Shown one piece after another: positions 1 to 64,000 of a DNA stretch of 64,000 nt (positions are counted from its first letter, which is position 1; each line of letters opens with the position of its first letter). The notes beneath the pieces were generated by a model, which searched no databases, was not told the origin of the DNA, and saw only the letters and a program-made list of their open reading frames with translations. Source of the DNA: Sulfurovum sp. NBC37-1 (lineage in GTDB: Bacteria > Campylobacterota > Campylobacteria > Campylobacterales > Sulfurovaceae); the NCBI RefSeq assembly GCF_000010345.1, contig NC_009663.1:1054001-1118000 (forward strand), given 5' to 3'. A program made the position numbers and the translations under genes.

Positions 1-1748
1 GTTACAAGTTCATTCTTGCGTTCAAAGTGTACCACCTCCAGCTCCTCACCGAGGTATTCGCAAAGTGCTTCCACCGCGTGTAGTGCATTGGCGGAACCGG
101 TGAGTATCACCTTCTTGGCCGGTGCCCCTATGAGTGCGTTCGCCCAGGCCCAGCCGCGGTCGCGGTCGGAGATCATCTGTATCTCGTCTATGACGCAGAC
201 ATCGACATCGACGGCATTGTTCATCATCTCTATGGTTGAAGAGATATGGGTGGATTCCTCGTCTATGATCTCTTCTTCCCCTGTTACGAGAGAGACGTGT
301 ACGCCTTCTTTTTTGAGGTTCTCATAGCCTTCGAGTGCAAGCAGGCGAAGCGGTGCGAGATAGTAGCCTGTTGTGGCTTCTTTCAGCTCTTGTAGCGCAG
401 TGTAGGTTTTCCCCGAATTGGTCGGCCCCACATGAAAGACGATCTTGCGTTTAAGTTCTCGTGCCAGAGGGAAAAGGTTCTTGAAGTCACGAATGGTCTT
501 AGCCAGCAGCTCTTCGCGTTTCTGTTTCTCCAGAAGCGGTTTGATATATTCGCCAAAATGGAACAGTACACGACGTCTGCTCTTTTCTTTGAACTTCAGG
601 GTATGTGAAGCACGTATCTGAGGTTCGACGAAACGTACGATGAACTCATGCAGCACTTCATCTTCTACCGTAAGTTTTGCGCTCATCTCTTTCATCTCTT
701 CGAGCAAGTCGCCTATGGCCACCTTGAAATGTGCCAGGAGGTCATCATTGACACGGTTGAGATCTTCTTTGACAGGCAGTTGGGCACCGCGCCAGATGAG
801 AGAATAGAGAAAAGGTTTTTCATAGGAGACCGACGTGTTGTAGAAGAGGGTGGTACTAAAAAGATCATGAAACTTCTCTTTTTCAATGATGATATGGTCC
901 GTACTCTCAAAAACCTCATATTTTTCACTGATACTGTGCAGCAGACCTTCTATGAGCGAAAGCGGCAGCGGTGCATGGTGCAGTTCCAGTTCCGGCGGCA
1001 TGTGTTTGAGAGCCTCGGCCATTTGCTCTTCGTTCAGGTAGGGGTGTTCGTGTTCAAGAATGGAAGTAAAGAACTGCTCTATCTCCTGAGTACGTTTGGC
1101 AATGGTCTCTTCTTTGATCTCTTTGAGTCTTTCAAGTATCTTCTCATCGGACATTTCCCACATCTCATCCAAAGGCAGGGGAGGTGTAGTGCATTGCAGC
1201 AGTTTGTTGAAGTCGAAGGCTTTGAGTTTAAAAATGAAAGAGTGGTAGAATTCCATTTCATTGAGTGAGTTGAATTCAACATCCAAAGAGCGTTCAAGCG
1301 CAGTAAGTCTTCCTTTCATACGCAAATAATGCAGTTTCCCTACGACTTTATCAGGAGTTATCTTTGCGCTTCTGACATCGATGAAAGCATCGAGTATCTG
1401 GTTTTCCTCTTCCCTGCTGTGTTCCGTTTCGTCAAGAATCTGCAGTATTTTTTCTACTTTGTCCAGAGGAGCACTGCGTCTGCTCTTATGTACGGCTTTG
1501 TGGCTTTGTGTCAGATAGGAGACGATCAGTTCACGGGTCCCGGCACCTTCCTCACTCCAGACACGCCTCAAAGCGCGTACCATATCCTCTTTTTCATGCG
1601 AATCAAGGTCTATCTCAAGAAGCATTATCAGTTCCGCAAGTTTACCTTCATCGAGTGTGGCTATGCCCTCGTCAAAAGGGAGTCCGTTAAAGTAGTTTCG
1701 TATTTTGTTGTTGAGTTTTATCAGATATTTTTTCTTTTTCTTTGCCAT
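1..1748 (-). CDS. Suv3-like ATP-dependent RNA helicase (3' end outside window)
   Basis: The minus frame is open from ATG at 1748 to the window edge, giving the first 582 residues. Walker A (GPTNSGKT) is at residues 441-448. The DEAD/DEAH-type motif II (DEIQ) is at 521-524, followed by MISDRDRGWAWANALIG and a motif III-like VILTGSA. DEIQM followed by RGWAW is the signature of the SUV3/SUPV3L1 family, which unwinds RNA and works with exoribonucleases in mitochondria and some bacteria. The roughly 440 residues before the helicase core are unusual and not assigned to a domain; they begin with a Lys-rich stretch. The ATG lies 13 bases after the stop of the upstream gene with no clear Shine-Dalgarno, suggesting translational coupling. 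The second RecA-like domain and C-terminus lie beyond the window. The family call is firm; the cellular role is inferred. Confidence 0.85.
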   Translation of the reverse strand, partial: MAKKKKKYLIKLNNKIRNYFNGLPFDEGIATLDEGKLAELIMLLEIDLDSHEKEDMVRALRRVWSEEGAGTRELIVSYLTQSHKAVHKSRRSAPLDKVEKILQILDETEHSREEENQILDAFIDVRSAKITPDKVVGKLHYLRMKGRLTALERSLDVEFNSLNEMEFYHSFIFKLKAFDFNKLLQCTTPPLPLDEMWEMSDEKILERLKEIKEETIAKRTQEIEQFFTSILEHEHPYLNEEQMAEALKHMPPELELHHAPLPLSLIEGLLHSISEKYEVFESTDHIIIEKEKFHDLFSTTLFYNTSVSYEKPFLYSLIWRGAQLPVKEDLNRVNDDLLAHFKVAIGDLLEEMKEMSAKLTVEDEVLHEFIVRFVEPQIRASHTLKFKEKSRRRVLFHFGEYIKPLLEKQKREELLAKTIRDFKNLFPLARELKRKIVFHVGPTNSGKTYTALQELKEATTGYYLAPLRLLALEGYENLKKEGVHVSLVTGEEEIIDEESTHISSTIEMMNNAVDVDVCVIDEIQMISDRDRGWAWANALIGAPAKKVILTGSANALHAVEALCEYLGEELEVVHFERKNELV

Positions 1749-1761
1749 AGTGGCAGTATAG

Positions 1762-2088
1762 CTAATCTACTGTAACAATGTCCACCAGTTCTACACCATC
1801 ACACTCTTTTTTCAGACGTTTATGTTTGCGTGCATCCTCTTCGGCCAGCTCCAGCAGGTCTGCAAAATCATTCTTGCTCGCAGTGAAATCATAAATGCTT
1901 TTGTGACTTTTAATGAGAATCTCCGTATTCTCCTTGCTCTGCACATCGATGTTACGCAGTCCCTTGGCAAATTCGCCTTTGATCGCCTTGAGCACTTTTT
2001 CGTTTTCAAGGAGTTGTTTCAGCTCCAGTTCAATATAGACGTCATTCTTGCACATTACGGTATAGCTTACTTTGATCATACCTTCCAT
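1762..2088 (-). CDS. Hypothetical 108-residue soluble protein
   Basis: I do not recognise this protein. The start at 2088 has a strong GGAGG upstream. The product is charged and probably alpha/beta: an N-terminal beta-like segment (KVSYTVMCKNDVYIELEL) is followed by predicted helices rich in Glu and Lys. There is no signal peptide or membrane segment. It directly precedes the Suv3-like helicase gene (13-base gap) and is probably cotranscribed and coupled with it, so a helicase-associated role is possible but unproven. Confidence 0.7.
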   Translation of the reverse strand: MEGMIKVSYTVMCKNDVYIELELKQLLENEKVLKAIKGEFAKGLRNIDVQSKENTEILIKSHKSIYDFTASKNDFADLLELAEEDARKHKRLKKECDGVELVDIVTVD

Positions 2089-2215
2089 TTTTCCCTCCGT
2101 TTTTTCTCATCATACACAAAGTCAGCCCAAAAAAATAAAAATATGTCATATTGTCATATTATCCGTCCCATTTCTCCTTATCTGAGATGTTTACTTTATG
2201 TTTAACATTGAGTCC

Positions 2216-2221
2216 TATAAT
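2216..2221 (+). promoter_or_regulatory. Predicted -10 element of the HdeD-like operon
   Basis: A perfect TATAAT lies 29 bases before the start codon at 2251, and AAAGGA (around 2238-2243) forms the ribosome binding site. No convincing -35 hexamer is seen, which is common for sigma70 promoters of Campylobacterota. It is the only clear promoter for the run of plus-strand genes to 6100. Confidence 0.5.
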
Positions 2222-2250
2222 GTCAACATTACAGTATTTAAAGGATAAAT

Positions 2251-2808
2251 ATGTGGAAAGTACCCAAAGAGATCGAACAGCTCGAAGTGTTCAAAAAAAA
2301 TGCAAAGACCGTTGGTGTCATTTTGATGGTCATAGGTTTTCTGGGAGCGATGTTCCCTGTGGCGGCATCATTGACCACCGTGGTCTTCGTGGCATGGATG
2401 CTGTTGATAAGTGCATTCCTTGTAGGGTATTTTACCTATAAAAGTGATGCCGGTGACTGGAGAGGATGGCTTAAAACACTGATCTTCTTTGGGGTAGGTG
2501 TCTATATGCTTGTCAACCCGGCCGGAGGTATCGCTACCCTGGGACTTCTTTTTTCCATCTACTTTTTTATGGATGCTTTCAGTGGATTTACACTGGCTGC
2601 CTCTTTTTACCCCAATAAAGGATGGGGGATCTGGACATTCAATGCCATTCTCTCACTGCTGATGGCAATGATATTCGTCATCGGATGGCCGCATACCTCC
2701 ATACTGCTTATCGGTCTGCTAGTAGGTTTCAGCCTCTTCTTTGACGGACTGGCTCTGGTAATGGGTGCAAATCTATTTGATAAAATGTGGAAAGATGATC
2801 AACAATAG
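2251..2808 (+). CDS. HdeD-like (DUF308) membrane protein
   Basis: The 185-residue protein is built from about six hydrophobic segments in the short-loop pattern of the HdeD/DUF308 family (for example VGVILMVIGFLGAMFPV near residue 28 and GVGVYMLVNPAGGIATLGLL near 80-100). HdeD is linked to acid resistance in E. coli, but most family members have no known function. It is the first gene of a membrane-protein operon; its 3' end overlaps the start of the APC permease by 14 bases. Confidence 0.75.
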   Translation: MWKVPKEIEQLEVFKKNAKTVGVILMVIGFLGAMFPVAASLTTVVFVAWMLLISAFLVGYFTYKSDAGDWRGWLKTLIFFGVGVYMLVNPAGGIATLGLLFSIYFFMDAFSGFTLAASFYPNKGWGIWTFNAILSLLMAMIFVIGWPHTSILLIGLLVGFSLFFDGLALVMGANLFDKMWKDDQQ

Positions 2809-4147
2809 AAAAGCTTTCGGACTTTGGTCCGCAGTATTTCTCGGTATCGGCTCCATGGTGGGTGCCGGTATTTTCATTGTTATAGGACAGGCAGGTGCCA
2901 TCGCCGGTAATCTGGTCTGGCTCTCTTTCATATTCGGCGGTGCAGCGGCACTGCTCAGCGGATATTCTCTTGCAAAGCTTGCGATCACCTATCCTTCGCG
3001 TGGCGGTATAGTTGAATATCTGGTACAGGGCTTTGGTGAGGGTGTTTTCTCTGGAAGTGCAGGGGTGCTCTTCTATTTTTCCCAGCTCATCGCCATTGCT
3101 GCTGTGGCTAAGTCGTTCGGTGCCTATGCAGGTACCTTTGTGCATGGTGGAACGATGTCGGAAAACATTTTTGCGCTTGGAGTAATGGGACTTTTCATTC
3201 TCATCAACCTGATCGGCGCTTCACTGGTTGCCAGATCCGAGAATGTGATCGTAGTGATCAAGGTGACTATCCTGATCGCTTTTGCCGGTGTTGCCCTTTT
3301 TTACATAGATCCAAAACTTTTGGACACTGAAAATATGCCGCCGTTCAAGAGTATGCTTTTTGCGATAGGGTTGACCTTTTTCGCCTATCAGGGTTTCAGC
3401 GTCATCACCAATACGGTAGAAGATATGCAGAACCCCAAAAAAACGATGATGCGTGCTATGATCATTACCATTCTGATCGTTGGGATACTGTATATTCTGA
3501 CAAGTATTGCAGTACTGGGAAATCTTCCGCTTGCAGAAGTGATCAGGACAAAAGATTATGCACTGGCACAGGCTGCTGAACCGATCTTCGGTGCCATAGG
3601 TTTCAAGGTTATGGCAGCCACAGCACTGTTGGCGACCGCTTCCGCGATCAATGCAACACTCTATGCCGCAACGGAAATCGGTTATACACTGGCAAAAGAC
3701 GGAGATCTTCCGGAGAATTATACTTACAATGTATTTCATTCATTTGAAGGACTCATCATCTCAGGGCTTCTGGTCATACCGATGATCCTTTTTCTGAATC
3801 TTTCACAGGTTACTACGATCGCGGCATTGGTTGTACTGGTCATACAGGGTTTGACCCATGTGGGTCATCTGCTCCGTATCAAAGAGACCGGTGCCAATTT
3901 CTATGTGGTACTTGGCGCAGCACTGAGTATGTTCGCTATAGCCGGCTTGACACTTTACTATACGAGTATGAAAGAAATGCCTATGATCGCATTTTACATG
4001 TTTGGTGCTTTTGTACTGGCATTTGCCATTGAAATACTCTTGCGTATAACCACAAAACGTGTCATTAAAATTCAGACAGATGCCAAATTGATCGAAAAAT
4101 TTGAACAAAACATAAAAAACAAGTTTAAAAAAATCATAGGAGATTAA
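2795..4147 (+). CDS. APC-family amino acid permease
   Basis: A 450-residue polytopic protein of the amino acid-polyamine-organocation superfamily, likely importing or exchanging an amino acid across the inner membrane. The N-terminus carries the family hallmark GIGSMVGAGIFIVIG in TM1, and the protein has about 12 hydrophobic helices. ATG at 2795 is preferred to the in-frame ATG at 2765, which would lie deep inside hdeD; GGAAAG stands just before it. A charged tail follows the last helix. A second, clearly related permease is encoded on the opposite strand at 6097-7422. Substrate cannot be read from the sequence. Confidence 0.85.
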   Translation: MINNRKAFGLWSAVFLGIGSMVGAGIFIVIGQAGAIAGNLVWLSFIFGGAAALLSGYSLAKLAITYPSRGGIVEYLVQGFGEGVFSGSAGVLFYFSQLIAIAAVAKSFGAYAGTFVHGGTMSENIFALGVMGLFILINLIGASLVARSENVIVVIKVTILIAFAGVALFYIDPKLLDTENMPPFKSMLFAIGLTFFAYQGFSVITNTVEDMQNPKKTMMRAMIITILIVGILYILTSIAVLGNLPLAEVIRTKDYALAQAAEPIFGAIGFKVMAATALLATASAINATLYAATEIGYTLAKDGDLPENYTYNVFHSFEGLIISGLLVIPMILFLNLSQVTTIAALVVLVIQGLTHVGHLLRIKETGANFYVVLGAALSMFAIAGLTLYYTSMKEMPMIAFYMFGAFVLAFAIEILLRITTKRVIKIQTDAKLIEKFEQNIKNKFKKIIGD

Positions 4148-4150
4148 ACA

Positions 4151-4324
4151 ATGGAAGAAGAAAAAAAAGTAGTTATTTCAGGAATTGACATACCTTTTAT
4201 GGATTTAGTGGTATTATTAATAAAGTTGGCATTGGCTTCAATTCCTGCCATGATAGTGATATTTGGGTTCCTGACTTTGGTATCGACTGTTTTTGGCGGA
4301 ATATTCAATATGTTCATGTTTTAG
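4151..4324 (+). CDS. Small membrane protein, 57 residues
   Basis: A short ORF with AGGAG well placed before ATG 4151, three bases after the permease stop. The product starts with an acidic/basic segment (MEEEKKVV) and then has two hydrophobic stretches, one around residues 17-30 and a stronger one around 33-57, ending at the membrane. No family recognised. Position between the APC permease and the EI24 protein in a tight operon suggests an accessory subunit, but that is inference. Confidence 0.65.
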   Translation: MEEEKKVVISGIDIPFMDLVVLLIKLALASIPAMIVIFGFLTLVSTVFGGIFNMFMF

Positions 4325-4341
4325 AATATAAAGGAAAACTG

Positions 4342-5259
4342 ATGAATAATATAATGAACTCGATCTTCTTTGGATTCAAAGAGATCCTTACTTGGCGGAC
4401 TATGAAATATGTCACGATCAGCGGAGTTATCGTCTCTCTGGTCTGGCTGGGGATCGGTATACTTGTATGGGATGGTCTGATCAACTTCAGCAGCAAGATC
4501 ATAGATATGGTACCGTTTTCCATGCTCCGGTCAAACGGAGCATGGATGCTTTCGACCTTTTTGTGGTTCCAGATGACACTGATCACCTTTGCACTTATCT
4601 TTGCTTTTTTCGGTAATCTTATTTTGCGTAAGGTCTCCAAAGAGAAATACAGTACCTTTTCCGTACTGATGCTTGTCGGCTCTGCACTTTTCTGGGGTCT
4701 GATATGGTTCTTTAAAGGAAGCTATATTTACCATCAGTTCCTGCAACTGCTTACCTGGCTGCCGTTTGAAACAGTAGAGAAGGGTATCGCCTTTCTGATA
4801 GGCTTTTATATCATTTACAATGCTATCGTAGTGAGTCTGGTCTTTCTTGCAAGCATATTCAGTGAACCACTGATCGAACTGATCGAGATAGAACATTTTC
4901 CCGAAGATAAAGTCATTCGAGACAATGTGTTTAAAACAACACGGTACACTATCAAGGACAGTGCAATCTTCATTGGACTTTCCATATTGGCATTTCCGCT
5001 TCTTTTTGTTCCGCTACTGAATATTTTTATCCAGATCGCACTCTGGATATGGCTGATCAAGGATACTATGGGTTACGATGCCGCAGCATTAACACATGAG
5101 AATGTGGACAAATCTATTCTGAAAGAACACAGTGGGACTATCTGGTTTGTTGCTTTCGTGACGGTTCTTTTCAACTTTGTACCGGTCTTTAACATCTTCG
5201 GTCCGTTCTTCGGCCTTATCACAATGTTCCATTATTTCAAGACGCTGGATAATCACTGA
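4342..5259 (+). CDS. EI24 domain membrane protein (CysZ-like superfamily)
   Basis: A 305-residue integral membrane protein with four or five hydrophobic regions and a central conserved stretch (ASIFSEPLIELIE...EHFP, residues about 172-195). This is typical of the EI24/CysZ superfamily, whose best-known member CysZ is a sulfate channel. The C-terminal FVPVFNIFGPFFGLI motif also fits. It sits in the operon between the small membrane protein and the MtfA-like peptidase; the stop is two bases before the next start. Substrate is unknown. Confidence 0.75.
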   Translation: MNNIMNSIFFGFKEILTWRTMKYVTISGVIVSLVWLGIGILVWDGLINFSSKIIDMVPFSMLRSNGAWMLSTFLWFQMTLITFALIFAFFGNLILRKVSKEKYSTFSVLMLVGSALFWGLIWFFKGSYIYHQFLQLLTWLPFETVEKGIAFLIGFYIIYNAIVVSLVFLASIFSEPLIELIEIEHFPEDKVIRDNVFKTTRYTIKDSAIFIGLSILAFPLLFVPLLNIFIQIALWIWLIKDTMGYDAAALTHENVDKSILKEHSGTIWFVAFVTVLFNFVPVFNIFGPFFGLITMFHYFKTLDNH

Positions 5260-5260
5260 T

Positions 5261-6100
5261 TTGGCATCATATTATCTCAATCTTCTCCTCTTTGTCAGTC
5301 TTCTGGGCCTGACGATTCTGGGCTATTGGCTTATCAAATGGTATCGTCAAAAGCAAGAATTACAGCGTATTGCCGCAATGCCTTTTGAGGAAGAGGACAG
5401 AAGCGTCCTCTCCCGCATCAAACAATACCAGTATCTCAGCTCTGAAGAAAAAGAGAAGATAGAACGCTCCATACTCCGTTTTATGAACACCAAAAATTTT
5501 ATCGGTGCAAAGCTGGAAGTTACAGAAGAGATGAAAGTGGTCATTTCTTTTTATGCCTGCCTGCTTTTGCTGCATATTGACACAGAGAACTGCTACGATA
5601 ATTTAAAGAATATCATTATCTACAATCATCCTGTCATGATAGACAGAGTACAGAATAACGGCGGCATCTTCTCAAAAGAGCAATTCCTCATTGACGGACA
5701 GTCTGCGAACGATACCGTTGTCATTATCTGGCATGATGCCAAACGTGAAGCCTACCATCCCCGAAAAGAGAATGTCATTGTGCATGAATTTGCCCATGAG
5801 ATCGACTTCATGGACGGAGAGATAGACGGTGTTCCGCCGATGGAACGCTCCAAATACCATGAGTGGACCAATGTACTTTACAAAGAGTTCGAAAAGCTGA
5901 ATAAGGTTGCCATGAAGAACAGGGACTGGGGTGATTATAAATTCATAGGGGAATATGCGGCAACGAACGAAGCGGAGTTCTTTGCTGTGATCAGTGAACG
6001 CTTCTTCGAATCACCGGGCAGTCTGAAAAAGAAATTCCCCGATCTATACAATGAACTTAAAGATTTCTACGGTGTAGATCTTGCAGCGAAGGAAGCCTAA
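5261..6100 (+). CDS. mtfA: MtfA-like (M90) zinc metallopeptidase
   Basis: The product has the catalytic HEFAH (H175, E176, H179) and a downstream EYAATNEAEFFAV helix that supplies the third zinc ligand, as in MtfA of the M90 family. E. coli MtfA binds the Mlc repressor and regulates glucose uptake; whether that applies here is unknown, as no Mlc is seen. The open frame extends upstream to 5177 inside the EI24 gene, but a TTG start at 5261, two bases after the EI24 stop, gives a sensible 279-residue protein. It begins with one transmembrane segment (LLLFVSLLGLTILGYWLI). The stop overlaps that of the opposing permease gene. Confidence 0.75.
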   Translation: MASYYLNLLLFVSLLGLTILGYWLIKWYRQKQELQRIAAMPFEEEDRSVLSRIKQYQYLSSEEKEKIERSILRFMNTKNFIGAKLEVTEEMKVVISFYACLLLLHIDTENCYDNLKNIIIYNHPVMIDRVQNNGGIFSKEQFLIDGQSANDTVVIIWHDAKREAYHPRKENVIVHEFAHEIDFMDGEIDGVPPMERSKYHEWTNVLYKEFEKLNKVAMKNRDWGDYKFIGEYAATNEAEFFAVISERFFESPGSLKKKFPDLYNELKDFYGVDLAAKEA

Positions 6101-7422
6101 CGCTTTTCGCCACTTTCTTCTTCTACTTCCAATGCCTTATCAAGGTATGGAGCAAGTCGTTTCTTCTTGAGATGATAATAGGTAAAACTAAAAACAAATA
6201 CCGCAAAAATTACGATACCGCTTGTAATGAGCGAAGCGGGGGAATGGATCATATTGTAGCCTATGAGTACTCCTGTGGCGCTAAGGCCGAGCAGAGTACC
6301 GAATCCTGATATCAAACGGTTGCCACCGGTTTCTCTGTAAAGTTTAAAGTTGGCGAAGTTCACCAGTGAAAAGACAACAAGAAAACCGAAACTTCCTGCT
6401 ACCGAAATATTGTCAAGGCTGAAAGAGGTTGCAAAGATGATCCCCAGCAGGGCAATGATGATCATTCCTTCATAGCCATTTTTGAACTTCCTTTCAAAAT
6501 GGTTGGGAAGTTCTCCATACCTTGCGATCAGATAACTGGTACGGCCTCCGCCGTAGAGTGTCGCATTGATCGCCGAAGCGGTTGAGAGCAAGGCAGCGAT
6601 ACCGATAACGATGAAACCCGCCTTTCCGAAAAAGGGCTCTGCAGCAACTGCAAGCACATAATCCTGTGCCTTCTTTGCCTCTTCAAAAGAGACATTCCCG
6701 ACTGTGACCATTGCGATCCATATGTAAAGGATAATGACGAATATTACGGCGGAATAATAGGCTTTTGGAAGTGTTTTTTCCGGGTTTTCAACATCTCTGG
6801 CAGTGTTTGCGATCAGTTCGAATCCTTCATAAGCCAAAAAGATGATAAGCCCTCCGGTAAGGACAGAAGGCATAGGCATCCACTCCTGTGGTGCCATATG
6901 GGTCATATCTATGGTTGAAGTCCCAACTGCGGCAAAGACGGCAAGTATGGCAAGTTTGGCAAAGACCATAATATCCTCAGCGCGCCCTGTCAGAAAGGCA
7001 CCCATCATATTGATAGTCATAAAAAATAGAATAATACCCGCTGCCAGAGCCTTATGCACCCACATGACATCGTCTCCCATTATAAGTGCCGAACCGTAAC
7101 TGCCGAAAGCATAGGCATAAAGCGCCAGCATAATGACATAGGATATCAGCAGCAGGTTATTGATGATGGAGGAGAAGAGGCCGTTGCCGAAAGCCTGGAC
7201 GATGAACTCGATACTCCCGCCTTCACTTGGGTAGCGCAGAGAGAGTTTGACATAGGAATAGGCGGTGACCAGTGCGATGAAACCTGCCACGGCAAAAGCT
7301 ATGGGCGCGGCACCTTTTGCCAGATCGATAGTAAGTCCGAGAACGGCGAAGATGCCGCCGCCCACCATACCGCCCACACCGATACTGAAAGCTTCAATGA
7401 AGCCGATCTTCTTTTCTTTCAT
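6097..7422 (-). CDS. APC-family amino acid permease (second copy type)
   Basis: A 441-residue member of the APC superfamily with TM1 signature GVGGMVGGGIFAVLG and about 12 hydrophobic helices. It is clearly related to the permease at 2795-4147 (shared LLSTASAINATLY and AYEGFELI-type motifs) but divergent enough to have another substrate. It is the last gene of a minus-strand operon after three small soluble proteins, starting 14 bases downstream of the last of them. The stop overlaps that of mtfA by three bases. Confidence 0.85.
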   Translation of the reverse strand: MKEKKIGFIEAFSIGVGGMVGGGIFAVLGLTIDLAKGAAPIAFAVAGFIALVTAYSYVKLSLRYPSEGGSIEFIVQAFGNGLFSSIINNLLLISYVIMLALYAYAFGSYGSALIMGDDVMWVHKALAAGIILFFMTINMMGAFLTGRAEDIMVFAKLAILAVFAAVGTSTIDMTHMAPQEWMPMPSVLTGGLIIFLAYEGFELIANTARDVENPEKTLPKAYYSAVIFVIILYIWIAMVTVGNVSFEEAKKAQDYVLAVAAEPFFGKAGFIVIGIAALLSTASAINATLYGGGRTSYLIARYGELPNHFERKFKNGYEGMIIIALLGIIFATSFSLDNISVAGSFGFLVVFSLVNFANFKLYRETGGNRLISGFGTLLGLSATGVLIGYNMIHSPASLITSGIVIFAVFVFSFTYYHLKKKRLAPYLDKALEVEEESGEKR

Positions 7423-7435
7423 ACTTTTATGCAGG

Positions 7436-7663
7436 CTATTTGGTCTTACACTTCAGGCTCTGGGCCTTGATGGCATGCAGACGATTGAGTATATGTTCAA
7501 ATTCGGCTATATCATCCTGATATTTCTTTTCCAGAATGGATTTTTTCTCTTCTATCAGCTTGATCTGTTTTTCAATATCTTCAGGATTGGCATGGCAGTC
7601 TTTCGCCGCATCCTGCTCTTTTTCAAGCACCCAGTCCATTGCTTTTTTCATAAATTCCATCAT
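7436..7663 (-). CDS. Small coiled-coil hypothetical protein
   Basis: A 75-residue, highly charged protein preceded by AAGGAT. Residues 15-65 have heptad-like spacing of Leu/Ile with Glu/Lys, as expected for a coiled coil (DIEKQIKLIEEKKSILEKKY). No known family. It is the third small gene of the operon ending in the APC permease, suggesting a cytosolic accessory or regulator of transport, which is inference only. Confidence 0.6.
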   Translation of the reverse strand: MMEFMKKAMDWVLEKEQDAAKDCHANPEDIEKQIKLIEEKKSILEKKYQDDIAEFEHILNRLHAIKAQSLKCKTK

Positions 7664-7690
7664 TTTTTATCCTTCTATATTTTAGTGTGT

Positions 7691-7897
7691 TTAGATCAGG
7701 CCGAGTTCGGCAAGTATCGCTTCGACCTTTGGAGAGATCTTTGCCAGTTCATTAATGAATGTACCCCATGCCTGGTCTTCGGCATACCACTCCTCGATAT
7801 GCTTCATAGAGTTGCTTTTCTCTTCTTCGCTCAGTACATCCGACTTGTCGATGTTCTCTTTGATTCTTTCCAGATGTTTTAAATTGCTGTTACTCAT
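7691..7897 (-). CDS. Small hypothetical protein, 68 residues
   Basis: A helical, acidic 68-residue protein with AAGGAAAA before its ATG. It starts MSNSNLKHLERIKENIDKS and resembles in layout small DUF4404-type proteins, but I cannot assign it with confidence. Middle gene of the three small ORFs ahead of the APC permease; spacing of 15 bases from the preceding gene supports one transcript. Confidence 0.6.
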   Translation of the reverse strand: MSNSNLKHLERIKENIDKSDVLSEEEKSNSMKHIEEWYAEDQAWGTFINELAKISPKVEAILAELGLI

Positions 7898-7912
7898 AAT
7901 GTTTTCCTTGTA

Positions 7913-8122
7913 TTAATATTGATCGAACTTTCCGTCGGAAATTTCTTGCTTGAGTTCATCGATCGCTTTCTGCATTACATCGCTGATCAACTCTGCGGAT
8001 TTCCTGTCGTCATTTTCGGGAATATCCCAGTCAAAGATCTTCATGTTGGCTTTAAAGATCGCTCTGATCTCTTTTGTGATCTCAGACTTCATCATTTCCA
8101 TCTCTTTTTCTTGTGGTGTCAT
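7913..8122 (-). CDS. Small hypothetical protein, 69 residues
   Basis: First gene of the minus-strand operon, with AAGGTAAC before the ATG. The product is acidic and helical (EKEMEMMKSEITKEIRAIFKA) with a conserved-looking aromatic patch (KIFDWDIPENDD). No signal peptide, membrane segment or known family is visible. It faces the divergent thioredoxin-like gene across a hairpin-containing spacer. Confidence 0.6.
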   Translation of the reverse strand: MTPQEKEMEMMKSEITKEIRAIFKANMKIFDWDIPENDDRKSAELISDVMQKAIDELKQEISDGKFDQY

Positions 8123-8136
8123 GTTACCTTCCTAAT

Positions 8137-8171
8137 GGGCACCTCTAAATCTATGGTTTTTAGAGATGCCC
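8137..8171. repeat. Hairpin with GAGGTGCCC core between divergent genes
   Basis: GGGCACCTCTAAA (8137-8149) and TTTAGAGATGCCC (8159-8171) form a 13-base arm hairpin with one mismatch and a nine-base loop. It lies upstream of both flanking genes, so it is not a normal terminator. The arm shares its GAGGTGCCC core with short sequences at about 33069-33085 and 33771-33785, so it may be one copy of a short dispersed element. Confidence 0.5.
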
Positions 8172-8280
8172 TGATATTTTACAGTGACATTCTATCACTT
8201 TTACATTAATGGTTTATATTGGTACAGTAATAAATTTAAGGTATTATATCACTCGATATATCGAACCACAAGGAGATCTC

Positions 8281-8703
8281 TTGAAACTGTTTTTGATATC
8301 CATACTGTTTATAGGTACACTGTTCGCAACAGATGCAAAAGAAGCAGCCGAAAAATTGGACGTAGAGAGTAACTTTGCCACGGCACTCAAAAAAGCCAGA
8401 TCTGAAAAGAAAATGCTGGTGATGGTGATCGTGAAAAAAGGATGCAGATGGTGCGACAAAATGGTATACGGAACCCTTGTCGAACCTGAGGTGAAAGAGG
8501 CGCTCAAAAATTATGTGACACTAATTGTTGACAAAGATGATGCCTATCCAAATGTTTTCAAAGAAGACTTTTTCCCTTCAATTTTCTATATAGACCAGAA
8601 TTCTCAAAAAAATGTATATGAAAATGTTGGCTATATCGGAAAGAAATGTTTTTTGAACGACCTGAGAGAATCTCTTAAAACACGTGATGAACTATTTAGG
8701 TAA
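8281..8703 (+). CDS. Exported thioredoxin-fold protein (CRWC)
   Basis: Translation from TTG 8281, which has AAGGAGA upstream, gives 140 residues starting with a clean signal peptide (KLFLISILFIGTLFA). An upstream ATG at 8209 in the same frame lacks a binding site and would bury the signal peptide. The mature protein has a thioredoxin-like core with a redox pair C55-R-W-C58, then an acidic segment and a PSIFYID cis-Pro region. It resembles the thioredoxin_7/DUF255-like group, which reduce or oxidise thiols in the periplasm. The partner is not evident. Confidence 0.75.
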   Translation: MKLFLISILFIGTLFATDAKEAAEKLDVESNFATALKKARSEKKMLVMVIVKKGCRWCDKMVYGTLVEPEVKEALKNYVTLIVDKDDAYPNVFKEDFFPSIFYIDQNSQKNVYENVGYIGKKCFLNDLRESLKTRDELFR

Positions 8704-8899
8704 CAGTTTCAGCAGGGGGGAGTTAATATGCATACAGGGAAACCCATCACAAAAGTCCATAGACACAGTGAAAACCATATAATACATCTTCATAAACTTC
8801 ATTTTGTCGGTATTCTTTTTCGGAGGAATCAAATATTTTCTATTTGAAGAGACCTTGAAGAACAATGAAGTTTTTTAAAAAAAGTCTTGCCTATAAAAA
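8704..8899. other. Gene-poor spacer with a weak short ORF
   Basis: Nothing firm is encoded here. A 39-codon plus-strand ORF (8728-8847) has an excellent Shine-Dalgarno (AGGGGGGAG) but an unlikely His-rich product. In another frame of the same DNA, a start-less stretch reads like one membrane helix followed by a short charged tail (about 8784-8876). The two together look like a decayed or frameshifted small membrane-protein gene. Confidence 0.3.
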
Positions 8900-9754
8900 T
8901 CAAAGAATCGCTTTAAGTCCATAAAAATAACTTTGAAGTTTCAAAATACTTTTAGTACTTAAGTCCTCGAAAAAGGATTCTAACTTGTCTTTCTCTTTCC
9001 AGACTGGTTCTTTAACTTTTGCCAAGGCAGCAATCTGTTCTTTGGCACTTCTCTTTGTAGCAATCTCGTCGATGAGGCCTGCTTTTTTGGCTCTCTTGGA
9101 AGAGAAGATATGTGCATCGGCATAGGCTGTTGAGTTGTTCACATCCAGCCCTCTTGCCTTGGCGACATCCGAAACGAACAGCTCATATGTATCCTTGGTC
9201 AGCCTTTCAAGTTCCTCTCTCTCTTTGGGTGTCCATTCCCTTGTCGGTGTTCCGGCTTCCTTGTACTCCCCCTGTTTAACAATCTGTGTCCCTACACCGA
9301 CCTTCTCCATCAGTTCATGAAGATTGGGGGCTTCCATGATCACACCGATGGAACCCACGATCGAACCGGGATTGGCGATGATCTTGTTGGCATAGATGGA
9401 GGCATAGTAGCTTCCGCTTGCCATGATGCCGCTGGCATAGGCGATAACAGGTTTCTTTTCCTTGAGCTCTTTGATCGCATGGCAGATCTCGATGGAGGGT
9501 GGAACAGCGCCTCCGGGTGAATTGACATTGAAAAGTACCCCTTTTATGTCGTCATCTTTTCTTGCTTTGTCTATCTCTTTGAGGACTTTATCCGCATCCA
9601 TGATGGGACCGGTGAGCTTGATCTCCTGCAGGTTGGCGGGTTTCAGTTTAGATTCTGAAGTGGGCATGAAGACGATCAGAAGGATGAGCAAGAACAGCAT
9701 CCCCTTGAAGTGATCGCCAAGCCATTTGATGAAATCGCTGAATTTTTTAAACAT
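8900..9754 (-). CDS. sppA: Signal peptide peptidase SppA (S49)
   Basis: A 284-residue short-form SppA, anchored by one N-terminal helix (residues 18-31), that degrades cleaved signal peptides in the inner membrane. The Ser/Lys dyad is visible: S113 in MASGSYYAS and K165 in GEYKEAGTP, 52 residues apart as in Bacillus SppA. NSPGG (78-82) and the GSIGV segment are also typical. AAGGAG before the start lies inside the end of the upstream amidohydrolase gene, which it overlaps by eight bases, so the two are translationally linked. Confidence 0.9.
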   Translation of the reverse strand: MFKKFSDFIKWLGDHFKGMLFLLILLIVFMPTSESKLKPANLQEIKLTGPIMDADKVLKEIDKARKDDDIKGVLFNVNSPGGAVPPSIEICHAIKELKEKKPVIAYASGIMASGSYYASIYANKIIANPGSIVGSIGVIMEAPNLHELMEKVGVGTQIVKQGEYKEAGTPTREWTPKEREELERLTKDTYELFVSDVAKARGLDVNNSTAYADAHIFSSKRAKKAGLIDEIATKRSAKEQIAALAKVKEPVWKEKDKLESFFEDLSTKSILKLQSYFYGLKAIL

Positions 9755-10970
9755 ACTGTTCTCCTTCTATGTATACCTGTGAGACCTGTTTGGTATGAAT
9801 GATGCTCCAGAGCGCTACCTCTTCTTTGCTTTGGGGCATGGCCGGAAGGGTAAGTACCACCAGGTCGGCCAAGGCTCCCACTTCTATTTTTCCGCAGTTG
9901 AGGCCGAGGATCTCGGCGGCATCCTGTGTACTGGCCCTGATCAGCCTTTCCGCAAGTATATGGATGGGTGCCTGATGATGCAGCATAATCGCAGCGCGGA
10001 ATTCGTCAAAGATGCTGAGCGAGTCATTGGAGCTCAGACCATCCGTGGCTACACTATAGGGAAGCGCATATTTCTGCAGTGTTTCAATAGGCAGTCTTCC
10101 GCAGCCAAGATAGCGATTGGAACGGGGACAGTGTGCGATGGAGTGGCCTTTTTGACTAAGATACTCCAGCTCTTCCTCTGTAGCCTGGACCGCATGGGCA
10201 AAATGGGTCGGGTAGGTGTCGAACGCATGCATGAATTCTTGGATGTTCGTAACCGGAGTGGAAGTGCTGAAGTATTTTTCAAAGAAGCTTTTGAACTCTC
10301 CTTCTCCCTCTTCCAGCCATTGACGTTCCACCTGTGATTCCAGGAAGTGTGCGGTCAGCGGCATCTTGTTCTGTTTGGCAAGTGTCACGGCTTTCTGAAG
10401 AATGATGGGATGAACAGAGTAGGGGGAGTGGATGGCCACAGCTGGTGTGATCTTGGCAGATTCATCGCAGCTTTGGGAAGCCTTGACGCGTTCAAGAAAA
10501 TCACCGTAGAGCATATCGGCAGTAGCAGCGTTGGAACCAATGACCTCATTGAAGAAGACGACGCGCTGGGCTGCTTTTTCACACACTTCAAGTTCCGTTC
10601 CGAAACTGGAGATGGCACCGAATGCCGTAATACCCGAACGCAGCATCTCGTCACACTCTTTTTGCATCATAGCATTGTCGCAGGCATTGACGAGGTCATC
10701 CCTGTGTTCTATGACCGAGTCGAGCCACGGCATGAAGGAGCCATATTTCAAAGATGTCTTGTTGGCGGAGAATTCGAGGTGGACATGGGTGTTGATGAAA
10801 CCGGGATAAATGACCGAGTAGGGTGCCGTCCTGATGATATCCGCATTCGGGTAAATTGTCAGAAGACTCTCAAGAGGGCCAATACCACGGATCTGTTCGT
10901 CAAAGGCCACGGCCTGGTTCTCGATGAAGCCGTTGGGTGTATAGATATGGTCAGCAACTATAATCTTCAT
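9747..10970 (-). CDS. Amidohydrolase, aminofutalosine deaminase family
   Basis: A 407-residue metal-dependent amidohydrolase with the metal site H62-V-H64, a later AIHSPYSVHP segment, a HFLES helix, a histidine in SIAHCPRSN and the aspartate of ATDGLSSND. This layout matches the deaminases that convert 6-amino-6-deoxyfutalosine to futalosine in the menaquinone route of Campylobacterota. Menaquinone is the usual respiratory quinone of this group. A guanine or S-adenosylhomocysteine deaminase activity is the alternative. Linked to sppA by overlap; divergent from aroQ. Confidence 0.75.
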   Translation of the reverse strand: MKIIVADHIYTPNGFIENQAVAFDEQIRGIGPLESLLTIYPNADIIRTAPYSVIYPGFINTHVHLEFSANKTSLKYGSFMPWLDSVIEHRDDLVNACDNAMMQKECDEMLRSGITAFGAISSFGTELEVCEKAAQRVVFFNEVIGSNAATADMLYGDFLERVKASQSCDESAKITPAVAIHSPYSVHPIILQKAVTLAKQNKMPLTAHFLESQVERQWLEEGEGEFKSFFEKYFSTSTPVTNIQEFMHAFDTYPTHFAHAVQATEEELEYLSQKGHSIAHCPRSNRYLGCGRLPIETLQKYALPYSVATDGLSSNDSLSIFDEFRAAIMLHHQAPIHILAERLIRASTQDAAEILGLNCGKIEVGALADLVVLTLPAMPQSKEEVALWSIIHTKQVSQVYIEGEQYV

Positions 10971-11045
10971 GAAGATACATCCTTTTTTTGTTTTTGGCCC
11001 CGGGATTTGCAGTATTATTGTAAACGGGGATTAATTCTAATTTGA

Positions 11046-11051
11046 TAAAAT
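11046..11051 (+). promoter_or_regulatory. Predicted -10 element of aroQ
   Basis: TAAAAT, 30 bases ahead of the aroQ start, is the best -10 candidate in the 111-base divergent spacer. AAGGCAGAAA precedes the ATG. The operon run to mnmA (15788) has no other obvious promoter, apart from the 108-base spacer after aroQ. Confidence 0.4.
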
Positions 11052-11081
11052 GATACCCAAATTAAATAAATAAGGCAGAAA

Positions 11082-11570
11082 ATGAAAATAGTTGTAATCC
11101 AGGGTCCAAACCTCAATATGCTCGGTATCAGAGAACAGAATATCTATGGTCCGATGAAGTTGGAAGATATCCATAAGCAGATGAAAGGTTTTGCAGAGCA
11201 GAACAAATTGGAGATCGAATTCTTCCAGAGCAACCTTGAGGGTGAGATCGTAGACCGTATTCAGGAGTGTATCGGTGATGCAGACGGGATCATCATCAAC
11301 CCGGCAGCCTATACGCATACGTCCATCGCTATCCGTGATGCGATCGCAGCGGTACAGCTTCCGACATTGGAAGTACACCTTTCCAACATCCATCAGAGAG
11401 AAGAGTTCAGACACAAGTCGCTCATCGCACCGGTATGTGCAGGACAGATCGTGGGTATGGGGCCGTTCGGTTACCATCTTGCAATGGTCGGTATGACACA
11501 GATCCTTTCTGAAGTAGCGGCAATGAGAGAGCAGCAGGCCAAAGCCCAGGCAGCAGCACAGCAGAAGTAA
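11082..11570 (+). CDS. aroQ: Type II 3-dehydroquinate dehydratase
   Basis: A 162-residue type II dehydroquinase of the shikimate pathway, converting 3-dehydroquinate to 3-dehydroshikimate. Diagnostic features are [12 protein letters not shown] at the N-terminus, IYG with the catalytic tyrosine, NPAAYTHTS and [15 protein letters not shown]. The Ala/Gln-rich tail (about the last 15 residues) is extra. Position next to the futalosine-type amidohydrolase and folK is conserved in Campylobacter. Confidence 0.95.
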
Positions 11571-11626
11571 TTTTCTCTGTTTTCTGTGCCTGTCGCAGAA
11601 GACACGTATACCTCGTATTAGTCAGG

Positions 11627-11644
11627 CGGTGCGAAATATCGCAC
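11627..11644. repeat. Single REP-like palindrome
   Basis: GGTGCGAAATATCGCACC followed by CTACGG, in the aroQ to M24 peptidase spacer. The architecture (GGTG arm, short loop, CACC arm, then CTACG) is the same as the REP array at 60176-60980, with a different arm sequence. Confidence 0.55.
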
Positions 11645-11678
11645 CCTACGGTTCTCCTCCTCTTTTAAAAGGCTCAAC

Positions 11679-12698
11679 ATGAATTATATGCTCAAAGATG
11701 AAAATGCTATCTATTATGAATGCGGTTACAGTTGTGACAATGCACTCTATCTCTCACTAGGATCTGAAGCATTCTTCATTACCGACAGCCGATATACAAT
11801 AGACGCGCAGGATCATGTCAGGGGTGCCAATGTAGTGGTAGATGGAGACCTGTACAGCAGAGCGCTGAAGCTGCTTAAAAAGGCAAAAGTCAGAAAGGTG
11901 ATTTTCGATCCAAAAGAGTGGAGTGTTGCCGGCTTTGAAGCCATCAGTACTAAAACCAAAGTACATTTTAAGGCGGTACCGGACTTTTCCCATAAAAAAC
12001 GTATCATAAAAAGTGATGCAGAGTTGAAGATCATAGCCAAAGCGGCCAAGCTTGGTACAAAAGCTTTCTCTACGCTTGCCAAAGAGTTTAGCCGGAACGG
12101 TTTTGGTGAAAATGAATTTAAACTGACATACAGGGCCAAATCCGTTCTAAGCGGTTTCGGAAAGTTTGATCTCAGTTTCGATCCTATCGTTGCCATTAAT
12201 GGCAATGCTGCCAAACCGCATGCCACCCCGACAAAAAGAAAACTTAAAAAGGGTGATCTTCTTCTGGTCGATGCGGGGCTGAAGTACAAGCGTTACTGTT
12301 CCGACAGAACGCGTACTGTCTTTGCCAAAAAGGGTTTTGAGTTTGGTACCGAACAGACTTTCTCAAAGAGGAAGATACAGAAAGCCTACGATACTGTGCT
12401 CAAAGCCCATGACAGGGCCATAGCCAAAGCCCGTTCAGGTATGAAAGCCAAAGAGGTCGATGCCCTGACACGTGATCTTATCACCAAAGCAGGTTTTGGA
12501 GAGTATTACGTTCACTCGACAGGACATGGCGTGGGACTGGATATCCACGAGATGCCCTACATTTCCAGCCGCTCGGACACCGTCATCGAAGACGGGATGG
12601 TCTATACCATAGAGCCGGGTATCTACATCCCCGGAGAGTTCGGTATTCGTATCGAGGACATGGTGGCAATGGTGGACGGCAGAGCGCGGGTGCTCTGA
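11679..12698 (+). CDS. M24 family Xaa-Pro-type aminopeptidase
   Basis: A 339-residue member of the creatinase/aminopeptidase P fold. The C-terminal pita-bread domain shows all five metal ligands: two Asp in LLVDAGLKYKRYCSDRTRT, His in HSTGHGVGLDIHE, and Glu in EPGIYIPGEFGIRIED (two). The N-terminal creatinase-type domain (residues 1-110) includes ITDSRYTIDA. It probably trims Xaa-Pro peptides in the cytosol. Inserted between aroQ and folK compared with the Campylobacter order. Confidence 0.85.
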   Translation: MNYMLKDENAIYYECGYSCDNALYLSLGSEAFFITDSRYTIDAQDHVRGANVVVDGDLYSRALKLLKKAKVRKVIFDPKEWSVAGFEAISTKTKVHFKAVPDFSHKKRIIKSDAELKIIAKAAKLGTKAFSTLAKEFSRNGFGENEFKLTYRAKSVLSGFGKFDLSFDPIVAINGNAAKPHATPTKRKLKKGDLLLVDAGLKYKRYCSDRTRTVFAKKGFEFGTEQTFSKRKIQKAYDTVLKAHDRAIAKARSGMKAKEVDALTRDLITKAGFGEYYVHSTGHGVGLDIHEMPYISSRSDTVIEDGMVYTIEPGIYIPGEFGIRIEDMVAMVDGRARVL

Positions 12699-12717
12699 TT
12701 TTTATATTGGGAAATAA

Positions 12718-13218
12718 ATGGTAAAAAGAAAAAAACTGAACAAAGACCTGACATTGATTTTTACCCCTCATTTTCCCTATAATGCAAACAGAAATTCCCG
12801 TATGCGCTATAGAGCGCTTCTGGGGATCGGCGGGAATGTAGGTGATGTACTCCGCCGTTTCGAGCATTTTTTCTGGTACCTGAAAGATTCTGAATTCATT
12901 CATTTGCTGGAGAGCTCACCGATACTAAAAAATCCGCCATTCGGTTTTCTGGAACAGGATGATTTTCTGAATGCAACACTGCTTGTAGAGACCGATCTGA
13001 CACCAAAGCAGTTACTGCGTTATGTTCTTCGGATAGAAAAGAAGTTTGGTAGAAAACGTTTATTTAAAGACGGACCAAGAACACTGGATATAGACTTGAT
13101 ATTTTATGAGGATATCAGGATGGAGAGTAGAGAATTGACACTTCCGCATCCTTCTTGGATGCAGAGAGCATCAGTGCTGATCCCTCTGTCAATGATGAAA
13201 GAAAAGGTAAATCGATGA
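12718..13218 (+). CDS. folK: HPPK, 6-hydroxymethyl-dihydropterin pyrophosphokinase
   Basis: A folate-pathway enzyme transferring pyrophosphate from ATP to 6-hydroxymethyl-7,8-dihydropterin. Motifs are LGIGGNVGDV, the GPRTLDIDLIFYEDI catalytic segment and LPHPSWMQRASVL. The annotated start gives 166 residues with a 28-residue basic extension; an internal ATG at 12802 would give the usual core but lacks a ribosome site, so the longer form is kept. Overlaps flhF by four bases. Confidence 0.9.
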   Translation: MVKRKKLNKDLTLIFTPHFPYNANRNSRMRYRALLGIGGNVGDVLRRFEHFFWYLKDSEFIHLLESSPILKNPPFGFLEQDDFLNATLLVETDLTPKQLLRYVLRIEKKFGRKRLFKDGPRTLDIDLIFYEDIRMESRELTLPHPSWMQRASVLIPLSMMKEKVNR

Positions 13219-14303
13219 TGATCAATGAAACATTTGTAGCCGCCGATCCCAAAAGTGCGTATGAACAGGCTGTGGATAAATACGGTACCGATATCAAGAT
13301 CGTTTCTGCAAAGCAGGTGAAGTACGATGACGACGAACTGCGTTCCGAAGTAGTCATCGCCGTACCCAAAGCACTTTTTATGGAGAAGTCGTTCGGTGCA
13401 CAGGCACTTTACAGGGGCCCTGAAAATGAGGAAGAAATACTTCTGGATGAGATCGGTGAACTCAAGACACAGCTTGAAGAGATGCGTGATGGGCTGTTGC
13501 AAAAAGGCAGGTTCGGTACGGTTGCAGACGATGTTAAAAAACTTTTCATGAAAAAAGGAATCGCCGAACAATGGCTTGATGGTGTACTTATCCCTCTTAT
13601 CGGTACAACGGTTATGGATGATGCACAGCTGCTTGTCTCCTATCTGCTTGAAGAGATCGATGAAACTCTCAAGGTCAAAGAAGAAGATCTGGATCACTCA
13701 AAGATCATGATGCTTGTTGGGCCGACAGGCGTAGGGAAAACAACCACGATCGCCAAACTGGCTGCCCGGTATGCCTACCTGCTGGACCGGCCCTATAAAG
13801 TGGCGCTTATCAACCTCGACAGCTACAAAGTCGGTGCCATCGAACAGTTGGCGCATTATGCGGATATCATGCAGATAGAACATTACTCCATCGCCTCTGC
13901 CGATGCGTTTGGAGAAAAGATTGAAGCACTGAGTTCCTATGATATTATCCTGGTCGATACTGCCGGCATGTCTCCCTATGATACACAGAAATTCGTCAAG
14001 ACGATCGAGTTCGTTAATACAAAGATACCTAAAAAGATCGAAGTGGCACTGGTGCTTGCAGCAACGGTGAAGTATGAAGATATGGAAGATATCCATGAGA
14101 ACTTTTCTTTTCTGAACCTGGACTCCGTGATCATATCCAAGTTCGATGAGACGAAACATTTCGGTACACTGCTTAATTTCATGCTGCTCTATGACCTTCC
14201 GATGAGCTACTTCTCGACTGGACAGGAAGTACCGGACGATCTGCTGGTGGCAAGCAAGGAGTATCTGCTTGAAAAGTTCATCGGGGATGTGCATGAAGGA
14301 TGA
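13215..14303 (+). CDS. flhF: FlhF-type SRP-family GTPase
   Basis: A 362-residue SRP-family GTPase. The G1 loop GPTGVGKTT starts at residue 169, with LINLDSYKVGAIEQL, DTAGMSPYD and SKFDETKHFGTLLN further on. The N-terminal region (1-150) is FlhF-like. FlhF marks the pole for flagellum assembly and in Campylobacterota also affects flagellar gene expression. The ATG at 13215 overlaps the folK stop; an upstream in-frame ATG lies inside folK. The usual next gene flhG is not present. Confidence 0.85.
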   Translation: MMINETFVAADPKSAYEQAVDKYGTDIKIVSAKQVKYDDDELRSEVVIAVPKALFMEKSFGAQALYRGPENEEEILLDEIGELKTQLEEMRDGLLQKGRFGTVADDVKKLFMKKGIAEQWLDGVLIPLIGTTVMDDAQLLVSYLLEEIDETLKVKEEDLDHSKIMMLVGPTGVGKTTTIAKLAARYAYLLDRPYKVALINLDSYKVGAIEQLAHYADIMQIEHYSIASADAFGEKIEALSSYDIILVDTAGMSPYDTQKFVKTIEFVNTKIPKKIEVALVLAATVKYEDMEDIHENFSFLNLDSVIISKFDETKHFGTLLNFMLLYDLPMSYFSTGQEVPDDLLVASKEYLLEKFIGDVHEG

Positions 14304-14769
14304 GAATCAGGCGCTTCGTCTGGAAAGACTGATGCAGAAACACCAGGTCTATCCAGAGTATGAATTGTGTCTGCCCTCCGTCACGCTCAAGAAGAGTCTA
14401 CTCAAAAAGTTGTCCAAGGGTGATGTGCTTCTTCTTGGAATGCAACAGATGGAAATGATACTTGTTTCAGAAGAGAATGGCTGTGCAAAAGCGGTGCTTG
14501 CTTCTTATGACGAAAGTATGACGATTCAGATAGTTGAACTAGTAAAGCGTACAGTAAATATGGTTGATAGTAAAAAATATAAAGAAGTGGGAATTTCATT
14601 GGCTACTTTAAGAAGCAGGGTGCTCGAAGCCGGGCATAAAGTGGAAACCAACCAAGTAGATCTGGATGATATTTCACTCTTTGTTGAGAAAAAAAAGATC
14701 GCAACTGCCAGACTTGTCATGGTAGATGATGAGATCGCGGTGCAGATAAAAGAGGTAAAGAAGATATGA
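14293..14769 (+). CDS. SpoA-like protein, possible FliM/FliY relic
   Basis: The C-terminal 60 residues ([21 protein letters not shown]...IAVQIKEV) match the shape of a SpoA domain, as at the end of FliN/FliY/FliM. An upstream segment ([18 protein letters not shown]...MTIQIVEL) looks like a second, weaker copy. SpoA proteins form the flagellar C-ring or type III sorting platform. ATG 14293 is chosen over ATGs at 14269 and 14287 because GGGG lies seven bases upstream. It sits where Campylobacter has flhG-fliA-fliM-fliY, overlapping flhF by 11 bases and mnmA by four. The assignment is by eye and moderate only. Confidence 0.5.
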
Positions 14770-15788
14770 CAAAAGGAAAAGTTCTGGTAGGACTGAGCGG
14801 TGGAGTGGACTCTACTGTGACAGCCGTGCTACTGCAAAAAGAAGGCTATGAGGTCGAGGGTGTCTACATGAGACTGCATGACAAGCCCGGGTACCATGAA
14901 GATAACTGGGGAAAAGTACAAAAGGTTGCCGACTATCTCAGGATCAAAGTGCATTTTCATGACCTGAGCGAAGCATTCAATGCCAATGTCTATGAGTATT
15001 TTGTTGAGAGCTATAAGAAGGGATTGACACCCAACCCATGCGTGATGTGCAACCGTACCATCAAATTTGGGAAAATGGTAGAGTTCGCCGACACATTGGG
15101 TATTGAATTTGTTGCAACGGGACATTACTTACAATGTGATGGAAATTATATTTATGCGGCAGAAGATGCAGGTAAAGATCAGAGCTATTTTCTTTCGGAA
15201 GTAAAAAAAGAGGTCCTGCCAAGGCTTCTCTTCCCGCTTGGTACATGGATCAAGGATGATGTCAAAGCATATGCTGCCAATATTGACGTACTCAAAGAGT
15301 TCGCGACACAGGCGGAAAGCAGTGAGATCTGTTTTGTGGAAAATTCCTATGACGAAGTACTGGCAAAGCATATGAATATAGATATGCCCGGAGAAACAGT
15401 TGACACGCAGGGCAATGTCGTCGGAACACATAAAGGCTACATGCACTATACCATCGGTAAAAGAAGGGGCTTTTTTGTCAACGGCGCCCATGATCCGCAC
15501 TTCGTTATAGATATCAAACCCGAAAGCAACCAGATTGTGGTAGGTACACGTGAAAAACTCGAAGAGAATGCCTTCGAAGTCAAGCAGATCAACCTTTTTG
15601 AAGACCTTGTAGAGTTCGACTGTGAAGTGAAGGTACGTTACCGTACGAGAGCAGTACCCTGTCATATCAAGATAGAGGGAGAACGAGCCACCGTTGTACT
15701 GACTGAACCGGTTTTTGGACTGGCAAAAGAGCAGGTTGCAGCATTTTATGATGGCAGAAGACTACTGGGCGGCGGAGTGATCTGTTAA
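14766..15788 (+). CDS. mnmA: tRNA-specific 2-thiouridylase MnmA
   Basis: A 340-residue enzyme that thiolates U34 in the anticodon of Lys, Glu and Gln tRNAs. It has the PP-loop SGGVDS (11-16), the NPCVMCN motif with C92/C95, KDQSYFL, and SSEICFV with the second catalytic cysteine. The C-terminal beta-barrel ends RLLGGGVI. It overlaps the SpoA-like gene by four bases. Confidence 0.95.
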
Positions 15789-15828
15789 GATGGTGTATGC
15801 ACCCAGGCTAATTCCTGCAGGGCATTAC

Positions 15829-15849
15829 AAACCCTACGGTTTCTTTTTT
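15829..15849 (+). terminator. Intrinsic terminator of mnmA
   Basis: AAACC-CTAC-GGTTT followed by CTTTTTT forms a short hairpin with a T run about 40 bases after the mnmA stop. The CTACGG core recalls the tail of the REP-like repeats. The same DNA encodes the last codons and stop of the convergent DUF2062 gene. Confidence 0.55.
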
Positions 15850-16445
15850 ATCTGCGGCTCATGTTCCTGTGATGAGGTCAAACTGAAGTGTTTGTTTTTA
15901 GACTTCTCCTGTTTTTTACGCTTTTTTTCTTCCCTGTGTTTTTTGCGTGCAATATCCTTTTCGGCTTTCTCTTTTCTGACCGAGTGTATCCATAGCCAGT
16001 TCAATCCAAGGTAGATCAAACCCGATACGACAATGGAGTAGAATGCTGTACCGACATAGAGGGGCACGAAGATATCGCCAAGGTTGTTCTTGAACCACTC
16101 TACCGTCAGTTCGACGTTGTGTATCCCTTCCCGTCCGAGCAAAAAGTTTCCCGTGAGGTACTCCATGTAGTACATCGGTGGCATGGTAAATGGATTGCTG
16201 AGCCAGACCATGGAGATAGCGATGGGTACGTTGAAACGGATGAACGGTGTCGTGGCCAGTACGGCAGCCATCTGCATAGGCATGGGAATGAAGCCCCAGA
16301 AAAGTCCAATACCTACACCGCGTGTGACCGAACGGCGGTTGATACCAAGATAGTCTTTGGGAAGATGGTATTTTTCCAAAAAGGCATCGATCTTGTTTTG
16401 CTTTCCGCCCGTATTCTTCTTCTTTCTAAAAACTTTTCTTATCAT
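15834..16445 (-). CDS. DUF2062 membrane protein
   Basis: A 203-residue protein with the DUF2062 core: RRSVTRGVGIGLFWGFIPMP, then VPIAISMVWLSNPFT and PPMYYMEYLTG. Three hydrophobic segments are followed by a long Lys/Glu-rich, probably disordered cytosolic tail (residues about 155-203). The family is widespread in Gram-negatives but its biochemical role is unknown. Divergent from prs and convergent with mnmA. Confidence 0.8.
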   Translation of the reverse strand: MIRKVFRKKKNTGGKQNKIDAFLEKYHLPKDYLGINRRSVTRGVGIGLFWGFIPMPMQMAAVLATTPFIRFNVPIAISMVWLSNPFTMPPMYYMEYLTGNFLLGREGIHNVELTVEWFKNNLGDIFVPLYVGTAFYSIVVSGLIYLGLNWLWIHSVRKEKAEKDIARKKHREEKKRKKQEKSKNKHFSLTSSQEHEPQIKKKP

Positions 16446-16524
16446 TTAAAACCGTACTTATATTAATTATTTGCATTAGTGTAGTATCCGGGAGCTTTAA
16501 ATCCCCTTTTTATCAACTTTTGTG

Positions 16525-16530
16525 TAAAAT
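16525..16530 (+). promoter_or_regulatory. Predicted -10 element of prs
   Basis: TGTGTAAAAT provides an extended-type -10 (TAAAAT) 32 bases before the prs start; AAAAGGT forms the ribosome site. No strong -35 is seen. Confidence 0.45.
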
Positions 16531-16562
16531 ACGCGTACTAATTTATTTACAAAAGGTACACA

Positions 16563-17498
16563 ATGAGCGGATATATGATCTTTTCCGGAACAGCGAACCC
16601 TGAACTCTCGCAAGAGATAGCCAATTACCTTGAAATGCCTCTTTCTCAGGCAAAGATCAACCGTTTTTCTGATGGTGAGATCAATGTTCAGATTGCTGAG
16701 AGTGTTCGCGGTAAAGATGTATTCATCATACAGCCGACCTCCGCACCGGCCAATGCCAATTTGATGGAACTGCTTATCATGACGGATGCATTGAAGCGTT
16801 CTTCAGCTAAATCCATCACGGCGGTCGTTCCGTATTACGGTTATGCCAGACAGGACAGAAAGGCGGCACCGAGAGTACCTATCTCTGCCAAACTGGTAGC
16901 GAATCTGATGGAGACAGCGGGTATCACACGAATGGTCACTGTCGACCTGCATGCTTCACAGATACAGGGCTTCTTCGATATTCCGGTAGACAACCTTTAT
17001 GGAGCGATACTATTCATGGATTATATCAAAGCGAAGAATTTCAAGAATCCTATTATTGCTTCTCCAGATATCGGCGGTGTGGCAAGAGCCAGATATTTTG
17101 CAAATAAACTGGGGCTCGATATGGTTATTGTCGATAAACGTCGCGAAAAGGCAAACGAATCCGAAGTGATGAACATCATCGGCGATGTGGAGGGTAAAGA
17201 TGTGATCCTTATTGACGATATGGTCGATACGGCAGGGACCATGGTCAAAGCGGCAGCAGCACTGAAGAATCTTGGTGCGACCTCTGTCATGGCCTGTTGT
17301 ACCCACCCGGTACTCTCCGGACCGGCATTCGACCGTCTTGAGAAGGGTGAGCTCGATGAGCTTGTCGTAGCCAATACTATACCGATGACCAGACACTGTA
17401 CAAAGATCAAGATGCTCTCCACTGCTTCCATGCTCGGAGAGGTGATCAGACGGGTGCATAACAATGAGAGCGTTAATTCTCTTTTTGAGACGAACTAA
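16563..17498 (+). CDS. prs: Ribose-phosphate pyrophosphokinase
   Basis: A 311-residue class I PRPP synthase, making PRPP from ribose 5-phosphate and ATP for nucleotide, histidine and tryptophan synthesis. Typical features are FSDGEINVQI, YYGYARQDRK, the VDLHASQIQGFFDIPVDNL metal-binding segment and the PRPP loop ILIDDMVDTAGTM. Full length, no anomalies. Confidence 0.97.
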   Translation: MSGYMIFSGTANPELSQEIANYLEMPLSQAKINRFSDGEINVQIAESVRGKDVFIIQPTSAPANANLMELLIMTDALKRSSAKSITAVVPYYGYARQDRKAAPRVPISAKLVANLMETAGITRMVTVDLHASQIQGFFDIPVDNLYGAILFMDYIKAKNFKNPIIASPDIGGVARARYFANKLGLDMVIVDKRREKANESEVMNIIGDVEGKDVILIDDMVDTAGTMVKAAAALKNLGATSVMACCTHPVLSGPAFDRLEKGELDELVVANTIPMTRHCTKIKMLSTASMLGEVIRRVHNNESVNSLFETN

Positions 17499-17507
17499 AC
17501 ACTGTAG

Positions 17508-17584
17508 GGTGCTGTGCCCTCACAGCACCAAAAAGCAATGTATAAATTAAACAGAGTGTTGTCGGGAGACTACACCCTACAACA
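17508..17584. repeat. Two REP-like palindromes between prs and lepA
   Basis: GGTGCTGTGCCCTCACAGCACC (17508-17529) is a nine-base-arm palindrome preceded by GTAG, i.e. an inverted version of the CACC-CTAC module. A second imperfect hairpin (17556-17584; GTGTTGT arm and ACAACAC arm) carries CACCCTAC inside. They resemble the 60176-60980 array but with other arm sequences, and may also act as a transcription brake after prs. Confidence 0.55.
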
Positions 17585-17626
17585 CCGGATGAAAAAGAAT
17601 TTTTATCTGGTCAGATAAGGAACAAA

Positions 17627-19438
17627 GTGACAAAAAAAGTACCACAGGAGAATATCCGTAACTTCTCCATCATCGCTCACATCGACCATGGTAAATCCAC
17701 CCTGGCTGACCGTATCATACAAGAATGCGGGGCGGTCTCTGACAGACAGATGTCCGCGCAGGTAATGGATACGATGGATATAGAGAAAGAGCGTGGTATC
17801 ACCATCAAGGCACAGTCGGTACGTCTGGACTATATCAAAGACGGTGAGCACTACATCCTTAACCTCATTGACACTCCGGGCCACGTTGACTTCTCTTATG
17901 AAGTAAGCCGTTCTCTGGCTTCGTGTGAAGGGGCATTGCTCATCGTCGATGCGGCACAGGGGGTGGAGGCACAGACTATAGCCAATGTTTACATCGCTAT
18001 AGAGAATGACCTGGAACTTTTGCCGGTCGTGAACAAGATCGACCTGCCTGCAGCCGATCCTGACAGAGTACTCTCCGAGCTTGAAGAGGCCATAGGCATC
18101 GATGCAACGGAGCATGCCCTGGTCTCAGCCAAGACAGGACAGGGTGTTCCTGAACTGATCGATATGATAGTCGAGCGTATTCCGGCACCGGAGGGTGATA
18201 TCAATGCGCCGACAAAAGCACTCATCTATGACAGCTGGTTTGACAACTACCTGGGTGCGCTGGCACTGGTACGCGTCTTTGAAGGGAAAATAGAGAAGGG
18301 ACAGAAAATAAAGATCATGGGAACAAAAGAGGAGCATCAGGTACTTGACCTAATGTATCCCAACCCGATCAAACCTGTCAAGACCAACGAGATCTCCACC
18401 GGAGAGGTGGGGCTCGTCGTGACAGGACTCAAAACGGTCGAAGCACTTCAGGTGGGTGATACGGTTACGGATGCCAAGAACCCTACGGCAGAGGCTATCG
18501 GTGGTTTTGAACCTGCCAAACCCTTTGTCTTTGCAGGTATCTACCCGATAGAAACGGACAAGTTCGAAGATCTTCGTGATGCACTTAACAAACTTAAGCT
18601 CAATGACTCTTCACTGAGCTTTGAGCCGGAAAGTTCCATGGCACTGGGTTCCGGTTTCAGAACGGGTTTCCTCGGTATGCTGCACATGGAAGTGATCAAA
18701 GAACGTCTGGAGAGAGAGTTCAATCTCGAGCTCATCGCTACGGCGCCTACGGTCGTTTACAAGGTCAAGAAGACCGACGGTGAAGAGATTGAGATACAGA
18801 ACCCTTCGGAACTGCCTGAACCGCAAAAGATCGATACGATCTACGAACCTTATGTCAAAGCGACCATTCTGACACCGCAGGAGTATGTGGGCAATCTCAT
18901 CAAACTGCTGAACGACCGTCGCGGGATACAGATAAAAATGGATTATCTGAACGAGACGCGTGTATTGATGGAGTATGATATCCCCATGAACGAGATTGTA
19001 ATGGATTTTTATGACAAACTCAAATCCACCACCAAAGGCTATGCAAGTTTTGACTATGAACCCATCGGTTTCAGGCCGGGAAATTTGGTGAAGCTTGATA
19101 TCAGGGTAGCAGGAGAAGTGGTGGACTCTCTCTCGATTATCGTACCCGAGGACAAAGCGCGAACCAGAGGCCTGGCTTTTGTCGGCCAGCTAAAAGAACT
19201 CATCCCGAGACAGCTTTTTGAAGTGGCGATTCAGGCAAGTATCGGAAACAATGTCATCGCACGCTCCAACGTCAAGTCCATGGGCAAGAACGTGACCGCC
19301 AAGTGTTACGGAGGGGACATCACCCGTAAACGTAAACTGCTTGAGAAGCAGAAAGCGGGTAAGAAGCGTATGAAAGCCATCGGTAAGGTACAAGTACCTC
19401 AGGAGGCATTTATGGCTGTCCTGAAGCTGGACAGCTAA
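17627..19438 (+). CDS. lepA: Elongation factor 4 (LepA)
   Basis: A 603-residue translational GTPase that acts on stalled or initiating ribosomes. Starts at GTG 17627 with AAGGAAC upstream. G motifs [21 protein letters not shown] and [10 protein letters not shown] are present, and the C-terminal LepA-specific domain includes [19 protein letters not shown] and [16 protein letters not shown]. Standard length and order of domains. Confidence 0.97.
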
Positions 19439-19439
19439 G

Positions 19440-19901
19440 ATGTGGGAGTGGATTACGAAATGGGCATTTCATATCCATCTGATCATGGCGATCAGCTGGA
19501 TCGGAGGCTCTGTATTCATGTTCGTTCTCGGTGTCACACTCAGGGACAAAAAGGCGCAGCAGGAAGTTTACCCGCACGTAGGGCCTATCTTTGGATGGTT
19601 CGAAGTGGTAGCCCTGATACTCCTCTTGAGCACGGGATTCATCATGGGGATCAACTTCCATCTCTTTGAGATCATGCTGCATCCCAACGGAAGTCCGATA
19701 TCGAATGCCCTGCAGATGAAGGTCATTCTCGTTGCGATCCTTACCGTAGCGACCGTGATACATTTCGTCATTGCATACAAAACGAACGGCAGGGAAAGAA
19801 CGCCGATCCAGCAGTTCCTTTCCAGAGGTTCGAGTCTGCTGATATTCTTTTTGAACCTCTTTGTGATGCATTATGCCATCGTACTAAGGAATATCCTCTA
19901 A
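19440..19901 (+). CDS. CopD-like four-helix membrane protein
   Basis: A 153-residue protein with four transmembrane helices. The first has HIHLIMAISWIGGSVF, matching the H-x(8)-WIGG pattern of CopD/HemJ-like haem- or copper-binding membrane proteins. Further His residues are in the second (NFHLFEIMLH) and third helices (VIHFVIA) and near the C-terminus. Probably a small haem- or copper-linked protein; function not fixed. It starts one base after lepA and is likely coupled to it. Confidence 0.6.
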   Translation: MWEWITKWAFHIHLIMAISWIGGSVFMFVLGVTLRDKKAQQEVYPHVGPIFGWFEVVALILLLSTGFIMGINFHLFEIMLHPNGSPISNALQMKVILVAILTVATVIHFVIAYKTNGRERTPIQQFLSRGSSLLIFFLNLFVMHYAIVLRNIL

Positions 19902-20038
19902 CCCGGCAGTGATTCCTCATCCACAACGTCTATCTGTTCTTCTTCGAGGTAGGCTTTGGCATACTCCAGGTAAATACCCGAATGTACTACAAATAGATCG
20001 AATAGATCAGCACCGACATGCTGGCCTTTCTGTAACAT
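19898..20038 (-). CDS. Possible 46-residue protein
   Basis: An ORF on the minus strand fills the spacer between the CopD-like gene and sir2. Its product (MLQKGQHVGADLFDLFVVHS..., then an acidic helix) looks protein-like. A TATAAA lies upstream but no good ribosome site. The stop shares bases with the stop of the convergent CopD-like gene. Uncertain; conservation would decide. Confidence 0.4.
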   Translation of the reverse strand: MLQKGQHVGADLFDLFVVHSGIYLEYAKAYLEEEQIDVVDEESLPG

Positions 20039-20072
20039 TCTAAATTACTATTTATAAATGATAATCATATGC

Positions 20073-20078
20073 TATAAT
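20073..20078 (+). promoter_or_regulatory. -10 element placing Sir2 mRNA start at its ATG
   Basis: Perfect TATAAT ends six bases before ATG 20085. Transcription from this promoter would begin at or next to the A of the start codon, i.e. a leaderless mRNA. No Shine-Dalgarno is present upstream, in agreement. Confidence 0.5.
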
Positions 20079-20084
20079 TTCCAG

Positions 20085-20900
20085 ATGTACGAAAAAGAGA
20101 TTGAATCAGCACAAAAGGTTTTGAATGAAACCGATGCACTTTTTATTATGGCGGGTGCCGGGATGGGTGTGGACAGCGGACTGCCTGATTTTAGGGGTGT
20201 AGAAGGTTTCTGGAACGCTTATCCAAAGGTAAGAGAACTGGGGTTACGGTTTGAAGAGATGGCCAATCCGGAGTGGTTTGAGAATGATCCTCATCTGGCC
20301 TGGGCATTTTACGGACACAGACTCCACCTTTACCGTGAGACCGAGCCGCATGAAGGGTTCATAAAATTGCTTTATTTGGCTAATACTAAAAAATATGGAA
20401 GTTTTGTTTTTACCTCCAATGTCGATGGACAGTTCCAGAAAGCGGGCTTTGCCGAAGAGCGGATTATGGAGTGTCACGGCTCCATTCATCATCTGCAATG
20501 TCTCGACAATTGTCAGGGAATGATATGGAGTGCCGAGGATATACAGATCGAGATCACGGATGATTTCAGAGCGAAAGATCCTCTGCCGGCCTGTCCGTTC
20601 TGTGGCGCTGTGGCACGGCCCAATATCCTGATGTTCGGTGATTATGGCTGGGAGTATGCACGTACGGACGGACAGAGGGAACGTCTGGCCAAATGGATGG
20701 AAATGATGGAAGAAGAGGAAGGAAAGCCGGCGATCATCGAAATGGGTGCCGGAACAGCCGTCGCCACCGTGAGGAACACTTCCGAACAGATAGCAGACAG
20801 ATTCGATGTTCCGCTCATACGTATCAACCCAAGAGAGAGTTTCGGTGCACAGGTAGAATTGCCTATGGGCGCACTCGAAGCTTTGTCCAATATTATTTAA
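20085..20900 (+). CDS. Sir2-family NAD-dependent protein deacylase
   Basis: A 271-residue sirtuin. AGAGMGVDSGLPDFRG forms the NAD-binding loop, SNVDGQFQKAGF and CHGSIHHLQC the catalytic region with its histidine, and C-x-x-x-C plus CPFC give a zinc ribbon. A RPNILMFGDYGWEYART segment follows. Deacylates lysines or uses NAD in other ways; a defence sirtuin is less likely given a plain housekeeping neighbourhood. The in-frame ATG at 20058 lies upstream of the predicted -10, so ATG 20085 is used. Confidence 0.85.
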   Translation: MYEKEIESAQKVLNETDALFIMAGAGMGVDSGLPDFRGVEGFWNAYPKVRELGLRFEEMANPEWFENDPHLAWAFYGHRLHLYRETEPHEGFIKLLYLANTKKYGSFVFTSNVDGQFQKAGFAEERIMECHGSIHHLQCLDNCQGMIWSAEDIQIEITDDFRAKDPLPACPFCGAVARPNILMFGDYGWEYARTDGQRERLAKWMEMMEEEEGKPAIIEMGAGTAVATVRNTSEQIADRFDVPLIRINPRESFGAQVELPMGALEALSNII

Positions 20901-20906
20901 AATGAC

Positions 20907-21488
20907 TTGTATATGCGCTGTTTCTCCTGCTCAAAACTAAGTCTTGATATCCTTTGCGAACATTGTCAAGAGACTCTGTTCATGCCCACGGTAAAGACCC
21001 GAACAATCGGTACTTTGGATGTCATCAGCTTTTTCAGATACAGTACCCTTGAGCCTCTGCTTCATACCAAGCACAAACCCGAAGGATACCGTGTTTTCAA
21101 GAAGCTTGGAAAACTTTTTCTCAAGCCCTTCATAAAAGAGTTCGTTGAAAATGACGAGGGTAGGGTCTATATTGTTGGGATCGACGAGTATGTCAGGAAT
21201 GGATATTCGCACGTTGCACTGCTGACCAGGACAATGAAGTGTAAACAGGCCCTTCCTCAGCATGCTTCACTATTGGCAAGGAACAGGGTGAATTATTCAG
21301 GGAAGCCACTGCAATACCGTCTGGATCATCCCAGGGATTTTATCTATACAGGCAAAAAAGGTGTTGATGTCATATTGGTCGATGATATCATTACTACGGG
21401 AATAACACTTCAGGAGGCACAAAAGGTGCTGATAGAACATGATGTCAATGTATTGTTCGCTCTGACTCTTGCTGATGTAGAGGAGTAG
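20907..21488 (+). CDS. ComF-like phosphoribosyltransferase
   Basis: A 193-residue protein with an N-terminal C-x-x-C / C-x-x-C zinc knuckle (CFSCSK...CEHC) and a C-terminal PRTase domain with the PRPP loop VILVDDIITTGITLQEA. This is the ComF layout; ComF is needed for DNA uptake in naturally competent species. Starts at TTG 20907 or ATG 20913, just after sir2, so likely cotranscribed. Confidence 0.85.
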   Translation: MYMRCFSCSKLSLDILCEHCQETLFMPTVKTRTIGTLDVISFFRYSTLEPLLHTKHKPEGYRVFKKLGKLFLKPFIKEFVENDEGRVYIVGIDEYVRNGYSHVALLTRTMKCKQALPQHASLLARNRVNYSGKPLQYRLDHPRDFIYTGKKGVDVILVDDIITTGITLQEAQKVLIEHDVNVLFALTLADVEE

Positions 21489-21498
21489 GGTATATTAA

Positions 21499-22611
21499 CT
21501 ATGCAAAAACAACCTGGTTACGTCCCTTTCTCTTGGCCTTGTAAAGGCTTTCGTCTGCAAGCCTGTAGATCTCCTGGTGATTGAGCCCGTCTTCAGGTGC
21601 CTGGATATATACACCTATGGAACATGTCAGGATATTTGTATCGGGATTACCGCTATGCTCTATCTCTTTTTCATTAAGTTTTTCCATAACAGTATTGATA
21701 AGAGCATGTATGTTCGCAATATCTTCATCCAAAATGATGCCGGCGAATTCCTCTCCACCCATACGGAAGATATAGTCATCACTTTTGTTAAATACTTCCT
21801 TTAAGGTTTCAGCGATCTGTTTTAGAGCCCAGTCGCCCTTTTGATGTCCATACGTATCGTTATACTGTTTGAAGTAATCAAGATCAAGTGTGAAGAAAGT
21901 GAGAAATTCTTTGTTGCTTTTAGCCTTAAGTATCTGTCTTGGAAATATCTCTTCAAAAAAACGTCGGTTATAGAGTGATGTCAGTGTATCGGTGATGGAA
22001 AGCTTCTCAAGCAGTTTCATCTGCAGTTTCTCTTTTTGTCTCAGTTTTTCAATCTTTGAATTGGCACTTTCAGTACTGTGCTGGATAGTATATATGACAT
22101 AAAGCATTACAAAGTGTGCAAGGGAAACTCGTAAAAAGGTTTTCTCATTCCAGTCATTGTTGTCCCATATACCTATACCGTTGTAGGTAAGAGCCAAAAG
22201 AACCATAATAAAAGTAAAGGAGACTATCAGACCACGCTTCGCACCAAGTGTAATAATGGCAAAAGGTGTAAAGAAATATGTCCATATGAGTGTGTAGTTC
22301 TCACCGTGCTTTATGAACGCAAGAGTAAGAAAGGCAATGAAAAGTGTTGCATTCCCCATATAGCTTGCAGTTACATGCATTTGTTTTTCTCTTAGCAGGT
22401 AGAGGGCAAAACCTATGAATGTTATCATGAACAGATTCACATAAAAAAGTGTATATTCGTGTATTCCGAACAGATTGATGAAGACAAACAATATATTGAT
22501 GATAATGGTGATAAAGAACATTGCATTGAGAAGAAGGATCTTTGTCTGGAGCGGATTATAGTCATTATATTCGAATGATCCTATGATCAGTTCTTTTAAC
22601 GTTGGTTTCAT
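21499..22611 (-). CDS. Membrane-bound diguanylate cyclase
   Basis: A 370-residue protein with six or so transmembrane helices (residues 25-175), a short coiled-coil linker and a GGDEF domain (about 205-370) carrying an active-site GGEEF and LDLDYFKQYNDTYGH. It makes c-di-GMP in response to an unknown membrane signal. No I-site RxxD is obvious before GGEEF. Monocistronic, convergent with the comF-like gene. Confidence 0.9.
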   Translation of the reverse strand: MKPTLKELIIGSFEYNDYNPLQTKILLLNAMFFITIIINILFVFINLFGIHEYTLFYVNLFMITFIGFALYLLREKQMHVTASYMGNATLFIAFLTLAFIKHGENYTLIWTYFFTPFAIITLGAKRGLIVSFTFIMVLLALTYNGIGIWDNNDWNEKTFLRVSLAHFVMLYVIYTIQHSTESANSKIEKLRQKEKLQMKLLEKLSITDTLTSLYNRRFFEEIFPRQILKAKSNKEFLTFFTLDLDYFKQYNDTYGHQKGDWALKQIAETLKEVFNKSDDYIFRMGGEEFAGIILDEDIANIHALINTVMEKLNEKEIEHSGNPDTNILTCSIGVYIQAPEDGLNHQEIYRLADESLYKAKRKGRNQVVFA

Positions 22612-22661
22612 AAAGACCCCCCCTCTAAATCATTGCAAAAAGTATAACATAAAAATAAATA

Positions 22662-23765
22662 CTATATTTTACCTTCAAGAAAATGTTCGAATATCTCAGT
22701 CACAAGTGCAATGCGCTCCTGAAAACTCTTCTTGGAAGCTCTCTCATGGATAGTGTGGTCCCCATCACCGTAAGGCCCCCAGCCGTCCAGGGTAGCTACT
22801 CCCTGGGAGGAGACAATGTTCGCATCGCTGACACCGCCGCGTTTTTCTGTAGGTAACACGATATCGCAGACATCATTGATATTGTCAATGAAGGTCATTT
22901 GTGCAGGAGAGGGCTGCATAACATCTCTTTGTATGCTACCGGAAAGTACGGATTCTGTACCGTCCACATAGGCACACAAGACGATCTCATCGATTGCCTT
23001 GAGTACCCTGTCTCTTTCATGGGTGTTGGTATAGCGCAGCTCAAATGTAAGGTGGGCATGGGGTGAGATGGTATTGGCACCTATGCCGCCGCTGATCTTT
23101 CCGACATTCACGGTGGTCTCTTTTTCAAGATCTGTCAGGGCTACGAGTTTTTGCAGTTTGATTGCTGCTTCAAGGTTGGCATCGGCACCTTTGCTGTAAT
23201 TGTTTCCTGCATGTGCTGCAACCCCTTTGATATCGATGAAGAAGGTGCCGACACCTTTTCTTCCTACAACCACTTCATTGTGCAGCCCTGCGGCTTCAAA
23301 TACCATGCAGTAGTCATATGCTTTTGCCAGTTTGGCAGAGAGGTGTTTACTGTCATCGCTGCCTGTCTCCTCATCACTGACGAGGAGGAAGTCGATATTG
23401 TGTATCTCACCGAATTTTCTGTGGACATTTCTCAGGGCCTGAAGTGCGACATAGTTGCCGCCTTTCATGTCGCAGACACCCGGACCGTAGATCCACTCTT
23501 CATCTTCTGTGAATTTTTCGAAGGTACCGTGAGGAAAAACGGTATCAAGATGGCCAAGCAGCAGCAGTTTTTTTCCTTCTTTTTGTGTGGAAGTGAGATG
23601 CAGGTGATCACCTATCTCTTCGCGAGGGTACCTTGTGAGTGTATAGCCGAGCTCTTCCAGCCAGTAGGCGAAGATCTCTCCGTTACGGTCAACGCCTTCT
23701 TTGTTTTTCGTCCAGGAATTGATCTTGATGATCTTCTTGAGTTCTGTAAAATCGATTTCGGCCAT
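22662..23765 (-). CDS. M20-family metallopeptidase (carboxypeptidase G2-like)
   Basis: A 367-residue two-zinc peptidase. LLLGHLDTVFP and GPGVCDMKGG hold the first ligands, VSDEETGS the catalytic and bridging Glu, and GDGDHTIHERA the C-terminal His. The internal dimerisation domain has GVAAHAGNNYSKGADAN. Architecture matches carboxypeptidase G2 (glutamate carboxypeptidase)-type enzymes that remove a C-terminal acidic residue. It is cytosolic, with no signal peptide. Divergent from the ATP-grasp operon across 104 bases, suggesting joint control and opposing chemistry. Confidence 0.85.
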   Translation of the reverse strand: MAEIDFTELKKIIKINSWTKNKEGVDRNGEIFAYWLEELGYTLTRYPREEIGDHLHLTSTQKEGKKLLLLGHLDTVFPHGTFEKFTEDEEWIYGPGVCDMKGGNYVALQALRNVHRKFGEIHNIDFLLVSDEETGSDDSKHLSAKLAKAYDYCMVFEAAGLHNEVVVGRKGVGTFFIDIKGVAAHAGNNYSKGADANLEAAIKLQKLVALTDLEKETTVNVGKISGGIGANTISPHAHLTFELRYTNTHERDRVLKAIDEIVLCAYVDGTESVLSGSIQRDVMQPSPAQMTFIDNINDVCDIVLPTEKRGGVSDANIVSSQGVATLDGWGPYGDGDHTIHERASKKSFQERIALVTEIFEHFLEGKI

Positions 23766-23839
23766 ACTGCTTCCCCCAAAAGTGATGATTTAATTACGTT
23801 TTTGTAATGATTCTCTGAAGATATTTTAGTAAATTATAG

Positions 23840-23845
23840 TAAAAT
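23840..23845 (+). promoter_or_regulatory. Predicted -10 of the ATP-grasp operon
   Basis: TAAAAT in a run of AT-rich DNA, 24 bases ahead of the start at 23870, which has a strong GAGGAGA. The spacer is shared with the divergent M20 peptidase gene. Confidence 0.4.
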
Positions 23846-23869
23846 TATACATTAATTAGAGGAGAACAT

Positions 23870-24769
23870 ATGTCAAGAAAAATCGGTATGTGGTTGTATA
23901 GTAACGGCGGCGGGGACAAGATACAGAAAAAAATCGTCAAACAGCTCAAAGAGAGGGATATTGAGACCATTACCGATATCAATCTGCGACATGCAGTAGC
24001 GAAGAACGGACATATCCTTCATGACAAACTGAGAGTGGAGGAACTTGACCTCTTCTTCTCCTACAACGCTGGAGAGCAGACACAGTACCAGGTCTTTCTA
24101 TACCAGGCACTCAACAGGGTGATTCCGATGATCAATACGTATGATGCCTTTGCGTTGACGGAAGACAAGTTTCAGACTTCTTTTCTTCTCAGACAGCACG
24201 GTGTTGCTACGCCGAGTTTCAAGCTCTGCCACAGAGATGACGGACATGAACTCAAAAAGATCATCAAAAAGTGGGACAAAATGGTCTATAAGCCTACAGA
24301 CGGCTGGGGCGGTGTAGGACTTACCAAGATCGAAAGTGAAGCGACACTCGATACCCTGCTTCCCTTCCTCAACCAGATGGACCTTCGTTTCTTCTATGTG
24401 GAAAAATTCGTCAACTATGACAATACGGACTTCCGTGTGGACATCGTTGACGGTGAGTTCGTAGGATGTTACGGAAGAAAAGCAAGTGGAACGGATTGGC
24501 GTACGAATGTGACAAGCGGTGGTTCTGTCTTTATGCGTGAGCCTAATGACGACATCATCAATCTTGCGAAAAAGGCTGCAAAGGTTTGTGGTACGGATAT
24601 TGCGGGAGTGGACATCATTTATGATCTTGAACGTGAAGAGTATGTGGTACTGGAAGTCAACGGCATTCCCGCGTTCGCCACACCGGAACAGGAGAAGATG
24701 GGACTGAACTTCAATGATAAAAAGATCGACCTGATCGTGAATCTGATCGACAGAAAAACAAAAAAATAA
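23870..24769 (+). CDS. RimK-like ATP-grasp ligase
   Basis: A 299-residue ATP-grasp enzyme of the RimK group, which joins a carboxylate to an amine through an acyl-phosphate, often adding glutamates. Seen: KPTDGWGGVGLTKI (small-domain Gly loop), DFRVDIVDGEFVGCYGRKA, DWRTNVTSGGSV, AGVDIIYDLE and metal-binding VLEVNGIPAF. The full catalytic set is present. The N-terminus (MWLYSNGGGDKIQKK) is atypical. First of a three-gene operon with another ATP-grasp and an M14 carboxypeptidase. Confidence 0.85.
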   Translation: MSRKIGMWLYSNGGGDKIQKKIVKQLKERDIETITDINLRHAVAKNGHILHDKLRVEELDLFFSYNAGEQTQYQVFLYQALNRVIPMINTYDAFALTEDKFQTSFLLRQHGVATPSFKLCHRDDGHELKKIIKKWDKMVYKPTDGWGGVGLTKIESEATLDTLLPFLNQMDLRFFYVEKFVNYDNTDFRVDIVDGEFVGCYGRKASGTDWRTNVTSGGSVFMREPNDDIINLAKKAAKVCGTDIAGVDIIYDLEREEYVVLEVNGIPAFATPEQEKMGLNFNDKKIDLIVNLIDRKTKK

Positions 24770-24787
24770 AATTTGAAAGAGAAAAAA

Positions 24788-26218
24788 ATGGCAAAAAAGA
24801 AAAAACAACAAAAACTACCAAAACTGGGACTGCTCTATCTTGATTACGTATTGAGATTTTTTGACAAATCGAACTTCAGAGGCTGGCCGGATAAGATCGA
24901 AACGGTGACGTATCACTGGAAGAACGATAAAGAGAGATTCATCAAAGAGGTGAAAAGAAAGAAGATCGATGTACTCATCGGTAACATTCCCGCAACAGCG
25001 TATGAGACATTCAGAGAGATCGCCAGAGAGTTGCCGCATGTGCAGTTCATCCCTTCCATGGATACACAGTTCTCCAACAAGTCAAAAGAGAATGTGACAC
25101 GTTTTGCATGGAAATATGATATACCTATCCCTAAAACGTATATCTTCTACGATCACGACAAAGCGAACAAGTTCATCGATGAAACGAAGTTTCCGAAGAT
25201 CATCAAGAAGTCTTACGGTCCTTCAAACTACGGGGGATATTTCGTCCACAAGGTAGATTCTGCACAGGAAGCCCATAACCTTCTGGCACAGAAGAAGTAC
25301 CATCCTGTCTATATGCAGGATTTCGTGCCTATGGAAGCGGATGTCCGTGTGATGCTCATCGGCCACAAGCCTGTGTGTGCTTTCTGGAGAAGACCGCCTG
25401 AAGGCGAGTGGCTGACCAATACTTCACAGGGCGGAAGTATGGACTATATGGATGTACCCAAAGAGTTACTTGACCTTGCCGTCAAGGTTTCCAAAGCTGC
25501 CAATGCAGAGTACTGGGCCTGTGATATCGCCGTAGGCCAGGATGGCAAATACAGGATCCTTGAGTGTGCAACGGCTTTCGCTGCCTTCCCGTACATCAGG
25601 GACTGGATAGGCCAGTACCTTATGTGGAAATTCTCCAACGGAAGATTCCCGTTACCGAACATGCCTCTGTACAACTGGGAAGAGCTCGGCAAGATGGACG
25701 CTTCAGTGCTTAGAACACTGCGCTACATTACTTTCGGACGCTATACACCAAGCTATGACGGTGCATTCTTCCTTGACAGCAAGACCAAAGAGACCGAAGA
25801 GGGTGAAATGTATCTGCATGAGCTGGATGCGCTCTATCCTGTACTTAATACATACACGCGTACCAAAGAAGAGTGGCCAAGCGAAAAATGGAATTTCCAG
25901 GACAATTACGGGAAAAGTATTAGAAAAGTACATGCTCAAAGCAATCCGCACTATAACGACGAGGATGAGAATTCAGAGTCTGCAGAGCAGGAGAATATGA
26001 TTGAGCTTACAGAGAAAAAAGTTGAAAAACTTCTGACTTCTGTAGAGGGCATCGGTAAAAAGAAAGCTGAAAAGATCATGGACAAGTTCGATACGACAGA
26101 ATTGGTACATGCCCTTGAGACCGCTCCTGAAAAGCTTGTAGAAGAGATCTCATGGTTCAAGAAAAAATTCCTGACCAGACTTCAGAAAGAATGGAAAGAG
26201 TTTAAGAAGAAGCTCTAA
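24788..26218 (+). CDS. ATP-grasp protein fused to a helix-hairpin-helix domain
   Basis: A 476-residue protein with a Lys-rich start, a pre-ATP-grasp domain, and an ATP-grasp core (KFPKIIKKSYGPSNYGGYFV, DVRVMLIGHKPVCAFWRR, TNTSQGGSM, WACDIAVGQDG). The metal-binding segment reads ILECATAFA, lacking the Asn of the usual E-x-N, so chemistry may be altered. After an acidic linker (about 390-415) comes LLTSVEGIGKKKAEKIM, a helix-hairpin-helix of the kind used for DNA or protein binding. ATG 24788 is preferred over TTG 24773, with GAAAGAG upstream. Both ATP-grasp genes are 18 bases apart. Confidence 0.8.
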   Translation: MAKKKKQQKLPKLGLLYLDYVLRFFDKSNFRGWPDKIETVTYHWKNDKERFIKEVKRKKIDVLIGNIPATAYETFREIARELPHVQFIPSMDTQFSNKSKENVTRFAWKYDIPIPKTYIFYDHDKANKFIDETKFPKIIKKSYGPSNYGGYFVHKVDSAQEAHNLLAQKKYHPVYMQDFVPMEADVRVMLIGHKPVCAFWRRPPEGEWLTNTSQGGSMDYMDVPKELLDLAVKVSKAANAEYWACDIAVGQDGKYRILECATAFAAFPYIRDWIGQYLMWKFSNGRFPLPNMPLYNWEELGKMDASVLRTLRYITFGRYTPSYDGAFFLDSKTKETEEGEMYLHELDALYPVLNTYTRTKEEWPSEKWNFQDNYGKSIRKVHAQSNPHYNDEDENSESAEQENMIELTEKKVEKLLTSVEGIGKKKAEKIMDKFDTTELVHALETAPEKLVEEISWFKKKFLTRLQKEWKEFKKKL

Positions 26219-26230
26219 TTACCAATAGTT

Positions 26231-26309
26231 GGAAGTGAGATGTTTCACCCAAGGGCATTTCCTTCGGTCACACTCACCATAGAGGTGGGACTGAAGTCTC
26301 CACTTCCAT
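26231..26309. repeat. Hairpin-bounded spacer before the M14 gene
   Basis: GGAAGTGAGA (26231-26240) pairs with TCTCCACTTCC (26299-26309) around a loop with internal CACC/GGTGG complementarity. A 35-codon ORF (26240-26347) lies across it, but its product does not look like a protein. Probably a dispersed structured element or an operon-internal RNA fold. Confidence 0.4.
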
Positions 26310-26391
26310 ATATGGTCTATAGATCAGTTCAATACGGATATTGAATTGATTTATATATCCAACGAATATTACTTAAAGAGAACAGATACCA

Positions 26392-28971
26392 ATGAAAAAT
26401 CAATATATGTCATACCAGGAGAGCCTGGAATTTCTTCATGCCATGGAGAAACAGTACCCCGATCTCATCGAGGTCATCAAAATAGGTACTACCTATGAAG
26501 GACGTGATATCGTCCTTGCCAAGATATCAAACAATGTCGAGACAGCAGATGAAAAGCCGGCATTGCTTTATACCGGGAGTATCCATGCCAGAGAGTGGAT
26601 CGGACATGAACTGGCACTCAAGTTCATCAGCCATGTTGTCCAGAACCGGACTGTAGACCCTGTACTTGAAAAAGCATTGGAAGAATCCACTCTCTATATG
26701 GTACCCTGTCTGAACCCTGACGGGTATGAGTATTCGCGTAAACACTTTTCTTTCTGGAGAAAGAACCGCCGCAAGAACCATGACGGTACTTACGGAGTGG
26801 ATTTGAACAGAAACTTTTCTATAGGTTTTGTTAAACAGAAAGACACGAGTTCCAATGTGTACGGCGGGGAAGAACCGTTCTCAGAGGCAGAGACAAGAGC
26901 CATCAAAGAGTTTGTCGATGCCCATGAGAACATCACCATTGCACTGGATTATCACTCCCAGGGGAATGTCTTTTTCCCTGCCCACAAATTTAAGCATGAA
27001 GCAGAGATGAACGGTACCGATATGAACGTGATCGCTGCGAACATGAACGATGAGTTCGTTAAGATCACGGGAAGAAAGTACGGTATCCACCGTGGTAAGC
27101 CGCCTGCACATCTCATCAGTGGAAGCGGAAGGGAATACTACTACTCCAGAGGGATCATTGCACTAGTCGTGGAAGTGGGAACAAAAAATATTCCTGATTA
27201 CATGAAAAGTATGAGCAGCAGTATCCATGAGAATATCCCGGCACTCATTAAAACCTTCTCCGAAGTCATCAACTACTCTTCCTATGCACCAAGGAGGGTG
27301 GAGGACTTTACCATTGATGACAGGACACCCAGTTCTGTTACGCTGGTATGGAAATATGAAAAGCGTGATGACATTTTCTTTGAGATATACCGAAGTACCA
27401 AAGACAAGGATGCCTGCAATGAACGTACGAAAGTCGGTATAGCGGGAGAGAACAGTTTTGTAGATACGGACCTTGAGAGTTCGACCAACTATCACTATAC
27501 CATCCGTGCTGTCAATAAGAATACTTCCTTCAAATCACCGTTCGCACCGGTGGTCAAAGTAAGAACGAAACTCGATGACGATGAGTTCTTTAAACTGATC
27601 TTTGCATCTAAAGACGGAACTGGATATGTAGGACAGTACACACAGGAGCAGAACCGTTCACACTTCGGGCTCAACTCGCTTTTTGTGGGTATCAACAAAT
27701 CCAAAGGTATCTGTGATGCCGTTGCCACGATCGACCTGAGTGCCTTGCCGAAAAATGCCATAATCAAATCGGCTCGTTTCTACCTCTATCCGATGAACAG
27801 GGTAGGTGCAAAGATCGAAAAGTTCGGCCAATGGGACCTCTCCCTGCTCAAACACGGCAGTTTTTCAGAAATAACTGATTTTAATGAGATAGAAAATGCC
27901 GAGTCCAAGGGGATCATCGGGCAGGCGATCAAGTCACGTCAGCTGACACAGGGTATCTGGAACTTCTGGGAGTTCTCGCAGAGAGAGTGTGAAATGCTTC
28001 AGGAGGAGATAGAGAACAAACAGGCAGTCTTCAGGATCGATGGGCCGAAATACCTTCCGGATGGAGAAGACAGCCAGATGATGCAATTTGATATCGGTTA
28101 CGGACAGTTTGGTGGAGGGATCCATTACCGTCCGATGCTTGATATCAAATATACCGTCAAGAATGAAAAGATAAACCTTCCGGTACAGACTTTCACTACT
28201 ATCTCAAAAGAAGGTGTGGATGAATCTGTGCTGCAAAGCGGTTTCGATGCCAATGGTGACAAAGTATACGGTTATCTTGATTTTGATCTTTCGCAGCTGC
28301 CGGAACATAATAAAACGATGATCATACAGTGTGCTTTGAAAATACGCAACAAGAATACTTTTAAAAAGAAGACGGACATCCGTTTTTATGTGGAACTGGT
28401 GGAGATCGGTGAAGCAGGAACCTATGAAGATATCAAAAACCGTGAGAAGATCGAATATATCGGTTACGAAGTAGCGGAGTCTGACCTCAATGCCAAAGAG
28501 TATCAGTATTTCAATTTCGATACGCTTTCCAGACAGGTACTTGACGAACTGCACCAGGAAGGCAAGACCCTAAAACTGGTCATAAAGCCAACGTCGGCGC
28601 TGGGTGCGAAGAACCGCATTACCACATGGAATGAAGATGTCGCGCTTGTCGTCAAATACATTGAAAAACGCAGAACACCTGTTGCTGCGGTTGAAAATGT
28701 CAAGATAAGCAAAGAGAACAGGATGATTAAACTGTACTGGGACAAAGTGGAAGACGAGGCACTGAGCGGCTATTATGTCGTGCGTAACAGCTTTCATCCG
28801 CCAAAACACTTTATGGATGGCGTCAAGCTTTACGGAGGGAAAGATACCTGGACCTATGACAACTTTGCTGCCTTTGATACAGAGAAGTATTATGCAGTAT
28901 TCTCCTATGATGATGTACCGAATTTCTCCAAACCGGCCATCGTACGCTATGACCCGCTGGAGAAGTATTAA
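26392..28971 (+). CDS. M14 zinc carboxypeptidase with Fn3 and DNRLRE-like domains
   Basis: An 859-residue protein. Residues 5-300 are an M14 carboxypeptidase with zinc ligands H65 and E68 (SIHAREW), a third His in LDYHSQGN, the substrate Arg region DLNRNF and catalytic Glu in VVEVGT. A fibronectin type III-like domain (about 305-390), two beta-rich DNRLRE/carbohydrate-module-like domains (about 395-590 and 595-765) and a last Fn3-like domain follow. No signal peptide is present, odd for such domains, so it likely acts in the cytosol or leaves by another route. Third gene after the ATP-grasp pair, 173 bases on. Confidence 0.85.
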   Translation: MKNQYMSYQESLEFLHAMEKQYPDLIEVIKIGTTYEGRDIVLAKISNNVETADEKPALLYTGSIHAREWIGHELALKFISHVVQNRTVDPVLEKALEESTLYMVPCLNPDGYEYSRKHFSFWRKNRRKNHDGTYGVDLNRNFSIGFVKQKDTSSNVYGGEEPFSEAETRAIKEFVDAHENITIALDYHSQGNVFFPAHKFKHEAEMNGTDMNVIAANMNDEFVKITGRKYGIHRGKPPAHLISGSGREYYYSRGIIALVVEVGTKNIPDYMKSMSSSIHENIPALIKTFSEVINYSSYAPRRVEDFTIDDRTPSSVTLVWKYEKRDDIFFEIYRSTKDKDACNERTKVGIAGENSFVDTDLESSTNYHYTIRAVNKNTSFKSPFAPVVKVRTKLDDDEFFKLIFASKDGTGYVGQYTQEQNRSHFGLNSLFVGINKSKGICDAVATIDLSALPKNAIIKSARFYLYPMNRVGAKIEKFGQWDLSLLKHGSFSEITDFNEIENAESKGIIGQAIKSRQLTQGIWNFWEFSQRECEMLQEEIENKQAVFRIDGPKYLPDGEDSQMMQFDIGYGQFGGGIHYRPMLDIKYTVKNEKINLPVQTFTTISKEGVDESVLQSGFDANGDKVYGYLDFDLSQLPEHNKTMIIQCALKIRNKNTFKKKTDIRFYVELVEIGEAGTYEDIKNREKIEYIGYEVAESDLNAKEYQYFNFDTLSRQVLDELHQEGKTLKLVIKPTSALGAKNRITTWNEDVALVVKYIEKRRTPVAAVENVKISKENRMIKLYWDKVEDEALSGYYVVRNSFHPPKHFMDGVKLYGGKDTWTYDNFAAFDTEKYYAVFSYDDVPNFSKPAIVRYDPLEKY

Positions 28972-28978
28972 TATCTCT

Positions 28979-29006
28979 ATCCTCTGCTTCCTCAAGGAAG
29001 AGGGGA
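28979..29006. terminator. Bidirectional hairpin between convergent genes
   Basis: An imperfect stem (ATCCTCT-G-CTTCC, loop TCAA, GGAAG-AGGGGAT) follows the M14 stop and precedes the stop of the convergent DUF2231 gene. It lacks a long T run, so strength is uncertain. Confidence 0.5.
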
Positions 29007-29022
29007 TGTATTTTCAACATTC

Positions 29023-29505
29023 TTAATCGTGTTTAAGCTCTTTATGCTCTTCCATTCTCTGCTTTATGATCCTGTTATCAATCCCTCCGGAATATTTATA
29101 TACAAGAGAACCGCCGCTTCTTCCCTGATAGAGTGAAGCCATCAGTGTTACGATAATCAGTACTGTAGAGATATTTTCAAGAAAAGATGAGTTTTTTGAG
29201 ATTGCGAACCATTTTGATAGGGTAGTGGCCAGCAGTATGGCTACGACAAAGAGGCCGAATGTTTTGTGACTGCTTATAGCTTGTACGCCGTCTTGCAGGA
29301 TCATATGGCCTTTTATGATCTTTTCTGCATCCCCTAAACCGCTGAATACAGCAAATAAAGATATCAACGCTGCGAAACCTATGATCCGAAAGGCAGCTTT
29401 GGAGTAGGCCTTGTCTTTGGTGAACATATAGGTGACCTGGGAGAAGAGAGCCACAAACGGCAACGCTATGATGAAGTTTACAAATGGAGGATGTATGACG
29501 TTCAT
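29023..29505 (-). CDS. DUF2231 membrane protein
   Basis: A 160-residue, four-helix inner-membrane protein. It starts with HPPFVNFIIALPFV, resembling the family motif HPxxVHFPIAL, and ends with GGSLVYKYSGG, both typical for DUF2231. Family members often sit beside redox or metal genes; here it is monocistronic and its role is unknown. Confidence 0.75.
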   Translation of the reverse strand: MNVIHPPFVNFIIALPFVALFSQVTYMFTKDKAYSKAAFRIIGFAALISLFAVFSGLGDAEKIIKGHMILQDGVQAISSHKTFGLFVVAILLATTLSKWFAISKNSSFLENISTVLIIVTLMASLYQGRSGGSLVYKYSGGIDNRIIKQRMEEHKELKHD

Positions 29506-29709
29506 TTTGATTCCTGTTTTAGAGATTCTTCTCTATTGTAATGGTAAATATATTAAATTTTGATTATATCAGTTAATTTATAAATATGATTTGTTTATAT
29601 AAAATAATTATAAAATAGCTATTGATGACATTGATACTGGGGTTATGCCGATATTTACGGGAGAGAAGGATCGTTCCAGGAACAGGAAGTAGTAATGATA
29701 AAATTACGA

Positions 29710-29715
29710 TATAAT
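29710..29715 (+). promoter_or_regulatory. -10 element of the DUF2853 gene
   Basis: ACGATATAAT gives a perfect TATAAT 30 bases before ATG 29746, with AAGGAG in the leader. The remaining 200 bases of the spacer from 29506 are AT-rich with no gene visible. Confidence 0.5.
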
Positions 29716-29745
29716 TGTTGCATTCTATCGTGAAGGAGAACTATT

Positions 29746-30414
29746 ATGGCAAAAATTGCTATTGTACAACTGTTTATGAGTATGTTTAAAACAAAAAAAG
29801 CAAAGGCATCTCAAGTAGAAGAGAGAAGGGAAGAAGTGCATTTGGCAGAAGAGACAGATGCACAAACTCAGGTAGCGGATAGTTCTGCTGAGAAAGAAAT
29901 ATCTCAAACAAAAAAAACACCTGTGAAGAAAAAAGCTGTTAAAAAAGAAGCAAAAAATACCGGTAAAACAAAAGAAGCCGCTGTAAAACCCAAGCCAAAA
30001 ACAAAAAAAGCAGCAGCAAAGAGTACTGCATCTAAAAAAGAAACCGCAAAACCCAAAGCAAACAAAACAACCAAAGGTTCAAAAAAAGATGCGAAGATTG
30101 CACTTTACGCAAAAGATATAAAGAAGCACTACAAGGAAGTAGATAAAGATTTTTTAGCCATCATTGTAAAAAATCTCGGGCCGTCCATCTATAGAAAAGA
30201 TGCTGAATTAGTCTCCTGTTCCGACCCCAAAGAGCTCGATACAGTCAGAAAGAATTTTCTTGTTAAAAAATTGGGTTTGAAACTCAGCAAAGAAGAACTT
30301 GATGCAGTCATTCAGGAAGTATGCCAGGAGTTAAAAGGTACACGGACAAAATACCGTGCAACTTTTTATTATAGACTTGCACAAAAATTTAACAAAGAAT
30401 CTGCATTGAGCTAA
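29746..30414 (+). CDS. Histone H1-like tail fused to DUF2853
   Basis: A 222-residue protein in two parts. Residues about 60-115 are Lys/Ala/Pro/Thr-rich repeats (KKTPVKKKAVKKEAKN and similar), like the C-tails of bacterial H1-like proteins and AlgP. Residues about 117-222 match DUF2853 (KDIKKHYKEVD, then LVSCSDPKELDTVRKNFLVKKLGL and TFYYRLAQKF). The basic tail suggests nucleic-acid or polyanion binding; DUF2853 has no known function. The short N-terminus is mildly hydrophobic and then acidic. Confidence 0.75.
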   Translation: MAKIAIVQLFMSMFKTKKAKASQVEERREEVHLAEETDAQTQVADSSAEKEISQTKKTPVKKKAVKKEAKNTGKTKEAAVKPKPKTKKAAAKSTASKKETAKPKANKTTKGSKKDAKIALYAKDIKKHYKEVDKDFLAIIVKNLGPSIYRKDAELVSCSDPKELDTVRKNFLVKKLGLKLSKEELDAVIQEVCQELKGTRTKYRATFYYRLAQKFNKESALS

Positions 30415-30433
30415 AGGATATCTTCATTCAGCC

Positions 30434-30466
30434 GATGCTTTAACTTCGGAAAGTGTTTAAAGCATC
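30434..30466. terminator. Hairpin after the DUF2853 gene
   Basis: GATGCTTTAA and TTAAAGCATC form a perfect ten-base stem with a 13-base loop, 20 bases beyond the stop. No T run follows, so it may work as an mRNA 3' structure rather than a strict intrinsic terminator. Confidence 0.5.
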
Positions 30467-30583
30467 ACTCCAAAGAGGAGAAATCCTTGACTTAACGATA
30501 TTGTAACCCTACAAATCTATACGATACAGAGTAAATAAGACCAATTAACTCCTATTTAAAACCCACTATGCTATACTAAAATT

Positions 30584-31990
30584 ATGATGAAAGAAAACAA
30601 AACACTTAAACAACTGCTGGAAATTTCCGAAGGCAAAAAACTTCTTTTTCTTGGAAAAGAGGGGATCTTTACCGAAAAGGAGAGAGAGCGTTTTTTGAAG
30701 AAGTACAGGATCACGGCGACCCAATATCTTGAAGAGGATGTGGTTGGCGTAGTGGAGTATCACAGGCTCAATCCGGTCGAAGAGGACATTTCCAACGATG
30801 CCTATGATCGTAAACTGCCTCTTTTCAAGCTGAACGTATTTGAGCATCTTCTCTCAGAAGAGATCGATGATGATACACTTTTAATGGCGATCAGGCTGGG
30901 GAACGACCAGGAACGGATCGTCAGGCTGCTTGGGAATGAACATCTTACAGATGAACTCTTTGTCCGACTGCTTAAACTGTACCGCTTTGATGAAGATGAG
31001 GAGGACAACCGTCAGGACCGTGATGTCATTATGTACACACTGCGCCGCTACATTGAGATCAGGCCCAATGAAGAGGATCTGCTTTATACCTACCTGACAC
31101 TCAGGCGGCTGGCAACGGAAGCGACCGACCCGGAGCTGCTTATGGCTTTGCTGGGCTTTCCGAATTTTAAATTCCTGGTACGGGGAAGAGAGAAGGTAAG
31201 CCTGCGTGAGACCATCGCAAGGAATCCTGCGCTGAATGAAGAACTTATACGAAAACTGCTCTCTTTCAGAGATAGTAGGGTCAATGCTGCGCTGGCTGGT
31301 AATCGCGCTGTAGGGGAAGAGACGTTGAAGCTTCTGCTTGACAGGAATGATGCACAGACAAACAAAGCGCTGGCGACAAACCCTTCCATCGATGATGAGA
31401 TATTTACTGCTTTGCTGGAAAAGGGAGAAGAAGTCGTCTCGCTGCTGCTGATACATCAGCCTATTGACGCTGTACGTCTGGAAGTGATTGAAAAGTCTGG
31501 AGTGGACGAGCACCTTTTTGCACTGATAGGGCACAACAGCAGTTTGGCAATGAAGGTGATAGGTAAACTGCTGGAAAAAGGAAGTGCAGAGCTTTTGGAA
31601 GCTCTGAGCGGGAACAAAGCTGTTTCTTCCGATGTGCTGGAGCTTATTTACCAGCATGACGAAGTGGAGGACTTTGTACATCTGGCACGAAACCCCTCTA
31701 CACCGCTGTGGATTCTTCAGGCACTTTACGAAGAGAATATGGAGAGCCCGGAAATGCTTGTGGCGCTGGCACACAATCCGTCTCTGCCAGAAAGGATACT
31801 TCGGGAACTCTTCGCCAAGGAGCAGCTGGAGATCAATCGTGGCCTGGCGAGTAATGCTTCTCTGCCGCTGGAACTGCTTGAGGAACTTAAAATAGATACC
31901 CGCCTGCAGAATGAATTGGCTCAGAATAAGAATTTGATGCGGTCATATGAAGCGGTTCTGAACCAGAGTAAAGTAATAATCAATATTTGA
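30584..31990 (+). CDS. Leucine-rich-variant (LRV) repeat protein
   Basis: A 468-residue soluble protein. From about residue 190 it consists of repeats of roughly 24 residues with the pattern LAxNPSxxxExLxxLL (for example ALATNPSIDDEIFTALLEKG and LAHNPSLPERILRELF), as in LRV or HEAT-like solenoids that bind proteins. The N-terminal 180 residues are unassigned. TATACT sits at 30572-30577, only seven bases before the ATG, and no ribosome site is seen, so the mRNA may be leaderless. The MoxR-type gene follows 73 bases on. Confidence 0.7.
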   Translation: MMKENKTLKQLLEISEGKKLLFLGKEGIFTEKERERFLKKYRITATQYLEEDVVGVVEYHRLNPVEEDISNDAYDRKLPLFKLNVFEHLLSEEIDDDTLLMAIRLGNDQERIVRLLGNEHLTDELFVRLLKLYRFDEDEEDNRQDRDVIMYTLRRYIEIRPNEEDLLYTYLTLRRLATEATDPELLMALLGFPNFKFLVRGREKVSLRETIARNPALNEELIRKLLSFRDSRVNAALAGNRAVGEETLKLLLDRNDAQTNKALATNPSIDDEIFTALLEKGEEVVSLLLIHQPIDAVRLEVIEKSGVDEHLFALIGHNSSLAMKVIGKLLEKGSAELLEALSGNKAVSSDVLELIYQHDEVEDFVHLARNPSTPLWILQALYEENMESPEMLVALAHNPSLPERILRELFAKEQLEINRGLASNASLPLELLEELKIDTRLQNELAQNKNLMRSYEAVLNQSKVIINI

Positions 31991-32063
31991 GAAATTAAAA
32001 GTTGAAATTAAAAATTGTTGCAAGTATTACTTTGCAATGTTGTTATTGAAGGAATATGATTAA

Positions 32064-33068
32064 ATGAAAGCATCAGATATTACCAAAGTCATTGACAAAC
32101 TGATTGACAGACAGCTTCCCATCTTTATCTGGGGAGCACCGGGTATTGGAAAATCCTCTATTGTCAAGCAGATTGCGGCAGCGAAAGAGCTGGAATTCCT
32201 CGACCTTCGTCTCTCACTGCTTGATCCGACCGATCTGAAAGGTATCCCGTTTTTTAAAGCCGATACCAATGAAGGTGTCTGGGCAAAACCGAGTTTCCTG
32301 CCTTCCGACCCCGAGAGCAAAGGTATCCTTTTCCTCGATGAGATCAACACGGCGCCCCCGGCGGTACAGGCTTCAGCCTACCAGCTTATCCTCGACAGAC
32401 GGGTAGGGGAGTATGAGCTGCCGAAAGGCTGGAGCATCGTAGCTGCCGGCAACCGTGAGAACGACAGGGGCGTGGTCTATAAAATGCCGCCGCCGCTTGC
32501 CAACCGTTTCGTGCATTTCGAGATGGAAGTTGATTTTACAGACTGGAAGAACTGGGCATACGGACAGGAAATAGAGAGTGCCATCATTGCATTCCTCGCC
32601 TATGACAAGTCCATGCTTTTCACTTTTGACCCTCTATCCAATGAGAAAAGCTTTGCTACACCGCGGTCATGGGAATATGTGGACAACATTGTTAAATCAG
32701 GTATAGATGCAGAATTGATATTAGATAGTATCAGCGGTGCTGTCGGGCGTGAAGCAGCAGTGGGTTACCTGAGTTTCAAGAAGGTAATGAAGAAACTTCC
32801 CGATCTCAATGAAGTGCTTAACGGTACACTGACGGAGCTGGAAGAAGATGACCCGAAGGTGATAATGGCACTTGCCATCGGACTGGTCAACGCTTTACGG
32901 GACAACGCTTCAGATGAAGCAGTTGACAATGTACTGAAGTTCTCCCTGCAGCTTCCGGGTGAATTCTCCATCATGCTGGTCAAAGACATGCAGCAGAACG
33001 ATATCGATGTCGAAGGTTCACAGGAGTGGGGTGAATGGGTCAGGAAGTTTGCTTATTTGCTTTCATAG
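32064..33068 (+). CDS. MoxR-type AAA+ ATPase
   Basis: A 334-residue AAA+ protein with Walker A GAPGIGKSS (24-32), Walker B ILFLDEIN, sensor GNRENDRG and arginine-finger region PPPLANRFVH, typical of the AAA_5/MoxR group. MoxR ATPases usually work with a von Willebrand A protein as a chaperone for metalloenzyme assembly; no VWA gene lies next to it here. The LRV repeat protein upstream may be a partner. Confidence 0.85.
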   Translation: MKASDITKVIDKLIDRQLPIFIWGAPGIGKSSIVKQIAAAKELEFLDLRLSLLDPTDLKGIPFFKADTNEGVWAKPSFLPSDPESKGILFLDEINTAPPAVQASAYQLILDRRVGEYELPKGWSIVAAGNRENDRGVVYKMPPPLANRFVHFEMEVDFTDWKNWAYGQEIESAIIAFLAYDKSMLFTFDPLSNEKSFATPRSWEYVDNIVKSGIDAELILDSISGAVGREAAVGYLSFKKVMKKLPDLNEVLNGTLTELEEDDPKVIMALAIGLVNALRDNASDEAVDNVLKFSLQLPGEFSIMLVKDMQQNDIDVEGSQEWGEWVRKFAYLLS

Positions 33069-33137
33069 TAGGGGTGCCCTAAAGCATTCACACGATATAG
33101 GCCTTCTCTAAAATTTTTCATCAGGATCCATTGTTCC

Positions 33138-33166
33138 TTGACTTTTTTATAATAAAATCATATTAT
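33138..33166 (+). promoter_or_regulatory. Promoter of the rhodanese gene
   Basis: TTGACT (33138-33143) and TATTAT (33161-33166) are separated by 17 bases in AT-rich DNA, one of the few promoters here with a recognisable -35. AAGGA precedes the ATG at 33279, implying a leader of about 100 bases. Confidence 0.45.
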
Positions 33167-33278
33167 AATATTTAGATATTTGATCTGATAACTAATTATA
33201 TTGATAAAACAAAGGGAACGCTTATGTTTTTATGTATTATCAGTGTATCGTGCAAATACCCAAACTCGAAGGAAAAAT

Positions 33279-33737
33279 ATGAAAAAAATAATCACAATAT
33301 CCCTGCTGGCTGCATTGAGCATAATGCCTCTTGCTGCCGCTAATGCCGCTACAAGTAAACTAATCGAACTGGCAAAAAAAGAATCAGGAGAAATTAGTGC
33401 CAAAAAACTCAAAATCATGCTTGACAAGGAAGAACCAGTTATTATTTTAGATGTGCGTGAAGCTGAGCAAAGAGCCGAAGGGGAGATATTTGCTGATGAG
33501 TATTTTGCTATCACTCGTGGAAATTTAGAGTTTAAAGTACCTAATAAGATCAAAAACAAAGATGCTGTGATTGTTACTTTTTGTCGTGGAGGAAATCGTG
33601 GTGCATTGGCTGCGCAAACATTGAGAAAATTAGGCTATAAAAACGCAGTTAGCCTAAAAGACGGGTTGAGAGGATGGGCAGAAGCCGGATATCCTATTGA
33701 GACAGGTTTAGGTACAACTGTATTAAGTAAAGAGTAA
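33279..33737 (+). CDS. Periplasmic rhodanese-domain protein
   Basis: Starting at ATG 33279 (AAGGA upstream), the 152-residue product has a signal peptide (KKIITISLLAALSIMPLAAANA) and one rhodanese domain: VIILDVREAEQRAEGEI and the active-site loop F-C102-RGGNRG. It likely moves sulfane sulfur in the periplasm, fitting a sulfur-oxidising lifestyle. The longer frame from 33201 lacks a ribosome site and would hide the signal peptide. Confidence 0.85.
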   Translation: MKKIITISLLAALSIMPLAAANAATSKLIELAKKESGEISAKKLKIMLDKEEPVIILDVREAEQRAEGEIFADEYFAITRGNLEFKVPNKIKNKDAVIVTFCRGGNRGALAAQTLRKLGYKNAVSLKDGLRGWAEAGYPIETGLGTTVLSKE

Positions 33738-33739
33738 TG

Positions 33740-33764
33740 CCTAGGAGTCCGATAGACTCCTAGG
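33740..33764 (+). terminator. Strong hairpin terminator after the rhodanese gene
   Basis: CCTAGGAGTC and GACTCCTAGG form a perfect ten-base stem with a five-base loop (CGATA), two bases after the stop and followed by GTTATT. It separates the rhodanese gene from the convergent zinc operon. Confidence 0.75.
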
Positions 33765-33781
33765 GTTATTAGAGGTGCCCT

Positions 33782-34156
33782 TTAGTGAGTCAGGTCCGTT
33801 TTGTTCCGGTACCTGACCTCGTTCTTCTCTTTGTTGATCCTGAAGAGGAAGTCTCCCCATTCAAAGGTATTGTTCATGTCGGGAGCCGGTGTGAGTTTCT
33901 GTACGATCCTCTCTTCATCTACCTCTTTATAGTAGAACCTTCCAAAAAGTTGGTTGCTGTCGATGTCGTGTGTCTCTTCAATGTCATAGGCAGAGTCTGG
34001 AAGAAGGGCGGGTATCCATCCTTTCTGTATGGCACTCTCTTTTTTGACTGATTCTACATCAGGGTATTTGTTGATGATGGTATCTGAAAAATAGTATTTC
34101 AGCATGAAAAAGACTGCGACAAAGAAGAGCAGCATTGCAATGATTATTTTTTTCAT
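33782..34156 (-). CDS. Exported/membrane-anchored hypothetical protein
   Basis: A 124-residue protein with an N-terminal hydrophobic anchor (IIIAMLLFFVAVFFMLKYYF) and a soluble domain. A conserved-looking patch (QKGWIPALLPDSAYDIEETHDIDSN...FYY) is present but the family has no name I know. It is the last gene after the zinc operon on the same strand, 97 bases beyond the lipoprotein, so cotranscription is possible. Confidence 0.6.
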   Translation of the reverse strand: MKKIIIAMLLFFVAVFFMLKYYFSDTIINKYPDVESVKKESAIQKGWIPALLPDSAYDIEETHDIDSNQLFGRFYYKEVDEERIVQKLTPAPDMNNTFEWGDFLFRINKEKNEVRYRNKTDLTH

Positions 34157-34252
34157 AAGTTTTTTCCTTTGATTGAACTATCCGTGAAAAACATGTCACA
34201 GGTAAATTACTTTTTTAAATTTTACACAATATTAGATAAAGGTTATAAATAG

Positions 34253-34426
34253 TCAACGTACTATATCCCCTCCGGCCACAATCTGGCCATGTATGCCGTC
34301 CTGTGTGGCGATCACTTCCGTACCACCGTTGCTTCCGCCAGCAACCCCACCGATACCAAAACCTACAGCAGGAGAGCAGCCTGTGATGAGCAAAAGTGTT
34401 ATGAGAGAGAAATAGATATGTTTCAT
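34253..34426 (-). CDS. Small lipoprotein coupled to the zinc importer operon
   Basis: A 57-residue ORF overlaps the permease stop by four bases (ATGA), so it is translated as part of that operon. The product has a lipoprotein signal: basic start, hydrophobic core and lipobox L-I-T-G-C17. The mature part is Gly-rich (AVGFGIGGVAGGSNGG) and then GTEVIATQDGIHGQIVAGGDIV. It contains one mature His only, so a zinc-buffer role is not obvious. No family recognised. Confidence 0.7.
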   Translation of the reverse strand: MKHIYFSLITLLLITGCSPAVGFGIGGVAGGSNGGTEVIATQDGIHGQIVAGGDIVR

Positions 34427-35229
34427 AGTGTTTTTCCTTTTGTAAAGAGTAAAAATATCCCCAGAAATGCAGCCGATACAAGAATAATGGAAGCACCTGA
34501 AGTCAGGTTATAGATGTAGGAGAACCAGAGGCCTACAAGTGTGAAGACCGTTGCAATGGCACCGGAGAGAAGCATCATGGAAAAGAGGCTGTTGGAAAGC
34601 TTTTCTGCAATGTATACCGGGATGGTCAGCATAGCAATAACAAGGATGAGCCCGACCACTTTAATGGCTACGACAACGGTGAGTGCCGAGAGGATCAGGA
34701 TGAGGGTGTAGTAAAACCTGACATTAACTCCTCTCAGTGCAGCATATTCACTGTCGTAGGAGACTGCCAGGATATGTCTGTAGCCAAAGGTGATCGCAAA
34801 CAGGATGACTGCAAGCAGACCTCCCATGAAATAGAGATCTTCCGTGTTTACGGCGAGTATGGAGCCGAAGAGATAGCTCATCAAGTCGACATTATAGCCC
34901 GGTGTCAGGTCAACAAAGATCACACCTATGGCCATTCCTACCGCCCAGATGAGTCCGATGAACGTGTCAATACGGTGACGGTTCTTTATGGTCAATGTAG
35001 CTATGAGCAGGGCGGCACCCACGGCGAAGAGAGATGCTCCCAGAAAAATAGGCAGACCGAAATAGACCGCAAGACCGATCCCTCCGTAGGAAGTATGGGC
35101 GATACCACCGGCAAGGAATACCATGCGGTTGACCACGATGAGTGAACCGATGATCCCGGCAGCAAGGCTGACGAGAATGCCGGCCAGAATGGCGTGTTGG
35201 ACAAAGTCAAACGAAAGTGCCTCTATCAT
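34423..35229 (-). CDS. znuB: Zinc/manganese-type ABC transporter permease
   Basis: A 268-residue, eight- or nine-helix permease of the ABC-3 family, forming the membrane channel of a zinc or manganese importer. Diagnostic stretches are VNRMVFLAGGIAHTSYGGIGLA near the N-terminus and VVAIKVVGLILVIAMLTIPV. ATG 35229 with GGAGG upstream is preferred to the further ATG at 35244, and forms an ATGA overlap with the ATPase gene. Zinc is favoured over manganese because of the His-rich binding protein. Confidence 0.85.
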   Translation of the reverse strand: MIEALSFDFVQHAILAGILVSLAAGIIGSLIVVNRMVFLAGGIAHTSYGGIGLAVYFGLPIFLGASLFAVGAALLIATLTIKNRHRIDTFIGLIWAVGMAIGVIFVDLTPGYNVDLMSYLFGSILAVNTEDLYFMGGLLAVILFAITFGYRHILAVSYDSEYAALRGVNVRFYYTLILILSALTVVVAIKVVGLILVIAMLTIPVYIAEKLSNSLFSMMLLSGAIATVFTLVGLWFSYIYNLTSGASIILVSAAFLGIFLLFTKGKTL

Positions 35230-36029
35230 TTTTTTTCCTCCCACTTGGGTACAGGTTTAAGCGGACCTTCATCACTCCCACAGGTACTGCAGCTATCGGC
35301 TCCAAGCATCTGTAGCAGTTCTATTTCACAGAAATGATCCTGGTCGCCGTGGGTATGGAACGTTTTCTTTTTATCGCTGATATCGTGGAAAGAAAGCGTT
35401 CTGTTGATATGGGCCGCTTTGTTCGCATACTCCAGAATGACCGAGATGTCATGGCTGACCACGATGATGGTAATATCCCTGTTGAGTAGTTTGAGCAGTT
35501 CATAGATCTCTTTCTGCCCTTTGGTGTCAATACTGGCCGTGGGTTCATCCAAAATAAGTATCTTTGGATGCGCGCAGAGTGCTCTGGCGATCATGACCCT
35601 TTGTCGCTGCCCACCGGAGAGAGAGCCGATCTTGTTCTGGGCATAATGTTGCATACCTACCTGGGAAAGTGCTCCCATAGCACAGGCTATCTCATCTTTC
35701 CCGTAACCGAAAAGCGGCCTCTTCTCGCCTACATGCCCCATGAGGACCACTTCAATGACCTTGATGGGGAAGTCCGTGTTTATGTTTGTATTTTGCGGGA
35801 CATAGCCGATGGAAGAGAGGTTCTTGTGCGGTGCTTCACCAAAGACCTTTATGCTGCCTTTCTGGACCTTGTTCACACCGAGTATCAGTTTGAGAAGGGT
35901 CGATTTTCCTCCGCCGTTGGGGCCGATAATGGCAAGGAAATCCTTCTCTTCAACATTGAGGTTCACATTCTCCAGAACAATATCTTTGTCATAGGCGAAG
36001 GTGAGGTTCCGTATTTCGATGACATTCAT
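35226..36029 (-). CDS. znuC: Zinc-type ABC transporter ATPase
   Basis: A 267-residue ATPase with Walker A GPNGGGKSTLL, Q-loop VPQNTN, signature LSGGQRQR, Walker B ILILDEPTAS and the His switch VVSHD. The C-terminus carries an extra His/Cys-rich stretch (HTHGDQDHFCE and CSTCGS), suggesting intracellular zinc sensing or binding. Eight bases separate it from znuA. Confidence 0.9.
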   Translation of the reverse strand: MNVIEIRNLTFAYDKDIVLENVNLNVEEKDFLAIIGPNGGGKSTLLKLILGVNKVQKGSIKVFGEAPHKNLSSIGYVPQNTNINTDFPIKVIEVVLMGHVGEKRPLFGYGKDEIACAMGALSQVGMQHYAQNKIGSLSGGQRQRVMIARALCAHPKILILDEPTASIDTKGQKEIYELLKLLNRDITIIVVSHDISVILEYANKAAHINRTLSFHDISDKKKTFHTHGDQDHFCEIELLQMLGADSCSTCGSDEGPLKPVPKWEEKK

Positions 36030-36036
36030 TTACGTT

Positions 36037-36903
36037 CTACTTATTCCCTGCAATGGCACGTGCGATATTCAGAAGGTTCTCCGACCATTTCTCGCTCAAA
36101 GGCGATACCTTTATCACGCTTATCTTCAACTCTTTTGCCATGGTCTGTGCTGCGGCATCGGAGAATTCGGGCTGTGTGAAGATCGCTTTGATCTTTTCCA
36201 CTTTGGCTTCTTTGATGAGTGCTATGAGTTCTCTTGGTTTGGGGCTCTTTCCTTCCACCTCTACCGGGAGCTGCACCAGGTTGTATTCGTGGGCGAAGTA
36301 ACCCCACGAAGGATGAAATACCATAAATTTGGTACCTTTGGGAGTCTTTGCCAGTATCGCTTTTATCTTTCTGTCCGTCTCATTGATCTTTGAAATGAAG
36401 GAATCAAGGTTCTGTCGGTAATATTCTTTATTTTCCGGATCTGCTTTGGCCAGTGCATTGTAAATATTCTTTGCAATGATCCTGACATTGGAAGGGGAGG
36501 TCCAAACGTGAGGGTCCAAACTGCTGTAACCCATCTCTTCATGTTTATGACCTGTGTGTTCCCCATGGTGTTCATGTGCCTGCATGGGCAGTTTCGTTAT
36601 GCCCTGTGTCAGGTCTATGATCTGCATTTTGCCATTGAGGTCTTTGAACCTTGGAAGCCATACCTTTTCAAACTCCACTCCTATGGCAAAATAGAGATCC
36701 GCCTTGGCGATCTCCTTCATCTGCGAGGGCTTTGGTTCATAGGTATGTGGGGAGTTCCCCGGCATGACCATCAGGGCAATATCGACCTTGTCCCCGCCGA
36801 CTGCTTTGATGAAAGTCTTTTCAGGCAGGATACTAACGACAGCATTGATATTAGAAAATATATATGTGCTTGAAAGCATAAATAAAAGGATGATTTTTTT
36901 CAT
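36037..36903 (-). CDS. znuA: Zinc-type periplasmic binding protein
   Basis: A 288-residue cluster A-I solute-binding protein with signal peptide (KKIILLFMLSSTYIFS). It shows SPHTYEPKPSQ, a His-rich loop (HEHHGEHTGHKHEE), SLDPHVWTSP, the FHPSWGYFAHEY segment and FTQPEFSDAA. The His-rich loop is typical of ZnuA rather than manganese proteins. No Zur box could be recognised upstream by eye. Confidence 0.88.
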   Translation of the reverse strand: MKKIILLFMLSSTYIFSNINAVVSILPEKTFIKAVGGDKVDIALMVMPGNSPHTYEPKPSQMKEIAKADLYFAIGVEFEKVWLPRFKDLNGKMQIIDLTQGITKLPMQAHEHHGEHTGHKHEEMGYSSLDPHVWTSPSNVRIIAKNIYNALAKADPENKEYYRQNLDSFISKINETDRKIKAILAKTPKGTKFMVFHPSWGYFAHEYNLVQLPVEVEGKSPKPRELIALIKEAKVEKIKAIFTQPEFSDAAAQTMAKELKISVIKVSPLSEKWSENLLNIARAIAGNK

Positions 36904-37017
36904 AAACAGATTATAGCCAAATTATATTACCTCACCAACAAAATATCCAAACGTTGATTTGTGTATTCAATAGAAAATGATATACTTTGACTCGATCCTG
37001 CAATGGAAGGTATATTT

Positions 37018-38031
37018 ATGAAAACGATGATACAACTGTTTTTTCTGTTCCTCATATTGCCTGTCTCTGTTTTTTCACAAGAATCAGGGTATAAACTGGG
37101 ACATGGTATAAAAGTGGGGGATCTGCCGCTCTATATGGGAGGCTATTTCTCGCTGGAGTATGAAGATCTGTCCCACACCGCCGGCCGCTCATTAAAACTC
37201 GATGATATCTCCGTGATGTTGTATGGCGAACATGAAAATATAGCGTATATGATGGAATTTGAAGCCAGTGATATCTATACCGAATCTTTTGGCGGTCCTG
37301 AAGCCAGTGAAGAGGTGAATGACCATTTTCATATAGAGCGGATGTATCTGGATTATACTTTCAATGAACATACTATGGCAAGAATGGGGAAATTCAACTC
37401 TCCCATAGGGTTGTGGAACCTTATTTCGATCAATGTACTGCGAGATACGACATCCAACCCGGTTATCAGTGAAATACTCTTTCCCCGATTCACTACAGGG
37501 GTGGAGCTAAAGTACAGCAGCAACAATGACAGTATGCTGACTGTGGATGTATTGGTACAGGGAACGGAAGATATGGATGCGCTCATCAGTGACGAAGTTT
37601 ACAATAATTTGGATACGGACCGTCATTACGGTGCAGGACTGTCCGCAGAGGGTGATGCATGGAATTACCATTTGAATGCCGGCTATTTTCGGCTCGTCAG
37701 TGACAAATCATACTTTTACTTTTCAGCAGCAGTGCAATATTTCCATGAAAAGTTCAAACTGCAGGGCGAGGTCGGCACACAATTTGATGATGAAGGTACA
37801 ACCGTGCCCTATGTCGGCTATGTTCAGGGGCTCTATACCCTCAAAGAGGGGCATGAAGCGATATTCAGGGTAGAGAGTTATGATGACCGTGATACCGACA
37901 GGCAGGATACATTTGCAGTATTTGCCTATACGTACAGGCCGTTGTATTCCGTTGCCATCAAAGGAGAGTATCAGTGGCACTCCTTTAGCGAGGACAACAA
38001 ATTCATGTTGTCTTTTTCCATGCTTTTTTAG
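37018..38031 (+). CDS. Outer-membrane porin-like beta-barrel
   Basis: A 337-residue protein with a signal peptide (KTMIQLFFLFLILPVSVFS) and alternating beta-strands ending in a C-terminal Phe (MLSFSMLF), as in porins. YLDYTFNEHTMARMGKFNSPIGLWN resembles OprO/P-type and TtgP-like phosphate-selective or general porins. GGAAGG stands nine bases before ATG 37018; the upstream ATG at 37003 would place that motif inside the gene. First gene of an operon with a PstS-like protein and a sensor kinase. Confidence 0.75.
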   Translation: MKTMIQLFFLFLILPVSVFSQESGYKLGHGIKVGDLPLYMGGYFSLEYEDLSHTAGRSLKLDDISVMLYGEHENIAYMMEFEASDIYTESFGGPEASEEVNDHFHIERMYLDYTFNEHTMARMGKFNSPIGLWNLISINVLRDTTSNPVISEILFPRFTTGVELKYSSNNDSMLTVDVLVQGTEDMDALISDEVYNNLDTDRHYGAGLSAEGDAWNYHLNAGYFRLVSDKSYFYFSAAVQYFHEKFKLQGEVGTQFDDEGTTVPYVGYVQGLYTLKEGHEAIFRVESYDDRDTDRQDTFAVFAYTYRPLYSVAIKGEYQWHSFSEDNKFMLSFSMLF

Positions 38032-38040
38032 GTTCGCGGT

Positions 38041-38451
38041 ATGCTGAAGTTCCTCTTCGCTTTTCTTTTGTTGTCTGTGGCCGTGTCGGCAGATGACCTG
38101 CTGGTCGTCACCAATGCTTCCAACGATATAAATACAGTGACTCCATTCCAGCTTCGTCAGGTCTATCTGGGTAAACGGCGCTTTTGGAAAGAGATGAAAC
38201 TGCTTCCGCTCAACCTGCCCCCGCAGAACAAACTGAGAAAAAAGTTTGAAAAAAATGTGTTGCATATGAGCCCGTCAGCACTGGATGCATACTGGATGAA
38301 AGAACACTATCTGGGGCATCGTCCGCCGTACCGTGTTGAATCCGTTGAAAGCATGATACGCTTTGTCAAAAAGGTCAAGGGCGCTATTGGGTATATTCCT
38401 GAACGTAAGGCAGTCAAGGGTATTAAAGTAATTTACAGGATAAAAGAGTGA
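38041..38451 (+). CDS. Small PstS-like periplasmic protein
   Basis: A 136-residue exported protein (signal MLKFLFAFLLLSVAVSA). The core NDINTVTPFQLRQVYLGKRRFW and YIPERKAVKGIKVIYRI match the start and end lobes of PstS-type phosphate-binding proteins, but it is far shorter than PstS (over 300). Such one-domain forms occur beside sensor kinases and may present a ligand to them. It overlaps the kinase gene by four bases. Confidence 0.75.
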   Translation: MLKFLFAFLLLSVAVSADDLLVVTNASNDINTVTPFQLRQVYLGKRRFWKEMKLLPLNLPPQNKLRKKFEKNVLHMSPSALDAYWMKEHYLGHRPPYRVESVESMIRFVKKVKGAIGYIPERKAVKGIKVIYRIKE

Positions 38452-40529
38452 ATAGTATATTGAAAAATATTATACCAAGAACATTGAAAAATAAGCTGCG
38501 TATTGTTCTTTTTTTCATCGGGTTCGTTCCCTTCATTGTAATTTTGCTTTATCTGCATAACCTTGGAAAAGAAAAGATACTTGATGATACTCTGGCCATT
38601 CAGCATGCACAAATGCACCTGGTAAAAACCAATATTGAACAGCAGTTAATCTCGTTGCAGAAAGAACTCCATTTTCTTGCTACGCTTGATATGATGAACG
38701 ATATGACCGTGGAAGATGTCGATAAGCGTATTGCAGCACTTTTGCTGCATAAAAAACAGGATATCGGGACCAATGTAGACCTTTTTGCGCTGGATACCAA
38801 CGGAAAGATCGTCGCATCTACATCAAAACAGAATAAAGAGATATTTGTCTATACCAAAGAGGTAGAGCATGCTTCCCGGCAGGCTAAAAGATATTTTTTC
38901 AAAAATAAGATGCTATATTTATTCTCTCCAGTCACTTCCTTGTTGCAGAACGGTGCAATGCTTGGCTATATTGTTCTTCGATATGACCTGAATAATCTGG
39001 AACAGTATGTCGTCAGACAAAAAGGGCTTACTACACTTTTCTATTTCCCCGAAAGTGCTTTGCACATAGGGGAAATGCCTGTCTATAAAACTTTAAAGCT
39101 TGAAGGGTATCAAAAAGATTACATTAGTGAGGACTATCTGATACTTAATGAACGTTTTGAAGGGATACTGTCCGAAGGGTTTATTGTATATATGATCGAA
39201 AAATCGATCGCGTTCTCCTTTTTAAACCAGTTCCTGCTTTTTTTATGGATCCTTTTTGCTTTTGGTTTCATTGTGATCGGAGTGCTTTCATGGTGGATGG
39301 GGGAGCGTATACTTAAGCCTGTGAGAACCCTGACAAATGCCACGCAGCAGATTATTGATACACAGGATTATACGACACAGGTCATTGTATCATCAGAAGA
39401 TGAGATCTCCGAACTTGCAAGCAATTTCAATGTAATGGTCGAAGAGGTTGATCGTACTTTCAGAATGCTTGAAGAAGAGAACAGGATGAGACTGTTGCGT
39501 TTTGTACAGCTTGTCACTATTTTCAACAATCTCATTCAGACTGAAAGCGAAGAGGCATGTATCTCATTGGCACTCGAAGAATTGCAGAAGCTGATGCCTG
39601 GCCAGCGCTTTTCTTTCAGCAAAACATATCCGGATAGGAAAGATGAACACGCACAAATGCTACTCTATGTGAAAGATTTTGAAAAAGGCACCAGTGATTT
39701 TTACGGGGTGATCTCACTGCCGGATGTCCGTAAAGAGGGTGACGAGGAAGAGCAGAAATTCTACCGTGCCATCGCGACGATGATCATGCTTCAGCTCGAT
39801 CAGATACGTTTGGTAGACCAGACCAAAGCGGCCTCTTCTGCCAAGTCCACATTTATCTCTCACATGTCGCATGAGTTGAGGACACCGCTGCATACGATCC
39901 TGAGCGCTACTCAGTATCTTATAGGCTATGAAGGTCTCACGATACCGCAGCAGGAGAAGATCGCTACCATAGAATCGTCCGCCGGACACCTGCTGGGTAT
40001 GATCAACGATATACTGGACCTTGTACAGATAGAAGCGGGGAAAGTGCCTGTCTCAAAAGAGATCGTAAGCAGTGGCACCATAGAGAAATTGACCAAAGAA
40101 GTCATAAGTATGCTCGAAGTTCTGGCAGAAGAGAAGCATATTGAAATGACGTTTGAAAACAGGCTTCGCAATGATGTAGAAGTGTTCTTGGACAGACGCC
40201 TGTTCAAACAGATACTTATCAACCTTATCTCCAATGCTGTCAAATTCACTGATGAAGGGACGATAGCACTTCGTATGGAACTTTGTGATGAAGGAGTCTG
40301 TATTGTTGTCCGGGACAGCGGTATCGGACTTTCCAGAGAAGAGATAGATGTCATATTCGATGAGTTCACACAGGTGAAGCAGAGTACGGACAGTATTCAG
40401 AAAGGAAGCGGACTGGGCTTGGCTATCAGTAAAAAACTGGCAACTCTTTTTGAAGGAGATGTTCTGTTGCAGAGCGAGGGTAAAGGATTGGGAACAACTG
40501 CAATACTGCGTTTAAAACTTCAGTCCTGA
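38448..40529 (+). CDS. Membrane sensor histidine kinase
   Basis: A 693-residue kinase starting at GTG 38448 (AGGA upstream). Order: TM1 (18-37), a periplasmic Cache-like domain (about 45-260), TM2 (262-285), HAMP, a GAF-like region (about 350-450), HisKA with phospho-His in FISHMSHELRTPL, and HATPase with NLISNAVKF, DSGIGL and GSGLGLAISK. No receiver domain. The partner regulator is probably the convergent gene at 40520, with which it shares ten bases at the 3' ends. Confidence 0.9.
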   Translation: MNSILKNIIPRTLKNKLRIVLFFIGFVPFIVILLYLHNLGKEKILDDTLAIQHAQMHLVKTNIEQQLISLQKELHFLATLDMMNDMTVEDVDKRIAALLLHKKQDIGTNVDLFALDTNGKIVASTSKQNKEIFVYTKEVEHASRQAKRYFFKNKMLYLFSPVTSLLQNGAMLGYIVLRYDLNNLEQYVVRQKGLTTLFYFPESALHIGEMPVYKTLKLEGYQKDYISEDYLILNERFEGILSEGFIVYMIEKSIAFSFLNQFLLFLWILFAFGFIVIGVLSWWMGERILKPVRTLTNATQQIIDTQDYTTQVIVSSEDEISELASNFNVMVEEVDRTFRMLEEENRMRLLRFVQLVTIFNNLIQTESEEACISLALEELQKLMPGQRFSFSKTYPDRKDEHAQMLLYVKDFEKGTSDFYGVISLPDVRKEGDEEEQKFYRAIATMIMLQLDQIRLVDQTKAASSAKSTFISHMSHELRTPLHTILSATQYLIGYEGLTIPQQEKIATIESSAGHLLGMINDILDLVQIEAGKVPVSKEIVSSGTIEKLTKEVISMLEVLAEEKHIEMTFENRLRNDVEVFLDRRLFKQILINLISNAVKFTDEGTIALRMELCDEGVCIVVRDSGIGLSREEIDVIFDEFTQVKQSTDSIQKGSGLGLAISKKLATLFEGDVLLQSEGKGLGTTAILRLKLQS

Positions 40530-41182
40530 ATTTTATATCTGACGCCCCTAACCGTTACGATACAGTTGTCTATTCCTATCTTCTTTCTCAGATTTTTGAT
40601 GTGTACATCAACAAGGTTACTCTGTTTCAGGCTGTTATAGTCCTGGCAGAGGTAGTCGTTGAGCTGGTAGCGGGTCAGTACGATGTTCTTGTTGTGTAGA
40701 AGCAGTTCAAGAAGATCGAACTCCGCAGGGCTCAGAGTGATCGGCTCTTTGTTGACACAGACTTTCCTGCTGCTTGTATCAAGAGTAAGATCACCGCTTT
40801 TAAGCAGTGTAGTTTTCTGCGGACTTTCTCTGCGCAGAAGCGCACGTATACGGGCCAGAAGCTCAATGTTCGAGTAGGGTTTGCAGAGGTAGTCGTCACC
40901 ACCGGCATCAAGTACCGCTACCCGGTCATCCACCTTACTGTTCGCAGAGAGCATGAGCACAGGAGTAGCATCTTCTTCTTCACGCAGAACGTTTAGAAGA
41001 GTCAGCCCGTCCCCGTCAGGCAGGTTCCAGTCAAGCAGTATAAGGTCATAACGTCTTTCATCGCAGTACTCCAGTGCATCCCTGTAGTTATAGGCGACAT
41101 CACAACGGTATTTTTCCTGTTCAAGCAGCTCTTTTAGCTGGTCAGCAACGGCTTTCTCGTCTTCAACGATTAGTAGATACAC
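40520..41182 (-). CDS. OmpR-family response regulator
   Basis: A 220-residue regulator starting at GTG 41182 with AAGGAG. The receiver has IVEDE, phospho-acceptor Asp in LILLDWNLPDGDG, and KPYSNIEL; the winged helix has LSPAEFDLLELLLHN and VDVHIKNLRKKIG. OmpR-type proteins bind direct repeats about 11 bases apart, exactly as found at 41409 and 43301. Confidence 0.92.
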   Translation of the reverse strand: MYLLIVEDEKAVADQLKELLEQEKYRCDVAYNYRDALEYCDERRYDLILLDWNLPDGDGLTLLNVLREEEDATPVLMLSANSKVDDRVAVLDAGGDDYLCKPYSNIELLARIRALLRRESPQKTTLLKSGDLTLDTSSRKVCVNKEPITLSPAEFDLLELLLHNKNIVLTRYQLNDYLCQDYNSLKQSNLVDVHIKNLRKKIGIDNCIVTVRGVRYKIQD

Positions 41183-41408
41183 AGTGCTCCTTTTTTATGA
41201 ACCCGGATTTTGCAATAGAGATCACAAAACTTTACACAAACCATTGTACCGTGAGCACATACAGAGAAACAATCGATGTACCTTCGGGTGCACCTTGTGT
41301 TTTTCGTAGATACCGCAGCACAAGCTTTGACAGGTTTCAAGCGATCCTAATGCAAATCCGAGATGAAGATATTATAGAAGTATTCTGCTTAAGGCGGAAA
41401 ACAGTCAC

Positions 41409-41425
41409 CTTCATCAAATCTTCAT
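41409..41425 (+). promoter_or_regulatory. Predicted response-regulator box, cytochrome promoter
   Basis: CTTCAT-CAAAT-CTTCAT is a direct repeat with 11-base period, 54 bases before the cytochrome start. The 35 bases from here to 41443 are nearly identical (three differences) to 43301-43335. The likely promoter element follows the box directly. A match to OmpR-family sites in form; binding is inferred. Confidence 0.6.
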
Positions 41426-41479
41426 TTATCTGTTTTACACTTCTATATCTTAAGTTAAACCCAGATTAAAGGAGATGAA

Positions 41480-43252
41480 ATGAAAAAAGTGTTTATACTG
41501 TTCAGTATGCTAATAGCTCTTTTTATGTTAAGCGGCTGCGGAGGTGGAAGTGGTGGATCGACCGGCACTACCGGGATAGACAGTACCGGTAACGCCAATA
41601 GTGACAATACCATGTATGGTGATAACCATGATGAAGAAGACAATACGGATGAAAGTGCAAACAACGGCGGCACGGCAGGTAGAGGTACGACCGTATCCAA
41701 CGGCTATACGCTCACAGCATGGAATGATTTGGGGATGCACTGTATGGACGGGAATGATTTTTCTGTGTTTTCAATACTGCCTCCCTACAATAATTTGCAT
41801 GCGCAACTGAAAGATAAAAATGGAGACCTGATCACCTCCGGTGTAATAATAACCTATGAATCTACGACAGGCACGGATGGAAAGATAAATGGATCGAGTA
41901 GTGACAAGACGAATTTCTGGGACTTCAGTCAGAAACTTTTTGGCGTAGTCCTTGCCCCCGACACAGGACTGAAAGGTAAAAAGACACCAAGCAGCACACC
42001 TGATACACTGGAATACAACAATGCATTCGGGTGGTGGGAAGCAGAGGGGATTCCGCTTACACCATACAATGATGACGGTTCTAAAAATTACTATCCTTTG
42101 GTCAAAGTGACCGCGAAAGATACCTCAGGGAACATACTTGCCACAGCCAAAGCGGTACTGCCTGTAAGTGATGAGATGGATTGTAAACGCTGTCATGCGA
42201 GCAACTCTCTTGCCCCGAAAGCGAAACCAAAGGTAGGCTGGGTGAACAATTCCGATCCGGAAAAAGACTTTAAACTGAATGTTTTAAGACTACATGACGA
42301 TCGTATGCCCAATGCGGTAAAGGACAACATGACTGCACTACAGGCAAAAGGATATACCTATGATGTCAAAGGTCTTGAAGCTACAGCTAATGCCGGAACA
42401 CCAATCCTGTGTGCAGCATGTCACTCAAGCAATGCCCTTCCAGGTACCGGTGTTGCCGGTGTCAAAGCATTCACTGCGGCTATACATGGATACCATGCCA
42501 ATGTCACAGATCCATATACAAACCTTTCTATGAACAGCAGTCAAAATAGAAGTGCCTGTTACGCATGTCACCCCGGAGCAGCAACCAAATGTCTTAGAGG
42601 TGCCATGGGGGATGCCAAAGACAGTGCAGGAAATGCTATGATGCAGTGTCAAAGCTGTCACGGTCACATGTCAAATGTTGCAGACAAAAACAGAAAAGGA
42701 TGGGTGGATGAGCCAAACTGTCAGGCGTGTCACTATGACGGCATGAGAGAGACATCGGCTATTGATCCGACAACAAATACGCTCAGACATGTTATAGATA
42801 CCAAATTTGCCACCAATCCCAATACCCCGGCAAATGGGCTGAGTCTTTATCGATTCAGTAAAGGTCACGGTAACTTGCAGTGCAAATCATGTCATGGTGC
42901 CACCCATGCGATCTATCCAGCACATCAGGCAGACAATCTGCTGGCAAAAGGTATACAGGGACATGCCGGCACCATCGGTGAATGTAGTGCATGTCACAGC
43001 TCCGTACCCAATACCGTTACAGGCGGTCCGCACGGTATGCACCCGGTCAGACAATCCTGGGTCAACGGGCATGAAGATGTAGCCGAAAACAATGCAGCAC
43101 AGTGTACGGTCTGTCACGGTCAAAACTATAGAGGTTCTGTTCTTTCTGAAACATGGACAGCAAGAACTTTTTCGGTCGAGAATGGTATAAAGACTTTTGC
43201 CAAAGGTCATCAAGTCAGCTGCTATGATTGCCATAACGGTCCCAATCCCTAA
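41480..43252 (+). CDS. Nine-haem c-type cytochrome lipoprotein
   Basis: A 590-residue secreted cytochrome. A lipobox (FMLSGC) gives a lipid-anchored Cys followed by a Gly/Ser/Thr-rich linker. A haem-free N-terminal domain (about 70-225) holds WNDLGMHCMDGND and FGWWEAEGIPLTPYNDDG. Then come nine CxxCH sites: CKRCH, CAACH, CYACH, CQSCH, CQACH, CKSCH, CSACH, CTVCH and CYDCH. It is likely an electron carrier or reductase in the periplasm or at the outer membrane. Strong AAAGGAG. It precedes the operon with the CcoN-like protein and shares its upstream box. Confidence 0.9.
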   Translation: MKKVFILFSMLIALFMLSGCGGGSGGSTGTTGIDSTGNANSDNTMYGDNHDEEDNTDESANNGGTAGRGTTVSNGYTLTAWNDLGMHCMDGNDFSVFSILPPYNNLHAQLKDKNGDLITSGVIITYESTTGTDGKINGSSSDKTNFWDFSQKLFGVVLAPDTGLKGKKTPSSTPDTLEYNNAFGWWEAEGIPLTPYNDDGSKNYYPLVKVTAKDTSGNILATAKAVLPVSDEMDCKRCHASNSLAPKAKPKVGWVNNSDPEKDFKLNVLRLHDDRMPNAVKDNMTALQAKGYTYDVKGLEATANAGTPILCAACHSSNALPGTGVAGVKAFTAAIHGYHANVTDPYTNLSMNSSQNRSACYACHPGAATKCLRGAMGDAKDSAGNAMMQCQSCHGHMSNVADKNRKGWVDEPNCQACHYDGMRETSAIDPTTNTLRHVIDTKFATNPNTPANGLSLYRFSKGHGNLQCKSCHGATHAIYPAHQADNLLAKGIQGHAGTIGECSACHSSVPNTVTGGPHGMHPVRQSWVNGHEDVAENNAAQCTVCHGQNYRGSVLSETWTARTFSVENGIKTFAKGHQVSCYDCHNGPNP

Positions 43253-43300
43253 CAGGATTTCCCTATAGGAAAAGAGAGGTATTCTCTTCTCTTTCCGGGT

Positions 43301-43333
43301 CTTCATCAAATCTTCATTTTTCTGTTCTATACT
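43301..43333 (+). promoter_or_regulatory. Predicted response-regulator box and -10 of the 43359 operon
   Basis: CTTCATCAAATCTTCATTT is repeated here exactly as in front of the cytochrome gene. TATACT at 43328-43333 is a good -10, leaving the repeat at the -35 position, the normal place for an OmpR-type activator. The box lies 42 bases past the CcoN-operon side of the cytochrome stop. Confidence 0.65.
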
Positions 43334-43358
43334 TCAACATCTCAATGAAAGGCAACGT

Positions 43359-44375
43359 TTGAAAACACTTTTGAAAACACCATTTTCAACTTATGCATTT
43401 ATGTTACTTTTTGCGGCGGAATTCACCTACTATCTGCTTATCTTGCAAACCGGGATCGTCGAGTATCACCACTCGAACCTTACTGAAATATGGATGGTAC
43501 CTGCCGGCGGCATGATCGGTATTCTCTTATCTATTCTTGTTTATAAAGACCGGCAATGGCTTATCTCTTTTCTTCTTTTTTCCCAGCTATTGCTTTCTAT
43601 TGATTATGCCAAAGCAAATGGTCTGGAGCTTTTTCTGCTGGGATTCATCAGTGGTCTGACAGCCCCTATGCTCATTGCCGGTGTGCAGCGTCTGTGGATC
43701 GTTGTCGTTGCCCTGGCACTCTCTTATGCGTTTGGAACCTATGTATTTGATGTGCAGGCGGTCGACAGAACAGGAATTGCATTGGGGCTGTCACTGTTCG
43801 CCTTTGCGACCTCGCTTTTTTCAGGTATGAATACGGTACGGGATGCAAAAGGAATGGTTTCATTGTACAGTATGGGCAATATCTTCCTGTGGCTACTGCT
43901 GGATGCCGCACTGTTCGAAACGCTTTCACGTAATACGGTGATGCATCTGTGGGGAGAGGATCATTTCATCTGGATGATCATTCTTTTCCACCTTATCGGT
44001 CTTGCAGTTGCCTACAGACTGAGACATTGGAAATATAATGATGCAGCACTGTTAGGGCTGTTTATCCTTACCTATGTGACTTATACATTGGGTTCCCAGG
44101 AGGGATTGTCCGTGGTCTATCCGTTTGTGATCTCTTACTACAATGTGATTATTCTAAGCAAGCTTATACGTTTGCCTTACGTTCAGCTCGCCCTCATGTC
44201 GCTCAGTCTATGGGCGGCATCAGGGTTGGGGCTGTTCATTGCCTTATCGCATACTTTTGCGATTGCCTGGGCAGTATTGGCACTCCTGATCTGGAACTTC
44301 TGGAACAAGCGTGGCACACTGAAACTGCCGGTCGGCAGTTTCATACTGCCTAAATCAACTGCAAACATACATTAA
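43359..44375 (+). CDS. Polytopic membrane protein of unknown family
   Basis: A 338-residue protein with about ten transmembrane helices, starting at TTG 43359 (AAAGG upstream). Not recognised; the length and helix number recall half of a MFS-like carrier. Membrane histidines occur in EYHHSN and MHLWGEDHFIW, and could bind haem or metal. First gene of a seven-gene operon. Confidence 0.65.
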   Translation: MKTLLKTPFSTYAFMLLFAAEFTYYLLILQTGIVEYHHSNLTEIWMVPAGGMIGILLSILVYKDRQWLISFLLFSQLLLSIDYAKANGLELFLLGFISGLTAPMLIAGVQRLWIVVVALALSYAFGTYVFDVQAVDRTGIALGLSLFAFATSLFSGMNTVRDAKGMVSLYSMGNIFLWLLLDAALFETLSRNTVMHLWGEDHFIWMIILFHLIGLAVAYRLRHWKYNDAALLGLFILTYVTYTLGSQEGLSVVYPFVISYYNVIILSKLIRLPYVQLALMSLSLWAASGLGLFIALSHTFAIAWAVLALLIWNFWNKRGTLKLPVGSFILPKSTANIH

Positions 44376-44390
44376 TCAAAGGAATCAACC

Positions 44391-44918
44391 ATGAAAAAAA
44401 CACTTTTACTTTCACTTTTGGCAGCCTCATCACTGATGGCATCTTCACTCATCGTCACAAACGGCAGTGTCAAAGCACATACCGAAGTATTCGGTGACTC
44501 GACGATCGATCCTGTGACCAAAAGTATTACTTCCCATTTGAGCATGGGAAATTCTGTAGAATCGATCAAAGGCAGTGTTGACGTTTCGGTCAGAAAACTG
44601 AAAAGTGACAACGAGACTCGTGACGAACATATGGTTGAAGCCATAGCGAGTGACAAGTATCCTCTGGCAACCTATACATTCAAAAGTGTAACAAAAACGG
44701 GGAATCAATATAAAATTGACGGGATTTTGAACTTTCACGGTGTTCAAAAACCGCTGAGCATCAAGGCTGATATTGCCGAAAAACCCGGTAGTGTAGCCCT
44801 GAAAGGAAAAGCTTCTTTCAAAATGTCCGACTATGGTGTAAAACCGCCGAAACTGCTTCTTTTGACGGTACGTGACCGCATCGACCTGAGTGTCAATGTG
44901 ACATTTAAAAAGAAGTAA
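44391..44918 (+). CDS. YceI-family periplasmic protein
   Basis: A 175-residue exported protein (signal KKTLLLSLLAASSLMA). The lipocalin-like YceI signature is seen in IKGSVDVSVRKLKSDNETRDEHM and KYPLATYTFKSV, then ILNFHGVQKPLSI. YceI proteins bind polyprenoid lipids or quinones in the periplasm, which would fit a respiratory operon. Start has AAAGGAATC. Confidence 0.88.
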   Translation: MKKTLLLSLLAASSLMASSLIVTNGSVKAHTEVFGDSTIDPVTKSITSHLSMGNSVESIKGSVDVSVRKLKSDNETRDEHMVEAIASDKYPLATYTFKSVTKTGNQYKIDGILNFHGVQKPLSIKADIAEKPGSVALKGKASFKMSDYGVKPPKLLLLTVRDRIDLSVNVTFKKK

Positions 44919-44926
44919 GACCACTG

Positions 44927-45997
44927 ATGTTCAAATCTTTTCTACGGTACAAATACAAGACTCTGCTGATCCTCATATCGGCCACATCCGCCATTGCTTC
45001 GATCTTTATGATCACTGCCTTGGGGAATGGGGTCATTCAAATGTATTCATCTATGCTTAAAACAGACGGTGATATCATCGTCATGCAAAAGGGGGTGGCA
45101 GATACATTTTTCTCCGATATCAACCGTTCGTTCATTGTGCCCATTTCAAAGATAGAAAACGTCAAGTCCGCACAGGGTGTGATAGTCGGGGCAGGGGCCA
45201 TAGACACGGTGCCTATTGCAGGTATTTACGGTGTGACAGAAAACCGGTTTGCCAACTATGTCTTGAGTGAAGGGAGGTATCCCAAAGCTGGGGAGGTTGT
45301 GGTAGGGGAGAGTATCGCTTCTATTTTGACGCACCCTAAAAAGATCACCCTGATGGGAAAACCGTTCCGGGTTTCGGGCGTTTATAAAAGCGATATCGGT
45401 TTTGAGAACGGCGGTGTGGTCATCAACATAGCAGATGCCCAGAAGCTCTTCAATAAAAGTGCTTCTTTTCTGCTGGTCTCTTTGAAAAACATGGATGAGG
45501 GCACAGGTGCCGTGATCCGTCAGATAAAAGCACTGAACAAAGAGGTCGATGTCAAATCCACTACGGACTTTATAGACAATTACAACCAGTTCAAAATCAT
45601 ACGCATCTCCAGTGGGGTCATTGCCTCCATTTCCTTTTTCATGGGCTTTCTGGCGATCGTCTCTCTGATGAGTATGATGATCAACGACCGGCGTTACGAA
45701 TTCGGGATCAAACGTGCCATGGGGATCTCGCAGGCAAAGATCATCTTCGACATTGTTATCGAGGTGACAGTATTGACTCTGCTTGCCTTCGTTCTGGCCT
45801 ACGGCATCAGCCTGTTTCTTTTGGACTGGCTGCAGCATATAGAGAAATTTCAGGGGTATTTGAGCGGAGAGATAGACAGCAGACTTTTTGTTGAGCTGCT
45901 TATCGGTTCACTGCTCATGGCAGTAGTGGGTGCGCTGATCCCTGCATTCCTTGCAGCGCGTGTTGATCCTATCATACTTATCAACAGGGGGCAGTAG
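44927..45997 (+). CDS. FtsX/MacB-type ABC permease
   Basis: A 356-residue permease of the LolC/MacB/FtsX type: one N-terminal helix, a periplasmic domain of about 190 residues and three C-terminal helices. GVYGVTENRFANYVLSEGRYP and GIKRAMGISQAKI are typical. Family members move lipoproteins, act as mechanotransmitters or export small molecules. It overlaps the ATPase start by one base. Confidence 0.85.
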   Translation: MFKSFLRYKYKTLLILISATSAIASIFMITALGNGVIQMYSSMLKTDGDIIVMQKGVADTFFSDINRSFIVPISKIENVKSAQGVIVGAGAIDTVPIAGIYGVTENRFANYVLSEGRYPKAGEVVVGESIASILTHPKKITLMGKPFRVSGVYKSDIGFENGGVVINIADAQKLFNKSASFLLVSLKNMDEGTGAVIRQIKALNKEVDVKSTTDFIDNYNQFKIIRISSGVIASISFFMGFLAIVSLMSMMINDRRYEFGIKRAMGISQAKIIFDIVIEVTVLTLLAFVLAYGISLFLLDWLQHIEKFQGYLSGEIDSRLFVELLIGSLLMAVVGALIPAFLAARVDPIILINRGQ

Positions 45998-46608
45998 TGT
46001 TAAAACTTGAACATATCTCACACCATTATGACAGTGAGTCCGTATTGCACGATATCTCACTGACATTTGAAAAAAACAGTTTCAATGTCATTACGGGAGA
46101 GAGCGGAAGCGGAAAATCAACACTGCTCTCCATCGTCTCTACGCTCCTGAAGCCTTCGGAAGGGAAACTCTATTTTGACGGACTTGAGAGCGGGAAGATA
46201 GCCAATATCAACCGTTTCAGAAACGAGAATATCGGTTTTGTCTTTCAGTTCCATTACCTGATCAGCCATTTGAGTGTGTATGACAATATTGCCATGGTCA
46301 CGAAAAAACCGAAGGCTGACATCATGGCACTGCTGGCCTCACTCGATATTGCCGAACTGGCGGACAAATATCCTGACCAGATCTCCGGCGGACAGCGCCA
46401 GCGTGCTGCCATAGCCCGGGCCCTCATTAATGATCCCAAATACCTTTTTGCCGATGAACCTACGGGAAATCTGGATTCAAGGAATTCCGATAGGGTGTTC
46501 GATCTCTTGCGTCAGATCGATGCCACACGTATTGTCGTTACGCATGACAGCCATAAGATCCAATCTGCGGACAATATTATTTCACTCAAGGATGGTCGTT
46601 TATGTTGA
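45997..46608 (+). CDS. LolD-like ABC ATPase
   Basis: A 203-residue ATPase starting at GTG 45997. Walker A GESGSGKSTLL, Q-loop FVFQFHYL, signature ISGGQRQR and Walker B YLFADEPTGNLD are all present. With the preceding permease it forms a LolD/MacB-type exporter engine. The next gene starts inside its end (ATG 46602). Confidence 0.88.
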   Translation: MLKLEHISHHYDSESVLHDISLTFEKNSFNVITGESGSGKSTLLSIVSTLLKPSEGKLYFDGLESGKIANINRFRNENIGFVFQFHYLISHLSVYDNIAMVTKKPKADIMALLASLDIAELADKYPDQISGGQRQRAAIARALINDPKYLFADEPTGNLDSRNSDRVFDLLRQIDATRIVVTHDSHKIQSADNIISLKDGRLC

Positions 46609-48185
46609 AAGAACGTCTTTTGCTACACATATATTTTTCCTATGTTTTTCTTGTGCTTGCGGCTGTTTTCGGACTGCTGTATGCGCTGCAGCTCTTGGGA
46701 ATGGGCACGGAGCTGATACGTCCTGACCTGGTGCGTTCCCTGCATATCTCTTTGATGCTTTACGGATTTATCCCGTTGATGATGACACTGCTGCCCTTTG
46801 CGCTATTCGACAAAGAAGGTGTGATGACGGAAGAGTCATTCTATTATCTGGAACGCTTTTTATGGCTGTGGTATATTTTTATCATATTTATGATCTTTTC
46901 TTTATTGGCAGGCGTGACCAGAGGGTTGCCTTTTTATGATTTTCCCTATGAATTGAATGTATTGCTTGCCTTTGCCGGTCTATTTTATATTATGGCTATT
47001 TTTAAAAGTATTAAAAATTATGAGACCAAGCCGTTATGGGTAAAAGTATCGCTTGTACTGGTTATCATCAGTCCTTTTGCCCTGCTTCTTCTTATGAATC
47101 CGGACTATGGACAGGTGGAAAAGATGCTTATGGGACCACACGGGGATAATACGCTGGGAATGAGCTTCGCATTGGTCGCCATCTATTATCTTGCTATCAA
47201 ACTGGCTTCGCCAAAGCTTGCCTTTCAGACCCGCTGGCATATCCTTTGGCAGATCCCTTTGGGTTTTTATCTTCTCTCTGTACTTTATCGCTCATTTGTC
47301 GGAAATATCTCCTACAATGCGGAGTGGTTTTTGCAATACCTCACGCTGCTCTATATCCCTTTGCTTTACAGATGGTGGAAAGATGCCGGTCTGTCCGTAA
47401 AAAAGAACCTGACGCTGTTTATATCCATTTTTGCCTTCCTGTTCGCGGATGTGGAAGGGAACATTCTTTTTATTCCCCAGCTGCGTGTCCTTTTTCACCG
47501 TAATGACCTTGTGGTAGGACATGCCCATATCGCTGTGGGCATAGGGTTGCTCTTTTTAGCACTCTCCATCATAGAACCTTTTGTCAAAATCTCTCGTAGA
47601 AGGGCACTTTACCTGAGTACAATGCTGGTGCTGATGGCAGTAGTACTCAGTATCAGCGGATACGCTCAGGCCGGATTTGCTACAATGCACATGGAATTGA
47701 TGTGGACACTGCGTGCACTGTTTGGTCTTCTTTTCTTATTTGGGTTGCTATATTCAGTAAAATACTTTGATCTGTTACCTTATTTTCGAGGATTGCGAAG
47801 CATAGATGTTTACAACCTTGCAGGTTTTCTCTCTGATGGTGTCGGCGGATTGATATTGGTGCTTTTTGGTTCTTCGATCTATGCACTTATAGACCAGCAA
47901 TATACGTCAGGCTACCAGCAGATTGTTTTTGGTTTTGTAATGGGGGTAGGGTTTATCCACCTGCTTGGACTCCTTTGGAAAAAACATGCCTATGCACTTG
48001 CCGCAGCAACGGTGATAGTCCGTGTCATCACTGCTGCTGGCTTCTTCGCTTTATACAAAGCAGGTATTCTGGGTTGGATCGCCTATGCTATTGCTCTCAC
48101 AGATCTGACCTTTGTTCTGGTCTATCTGTTGTTTATGAAAAATAACGCACTTGACGGACTAAAGGTCCATACTGTAAAAAATTAA
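46602..48185 (+). CDS. CcoN-like haem-copper oxidase family protein without the HH pair
   Basis: A 527-residue protein with about 14 hydrophobic helices. Helix II has VRSLH48ISLMLYGF, like the low-spin haem ligand of CcoN and NorB. LFH299RNDLVVGH307AH309IAVG aligns with the CcoN segment SHYTDWTIGHVHAGALG, supplying both haem ligands. H180 (MGPHGDNTLG, then IYYL) lies near the first copper-B ligand. But the helix VII GPHH motif is replaced by YRSFVGNISYNAEW, so the normal copper-B site cannot form. No ccoO or ccoP is nearby. An alternative is a divergent nitric oxide reductase-like enzyme. Confidence 0.65.
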   Translation: MLKERLLLHIYFSYVFLVLAAVFGLLYALQLLGMGTELIRPDLVRSLHISLMLYGFIPLMMTLLPFALFDKEGVMTEESFYYLERFLWLWYIFIIFMIFSLLAGVTRGLPFYDFPYELNVLLAFAGLFYIMAIFKSIKNYETKPLWVKVSLVLVIISPFALLLLMNPDYGQVEKMLMGPHGDNTLGMSFALVAIYYLAIKLASPKLAFQTRWHILWQIPLGFYLLSVLYRSFVGNISYNAEWFLQYLTLLYIPLLYRWWKDAGLSVKKNLTLFISIFAFLFADVEGNILFIPQLRVLFHRNDLVVGHAHIAVGIGLLFLALSIIEPFVKISRRRALYLSTMLVLMAVVLSISGYAQAGFATMHMELMWTLRALFGLLFLFGLLYSVKYFDLLPYFRGLRSIDVYNLAGFLSDGVGGLILVLFGSSIYALIDQQYTSGYQQIVFGFVMGVGFIHLLGLLWKKHAYALAAATVIVRVITAAGFFALYKAGILGWIAYAIALTDLTFVLVYLLFMKNNALDGLKVHTVKN

Positions 48186-48199
48186 GAGAAGGATCTTTT

Positions 48200-48655
48200 A
48201 TGAAAAAATATTTACTTGCTGCTTTGGTACTCTCTGTTACATTGTTTGCGGACATTAAAGTGGGAGATGCTTTTCCGAAAATAACATTGCAGGACCAGTT
48301 TGGCAAAGCACATATGCTCTCCAGGCAGGACAGGCTCATTCTTATGGCTTTTGAAAAAGATGTTTCTATTGGACTGAGTGATTACCTTAAAAACAAAGGA
48401 AACACTTTTTTAAGTCAGTACCATGCCCGATTCATCTCAGACATAAGCAGTATGCCCTCTTTTATCACTTCCATGTTCGCGCTGCCCAAAATGAGAAAGT
48501 ATCCTTTCCCCTTGTTGCTAATTCGTGATGATTCGGGTAAAATCTTCGACAGGCGCGAAGGCAAAATAACTGTTTACACACTCAAAAATTTTAAAGTAAG
48601 CAGTGTTAAGTTTCTAACAGTAAAAGACCTTGACGCGATATTCAGGAGACCATGA
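48200..48655 (+). CDS. Exported Cys-less thioredoxin-fold protein
   Basis: A 151-residue protein with signal peptide (KKYLLAALVLSVTLFA), then a peroxiredoxin-like start (VGDAFPKITLQDQFGKAHML). No cysteine remains in the mature part, so thiol chemistry is ruled out and a structural or binding role is likelier. The middle segment FALPKMRKYPFPLLLI is conserved-looking. The gene overlaps the MBL hydrolase by four bases. Confidence 0.65.
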   Translation: MKKYLLAALVLSVTLFADIKVGDAFPKITLQDQFGKAHMLSRQDRLILMAFEKDVSIGLSDYLKNKGNTFLSQYHARFISDISSMPSFITSMFALPKMRKYPFPLLLIRDDSGKIFDRREGKITVYTLKNFKVSSVKFLTVKDLDAIFRRP

Positions 48656-49563
48656 AAACATATAGGAACGGAAAATTCAGCGGCAAATATGACAGTTCGG
48701 TCAATCTGAACTTTCTACAGATACTCAGGTGGAAACTTTTCAATCGAACTGTAGAGAAAAAGGAGATCGTGCCGCTTGAAACAGTAGACCGGTCGAAAGA
48801 GTTGCAGAGTGATGAAGACTTTATCTGCTGGCTTTCACATGCCTCTTTTCTTGTGCAATTGGGAGGCAAACGCATTCTGATAGATCCTGTGTTTGGGGAT
48901 ATTCCATTCTATAAACGACAGATACCGGATCCTTACAGTATCGAAACACTGGGAAAGATCGATTATCTGCTCATTTCCCATACCCACTATGACCATTTTG
49001 ATAAAGCTTCTCTCAAAGAAGTTTTGAAACAGAAACCTCAAGCCATAGTGCCGCTTAAAATGTCAAAATTGCTTAAAGAGATAGATCCAGAGATACAGAC
49101 CGTAGAGCTTGACTGGTATAAAAGTGTCGAAGAAGAAGGGTTAAAATTCACTTTAGTACCGGCAAAACACTGGGGAAGAAGAGGACCTTTTGACAAAAAT
49201 ACCGTACTTTGGGGTGGCTATGTGCTTGAGTGGCAGTGGAAGAGCATCTATTTCTCCGGCGATACGGCAGCCGGGGATCATTTTGAAGAGATAGGTAAAA
49301 GATTCGATATCGATGTGGCGCTATTGCCCATCGGTGCCTATAAACCAGAATTCATTATGAAGTACAATCATCTGAACCCTCAGGAAGCATTCAACGCTTT
49401 TGAACAGTTGGGTGCCAATAAGATGATCCCCATGCATTATGGTACTTTTAAACTGACTGATGAACCGCTTGATGAACCATTGCAGTGGATAGAGAAAATT
49501 GCTGATGCACATCCTGATACAGTAGTGATACTAAAACCGGGCGAAGTTTTCAATATGATATAG
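48652..49563 (+). CDS. MBL-fold hydrolase, NAPE-PLD/UlaG-like
   Basis: A 303-residue metallo-beta-lactamase-fold enzyme. ISHTHYDHFD is the main metal motif, with VPAKHWGRRG, FSGDTAAGDHF and PMHYGTF providing further ligands. The WLSHASFLVQLGGKRILIDPVF start matches NAPE-PLD-like phospholipid hydrolases. No signal peptide. Last gene of the operon that starts at 43359. Confidence 0.85.
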   Translation: MKTYRNGKFSGKYDSSVNLNFLQILRWKLFNRTVEKKEIVPLETVDRSKELQSDEDFICWLSHASFLVQLGGKRILIDPVFGDIPFYKRQIPDPYSIETLGKIDYLLISHTHYDHFDKASLKEVLKQKPQAIVPLKMSKLLKEIDPEIQTVELDWYKSVEEEGLKFTLVPAKHWGRRGPFDKNTVLWGGYVLEWQWKSIYFSGDTAAGDHFEEIGKRFDIDVALLPIGAYKPEFIMKYNHLNPQEAFNAFEQLGANKMIPMHYGTFKLTDEPLDEPLQWIEKIADAHPDTVVILKPGEVFNMI

Positions 49564-49585
49564 TCGACTTTGATTAAGATAGTCT

Positions 49586-50320
49586 TCAAAGGTACTGGTC
49601 CAGAGTGAATTTCATATCTTCATCAAGATCGAGGTTGCTTCGCATCCAGCGAAGATAACCCATATCCTCACGGGCGATCTCTTCGATATCACGGTCTTTG
49701 TATTTTCCGAATTTGAACGTTTTCATAAGAACGGGTGTCTGGGTCAGTTCTGCCATTTTCTGCATAGGGTTGACTCCCGGAAAATGCTCTTGGGTCAGTA
49801 CAACCAGCTTGGAGAGCAGCAGTTTCATCACCAGAACATCGCCGATGGCATCGTGTGCTTTGATGGTGATGCCGAGTTTCTGTGCTTCCTGTGCTTCTGT
49901 TTTGTAAAGTCCCAGTGAGTAGCGCAGGTACTGAAGTCTATGGTAGGGGCTGTCCGGCAGAAGATGTTTGGTACAGCGGACGGTGTCTATCAGCGTATAG
50001 TGGTTGACAAAGCCCTCTTTTTCCAGCATACCGAGGTCAAACGAGATATTGTGGGCGATCAGGTAGTTTTCCGTTGTATTGAGTTCCTGCACTCTTTTGG
50101 CAAAGGCAGTTTCACTGTAGGTGGGTTTGCCTGCAATGACATCGGGTGTGATGTTGTGTACCTCCATCGCCTCGATGCTGATGGGTACCTGTGTGGAACA
50201 GAGTTCGTCAAAAACTTCTATCTCATCTTTGGAATGTACGATCATTGCTCCGATCTGTATAATGCGGTCTGCTTCCTGGTTGCCGGTGGTCTCTGTGTCG
50301 AACAGTACGTATTTTGCCAT
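49586..50320 (-). CDS. DnaQ-like 3'-5' exonuclease (ExoX type)
   Basis: A 244-residue DEDDh exonuclease: FDTETTG, IAHNISFDLGML, then the HDAIGDV segment with the catalytic His and Asp. The C-terminal KFGKYKDRDIEEIAREDMGYLRWM matches the extension of exodeoxyribonuclease X-type and related proteins. It likely trims DNA 3' ends in repair. Monocistronic. Confidence 0.85.
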   Translation of the reverse strand: MAKYVLFDTETTGNQEADRIIQIGAMIVHSKDEIEVFDELCSTQVPISIEAMEVHNITPDVIAGKPTYSETAFAKRVQELNTTENYLIAHNISFDLGMLEKEGFVNHYTLIDTVRCTKHLLPDSPYHRLQYLRYSLGLYKTEAQEAQKLGITIKAHDAIGDVLVMKLLLSKLVVLTQEHFPGVNPMQKMAELTQTPVLMKTFKFGKYKDRDIEEIAREDMGYLRWMRSNLDLDEDMKFTLDQYL

Positions 50321-50430
50321 TTTGAGTCCTATTATATAAGTGAAGAATCATATCAGATTTTATCTGACAACCCCCAACTCTAAATCACACATGGTATAAT
50401 AATTCCCATTCTTACACAGGAGCGCAATGC

Positions 50431-50889
50431 ATGACAATGGATGCACAAGTTATAGAACATATGATGAACCCGAAAAATTACGGTTCTCTGCCCGGTACGA
50501 ATGCCGAAGGTATGGGAAAGAATCCGGAGAACGGTGAGAAAGTGGCTATCTATATGAGAGTCGAAACCGATGAGGAAGAACCCTATATCGGCGATATCAA
50601 ATTTCAGGCCATAGGCTGTACGACGACCGTAGTGGCCGGCTCCATGCTGACCGAAGAGGCCAAGGGACTTAATCTCAACGGTGCCTACAATCTTGTGGAT
50701 GCAACGATGAAGCTGCTCGAGAAGCTTCCCGCTGAAGATGCCGCCTGTTCTGAAATGGTCGCCCTGGCGATCAAAGCCGCAGTCGATACCTATGTGAAAC
50801 GACAGGAAGACCCGTCATATCCGGTGATCACTTATCAGGTGGCAAACTCCTGTGTGCCCAAAGAAGAAAATAAAGAAGAAGGAAAGTAA
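50431..50889 (+). CDS. IscU/NifU-type scaffold lacking one cysteine ligand
   Basis: A 152-residue protein of the NifU N-terminal/IscU fold. Two of three cluster cysteines are present (IGCTTTVVAGSML and AACSEMVALAIKA). The first, normally in a PACGD-type loop, is replaced (KNPENGEKVA). A C-terminal cysteine (NSCVP) could compensate. A TATAAT lies at about 50395 and GGAG before the start; the ferritin-like gene follows immediately. Confidence 0.75.
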   Translation: MTMDAQVIEHMMNPKNYGSLPGTNAEGMGKNPENGEKVAIYMRVETDEEEPYIGDIKFQAIGCTTTVVAGSMLTEEAKGLNLNGAYNLVDATMKLLEKLPAEDAACSEMVALAIKAAVDTYVKRQEDPSYPVITYQVANSCVPKEENKEEGK

Positions 50890-50890
50890 A

Positions 50891-51724
50891 ATGAAGACAG
50901 TGGCGATAAAAACACATGAAGCATGGCTTGCTACACTGATGGCGGGCTTTATGAGCAAAACAGAGAACAAACAGGTTCTTTTCGACTTCTCAGACATCCT
51001 TTTCCGGCACTTTACCTGGCTTGAAAATGAAATGATAACATTGAACGAATCGTATAGTTATGACAGGGATGCCATACCGATAAAGGTGGAAAAACTGAGT
51101 GATATGTTAAATGACATTGTAAAAAGGCTTGAAGAGATCGATCTGCAGCTTTTGAGTTCGCCGGACAAAGAGCTTGATAGCAGAATAAGCAGCGATATTC
51201 ACTATATGGTCGATGTATTGAAAAAAATGAAGGATGAAAGAGTCACGGCATTCAGTATGGAACGCAAATTTCCCGGCATAGAACTCACGGAAGAAGCGAC
51301 GGATGCACTGACCCTCTTTTTGTTTGAAGAGACTTATAAAGAGTATGAACTCATTATGATCTACAACTATCTCAAAGCACACAGTAACGATGCCTATATG
51401 AACAGGATCTTCCAGATACTTATCGATGAAAGTTTTTTCCATCTCAAAAGCTTTGGTGATATGGGCGCAAAAATGGGAATTTTGGCTGTACCGCGTGTAG
51501 TGATGAAAGAGCTGTATCAGGTTGCAGATGTAGTACAGTTCCTTAAAGACGGCATTAATGAAGAGCTTGCAGCCAAAGAAGAGTGCAAAAAGCTCTCTGA
51601 AGCGGTAGCGAAAGACAGTGATGAGTTGGCAAAGTTTTTCGATTTTATCAATCATCAGGAGAATTACCATATCTCACTGATGACGGACGCTTTGGCACAC
51701 TATGCGAAGGCAGCGAATGGCTAA
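50891..51724 (+). CDS. Probable ferritin-like helical protein
   Basis: A 277-residue helical protein. The spacing of acidic and His residues (FSDILFRHFTWLENEM, FEETYKEYELIMIYNYLK, LIDESFFHLKSFGDMG, NHQENYHISLM) suggests a ferritin-like di-iron bundle. ATG 50891 with AAGGAAAG is preferred over 50852, which lies inside the scaffold gene. Its position one base after an iron-sulfur scaffold supports an iron link. The family is not certain. Confidence 0.55.
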   Translation: MKTVAIKTHEAWLATLMAGFMSKTENKQVLFDFSDILFRHFTWLENEMITLNESYSYDRDAIPIKVEKLSDMLNDIVKRLEEIDLQLLSSPDKELDSRISSDIHYMVDVLKKMKDERVTAFSMERKFPGIELTEEATDALTLFLFEETYKEYELIMIYNYLKAHSNDAYMNRIFQILIDESFFHLKSFGDMGAKMGILAVPRVVMKELYQVADVVQFLKDGINEELAAKEECKKLSEAVAKDSDELAKFFDFINHQENYHISLMTDALAHYAKAANG

Positions 51725-52532
51725 GCATTTTACATCTGTCATTTCACACTATTTCGGGAAATTCGCTTCAAAGGAGTTTCCCGCATCTATACAGTGTTTT
51801 ATCAATACTTCATACGTAAAACTGATGGGCCTGGACATGAGTGAGTTCAGAGAGCCGTGCAGCTACAAAACGCTCAATAAACTTTTTACCAGGGCACTGG
51901 AAAAGCCGCGGGTACTTCCGGAAGATGAAAACATATTGATTTCAGGGGTAGATGCGCTCATTACCGATGCCGGAACGATCAAAGAGGGTAAAGCCTATCA
52001 GATCAAAGGGATGCGTTACAGCATAGAGGGACTTTTCGGAGAATATCATCAGGAAGCCGCGGCAAAAGTGGAAGGAGGGGAGTTTATAAACTTTTATCTC
52101 TCTCCTAAAGATTATCACCGATATCACATTCCGATGCGTCTGAAAGTGAACAGTCTGACGCATATACCGGGGAAACACTACCCGGTGAACTTTCCTCTGC
52201 TTCGCAATATGAAGGACCTTTTCATAGAAAATGAAAGAGTGGTCATCGAATGTGAAGATGAAAAAGGAAGAGTGCAGGTACTTGTACTTGTAGCAGCGCT
52301 CAATGTAGGGCAGATGGTCGTTACCTTTGAAGAGAAGGTCAGAACGAATTCCGAGATAAGAGAACCGGTCCATTATACCTATGAAGATCTATGGGTGGAG
52401 AGAGGGGAATTCTACGGATGGTTCGAAATGGGTTCCACCATTCTGACCTTCTCTGAAAAAGGGAGTATCGTCCCCGAAATCGCTATCAATCAGAAAGTCT
52501 CATATGGTGATGCCCTGGGTAGAATTTGTTAA
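51717..52532 (+). CDS. psd: Phosphatidylserine decarboxylase
   Basis: A 271-residue proenzyme that makes phosphatidylethanolamine in the membrane. FYLSPKDYHRYHIP holds the catalytic His, and the autocleavage site is in WFEMGSTILTF (usual form LGST), producing the pyruvoyl subunit. ATG 51717 overlaps the preceding gene by eight bases; the upstream ATG at 51702 would extend that overlap. Confidence 0.93.
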   Translation: MAKHFTSVISHYFGKFASKEFPASIQCFINTSYVKLMGLDMSEFREPCSYKTLNKLFTRALEKPRVLPEDENILISGVDALITDAGTIKEGKAYQIKGMRYSIEGLFGEYHQEAAAKVEGGEFINFYLSPKDYHRYHIPMRLKVNSLTHIPGKHYPVNFPLLRNMKDLFIENERVVIECEDEKGRVQVLVLVAALNVGQMVVTFEEKVRTNSEIREPVHYTYEDLWVERGEFYGWFEMGSTILTFSEKGSIVPEIAINQKVSYGDALGRIC

Positions 52533-52547
52533 AAAAGGAGAAATAGG

Positions 52548-53456
52548 ATGCTAATGGTCAAAGAGATACAGGAATACGCACAGATACGTACGAAGGCAAG
52601 GGCCTACCTCTGTTACATCATGAGCCGGAACATCTCCCAGAACATGGAGAACGGTACGCTTGAAAGTGTCATAAAAAAAATTGAACATCTGCAGGAAGCT
52701 CTGCCGCAGAGTGAAGTGATCTACGCCATTGACGGTAACGGCATACAGATCATAGACAACATTTCCAAAAATCCGAAACTAAGAGGTTTTGGAAAAGGTG
52801 AAGACCGGAGCGACCGTGCCTACTACTACAAAACGCTTCAGGAACACCGATGTATGCTGACCGACCCGTACCCTTCACTTGTCAGCAATGCTCTGGTCGT
52901 GACGGCAACATTCCCTCTGTATGACAAAGACGACAATCTTCTGGCAATCATCTGTGTTGATATCACACTGAAGAATATTTTGAAAATGGTACATCCCAGT
53001 TCGATTGATTCGAATTTCGGAATACTTAGCAAATGGATATATACCGCTTTTGCCGCTGCACTTTTTGCCGTAGCACTGCTGCTTTTCTTTAAGGGAGTTG
53101 CAGATTTTCTTCATTTTGGAGTAAACTTTTCTGATATCGATATCAACAAGATCTTCAAATCTACCATTCTTCTGACCCTCTCTCTGGCGATCGTCGATCT
53201 GACCAAAGCGATCTTCGAAGAGGAGGTCCTCGGACGGGTCAAAAAGAAGGAGTCCACGGATGATACCCATCAGACGATGGTACGATTCCTGGGTTCCATC
53301 ATCATAGCGCTTTCCATCGAAGCACTGATGCTGGTCTTCAAGTTTGCCTTGACCGATCCGGGAAAACTGCTTTATGCGGTCTATCTTCTTGTCGGTATCG
53401 GTGTGCTCATTCTTTCTCTTTCAGTTTATCTGAAAGTCAACCAGAAAAATAAGTAA
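52548..53456 (+). CDS. PDC (Cache) sensor membrane protein
   Basis: A 302-residue protein with a PDC/Cache-like ligand-binding region (about 20-155; VIYAIDGNGIQIIDNIS and RSDRAYYYKTLQEHRCMLTDPY are typical) followed by four hydrophobic helices from about 165. No kinase, GGDEF or methyl-accepting domain is attached, so the output is unknown. AAAGGAG upstream. No N-terminal membrane segment is evident, so the domain may face the cytosol. Confidence 0.7.
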   Translation: MLMVKEIQEYAQIRTKARAYLCYIMSRNISQNMENGTLESVIKKIEHLQEALPQSEVIYAIDGNGIQIIDNISKNPKLRGFGKGEDRSDRAYYYKTLQEHRCMLTDPYPSLVSNALVVTATFPLYDKDDNLLAIICVDITLKNILKMVHPSSIDSNFGILSKWIYTAFAAALFAVALLLFFKGVADFLHFGVNFSDIDINKIFKSTILLTLSLAIVDLTKAIFEEEVLGRVKKKESTDDTHQTMVRFLGSIIIALSIEALMLVFKFALTDPGKLLYAVYLLVGIGVLILSLSVYLKVNQKNK

Positions 53457-53464
53457 GAGAGAGA

Positions 53465-54088
53465 ATGAAGTCCAAACTGATCATATTCGATATGGACGGC
53501 ACTTTGGTGAACTCATCACTCACCATTGCCAACGCCATCAACTATGTACGTCAGAACCTCGGCTTCGAGCCGATGGAACAGGCGTACATCCTCAAGCATG
53601 TCAATGACCATACCATCAATCCTGCACAGTTCTTCTACCATTCCAAACGCTTCGATCCGGACCATGAAAGATGGTTCTCGGAGTATTACACGAAGAACCA
53701 TGAAAAAGAGCTGGTACTTTATGACGGGATCAGAGAGCTTCTCGACGCTTTGAAAGAGGAGGGGCATGCACTTGGCGTAGCCACAAACGCCTACCGCGGT
53801 TCCACCATCGAGTCGCTGACACACCTTGGGGTCCATGATCATTTCGATGCCATAGCCTGTTACGACGATGTTTCGCAGGGTAAACCCCACCCGGATATGC
53901 TCTATAAAATACTCGATGAGACGGGAATGGAGAAGAACAGAGCACATTTTGTCGGTGATGGCCCCAGGGATGAGATGGCAAGTCAGAGGGCAGGGATCCC
54001 CTACACGATGGTCGACTGGGGATTTACGGATCATACCAATGCGGTAAGGTCAGTGGAGGAGCTTAAAAAGATACTGCTCGAACGATAA
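53465..54088 (+). CDS. HAD-family phosphatase
   Basis: A 207-residue HAD hydrolase resembling phosphoglycolate phosphatase. Motif I is FDMDGTLVNSS, motif II GVATNAYRG (Thr for the usual Ser/Thr), a Lys in GKPHPDM and motif III FVGDGPRDEMAS. A four-helix cap lies between I and II. It follows the PDC protein by eight bases. Confidence 0.85.
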   Translation: MKSKLIIFDMDGTLVNSSLTIANAINYVRQNLGFEPMEQAYILKHVNDHTINPAQFFYHSKRFDPDHERWFSEYYTKNHEKELVLYDGIRELLDALKEEGHALGVATNAYRGSTIESLTHLGVHDHFDAIACYDDVSQGKPHPDMLYKILDETGMEKNRAHFVGDGPRDEMASQRAGIPYTMVDWGFTDHTNAVRSVEELKKILLER

Positions 54089-54102
54089 TTGTAACGATCG
54101 GA

Positions 54103-54465
54103 TCAGGAAACGGCTTTACGTTCCATGAAAAATGCGAAAACAGCTGTGATCAGAATAATGGGGAACTGATAGACCGGCAGAACGAAAAAGACCAGACCGC
54201 TTTGCGCATCGGGATGAAGAATGATACTGCTGTACAGCATATAAGTCCCTAACATAGAGAGAATGATCATGACTGCTGAAGCCGTGATAACAGCTGTACG
54301 GCTCTTTACCCAGAACAACAGTCCCAGACCCAGGAAATAGGGGATCACTACTGCAAAAATAATCGCAAGTCCCTTCATGTTGAACTTGTCTCCCATCGAA
54401 ATAACAGCAAAATAGAATGTTGCGGCTATGGCCAATATCGTTAATAAATATGCGGTTGTTTTCAT
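54103..54465 (-). CDS. Hypothetical four-helix membrane protein
   Basis: A 120-residue protein with four hydrophobic helices and almost no soluble part. Not recognised. Convergent with the HAD gene; the 225-base spacer to the next gene is AT-rich and holds promoters only. Confidence 0.6.
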   Translation of the reverse strand: MKTTAYLLTILAIAATFYFAVISMGDKFNMKGLAIIFAVVIPYFLGLGLLFWVKSRTAVITASAVMIILSMLGTYMLYSSIILHPDAQSGLVFFVLPVYQFPIILITAVFAFFMERKAVS

Positions 54466-54690
54466 ATTAGATTACTTTCTTAATAAATATATGGAATGTT
54501 TGACAAGTATATCAAAACTGATTGAATAACGACAGTAGAATCAAAAATATTGAAATATTGTTTTTGTATCTAAAGAATATTTTTATGATGATAATATAAA
54601 CGTTGAATTTTTATTTGAAATTTTGGTTAAGAATTCTTAATAAGATAAAGTGCTATTATATGTGTATCCCATATATAAGAAGGAGTCATC

Positions 54691-54903
54691 ATGGCTAAAG
54701 ATTCAAAGAAGAAAGAAGAAGAGAAAAAAGCACTTTTGAAGAAAGCAAAGAAAAAAGCCGAGAAAAAGAAGGCTAAGAAGAAAGCTGAAAAGAAAAAAGA
54801 CAAAGCGAAAAAGCCTGTCTCAAAGAAGAACAAAAAGAAAAAAGCTGAAAAGAAGAACAGCAAAAAGAAAACAAAGAAGAAAAGTAAAAAGTCTAAAAAA
54901 TAG
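54691..54903 (+). CDS. Lysine-rich H1-like 70-residue protein
   Basis: About 60 percent of the residues are Lys, with Ala, Glu and Ser as spacers, in KKAEKKKAKKKAE-type repeats. AAGGAG is well placed before the ATG. The opposite strand contains a Phe-rich frame (54627-54863), which is an artefact of this composition. Such proteins bind DNA, RNA or polyphosphate; no globular domain exists. The basic tail of the protein at 29746 has similar composition. Confidence 0.75.
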   Translation: MAKDSKKKEEEKKALLKKAKKKAEKKKAKKKAEKKKDKAKKPVSKKNKKKKAEKKNSKKKTKKKSKKSKK

Positions 54904-54937
54904 ATCTTAGCATAGGGATCGGTTCATCCGATACCTG

Positions 54938-55420
54938 TTACCCCTCCAGACTCTCTTCGTCAATGACAATGATACCGTCATGGTCCGCAAGAAGAATTTC
55001 CCCGTTTTTAAAAAATACACCACCGAAAGTGAAGGTAACATCACGCTCCCCCGGTTGTTTATTATGGCTTTTCCGCGGACAGGTTCCCAGGGCCCAGAGT
55101 CCGACGGGAATGGTTTTGGTAATGTGTGTGTCACGTACATAACCGTTGATGAGAATGCCCGCCCAGCCGTTCTCGTGCGCAAATTTCATCAGGTTCTCAC
55201 CCACGACCGCATAGTGCGCCCGGTCAACATCGACTACGGCAATGCGTCCCTCACCGGGCTCTTTGAGCATTTTGATGAGATCGGAGTTCTCTTCGTTGAG
55301 TTTGAGTGTGGCGATGGGGCCTTTGCATTTCTCTACGCCACCATACGAATGATACTCCGGTGAGAGGACCTGGACTTTTTCATGGTGTTCGTCTGAAATG
55401 TCGGCAGTGTAAAAGGGCAT
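54938..55420 (-). CDS. RraA-like protein
   Basis: A 160-residue member of the RraA/HMG-aldolase-like family. GENLMKFAHENGWAGILINGYVRD and the VPVFFKNGEI-like VTFGGVFFKNGEILLADHDGIIVI region are typical. RraA restrains RNase E in E. coli; related proteins are aldolases, so function is open. ATG 55420 with AAGGAAC is preferred to 55447, which has no ribosome site. Confidence 0.82.
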   Translation of the reverse strand: MPFYTADISDEHHEKVQVLSPEYHSYGGVEKCKGPIATLKLNEENSDLIKMLKEPGEGRIAVVDVDRAHYAVVGENLMKFAHENGWAGILINGYVRDTHITKTIPVGLWALGTCPRKSHNKQPGERDVTFTFGGVFFKNGEILLADHDGIIVIDEESLEG

Positions 55421-55448
55421 TTTTTGTTCCTTGGATAACTCGATCATC

Positions 55449-55537
55449 TGTCATTCTGAATTTATTTCAGAATCCCTCTTGGTTTCAAAATAACGTATAA
55501 ATCCCGAAGAGATCCTGAAACGAGTTCAGGATGACAT
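55449..55537. repeat. Palindromic TGTCATTCTGAA element
   Basis: TGTCATTCTGAA at the left and TTCAGGATGACA at the right end form terminal inverted repeats (one mismatch), with internal TTTCAGAATC / GATCCTGAAA symmetry. About 89 bases long and non-coding. This type of element recurs in many bacterial genomes as a dispersed repeat; no second copy is seen in this window. Confidence 0.6.
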
Positions 55538-55626
55538 AGTAAGATAAGATATTTTTTAGAATGATTATACTAAAAAAAATCTATAATTAGATAGAATTAT
55601 GAATAATTTATATATAAAGCAGATAG

Positions 55627-56031
55627 ATGAAAGTAGTAACCGGAGTAGTTGGGAACGATATTCATGTCGTTGCCAACAGGCTGATTGATATTTCACTCGA
55701 AGAGCGCGGGTTTGAAGTCTTCAATTTAGGGGTGAATACCTACCTTGAAGAGTTTATGGATGCGGTGATAGAGACCGATGCAGATGTACTTCTGATCTCT
55801 TCTCTCAATGGGGAGGCGGAAGGGTGGTGCCGTGACCTGAAGATACTCAAAAGCCAGTACGATTTCAAGGATGTGGTTTTTATGATAGGTGGGAATCTCG
55901 GTGTGGGAGAGATGGATCCTGAACTGATCGTTCCGAAGTTTCAGAACTACGGTTTTGACCTGGTCTTCCACCAGGTCGACCTCAATGAAGGTCTGGACCA
56001 GCTCGAAGCCGCATTGGAGGCACGCAAATGA
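55627..56031 (+). CDS. glmS: B12-binding subunit of glutamate (methylaspartate) mutase
   Basis: A 134-residue cobalamin-binding protein. N-D-I-H-V-V-A-N provides the His that coordinates cobalt (D-x-H-x-x-G with the final Gly replaced by Ala). NLGVNTYLEEFMDAVIETDAD, LLISSLNGEAEGW and MIGGNLGVG complete the Rossmann-type fold of MutS/GlmS. It joins with the E subunit to interconvert L-glutamate and 3-methylaspartate. Overlaps the next gene by four bases. Confidence 0.88.
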   Translation: MKVVTGVVGNDIHVVANRLIDISLEERGFEVFNLGVNTYLEEFMDAVIETDADVLLISSLNGEAEGWCRDLKILKSQYDFKDVVFMIGGNLGVGEMDPELIVPKFQNYGFDLVFHQVDLNEGLDQLEAALEARK

Positions 56032-57389
56032 GTCTTTTGCAGCGAGAACGTGAGATCATCGTCAATAATGAGTATATAGACCGTTTCGATTTTGAAGAGG
56101 TGGAAGAATTCATCAGGGGTGCGAGCAAGAACCTGTTTATCTCCCACAAGTTCAAGACAGCCGACCACATGCTGGTGCAGCCGCGCGGGGGTTTCCCGAC
56201 CTACGACAAAGTCTTTCAGCTTTACAAAGAGTTCAAAGAGGCCAATGTCGATGTGCTTCCTCTGACCATCGATTCCAATACCCGTCTGAACGACTACGCT
56301 TCGGCGAAGAAGATGCTGGCGCTCTCCGAAGAGAACGATGTCGATATGCTCAACGGCTACCCTCTGGTGAACCACGGATATCGTACCACAAGGAAAATGA
56401 TCACGCATTATGATACGCCTGTCAGTCTGCGTCATGGTACGCCCGATGCGCGTCTGCTGGTCGAGACAGCTCTGGCATCGGGGATATTTGAGATCGAGGG
56501 TGGGCCTATTACCTACCTTCTGCCGTATTCCAAGAATTTCCCCATGGATAAAGCATTTCTCTATTGGAAATACGTTGAGAGAGTCTGTGCAAAATACTCT
56601 GAACTCAATGAGCCGATCAACCGTGAATCTTTCGGTCCGCTATCTGCTACGCTTCAACCACCGGCCATCGTCATCGTCATCCAGCTCTTGGAGATGCTGC
56701 TCTCTCTTGAAGAAGGGGTGAAGTCCTTCTCCGTGAGTTTTTCCCAGACAGGTTCCATGCTGCAGGACATCGTCTCTTCGAATGTCATCAAGAAGCTTGC
56801 CCGAAAATATGCCGACAGGTTCGGACATGAAGATGCGACGATCAATCTCGTCTATCACCAGTGGATGGGGGCGTTCCCGAGGAACAAGGAGTACTCCGAC
56901 TCTCTCATCAACACTTCGACCGTGATCGCTGCGATGGTCGGGGCTGACAAGATCATCACCAAAACACGGAACGAAGCTTTCGGTATCCCGACCAAAGAGG
57001 CCAATGCCATGGCGGTCGCCAATGTGAAATATACCCTGGGTATGCTCAAAGGCTTGCCGACGGTCGGCGATGAGGAAGAGGAAGAGAATCTGACTAACGA
57101 AGTCGACGAGATCCTTGAAGCGGTATTCAATGATGGGGCAGATACGCTTTGGAGAAAGGTCTTCAACTCCATTAAAAAAGGGTACATAGATATTCCTTTC
57201 TCACCGCATATCATCAATGCGAATGAAGTGATCACCATCCGTGACCCGCAGAGCAATATCCGTATTCTGAAAAAAGGAAAACTGCCTATTTCGGAAAAGA
57301 GTTTCGCCTATGAACGCTCGAAGATAAAACTGGCCGAGGGGGAACGTGTGGTGGACAAGATCATTCAGGATATAGGGATCATGCTATGA
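56028..57389 (+). CDS. glmE: Glutamate (methylaspartate) mutase E subunit
   Basis: A 453-residue catalytic TIM-barrel subunit of the adenosylcobalamin-dependent mutase. VQPRGGFPTYDKVFQL, LNGYPLVNHGYRTTRK and SLRHGTPDARLLVETALASG with EGGPITYLLPYSKN are hallmark stretches. The length is slightly below that of clostridial GlmE. Overlaps the MutL-type gene by four bases. Confidence 0.9.
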   Translation: MSLLQREREIIVNNEYIDRFDFEEVEEFIRGASKNLFISHKFKTADHMLVQPRGGFPTYDKVFQLYKEFKEANVDVLPLTIDSNTRLNDYASAKKMLALSEENDVDMLNGYPLVNHGYRTTRKMITHYDTPVSLRHGTPDARLLVETALASGIFEIEGGPITYLLPYSKNFPMDKAFLYWKYVERVCAKYSELNEPINRESFGPLSATLQPPAIVIVIQLLEMLLSLEEGVKSFSVSFSQTGSMLQDIVSSNVIKKLARKYADRFGHEDATINLVYHQWMGAFPRNKEYSDSLINTSTVIAAMVGADKIITKTRNEAFGIPTKEANAMAVANVKYTLGMLKGLPTVGDEEEEENLTNEVDEILEAVFNDGADTLWRKVFNSIKKGYIDIPFSPHIINANEVITIRDPQSNIRILKKGKLPISEKSFAYERSKIKLAEGERVVDKIIQDIGIML

Positions 57390-58579
57390 GTAGTAAATTA
57401 ATGATAGATATAGGCAGTACCTATTTCAAAGTGGCCCAGGAAGGAGAGATCGAGCAGTATTTCAGGGATTTCAACAAAAATATCTTTGATGATCTCAGTA
57501 GCAAGTGTACCAGCCTTATAGAACAGTACAGCGCTGAAGATATCCATATCTGTTCCTCTGCCAACGGTGGCTTGAGTACGCTGATCATCGGGCTGACAAA
57601 CTCTTTCAGTCTGAAGTATGCCATCAACATTGCATTCAATTCGGGGATCAACATCATCGATACGGTACTGTATCCAAGGATAGAGCAGGAACCCGTACCG
57701 ACAGAGATGATCGACGTCGTTATCATCGTAGGGGGCATAGACAGCGTAGAGAACGTATTTGACGAAAAGCTCCTGGACTATCTGGAGAGAGTGAATTATC
57801 AGAATATCGTCTATGTGGGAACGAAAAAGAGTGTCCCTTTCCTGCAGGAGAACATCAAAAACCTGGTTGTGCTTGAAAATGTAATATCCGACAAGCTCAA
57901 GATCCAGGAAGAAGCGCTGAAAACTTATCTGACCGACCTCTATCAGGCAGATATCATGGGGAAAGAGGATATCAAGCAGCTCTATGGGATCACAACCAAC
58001 CAGATCTTCTCTACACCCTACATCGTCAACCGTTCGCTTTCAGAGATCAGTGAACATATGGACGTGGCCGATCCGTTCATCGTTGTGGATATCGGCGGGG
58101 CGACCACGGACATCCACTACAGCCGTGACCTGGTCAACGACAACATTCTGACTGACAGCGGTTATGACAGACTGGTCTTCAAGAAACTGGGTGTCTTCAA
58201 ATCGCGTGAGAGTCTGGTGCATACCGCAAAGAACAATGAGTTCGTTTTCGAGCTTCTGGAACATTTGAACGTCACGGAGAACATCCTGGAAGAGTACAGT
58301 GAAAAGGCCACACGCACTTTGATGCAGCTGGCGATCTTTTTGGTACTTTACAAGGTCTCCAAGCACCATGCCTCTTACATAGAGCTCAATCTGGAGATCC
58401 TTAACAGTATCGTGCTTACCGGTGGTATCACCAAGGTACTGACGCAGGAAGAAGTGGATGACATCGTTCTTTTCTTTTATAAAAAGATCCTTCATTTCCA
58501 CCATGCCCCCAAAATTCTGCTTGATCAAAATTATGAGATCTGGACCTATGGTATTACAGGAAGTTCCCTAAAGGAGTAG
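57386..58579 (+). CDS. glmL: GlmL/MutL-family mutase-associated ASKHA protein
   Basis: A 397-residue protein with an actin-like ATPase fold: IDIGSTYFKVA, HICSSANGGLSTLIIG, VVDIGGATTDIHYS and VLTGGITKVL. GlmL sits between the S and E genes in clostridia and is thought to protect or reactivate the mutase. Here it follows glmE directly. Confidence 0.87.
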   Translation: MSSKLMIDIGSTYFKVAQEGEIEQYFRDFNKNIFDDLSSKCTSLIEQYSAEDIHICSSANGGLSTLIIGLTNSFSLKYAINIAFNSGINIIDTVLYPRIEQEPVPTEMIDVVIIVGGIDSVENVFDEKLLDYLERVNYQNIVYVGTKKSVPFLQENIKNLVVLENVISDKLKIQEEALKTYLTDLYQADIMGKEDIKQLYGITTNQIFSTPYIVNRSLSEISEHMDVADPFIVVDIGGATTDIHYSRDLVNDNILTDSGYDRLVFKKLGVFKSRESLVHTAKNNEFVFELLEHLNVTENILEEYSEKATRTLMQLAIFLVLYKVSKHHASYIELNLEILNSIVLTGGITKVLTQEEVDDIVLFFYKKILHFHHAPKILLDQNYEIWTYGITGSSLKE

Positions 58580-58581
58580 TC

Positions 58582-60150
58582 ATGTCAGTGAACAGTATTC
58601 GAAATCTATTGGAGATCGCAGCTCAGAGTGAGCCTGAAAAGATCGGGCTCAGACACGGAAGTGAAACGTACAGCTATGCCCAGCTCATTGAAAAGGTTGA
58701 CCAGATAGCACACTACCTTGCGACACTGGGGCTGAAAAAAGGAAGCCGGATAGGTATCTATTCGAACAAGCGTGCCGAACAGGTCATCGCCATACTCGCA
58801 GTGCTATCTACTGAGTATGTCTTTGTGCCTATCACGAGGCTGCTCAAACCCGAGCAGATCCAGCACATCATCGATGACTGTAACATTTCCTGTATCATTA
58901 CCGACAAGGTCAAAATAGAAAACATCAAAGCGATAAACTTTGGAGGAAAGATCATCTCCTATGAAGCCAGTGAGCAGAGTGATGTCTCTTTGGAAGAGAT
59001 ATACAAATGCTACACCGCTGAGGTAAAATGTGATGTCAAAGGGCATGACAACGCCGTCATTACCTACAGCTTCGGCTCTTCGGGAAACCCCAGGGGAATC
59101 GTCATAGACCACCGCGCCCTGACAGACGGAGCGAGGATCGTCTCTAAGTATCTGAACATTCAAAAAGAGGATGTCATTTCGGGTATCCTGTCGTTTAATC
59201 TTGACTACGGTCTGAACCAGATCTTCACGACACTCTACAAAAAAGCGACACTGGCGATCCATAAGTTTGTCCTTCCCTCAGACTTCTTCTCACACCTGAT
59301 CGATGAGAACATCACGGTACTGCCGTTGATGCCTATACACATTACCCAGATGTTCGATGAAGACCCGCACCGCATCCCGCAGCCGGAACATTTCAGAAAT
59401 CTTAGAGCGATCACCTCTTCAGGCGGTAACATCACCCCATTGATGGTCAAGAACATCACGACGCATTTTCCCGATACGGCATTCTACTCCATGCACGGTT
59501 TGACAGAAGCGTTCCGTTCAGCCTACCTGGACCCTTCCCAGATTCATATTCGCCCCAATTCCATAGGAAAGGCGATCCCCGATGTGGAGATCTTCATCAT
59601 CAACGAGGAGGGGGAAGCGTGTAAGCCAAGAGAGGTAGGTGAGCTGATCCATCGCGGCGCCTGCATCTACAAAGGGTACTGGAATGCACCCGATGAGACG
59701 GCAAAACGTTTCAAGAGTATCCATATTCTTGACAAGGTACTGCACCCTGAAGGGCAGCTGACCGATGAGATCGTCATTGCCAGCGGTGACTATGTCTATG
59801 CGGATGAGGAGGGGTATATCTATTTCGTTTCACGCAAAGACGACATGATAAAAACACAGGGCTTCCGTGTCAGTCCCCATGAGATAGAGAGCGTGGTCTA
59901 TGCCAATATAGAAGAGATCACGGAGTGTGCGGTCTTTTCCATTCCCAATGAGCAGATCGAAGAGGAGATCGTGATGGTATACGGTTCAAAGCATGAACTG
60001 GCCAAGAACGAGATACTCTTCGAGCTCAAAAAACACCTGCCGAACTATATGCTCCCCGCACAGATCGTCTACAAAAAGAGTATGCCGCTCAAAACACTGC
60101 ACGACAAGGTCATCGACAAAGAGGCACTCAGAAAAGAGTTCCTCATTTAA
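58582..60150 (+). CDS. AMP-forming acyl/aminoacyl ligase
   Basis: A 522-residue ANL-superfamily adenylating enzyme. Core motifs: YSFGSSGNPRGIVIDH (A3), YSMHGLTEAF (A5), ASGDYVYADEEG and YFVSRKDDMIKTQGFRVSPHEIE (A7-A8), and LHDKVIDKEAL with the A10 Lys. The carrier protein or CoA acceptor is not encoded nearby. It is two bases after glmL, so it probably activates glutamate, methylaspartate or an attached acid, but the substrate code cannot be read. Confidence 0.88.
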   Translation: MSVNSIRNLLEIAAQSEPEKIGLRHGSETYSYAQLIEKVDQIAHYLATLGLKKGSRIGIYSNKRAEQVIAILAVLSTEYVFVPITRLLKPEQIQHIIDDCNISCIITDKVKIENIKAINFGGKIISYEASEQSDVSLEEIYKCYTAEVKCDVKGHDNAVITYSFGSSGNPRGIVIDHRALTDGARIVSKYLNIQKEDVISGILSFNLDYGLNQIFTTLYKKATLAIHKFVLPSDFFSHLIDENITVLPLMPIHITQMFDEDPHRIPQPEHFRNLRAITSSGGNITPLMVKNITTHFPDTAFYSMHGLTEAFRSAYLDPSQIHIRPNSIGKAIPDVEIFIINEEGEACKPREVGELIHRGACIYKGYWNAPDETAKRFKSIHILDKVLHPEGQLTDEIVIASGDYVYADEEGYIYFVSRKDDMIKTQGFRVSPHEIESVVYANIEEITECAVFSIPNEQIEEEIVMVYGSKHELAKNEILFELKKHLPNYMLPAQIVYKKSMPLKTLHDKVIDKEALRKEFLI

Positions 60151-60417
60151 AAGAGGGAAAGTGGAAGAGTAAGAAGGTGTGTAATTGCACACCGATATGT
60201 ACGGATTAAAATAAAAATCACAAAATAAATGTGAAATAACGTATTGAAGGTGTGCTGTTGCACACCCTACGCGTACTGAATATGTATAAAACAACCTAAT
60301 ATCTAAAACCAAACTGTAGGGTGTGCATTAGCACACCAAAATTCCAAATAAATATAAAATCAACAAGAATATGACATATTTTTAAAATTGAATTATACGA
60401 TACGATAAAATTGTTTT

Positions 60418-60531
60418 ATGGTGAATTATAGAAGAATATTTGAAGATGGTTATAGCTATTACATCACGATGGTGACACACAGCCCGAAGGATCGTCGAGG
60501 AGATGGTACGCGTAACAAAAGAGGGCGGTGA
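60418..60531 (+). pseudogene. Truncated RAYT (REP-associated tyrosine transposase)
   Basis: ATG 60418 opens a frame whose first 22 residues (MVNYRRIFEDGYSYYITMVTHS) match the N-terminus of Y1-type REP-associated transposases. Thereafter the frame loses homology and stops at 60531. The catalytic H-u-H and Tyr motifs are absent. It lies inside the REP array, the normal substrate of such an enzyme. Confidence 0.7.
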
Positions 60532-60781
60532 CATTCTCATTGTAGATTACGAACTGAGCGAAAAAACATCCCCATTCTCAAAATGGATGATCTACTTTAT
60601 CGAGTGGATCGCGGGCGGGGAACACTACCGGAACTTCAAGTCCTACATCCGAAAAGGCGGACTGCCCGAACTTCTGTCAGGTATTGAACTGAGAGAAATA
60701 GAACGGCATTATTTTGGCCAGTATGGTATTGTCTTGGTTCTTTATCGTAAGAAGGTGTGCTGTTGCACACCCTACGCGTAA
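60503..60781 (+). pseudogene. C-terminal fragment of a SAM methyltransferase
   Basis: The 92-codon frame begins with EMVRVTKEGGDILIVDYEL, the post-motif region of class I methyltransferases (UbiE-like), and continues as EWIAGGEHYRNFKSYIRKGG and GQYGIVLVLYRKK. The SAM-binding half is missing. The last residues (VCCCTPYA) are coded by the adjacent REP, whose insertion gives a new stop. It is fused head-on to the RAYT relic near 60480, pointing to a deletion. Confidence 0.65.
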
Positions 60782-61110
60782 CCGATATGTATAACAATTT
60801 TATATCCGAAATGATATTGTTGCAGGGTGTGCAACAGCACACCGGTTAAAATAAAAATCATCAAATAAATATGAAATCACATGTGTGGAAGGTGTGCAAT
60901 TGCACACCCTACGCGTAACCGATATGTATAGCAATTTGATATCCGTAATGATATTGTTGTAGGGTGTGCAACAGCACACCTTTTCACAGCACCCGAATGA
61001 CCGTGAATCATTCATTGTAACAGGCCCCTGAATGTTATTTTTTTATCTTGCAAACTCTAACTTTTTTACGCTAAAATATAGTACTTCAACGGGGGAGAGG
61101 GCAATTACGT

Positions 61111-61314
61111 ATGGCATATACCGAGGCAGACACCAGAGCCAAACTCATCGACCCTCAGATCAAATCCAGCAACTGGCTTGAATCCAATATCGTCCGTGAA
61201 TACTATTTTACTGACGGGCGTAAGCTCATTAGATTTGGCAGGAGAAAACTCAAAGAGGCATTTGAAGGTGCAGCCAATATCCGTGAGGGGTATTTTGGGT
61301 TGGGAGATATATAA
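61111..61314 (+). pseudogene. N-terminal relic of type I restriction HsdR
   Basis: A 67-codon frame whose first 40 residues (MAYTEADTRAKLIDPQIKSS and NIVREYYFTDGRKL) fit the start of type I restriction or DEAD-type R subunits, which normally exceed 750 residues. Homology ends near GRKL and the frame stops. A TAAAAT at about 61073 and GGGGGAG could still drive it. No HsdM or HsdS is in the window. Confidence 0.55.
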
Positions 61315-61434
61315 ATGAGAATGTGAATGTATCTACTATACACACTTAATGTACAGTCATCTAATTCATTCAAAGTATTCTCATCCTTTTATGGTGAATA
61401 TTGATATAATATATAAAAATATTAGGTATTAAAT

Positions 61435-62394
61435 ATGGCAACAGCAGAACAAATCAAATCTTTAATAAAATCACATTTTAGTGATGACTTAGAACGATTT
61501 CGTACGGTTGCTCTTCAGGTGGCTGCCCATGAGGCTAGAAAAGGACATGCTTCATTAGCTCTTGATTTACGCAATATTTTAAATAAAGAACAACAAAAAA
61601 TAAAGCATCCAATAAGTTTTCTCCCTACTGAATTAGAAGGTCTAATTCTTGCTGAAAAAACAGATATTACACAATCGTCTTTAGTTATGAATACTAGTTT
61701 GAAGAATAGGATCACTCGCATCTTAACAGAATATAGACAGAAAAATAAACTAAAGTCACATGGATTGGATTATAGGCGAAAAATTTTACTCTCAGGTGCT
61801 CCGGGAACAGGAAAAACCATGACAGCAAAAGTTTTAGCACGAGAGTTACATCTTCCTTTGTATACTATACAAGTAGATAGATTGGTAACTAAATTTATGG
61901 GTGAAACAAGTGCAAAATTACGGCAAATTTTTGATTTAATTAAAGAAAAGCCTGGAGTTTATTTGTTTGATGAGTTTGATGCAATTGGTAGTGAACGTAC
62001 ACTAGATAATGACGTGGGTGAGATGCGTCGTGTATTAAATGCATTTTTACAGTTTATTGAACAAGATACTTCAGATAGTTTGATCATTGCTGCCACAAAT
62101 CACCCTAAATTACTTGATCACGCATTGTTCCGTAGATTTGATGATGTCTTATACTATGATTACCCAGAAGAAGAAGAGCGAAAGAATCTTATAGAAAATA
62201 TCTTAGGCACCTTTAAAGCTATACGTTTTGAATGGAAAAGTGTATTGAAAAAGAGTGAAGGTTTGAGTCATGCCGAGATTGATCATGCATGTAGAGATGC
62301 GATTAAGCATATTATTCTTTCAGATCAAACAAAAGTCAATGCCACCCTACTACTTCAGATGATAAAAGAGCGTAAGAAAAATCATCTATCTTAA
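61435..62394 (+). CDS. AAA ATPase paired with an S8 peptidase
   Basis: A 319-residue AAA protein, Walker A GAPGTGKT (121-128), Walker B VYLFDEFDAIG, sensor 1 AATNHP, arginine finger ALFRRFDDVLYYDYP, close to FtsH/SpoVK-type domains. The first 110 residues form a helical adaptor. No protease or membrane domain is attached. It and the next gene are clearly more AT-rich than the housekeeping genes, suggesting transfer. The subtilase follows after 12 bases. Confidence 0.85.
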   Translation: MATAEQIKSLIKSHFSDDLERFRTVALQVAAHEARKGHASLALDLRNILNKEQQKIKHPISFLPTELEGLILAEKTDITQSSLVMNTSLKNRITRILTEYRQKNKLKSHGLDYRRKILLSGAPGTGKTMTAKVLARELHLPLYTIQVDRLVTKFMGETSAKLRQIFDLIKEKPGVYLFDEFDAIGSERTLDNDVGEMRRVLNAFLQFIEQDTSDSLIIAATNHPKLLDHALFRRFDDVLYYDYPEEEERKNLIENILGTFKAIRFEWKSVLKKSEGLSHAEIDHACRDAIKHIILSDQTKVNATLLLQMIKERKKNHLS

Positions 62395-62406
62395 ATAAGG
62401 TTTTAT

Positions 62407-64000
62407 ATGCCAATTCAGCAGTATCCCCATATAAAGATTACTACAGTACCCGAAACAAAAAACTTTACCAGCACAAGTTCTGGTGGCGGATCACTTCGTA
62501 TACCTGAACGTAATCGTGCAGAACACAGTCAAATGCTTAGAACTCAACTTAATAATGCATTGGAGGGTATTGAAAGGGAAGTAAATGATTATAACCTTTC
62601 AGCCACTCGAAAAGGTATTTATTTGGAATTTAAAGGTGATGGAGAGAATGGGCTAATGAGTAAAAGCCTAGAACATATAGGGGCTAATATTCGTTTACTC
62701 AATGTCCATACCAATCAAGCTGGCGAAGTGTCCTCTGCAACTGTGTTTGTACCAAATGAGAAGAAAGAATTTTTCTCAAATAAACTACGCCAATATACAG
62801 AGGAAGATACGGATAGCGGACAACCAAAAAATAAAAAGCTAATTAATAGTGTTGTTGAGATTAGTCAAGCTTTGGTCGAGGACTTTTGGTGTGACCCTCT
62901 TAATTTAATTCCTGGAGAAGAACCGAAGTGGTGTGAAGTTTGGATTAGAGTAGATGCCCCCGAACAAGATCTATCGTCATTTCAGAACTTACTAGAAGAA
63001 CATGATATACAGTCAACTTCTAATGTACTTCACTTCCCTGAAAGGGTTGTAAAAATTATATATGTTAATAATGAACAGTTGATATTGCTTTCACGATATT
63101 CTGATCATGTAGCTGAATATCGGTTAGCAAAAGAAAGTGCACTTTTCTGGACTGAAATGCCACCTAGAGAACAAACTGAATGGGTTAATGATTTAATTGC
63201 ACGTATTGAGACTAACCAAGATTCAGGTACTTCAGTGTGTATCTTGGATACTGGTATCAATAATGGTCATGATTTATTGTCCCCCGTTCTGGATACTTCT
63301 AATTGTCATGCAGTAGATGGAGTTTGGGGCACTAATGACCATGATGGACACGGAACAATGATGGCAGGTATCGCAACTTATGGTGATTTAGAAAGGTGTG
63401 CCACCACTACAGGATCTATTCTATTGAAGCATCAGATTGAATCAGTTAAGATTTTGCCTCCACCTCCAGAACAAAATGATCCTAGATTATGGGGAGCTGT
63501 AACCAGTCAAGGAGTTAGTTTAGCTGAAATTCAGGCACCTGACACAAAAAGAGTTATTTGTATGGCAATCACATCAAATGATACAAGAGACAGGGGGAGG
63601 CCATCCTCCTGGTCATCAACGGTGGATAGTCTGACTTCTGGTGCAGAAGATGGCATTCAAAGACTTATGATTGTTAGTGCAGGAAATACTGAGGTCACAG
63701 AATTTACCAATTCAGCCAACTACCCTGATGCGCTAATAACGGATTCAATACATGATCCAGCACAATCATGGAATGCTGTAACAGTTGGGGCTTATACCTC
63801 GTTACACAACATTACAGACCCAGCATTAGCAGGGTATACGCCTTTGGCACCGCATAATGCAATTTCACCATTTACTACAACATCTTCAGTATGGGAAGAT
63901 AAATGGCCGATAAAACCTGAAATAGTTATGGAAGGAGGAAATTTAGCAGTAGATAATACATTTGTAACTGAATGTGAAGACTTGTCTATGCTTACTACAA
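62407..64000 (+). CDS. S8 subtilisin-like peptidase (3' end outside window)
   Basis: The frame is open from ATG 62407 to the edge, 531 codons. After about 265 residues of N-terminal domain come the catalytic Asp (CILDTG, D281), catalytic His (HDGHGTMMAG, H315) and the oxyanion Asn in IVSAGN. The catalytic Ser should lie just beyond the edge. No signal peptide, so it is a cytosolic subtilase. AAGG before the start and 12-base spacing tie it to the AAA gene. Confidence 0.88.
   Translation, partial: MPIQQYPHIKITTVPETKNFTSTSSGGGSLRIPERNRAEHSQMLRTQLNNALEGIEREVNDYNLSATRKGIYLEFKGDGENGLMSKSLEHIGANIRLLNVHTNQAGEVSSATVFVPNEKKEFFSNKLRQYTEEDTDSGQPKNKKLINSVVEISQALVEDFWCDPLNLIPGEEPKWCEVWIRVDAPEQDLSSFQNLLEEHDIQSTSNVLHFPERVVKIIYVNNEQLILLSRYSDHVAEYRLAKESALFWTEMPPREQTEWVNDLIARIETNQDSGTSVCILDTGINNGHDLLSPVLDTSNCHAVDGVWGTNDHDGHGTMMAGIATYGDLERCATTTGSILLKHQIESVKILPPPPEQNDPRLWGAVTSQGVSLAEIQAPDTKRVICMAITSNDTRDRGRPSSWSSTVDSLTSGAEDGIQRLMIVSAGNTEVTEFTNSANYPDALITDSIHDPAQSWNAVTVGAYTSLHNITDPALAGYTPLAPHNAISPFTTTSSVWEDKWPIKPEIVMEGGNLAVDNTFVTECEDLSMLTT

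Follow-up and report, generated by a model that had tools for sequence, protein, structure and literature searches.

Four neighbouring genes, encoding two ATP-grasp ligases, an M14 carboxypeptidase and an M20 peptidase, behave as one inherited unit in the Campylobacterota. We propose that they specify an intracellular pathway in which acidic residues, most likely glutamate, would be added to and removed from an acceptor whose gene would lie elsewhere in the genome, an explanation that we consider about evenly poised between right and wrong. The genes lie in a window of 64,000 nucleotides (the whole stretch of DNA analysed, positions 1054001–1118000 of a single-contig, 2,562,277-base Campylobacterota genome), and their coordinates are given in Table 1.

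Table 1. Features of the four-gene module (positions are those of the window).
Feature	Position	Strand	Evidence
M20-family peptidase, CPG2-like, 367 aa	22662–23765	−	PF01546 4.5e-21; 1cg2 alignment
Divergent spacer M20/ligase 1, 104 bp	23766–23869	.	
Ligase 1 (G1), RimK-type ATP-grasp, 299 aa	23870–24769	+	PF08443 1.2e-18
Ligase 2 (G2), RimK/LysX-type ATP-grasp with C-terminal helix-hairpin-helix (HhH), 481 aa	24773–26218	+	PF08443 5.1e-17
Ligase 2 metal-site motif Glu-Cys-Ala, residues 264–266	25562–25570	+	Alignment
Ligase 2 HhH domain, residues 419–475	26027–26197	+	Domain search
Spacer ligase 2/M14, 173 bp, imperfect inverted repeats	26219–26391	.	
M14 carboxypeptidase, 859 aa, C-terminal fn3 and DNRLRE-type domains	26392–28971	+	PF00246 3.8e-57
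M14 Arg247 codon (position 255, bovine CPA numbering), S1′ specificity residue	27130–27132	+	

The first-pass annotation had described two ATP-grasp enzymes, an M14 and an M20 peptidase at 22662–28971, and all four were recovered there as open reading frames of the families named. Its domain list was correct at the level of families but missed the HhH domain of ligase 2 and the fn3 and DNRLRE-type domains of the M14. The absence of signal peptides, which it had also asserted, is supported by inspection by eye: the catalytic folds of the M20, ligase 1 and ligase 2 begin at or close to the N terminus, and the M14 has no N-terminal extension, its domain match running from residue 13 and its homologues beginning at the same point. 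Ligases 1 and 2 are only 3 bases apart on the plus strand. The listed start of ligase 2 is a TTG, but translation more probably begins at the in-frame ATG at 24788.

The annotation had held that its reading would fail if the genes did not occur together elsewhere. We searched 60 relatives with each of the four proteins and, in a second survey, 397 Campylobacterota genomes with an alignment of each of the four families. The reading came through this check: the distribution was close to all-or-none, with the set complete in 50 of the 397 genomes, absent from 342 and partial in 5. Counted singly, the families were carried by 51 (ligase 2), 53 (M14), 52 (ligase 1) and 53 (M20) genomes; pairwise Fisher p-values, which ignore shared ancestry, were about 1e-58 to 1e-64. 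The genes were also mostly contiguous: all four were found together in 42 of the 50 complete genomes, with the M20 on the same strand in 24 and divergent, as here, in 18. In five genomes, all from family f16, ligase 2 was far from the other three and the set was nevertheless complete. When neighbourhoods were counted at 80 loci of the phylum, many of them on truncated contigs, the four module families were present at 77, 68, 59 and 59 loci, and the next commonest family at 14. By the p-values above, the grouping of the genes is far above chance expectation. No linked carrier, precursor or acceptor gene recurred in the 80 loci (ORFs of 60 aa or more).

The module was found in 25–26 of the 68 sampled genera of Campylobacterota, and its distribution inside genera was patchy. 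It was also present outside the phylum. Each of the four proteins gave a strong full-length tblastn match at one place in the gammaproteobacterium Photobacterium sp. DA100, with identities of 50% for the M14, 57% for ligase 2, 53% for ligase 1 and 57% for the M20. The genes there are ordered M20 (divergent), ligase 1, ligase 2 and M14, matching the window in both order and orientation. In the M14 tree the Photobacterium sequence falls inside the Campylobacterota, on a long branch and with moderate support (90/80), and members of one family group with other families; the ligase 2 tree had little resolution for most of its branches. The mixing of families in the M14 tree, taken with the patchy distribution within genera, suggests horizontal movement. 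A same-genus genome without the rest of the module has fragments of the M14 C-terminal tail, containing stops, at a contig end (locus L059, G029:C41:95-593), which are possibly the remnant of a decayed module.

By sequence and fold the M14 belongs to the CPA/CPT type. It has the HxxE...H zinc site together with the equivalents of Arg127, Asn144, Arg145 and Glu270 (CPA numbering), and the catalytic residues H65, E68, R123, N139, R140, H188 and E261 are conserved. Every PF00246 match over the cut-off in the 60 relatives was the module's own M14. Its R247 aligns with Ile255 of CPA4, and arginine occupies this position (255 in CPA numbering) in all 110 distinct M14 homologues, including being kept in the Photobacterium protein. 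Among eight unrelated control bacterial M14s from plasmid records, none had Arg255; the residue there was Thr, Asp or Ile. In carboxypeptidase O, Arg255 confers specificity for acidic C-terminal residues, and Xenopus Cpo.1, which has Arg255, cleaved a Glu-Glu substrate and left Phe-Ala and Phe-Phe uncut (PMC9925722). The module M14 therefore carries the basic residue at 255 that marks acid-specific members of the family and, by this known rule, is predicted to be specific for acidic C-terminal residues. Its likeness to human carboxypeptidase O lies in this arginine, the acidic C-terminal specificity being that of CPO; CPO is extracellular and GPI-anchored, whereas the module M14 looks cytosolic and has a long C-terminal tail. 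This non-catalytic tail of ∼550 residues, containing the fn3 and DNRLRE-type domains, is conserved in the sampled sequences.

The closest solved relative of the M20 is CPG2, at 144.7 bits compared with 79.6 bits for the next different enzyme, and with both catalytic and dimerisation domains present the protein can be classed as a CPG2-like M20. CPG2 releases C-terminal glutamate. Alignment to 1cg2 predicts a zinc site formed by H72, D99, E132/E133, E157 and H337; the zinc residues and the conserved Arg of the substrate region align between the two proteins, and R169-K170 and R280 of the module M20 are conserved. Lys208 of CPG2 is not conserved, a GRKG motif being found there instead. The score against the glutamate carboxypeptidase model PRK06133 was 180.3 bits, under the NCBIfam cut-off of 349. 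Unlike CPG2, the module M20 has no visible signal peptide.

Both ligases score well above the PF08443 gathering score of 21 (67.8 bits for ligase 1 and 62.5 for ligase 2), and neither reaches the more specific models: the RimK equivalog PRK10446 (49.6 and 17.7 bits, respectively; cut-off 331), the TIGR00768 RimK-family alpha-L-glutamate ligases (132.4 and 86.7 bits; subfamily cut-off 143.4) or LysX. Ligase 1 is closest to RimK and ArgX/LysX. Its metal and ATP-grasp residues are intact (D248/E262/N264, K141 and R189), and the Asp, Glu and Asn metal ligands are complete in 110 of 110 sequences. Ligase 2 keeps the Asp and Glu and has alanine in place of the metal-binding Asn in all 163 sequences, giving Glu-Cys-Ala where RimK- and LysX-type enzymes have Glu-x-Asn. 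As this motif is invariant, ligase 2 may be a specialised enzyme or a partner subunit; judged from its sequence, it may catalyse no ligation of its own. Its nearest relative by sequence is LysX, and the top fold matches to its model (of low confidence, mean pLDDT 59.6) were ArgX-LysW-Glu, LysX and RimK-RpsF, all of which attach amino acids to protein C termini. LysX-type enzymes use alpha-aminoadipate, which we counted against the reading that we favour. The first-pass annotation had suggested reversible tagging, for example with glutamate; the invariant Arg255 of the M14 and the CPG2-like M20 favour glutamate, but the atypical metal site of ligase 2 means that this protein may not ligate in the same manner. 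The type of the terminal HhH domain of ligase 2 varies by lineage, HHH_3/ComEA-like versus HHH_5/RuvA-like (L234 and L026 versus 26027–26197 of the window), as if the domains had been swapped.

The pairing of a ligase that writes with a peptidase that erases is known from other systems. In the RimK/RimB polyglutamylation system of Pseudomonas, Glu that an ATP-grasp ligase has attached to the C terminus of ribosomal protein S6 (RpsF) is taken off again by a protease (PMC11957791). The module resembles this system in logic only, having two divergent ligases and two metallo-carboxypeptidases and no retropepsin, the class to which RimB belongs. That the module is a RimK/RimB variant acting on S6 is highly improbable, even with a shared ligase superfamily and the same writer and eraser logic. 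Neither ligase passes the RimK cut-offs, whereas canonical RimK genes of the relatives do so at 349–375 bits against PRK10446; these are separate from the module ligases, and one coexists with the module in genome G001. We rejected S6 as the acceptor, its C-terminal tails being alike in module-positive and module-negative genomes and ending in Ala in this genome. The module is not the known RimK/S6 pathway. An amino-group-carrier pathway, in which a ligase would load the C-terminal Glu of a carrier and the M20 would free the product, is somewhat closer to hand and still improbable. The LysX/ArgX, LysW and LysK system combines a RimK-type ligase with an M20-family hydrolase (LysK was among the NCBIfam matches), and ligase 2 is nearest to LysX by sequence and to ArgX/LysX by the fold of its low-confidence model. 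The module differs in having two ligases, both under the LysX cut-off, an M14 with no role in the LysW pathway, and no carrier gene. Because no such gene is linked (80 loci, ORFs of at least 60 aa, with short internal spacers), the module is not a LysW system by this linkage test.

The main rival to an acidic tag on a macromolecule is a small acidic peptide metabolite, such as a stress or osmotic solute, which the two ligases would assemble as a di- or tripeptide and the two peptidases would break down for re-use. Small-molecule enzymes do occur in the M20 and RimK-like families (MptN, CofF and CPG2-like matches), and the 80 loci held no linked gene for an acceptor protein. Against this, the conserved M14 tail and the HhH-like C-terminal domain that ligase 2 has in the sampled sequences better suit a macromolecular partner, and the fold matches of ligase 2, from a low-confidence model, are ligases of protein tails; we therefore regard the small peptide as unlikely, while giving it real weight. 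Peptidases and ATP-grasp enzymes are common enough for unrelated amino-acid salvage genes to become neighbours by chance. We assign this almost no probability, as it is contradicted by the near all-or-none distribution, by the retention of the full set where ligase 2 has separated and by the same block in another phylum. A graspetide cluster was also considered and rejected, since the graspetide survey mentions no M14, M20 or carboxypeptidase. A search of the open literature found no description of the four-gene unit.

In the pathway that we favour, an acidic amino acid would be joined at the expense of ATP, through an amide or peptide bond, to a carboxylate of the separately encoded acceptor. 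Ligase 1 would catalyse this step, perhaps together with ligase 2, in the manner of RimK, LysX and ArgX. The M14, through Arg255, would trim C-terminal acidic residues from the macromolecular product, which its fn3/DNRLRE tail may help to hold, and the CPG2-like M20 would hydrolyse released or small Glu-conjugates, returning the amino acid. Ligase 2, which has the Asn-to-Ala change and the HhH domain, may steer the chemistry towards a nucleoprotein, or it may be a specialised companion of ligase 1.

Reversible glutamylation is well documented among eukaryotes, and what is known of it in bacteria comes mainly from RimK and S6. In the eukaryotic tubulin code, the writers (TTLL ligases) are ATP-grasp enzymes and the erasers of acidic residues (CCP deglutamylases) belong to M14. 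The module has a CPA/CPT-type M14 and RimK-type ligases in a bacterial gene cluster, and its likeness to TTLL/CCP is again one of logic only. We tentatively suggest that it could be a prokaryotic counterpart, a mobile bacterial protein-tagging system in which an operon-encoded pair of writers and M14/M20 erasers of C-terminal acidic residues act on a macromolecule other than S6, although we lean against this broader reading. If true, it would provide a compact and testable second bacterial glutamylation system in which the pocket of the eraser predicts its own specificity.

The first-pass annotation had also placed all four genes under one regulatory spacer. The divergent spacer between the M20 and ligase 1 does exist, but the M14 has its own spacer upstream and the divergence is not conserved. 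The M20 and ligase 1 are adjacent in 48 genomes; they diverge in 19 of these and share a strand in the other 29. The 173-bp spacer before the M14 gave no Rfam match and no regulatory RNA was found in it; in several relatives the gap between ligase 2 and M14 is only 5–30 bp. The element at 26259–26298, considered as a local repeat, is present as a single copy in the window. A promoter scan of the region returned 9 sites compared with 10.1 expected from shuffles, which is no excess, and no defence system was matched by PADLOC.

Canonical RimK genes were noted in relatives at L361, L363 and L365 (and L362, L364 and L366). Among genomes of the same genus, those lacking the module more often had extra RimK-like copies than those carrying it, a possible anti-correlation. 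Near the module, 30584–31990 (+) encodes an LRV/DUF2336-like repeat protein whose family is the commonest other neighbour (14 of the 80 loci), and 29746–30414 (+) encodes a DUF2853 protein whose N-terminal part is a long stretch rich in Lys and Ala that resembles histone H1. Just upstream, 20058–22611 holds genes for a Sir2-family protein, a phosphoribosyltransferase-like protein and a MASE6-like/GGDEF diguanylate cyclase; the Sir2 family is found at 5 of the 80 loci and the phosphoribosyltransferase-like family at 8.
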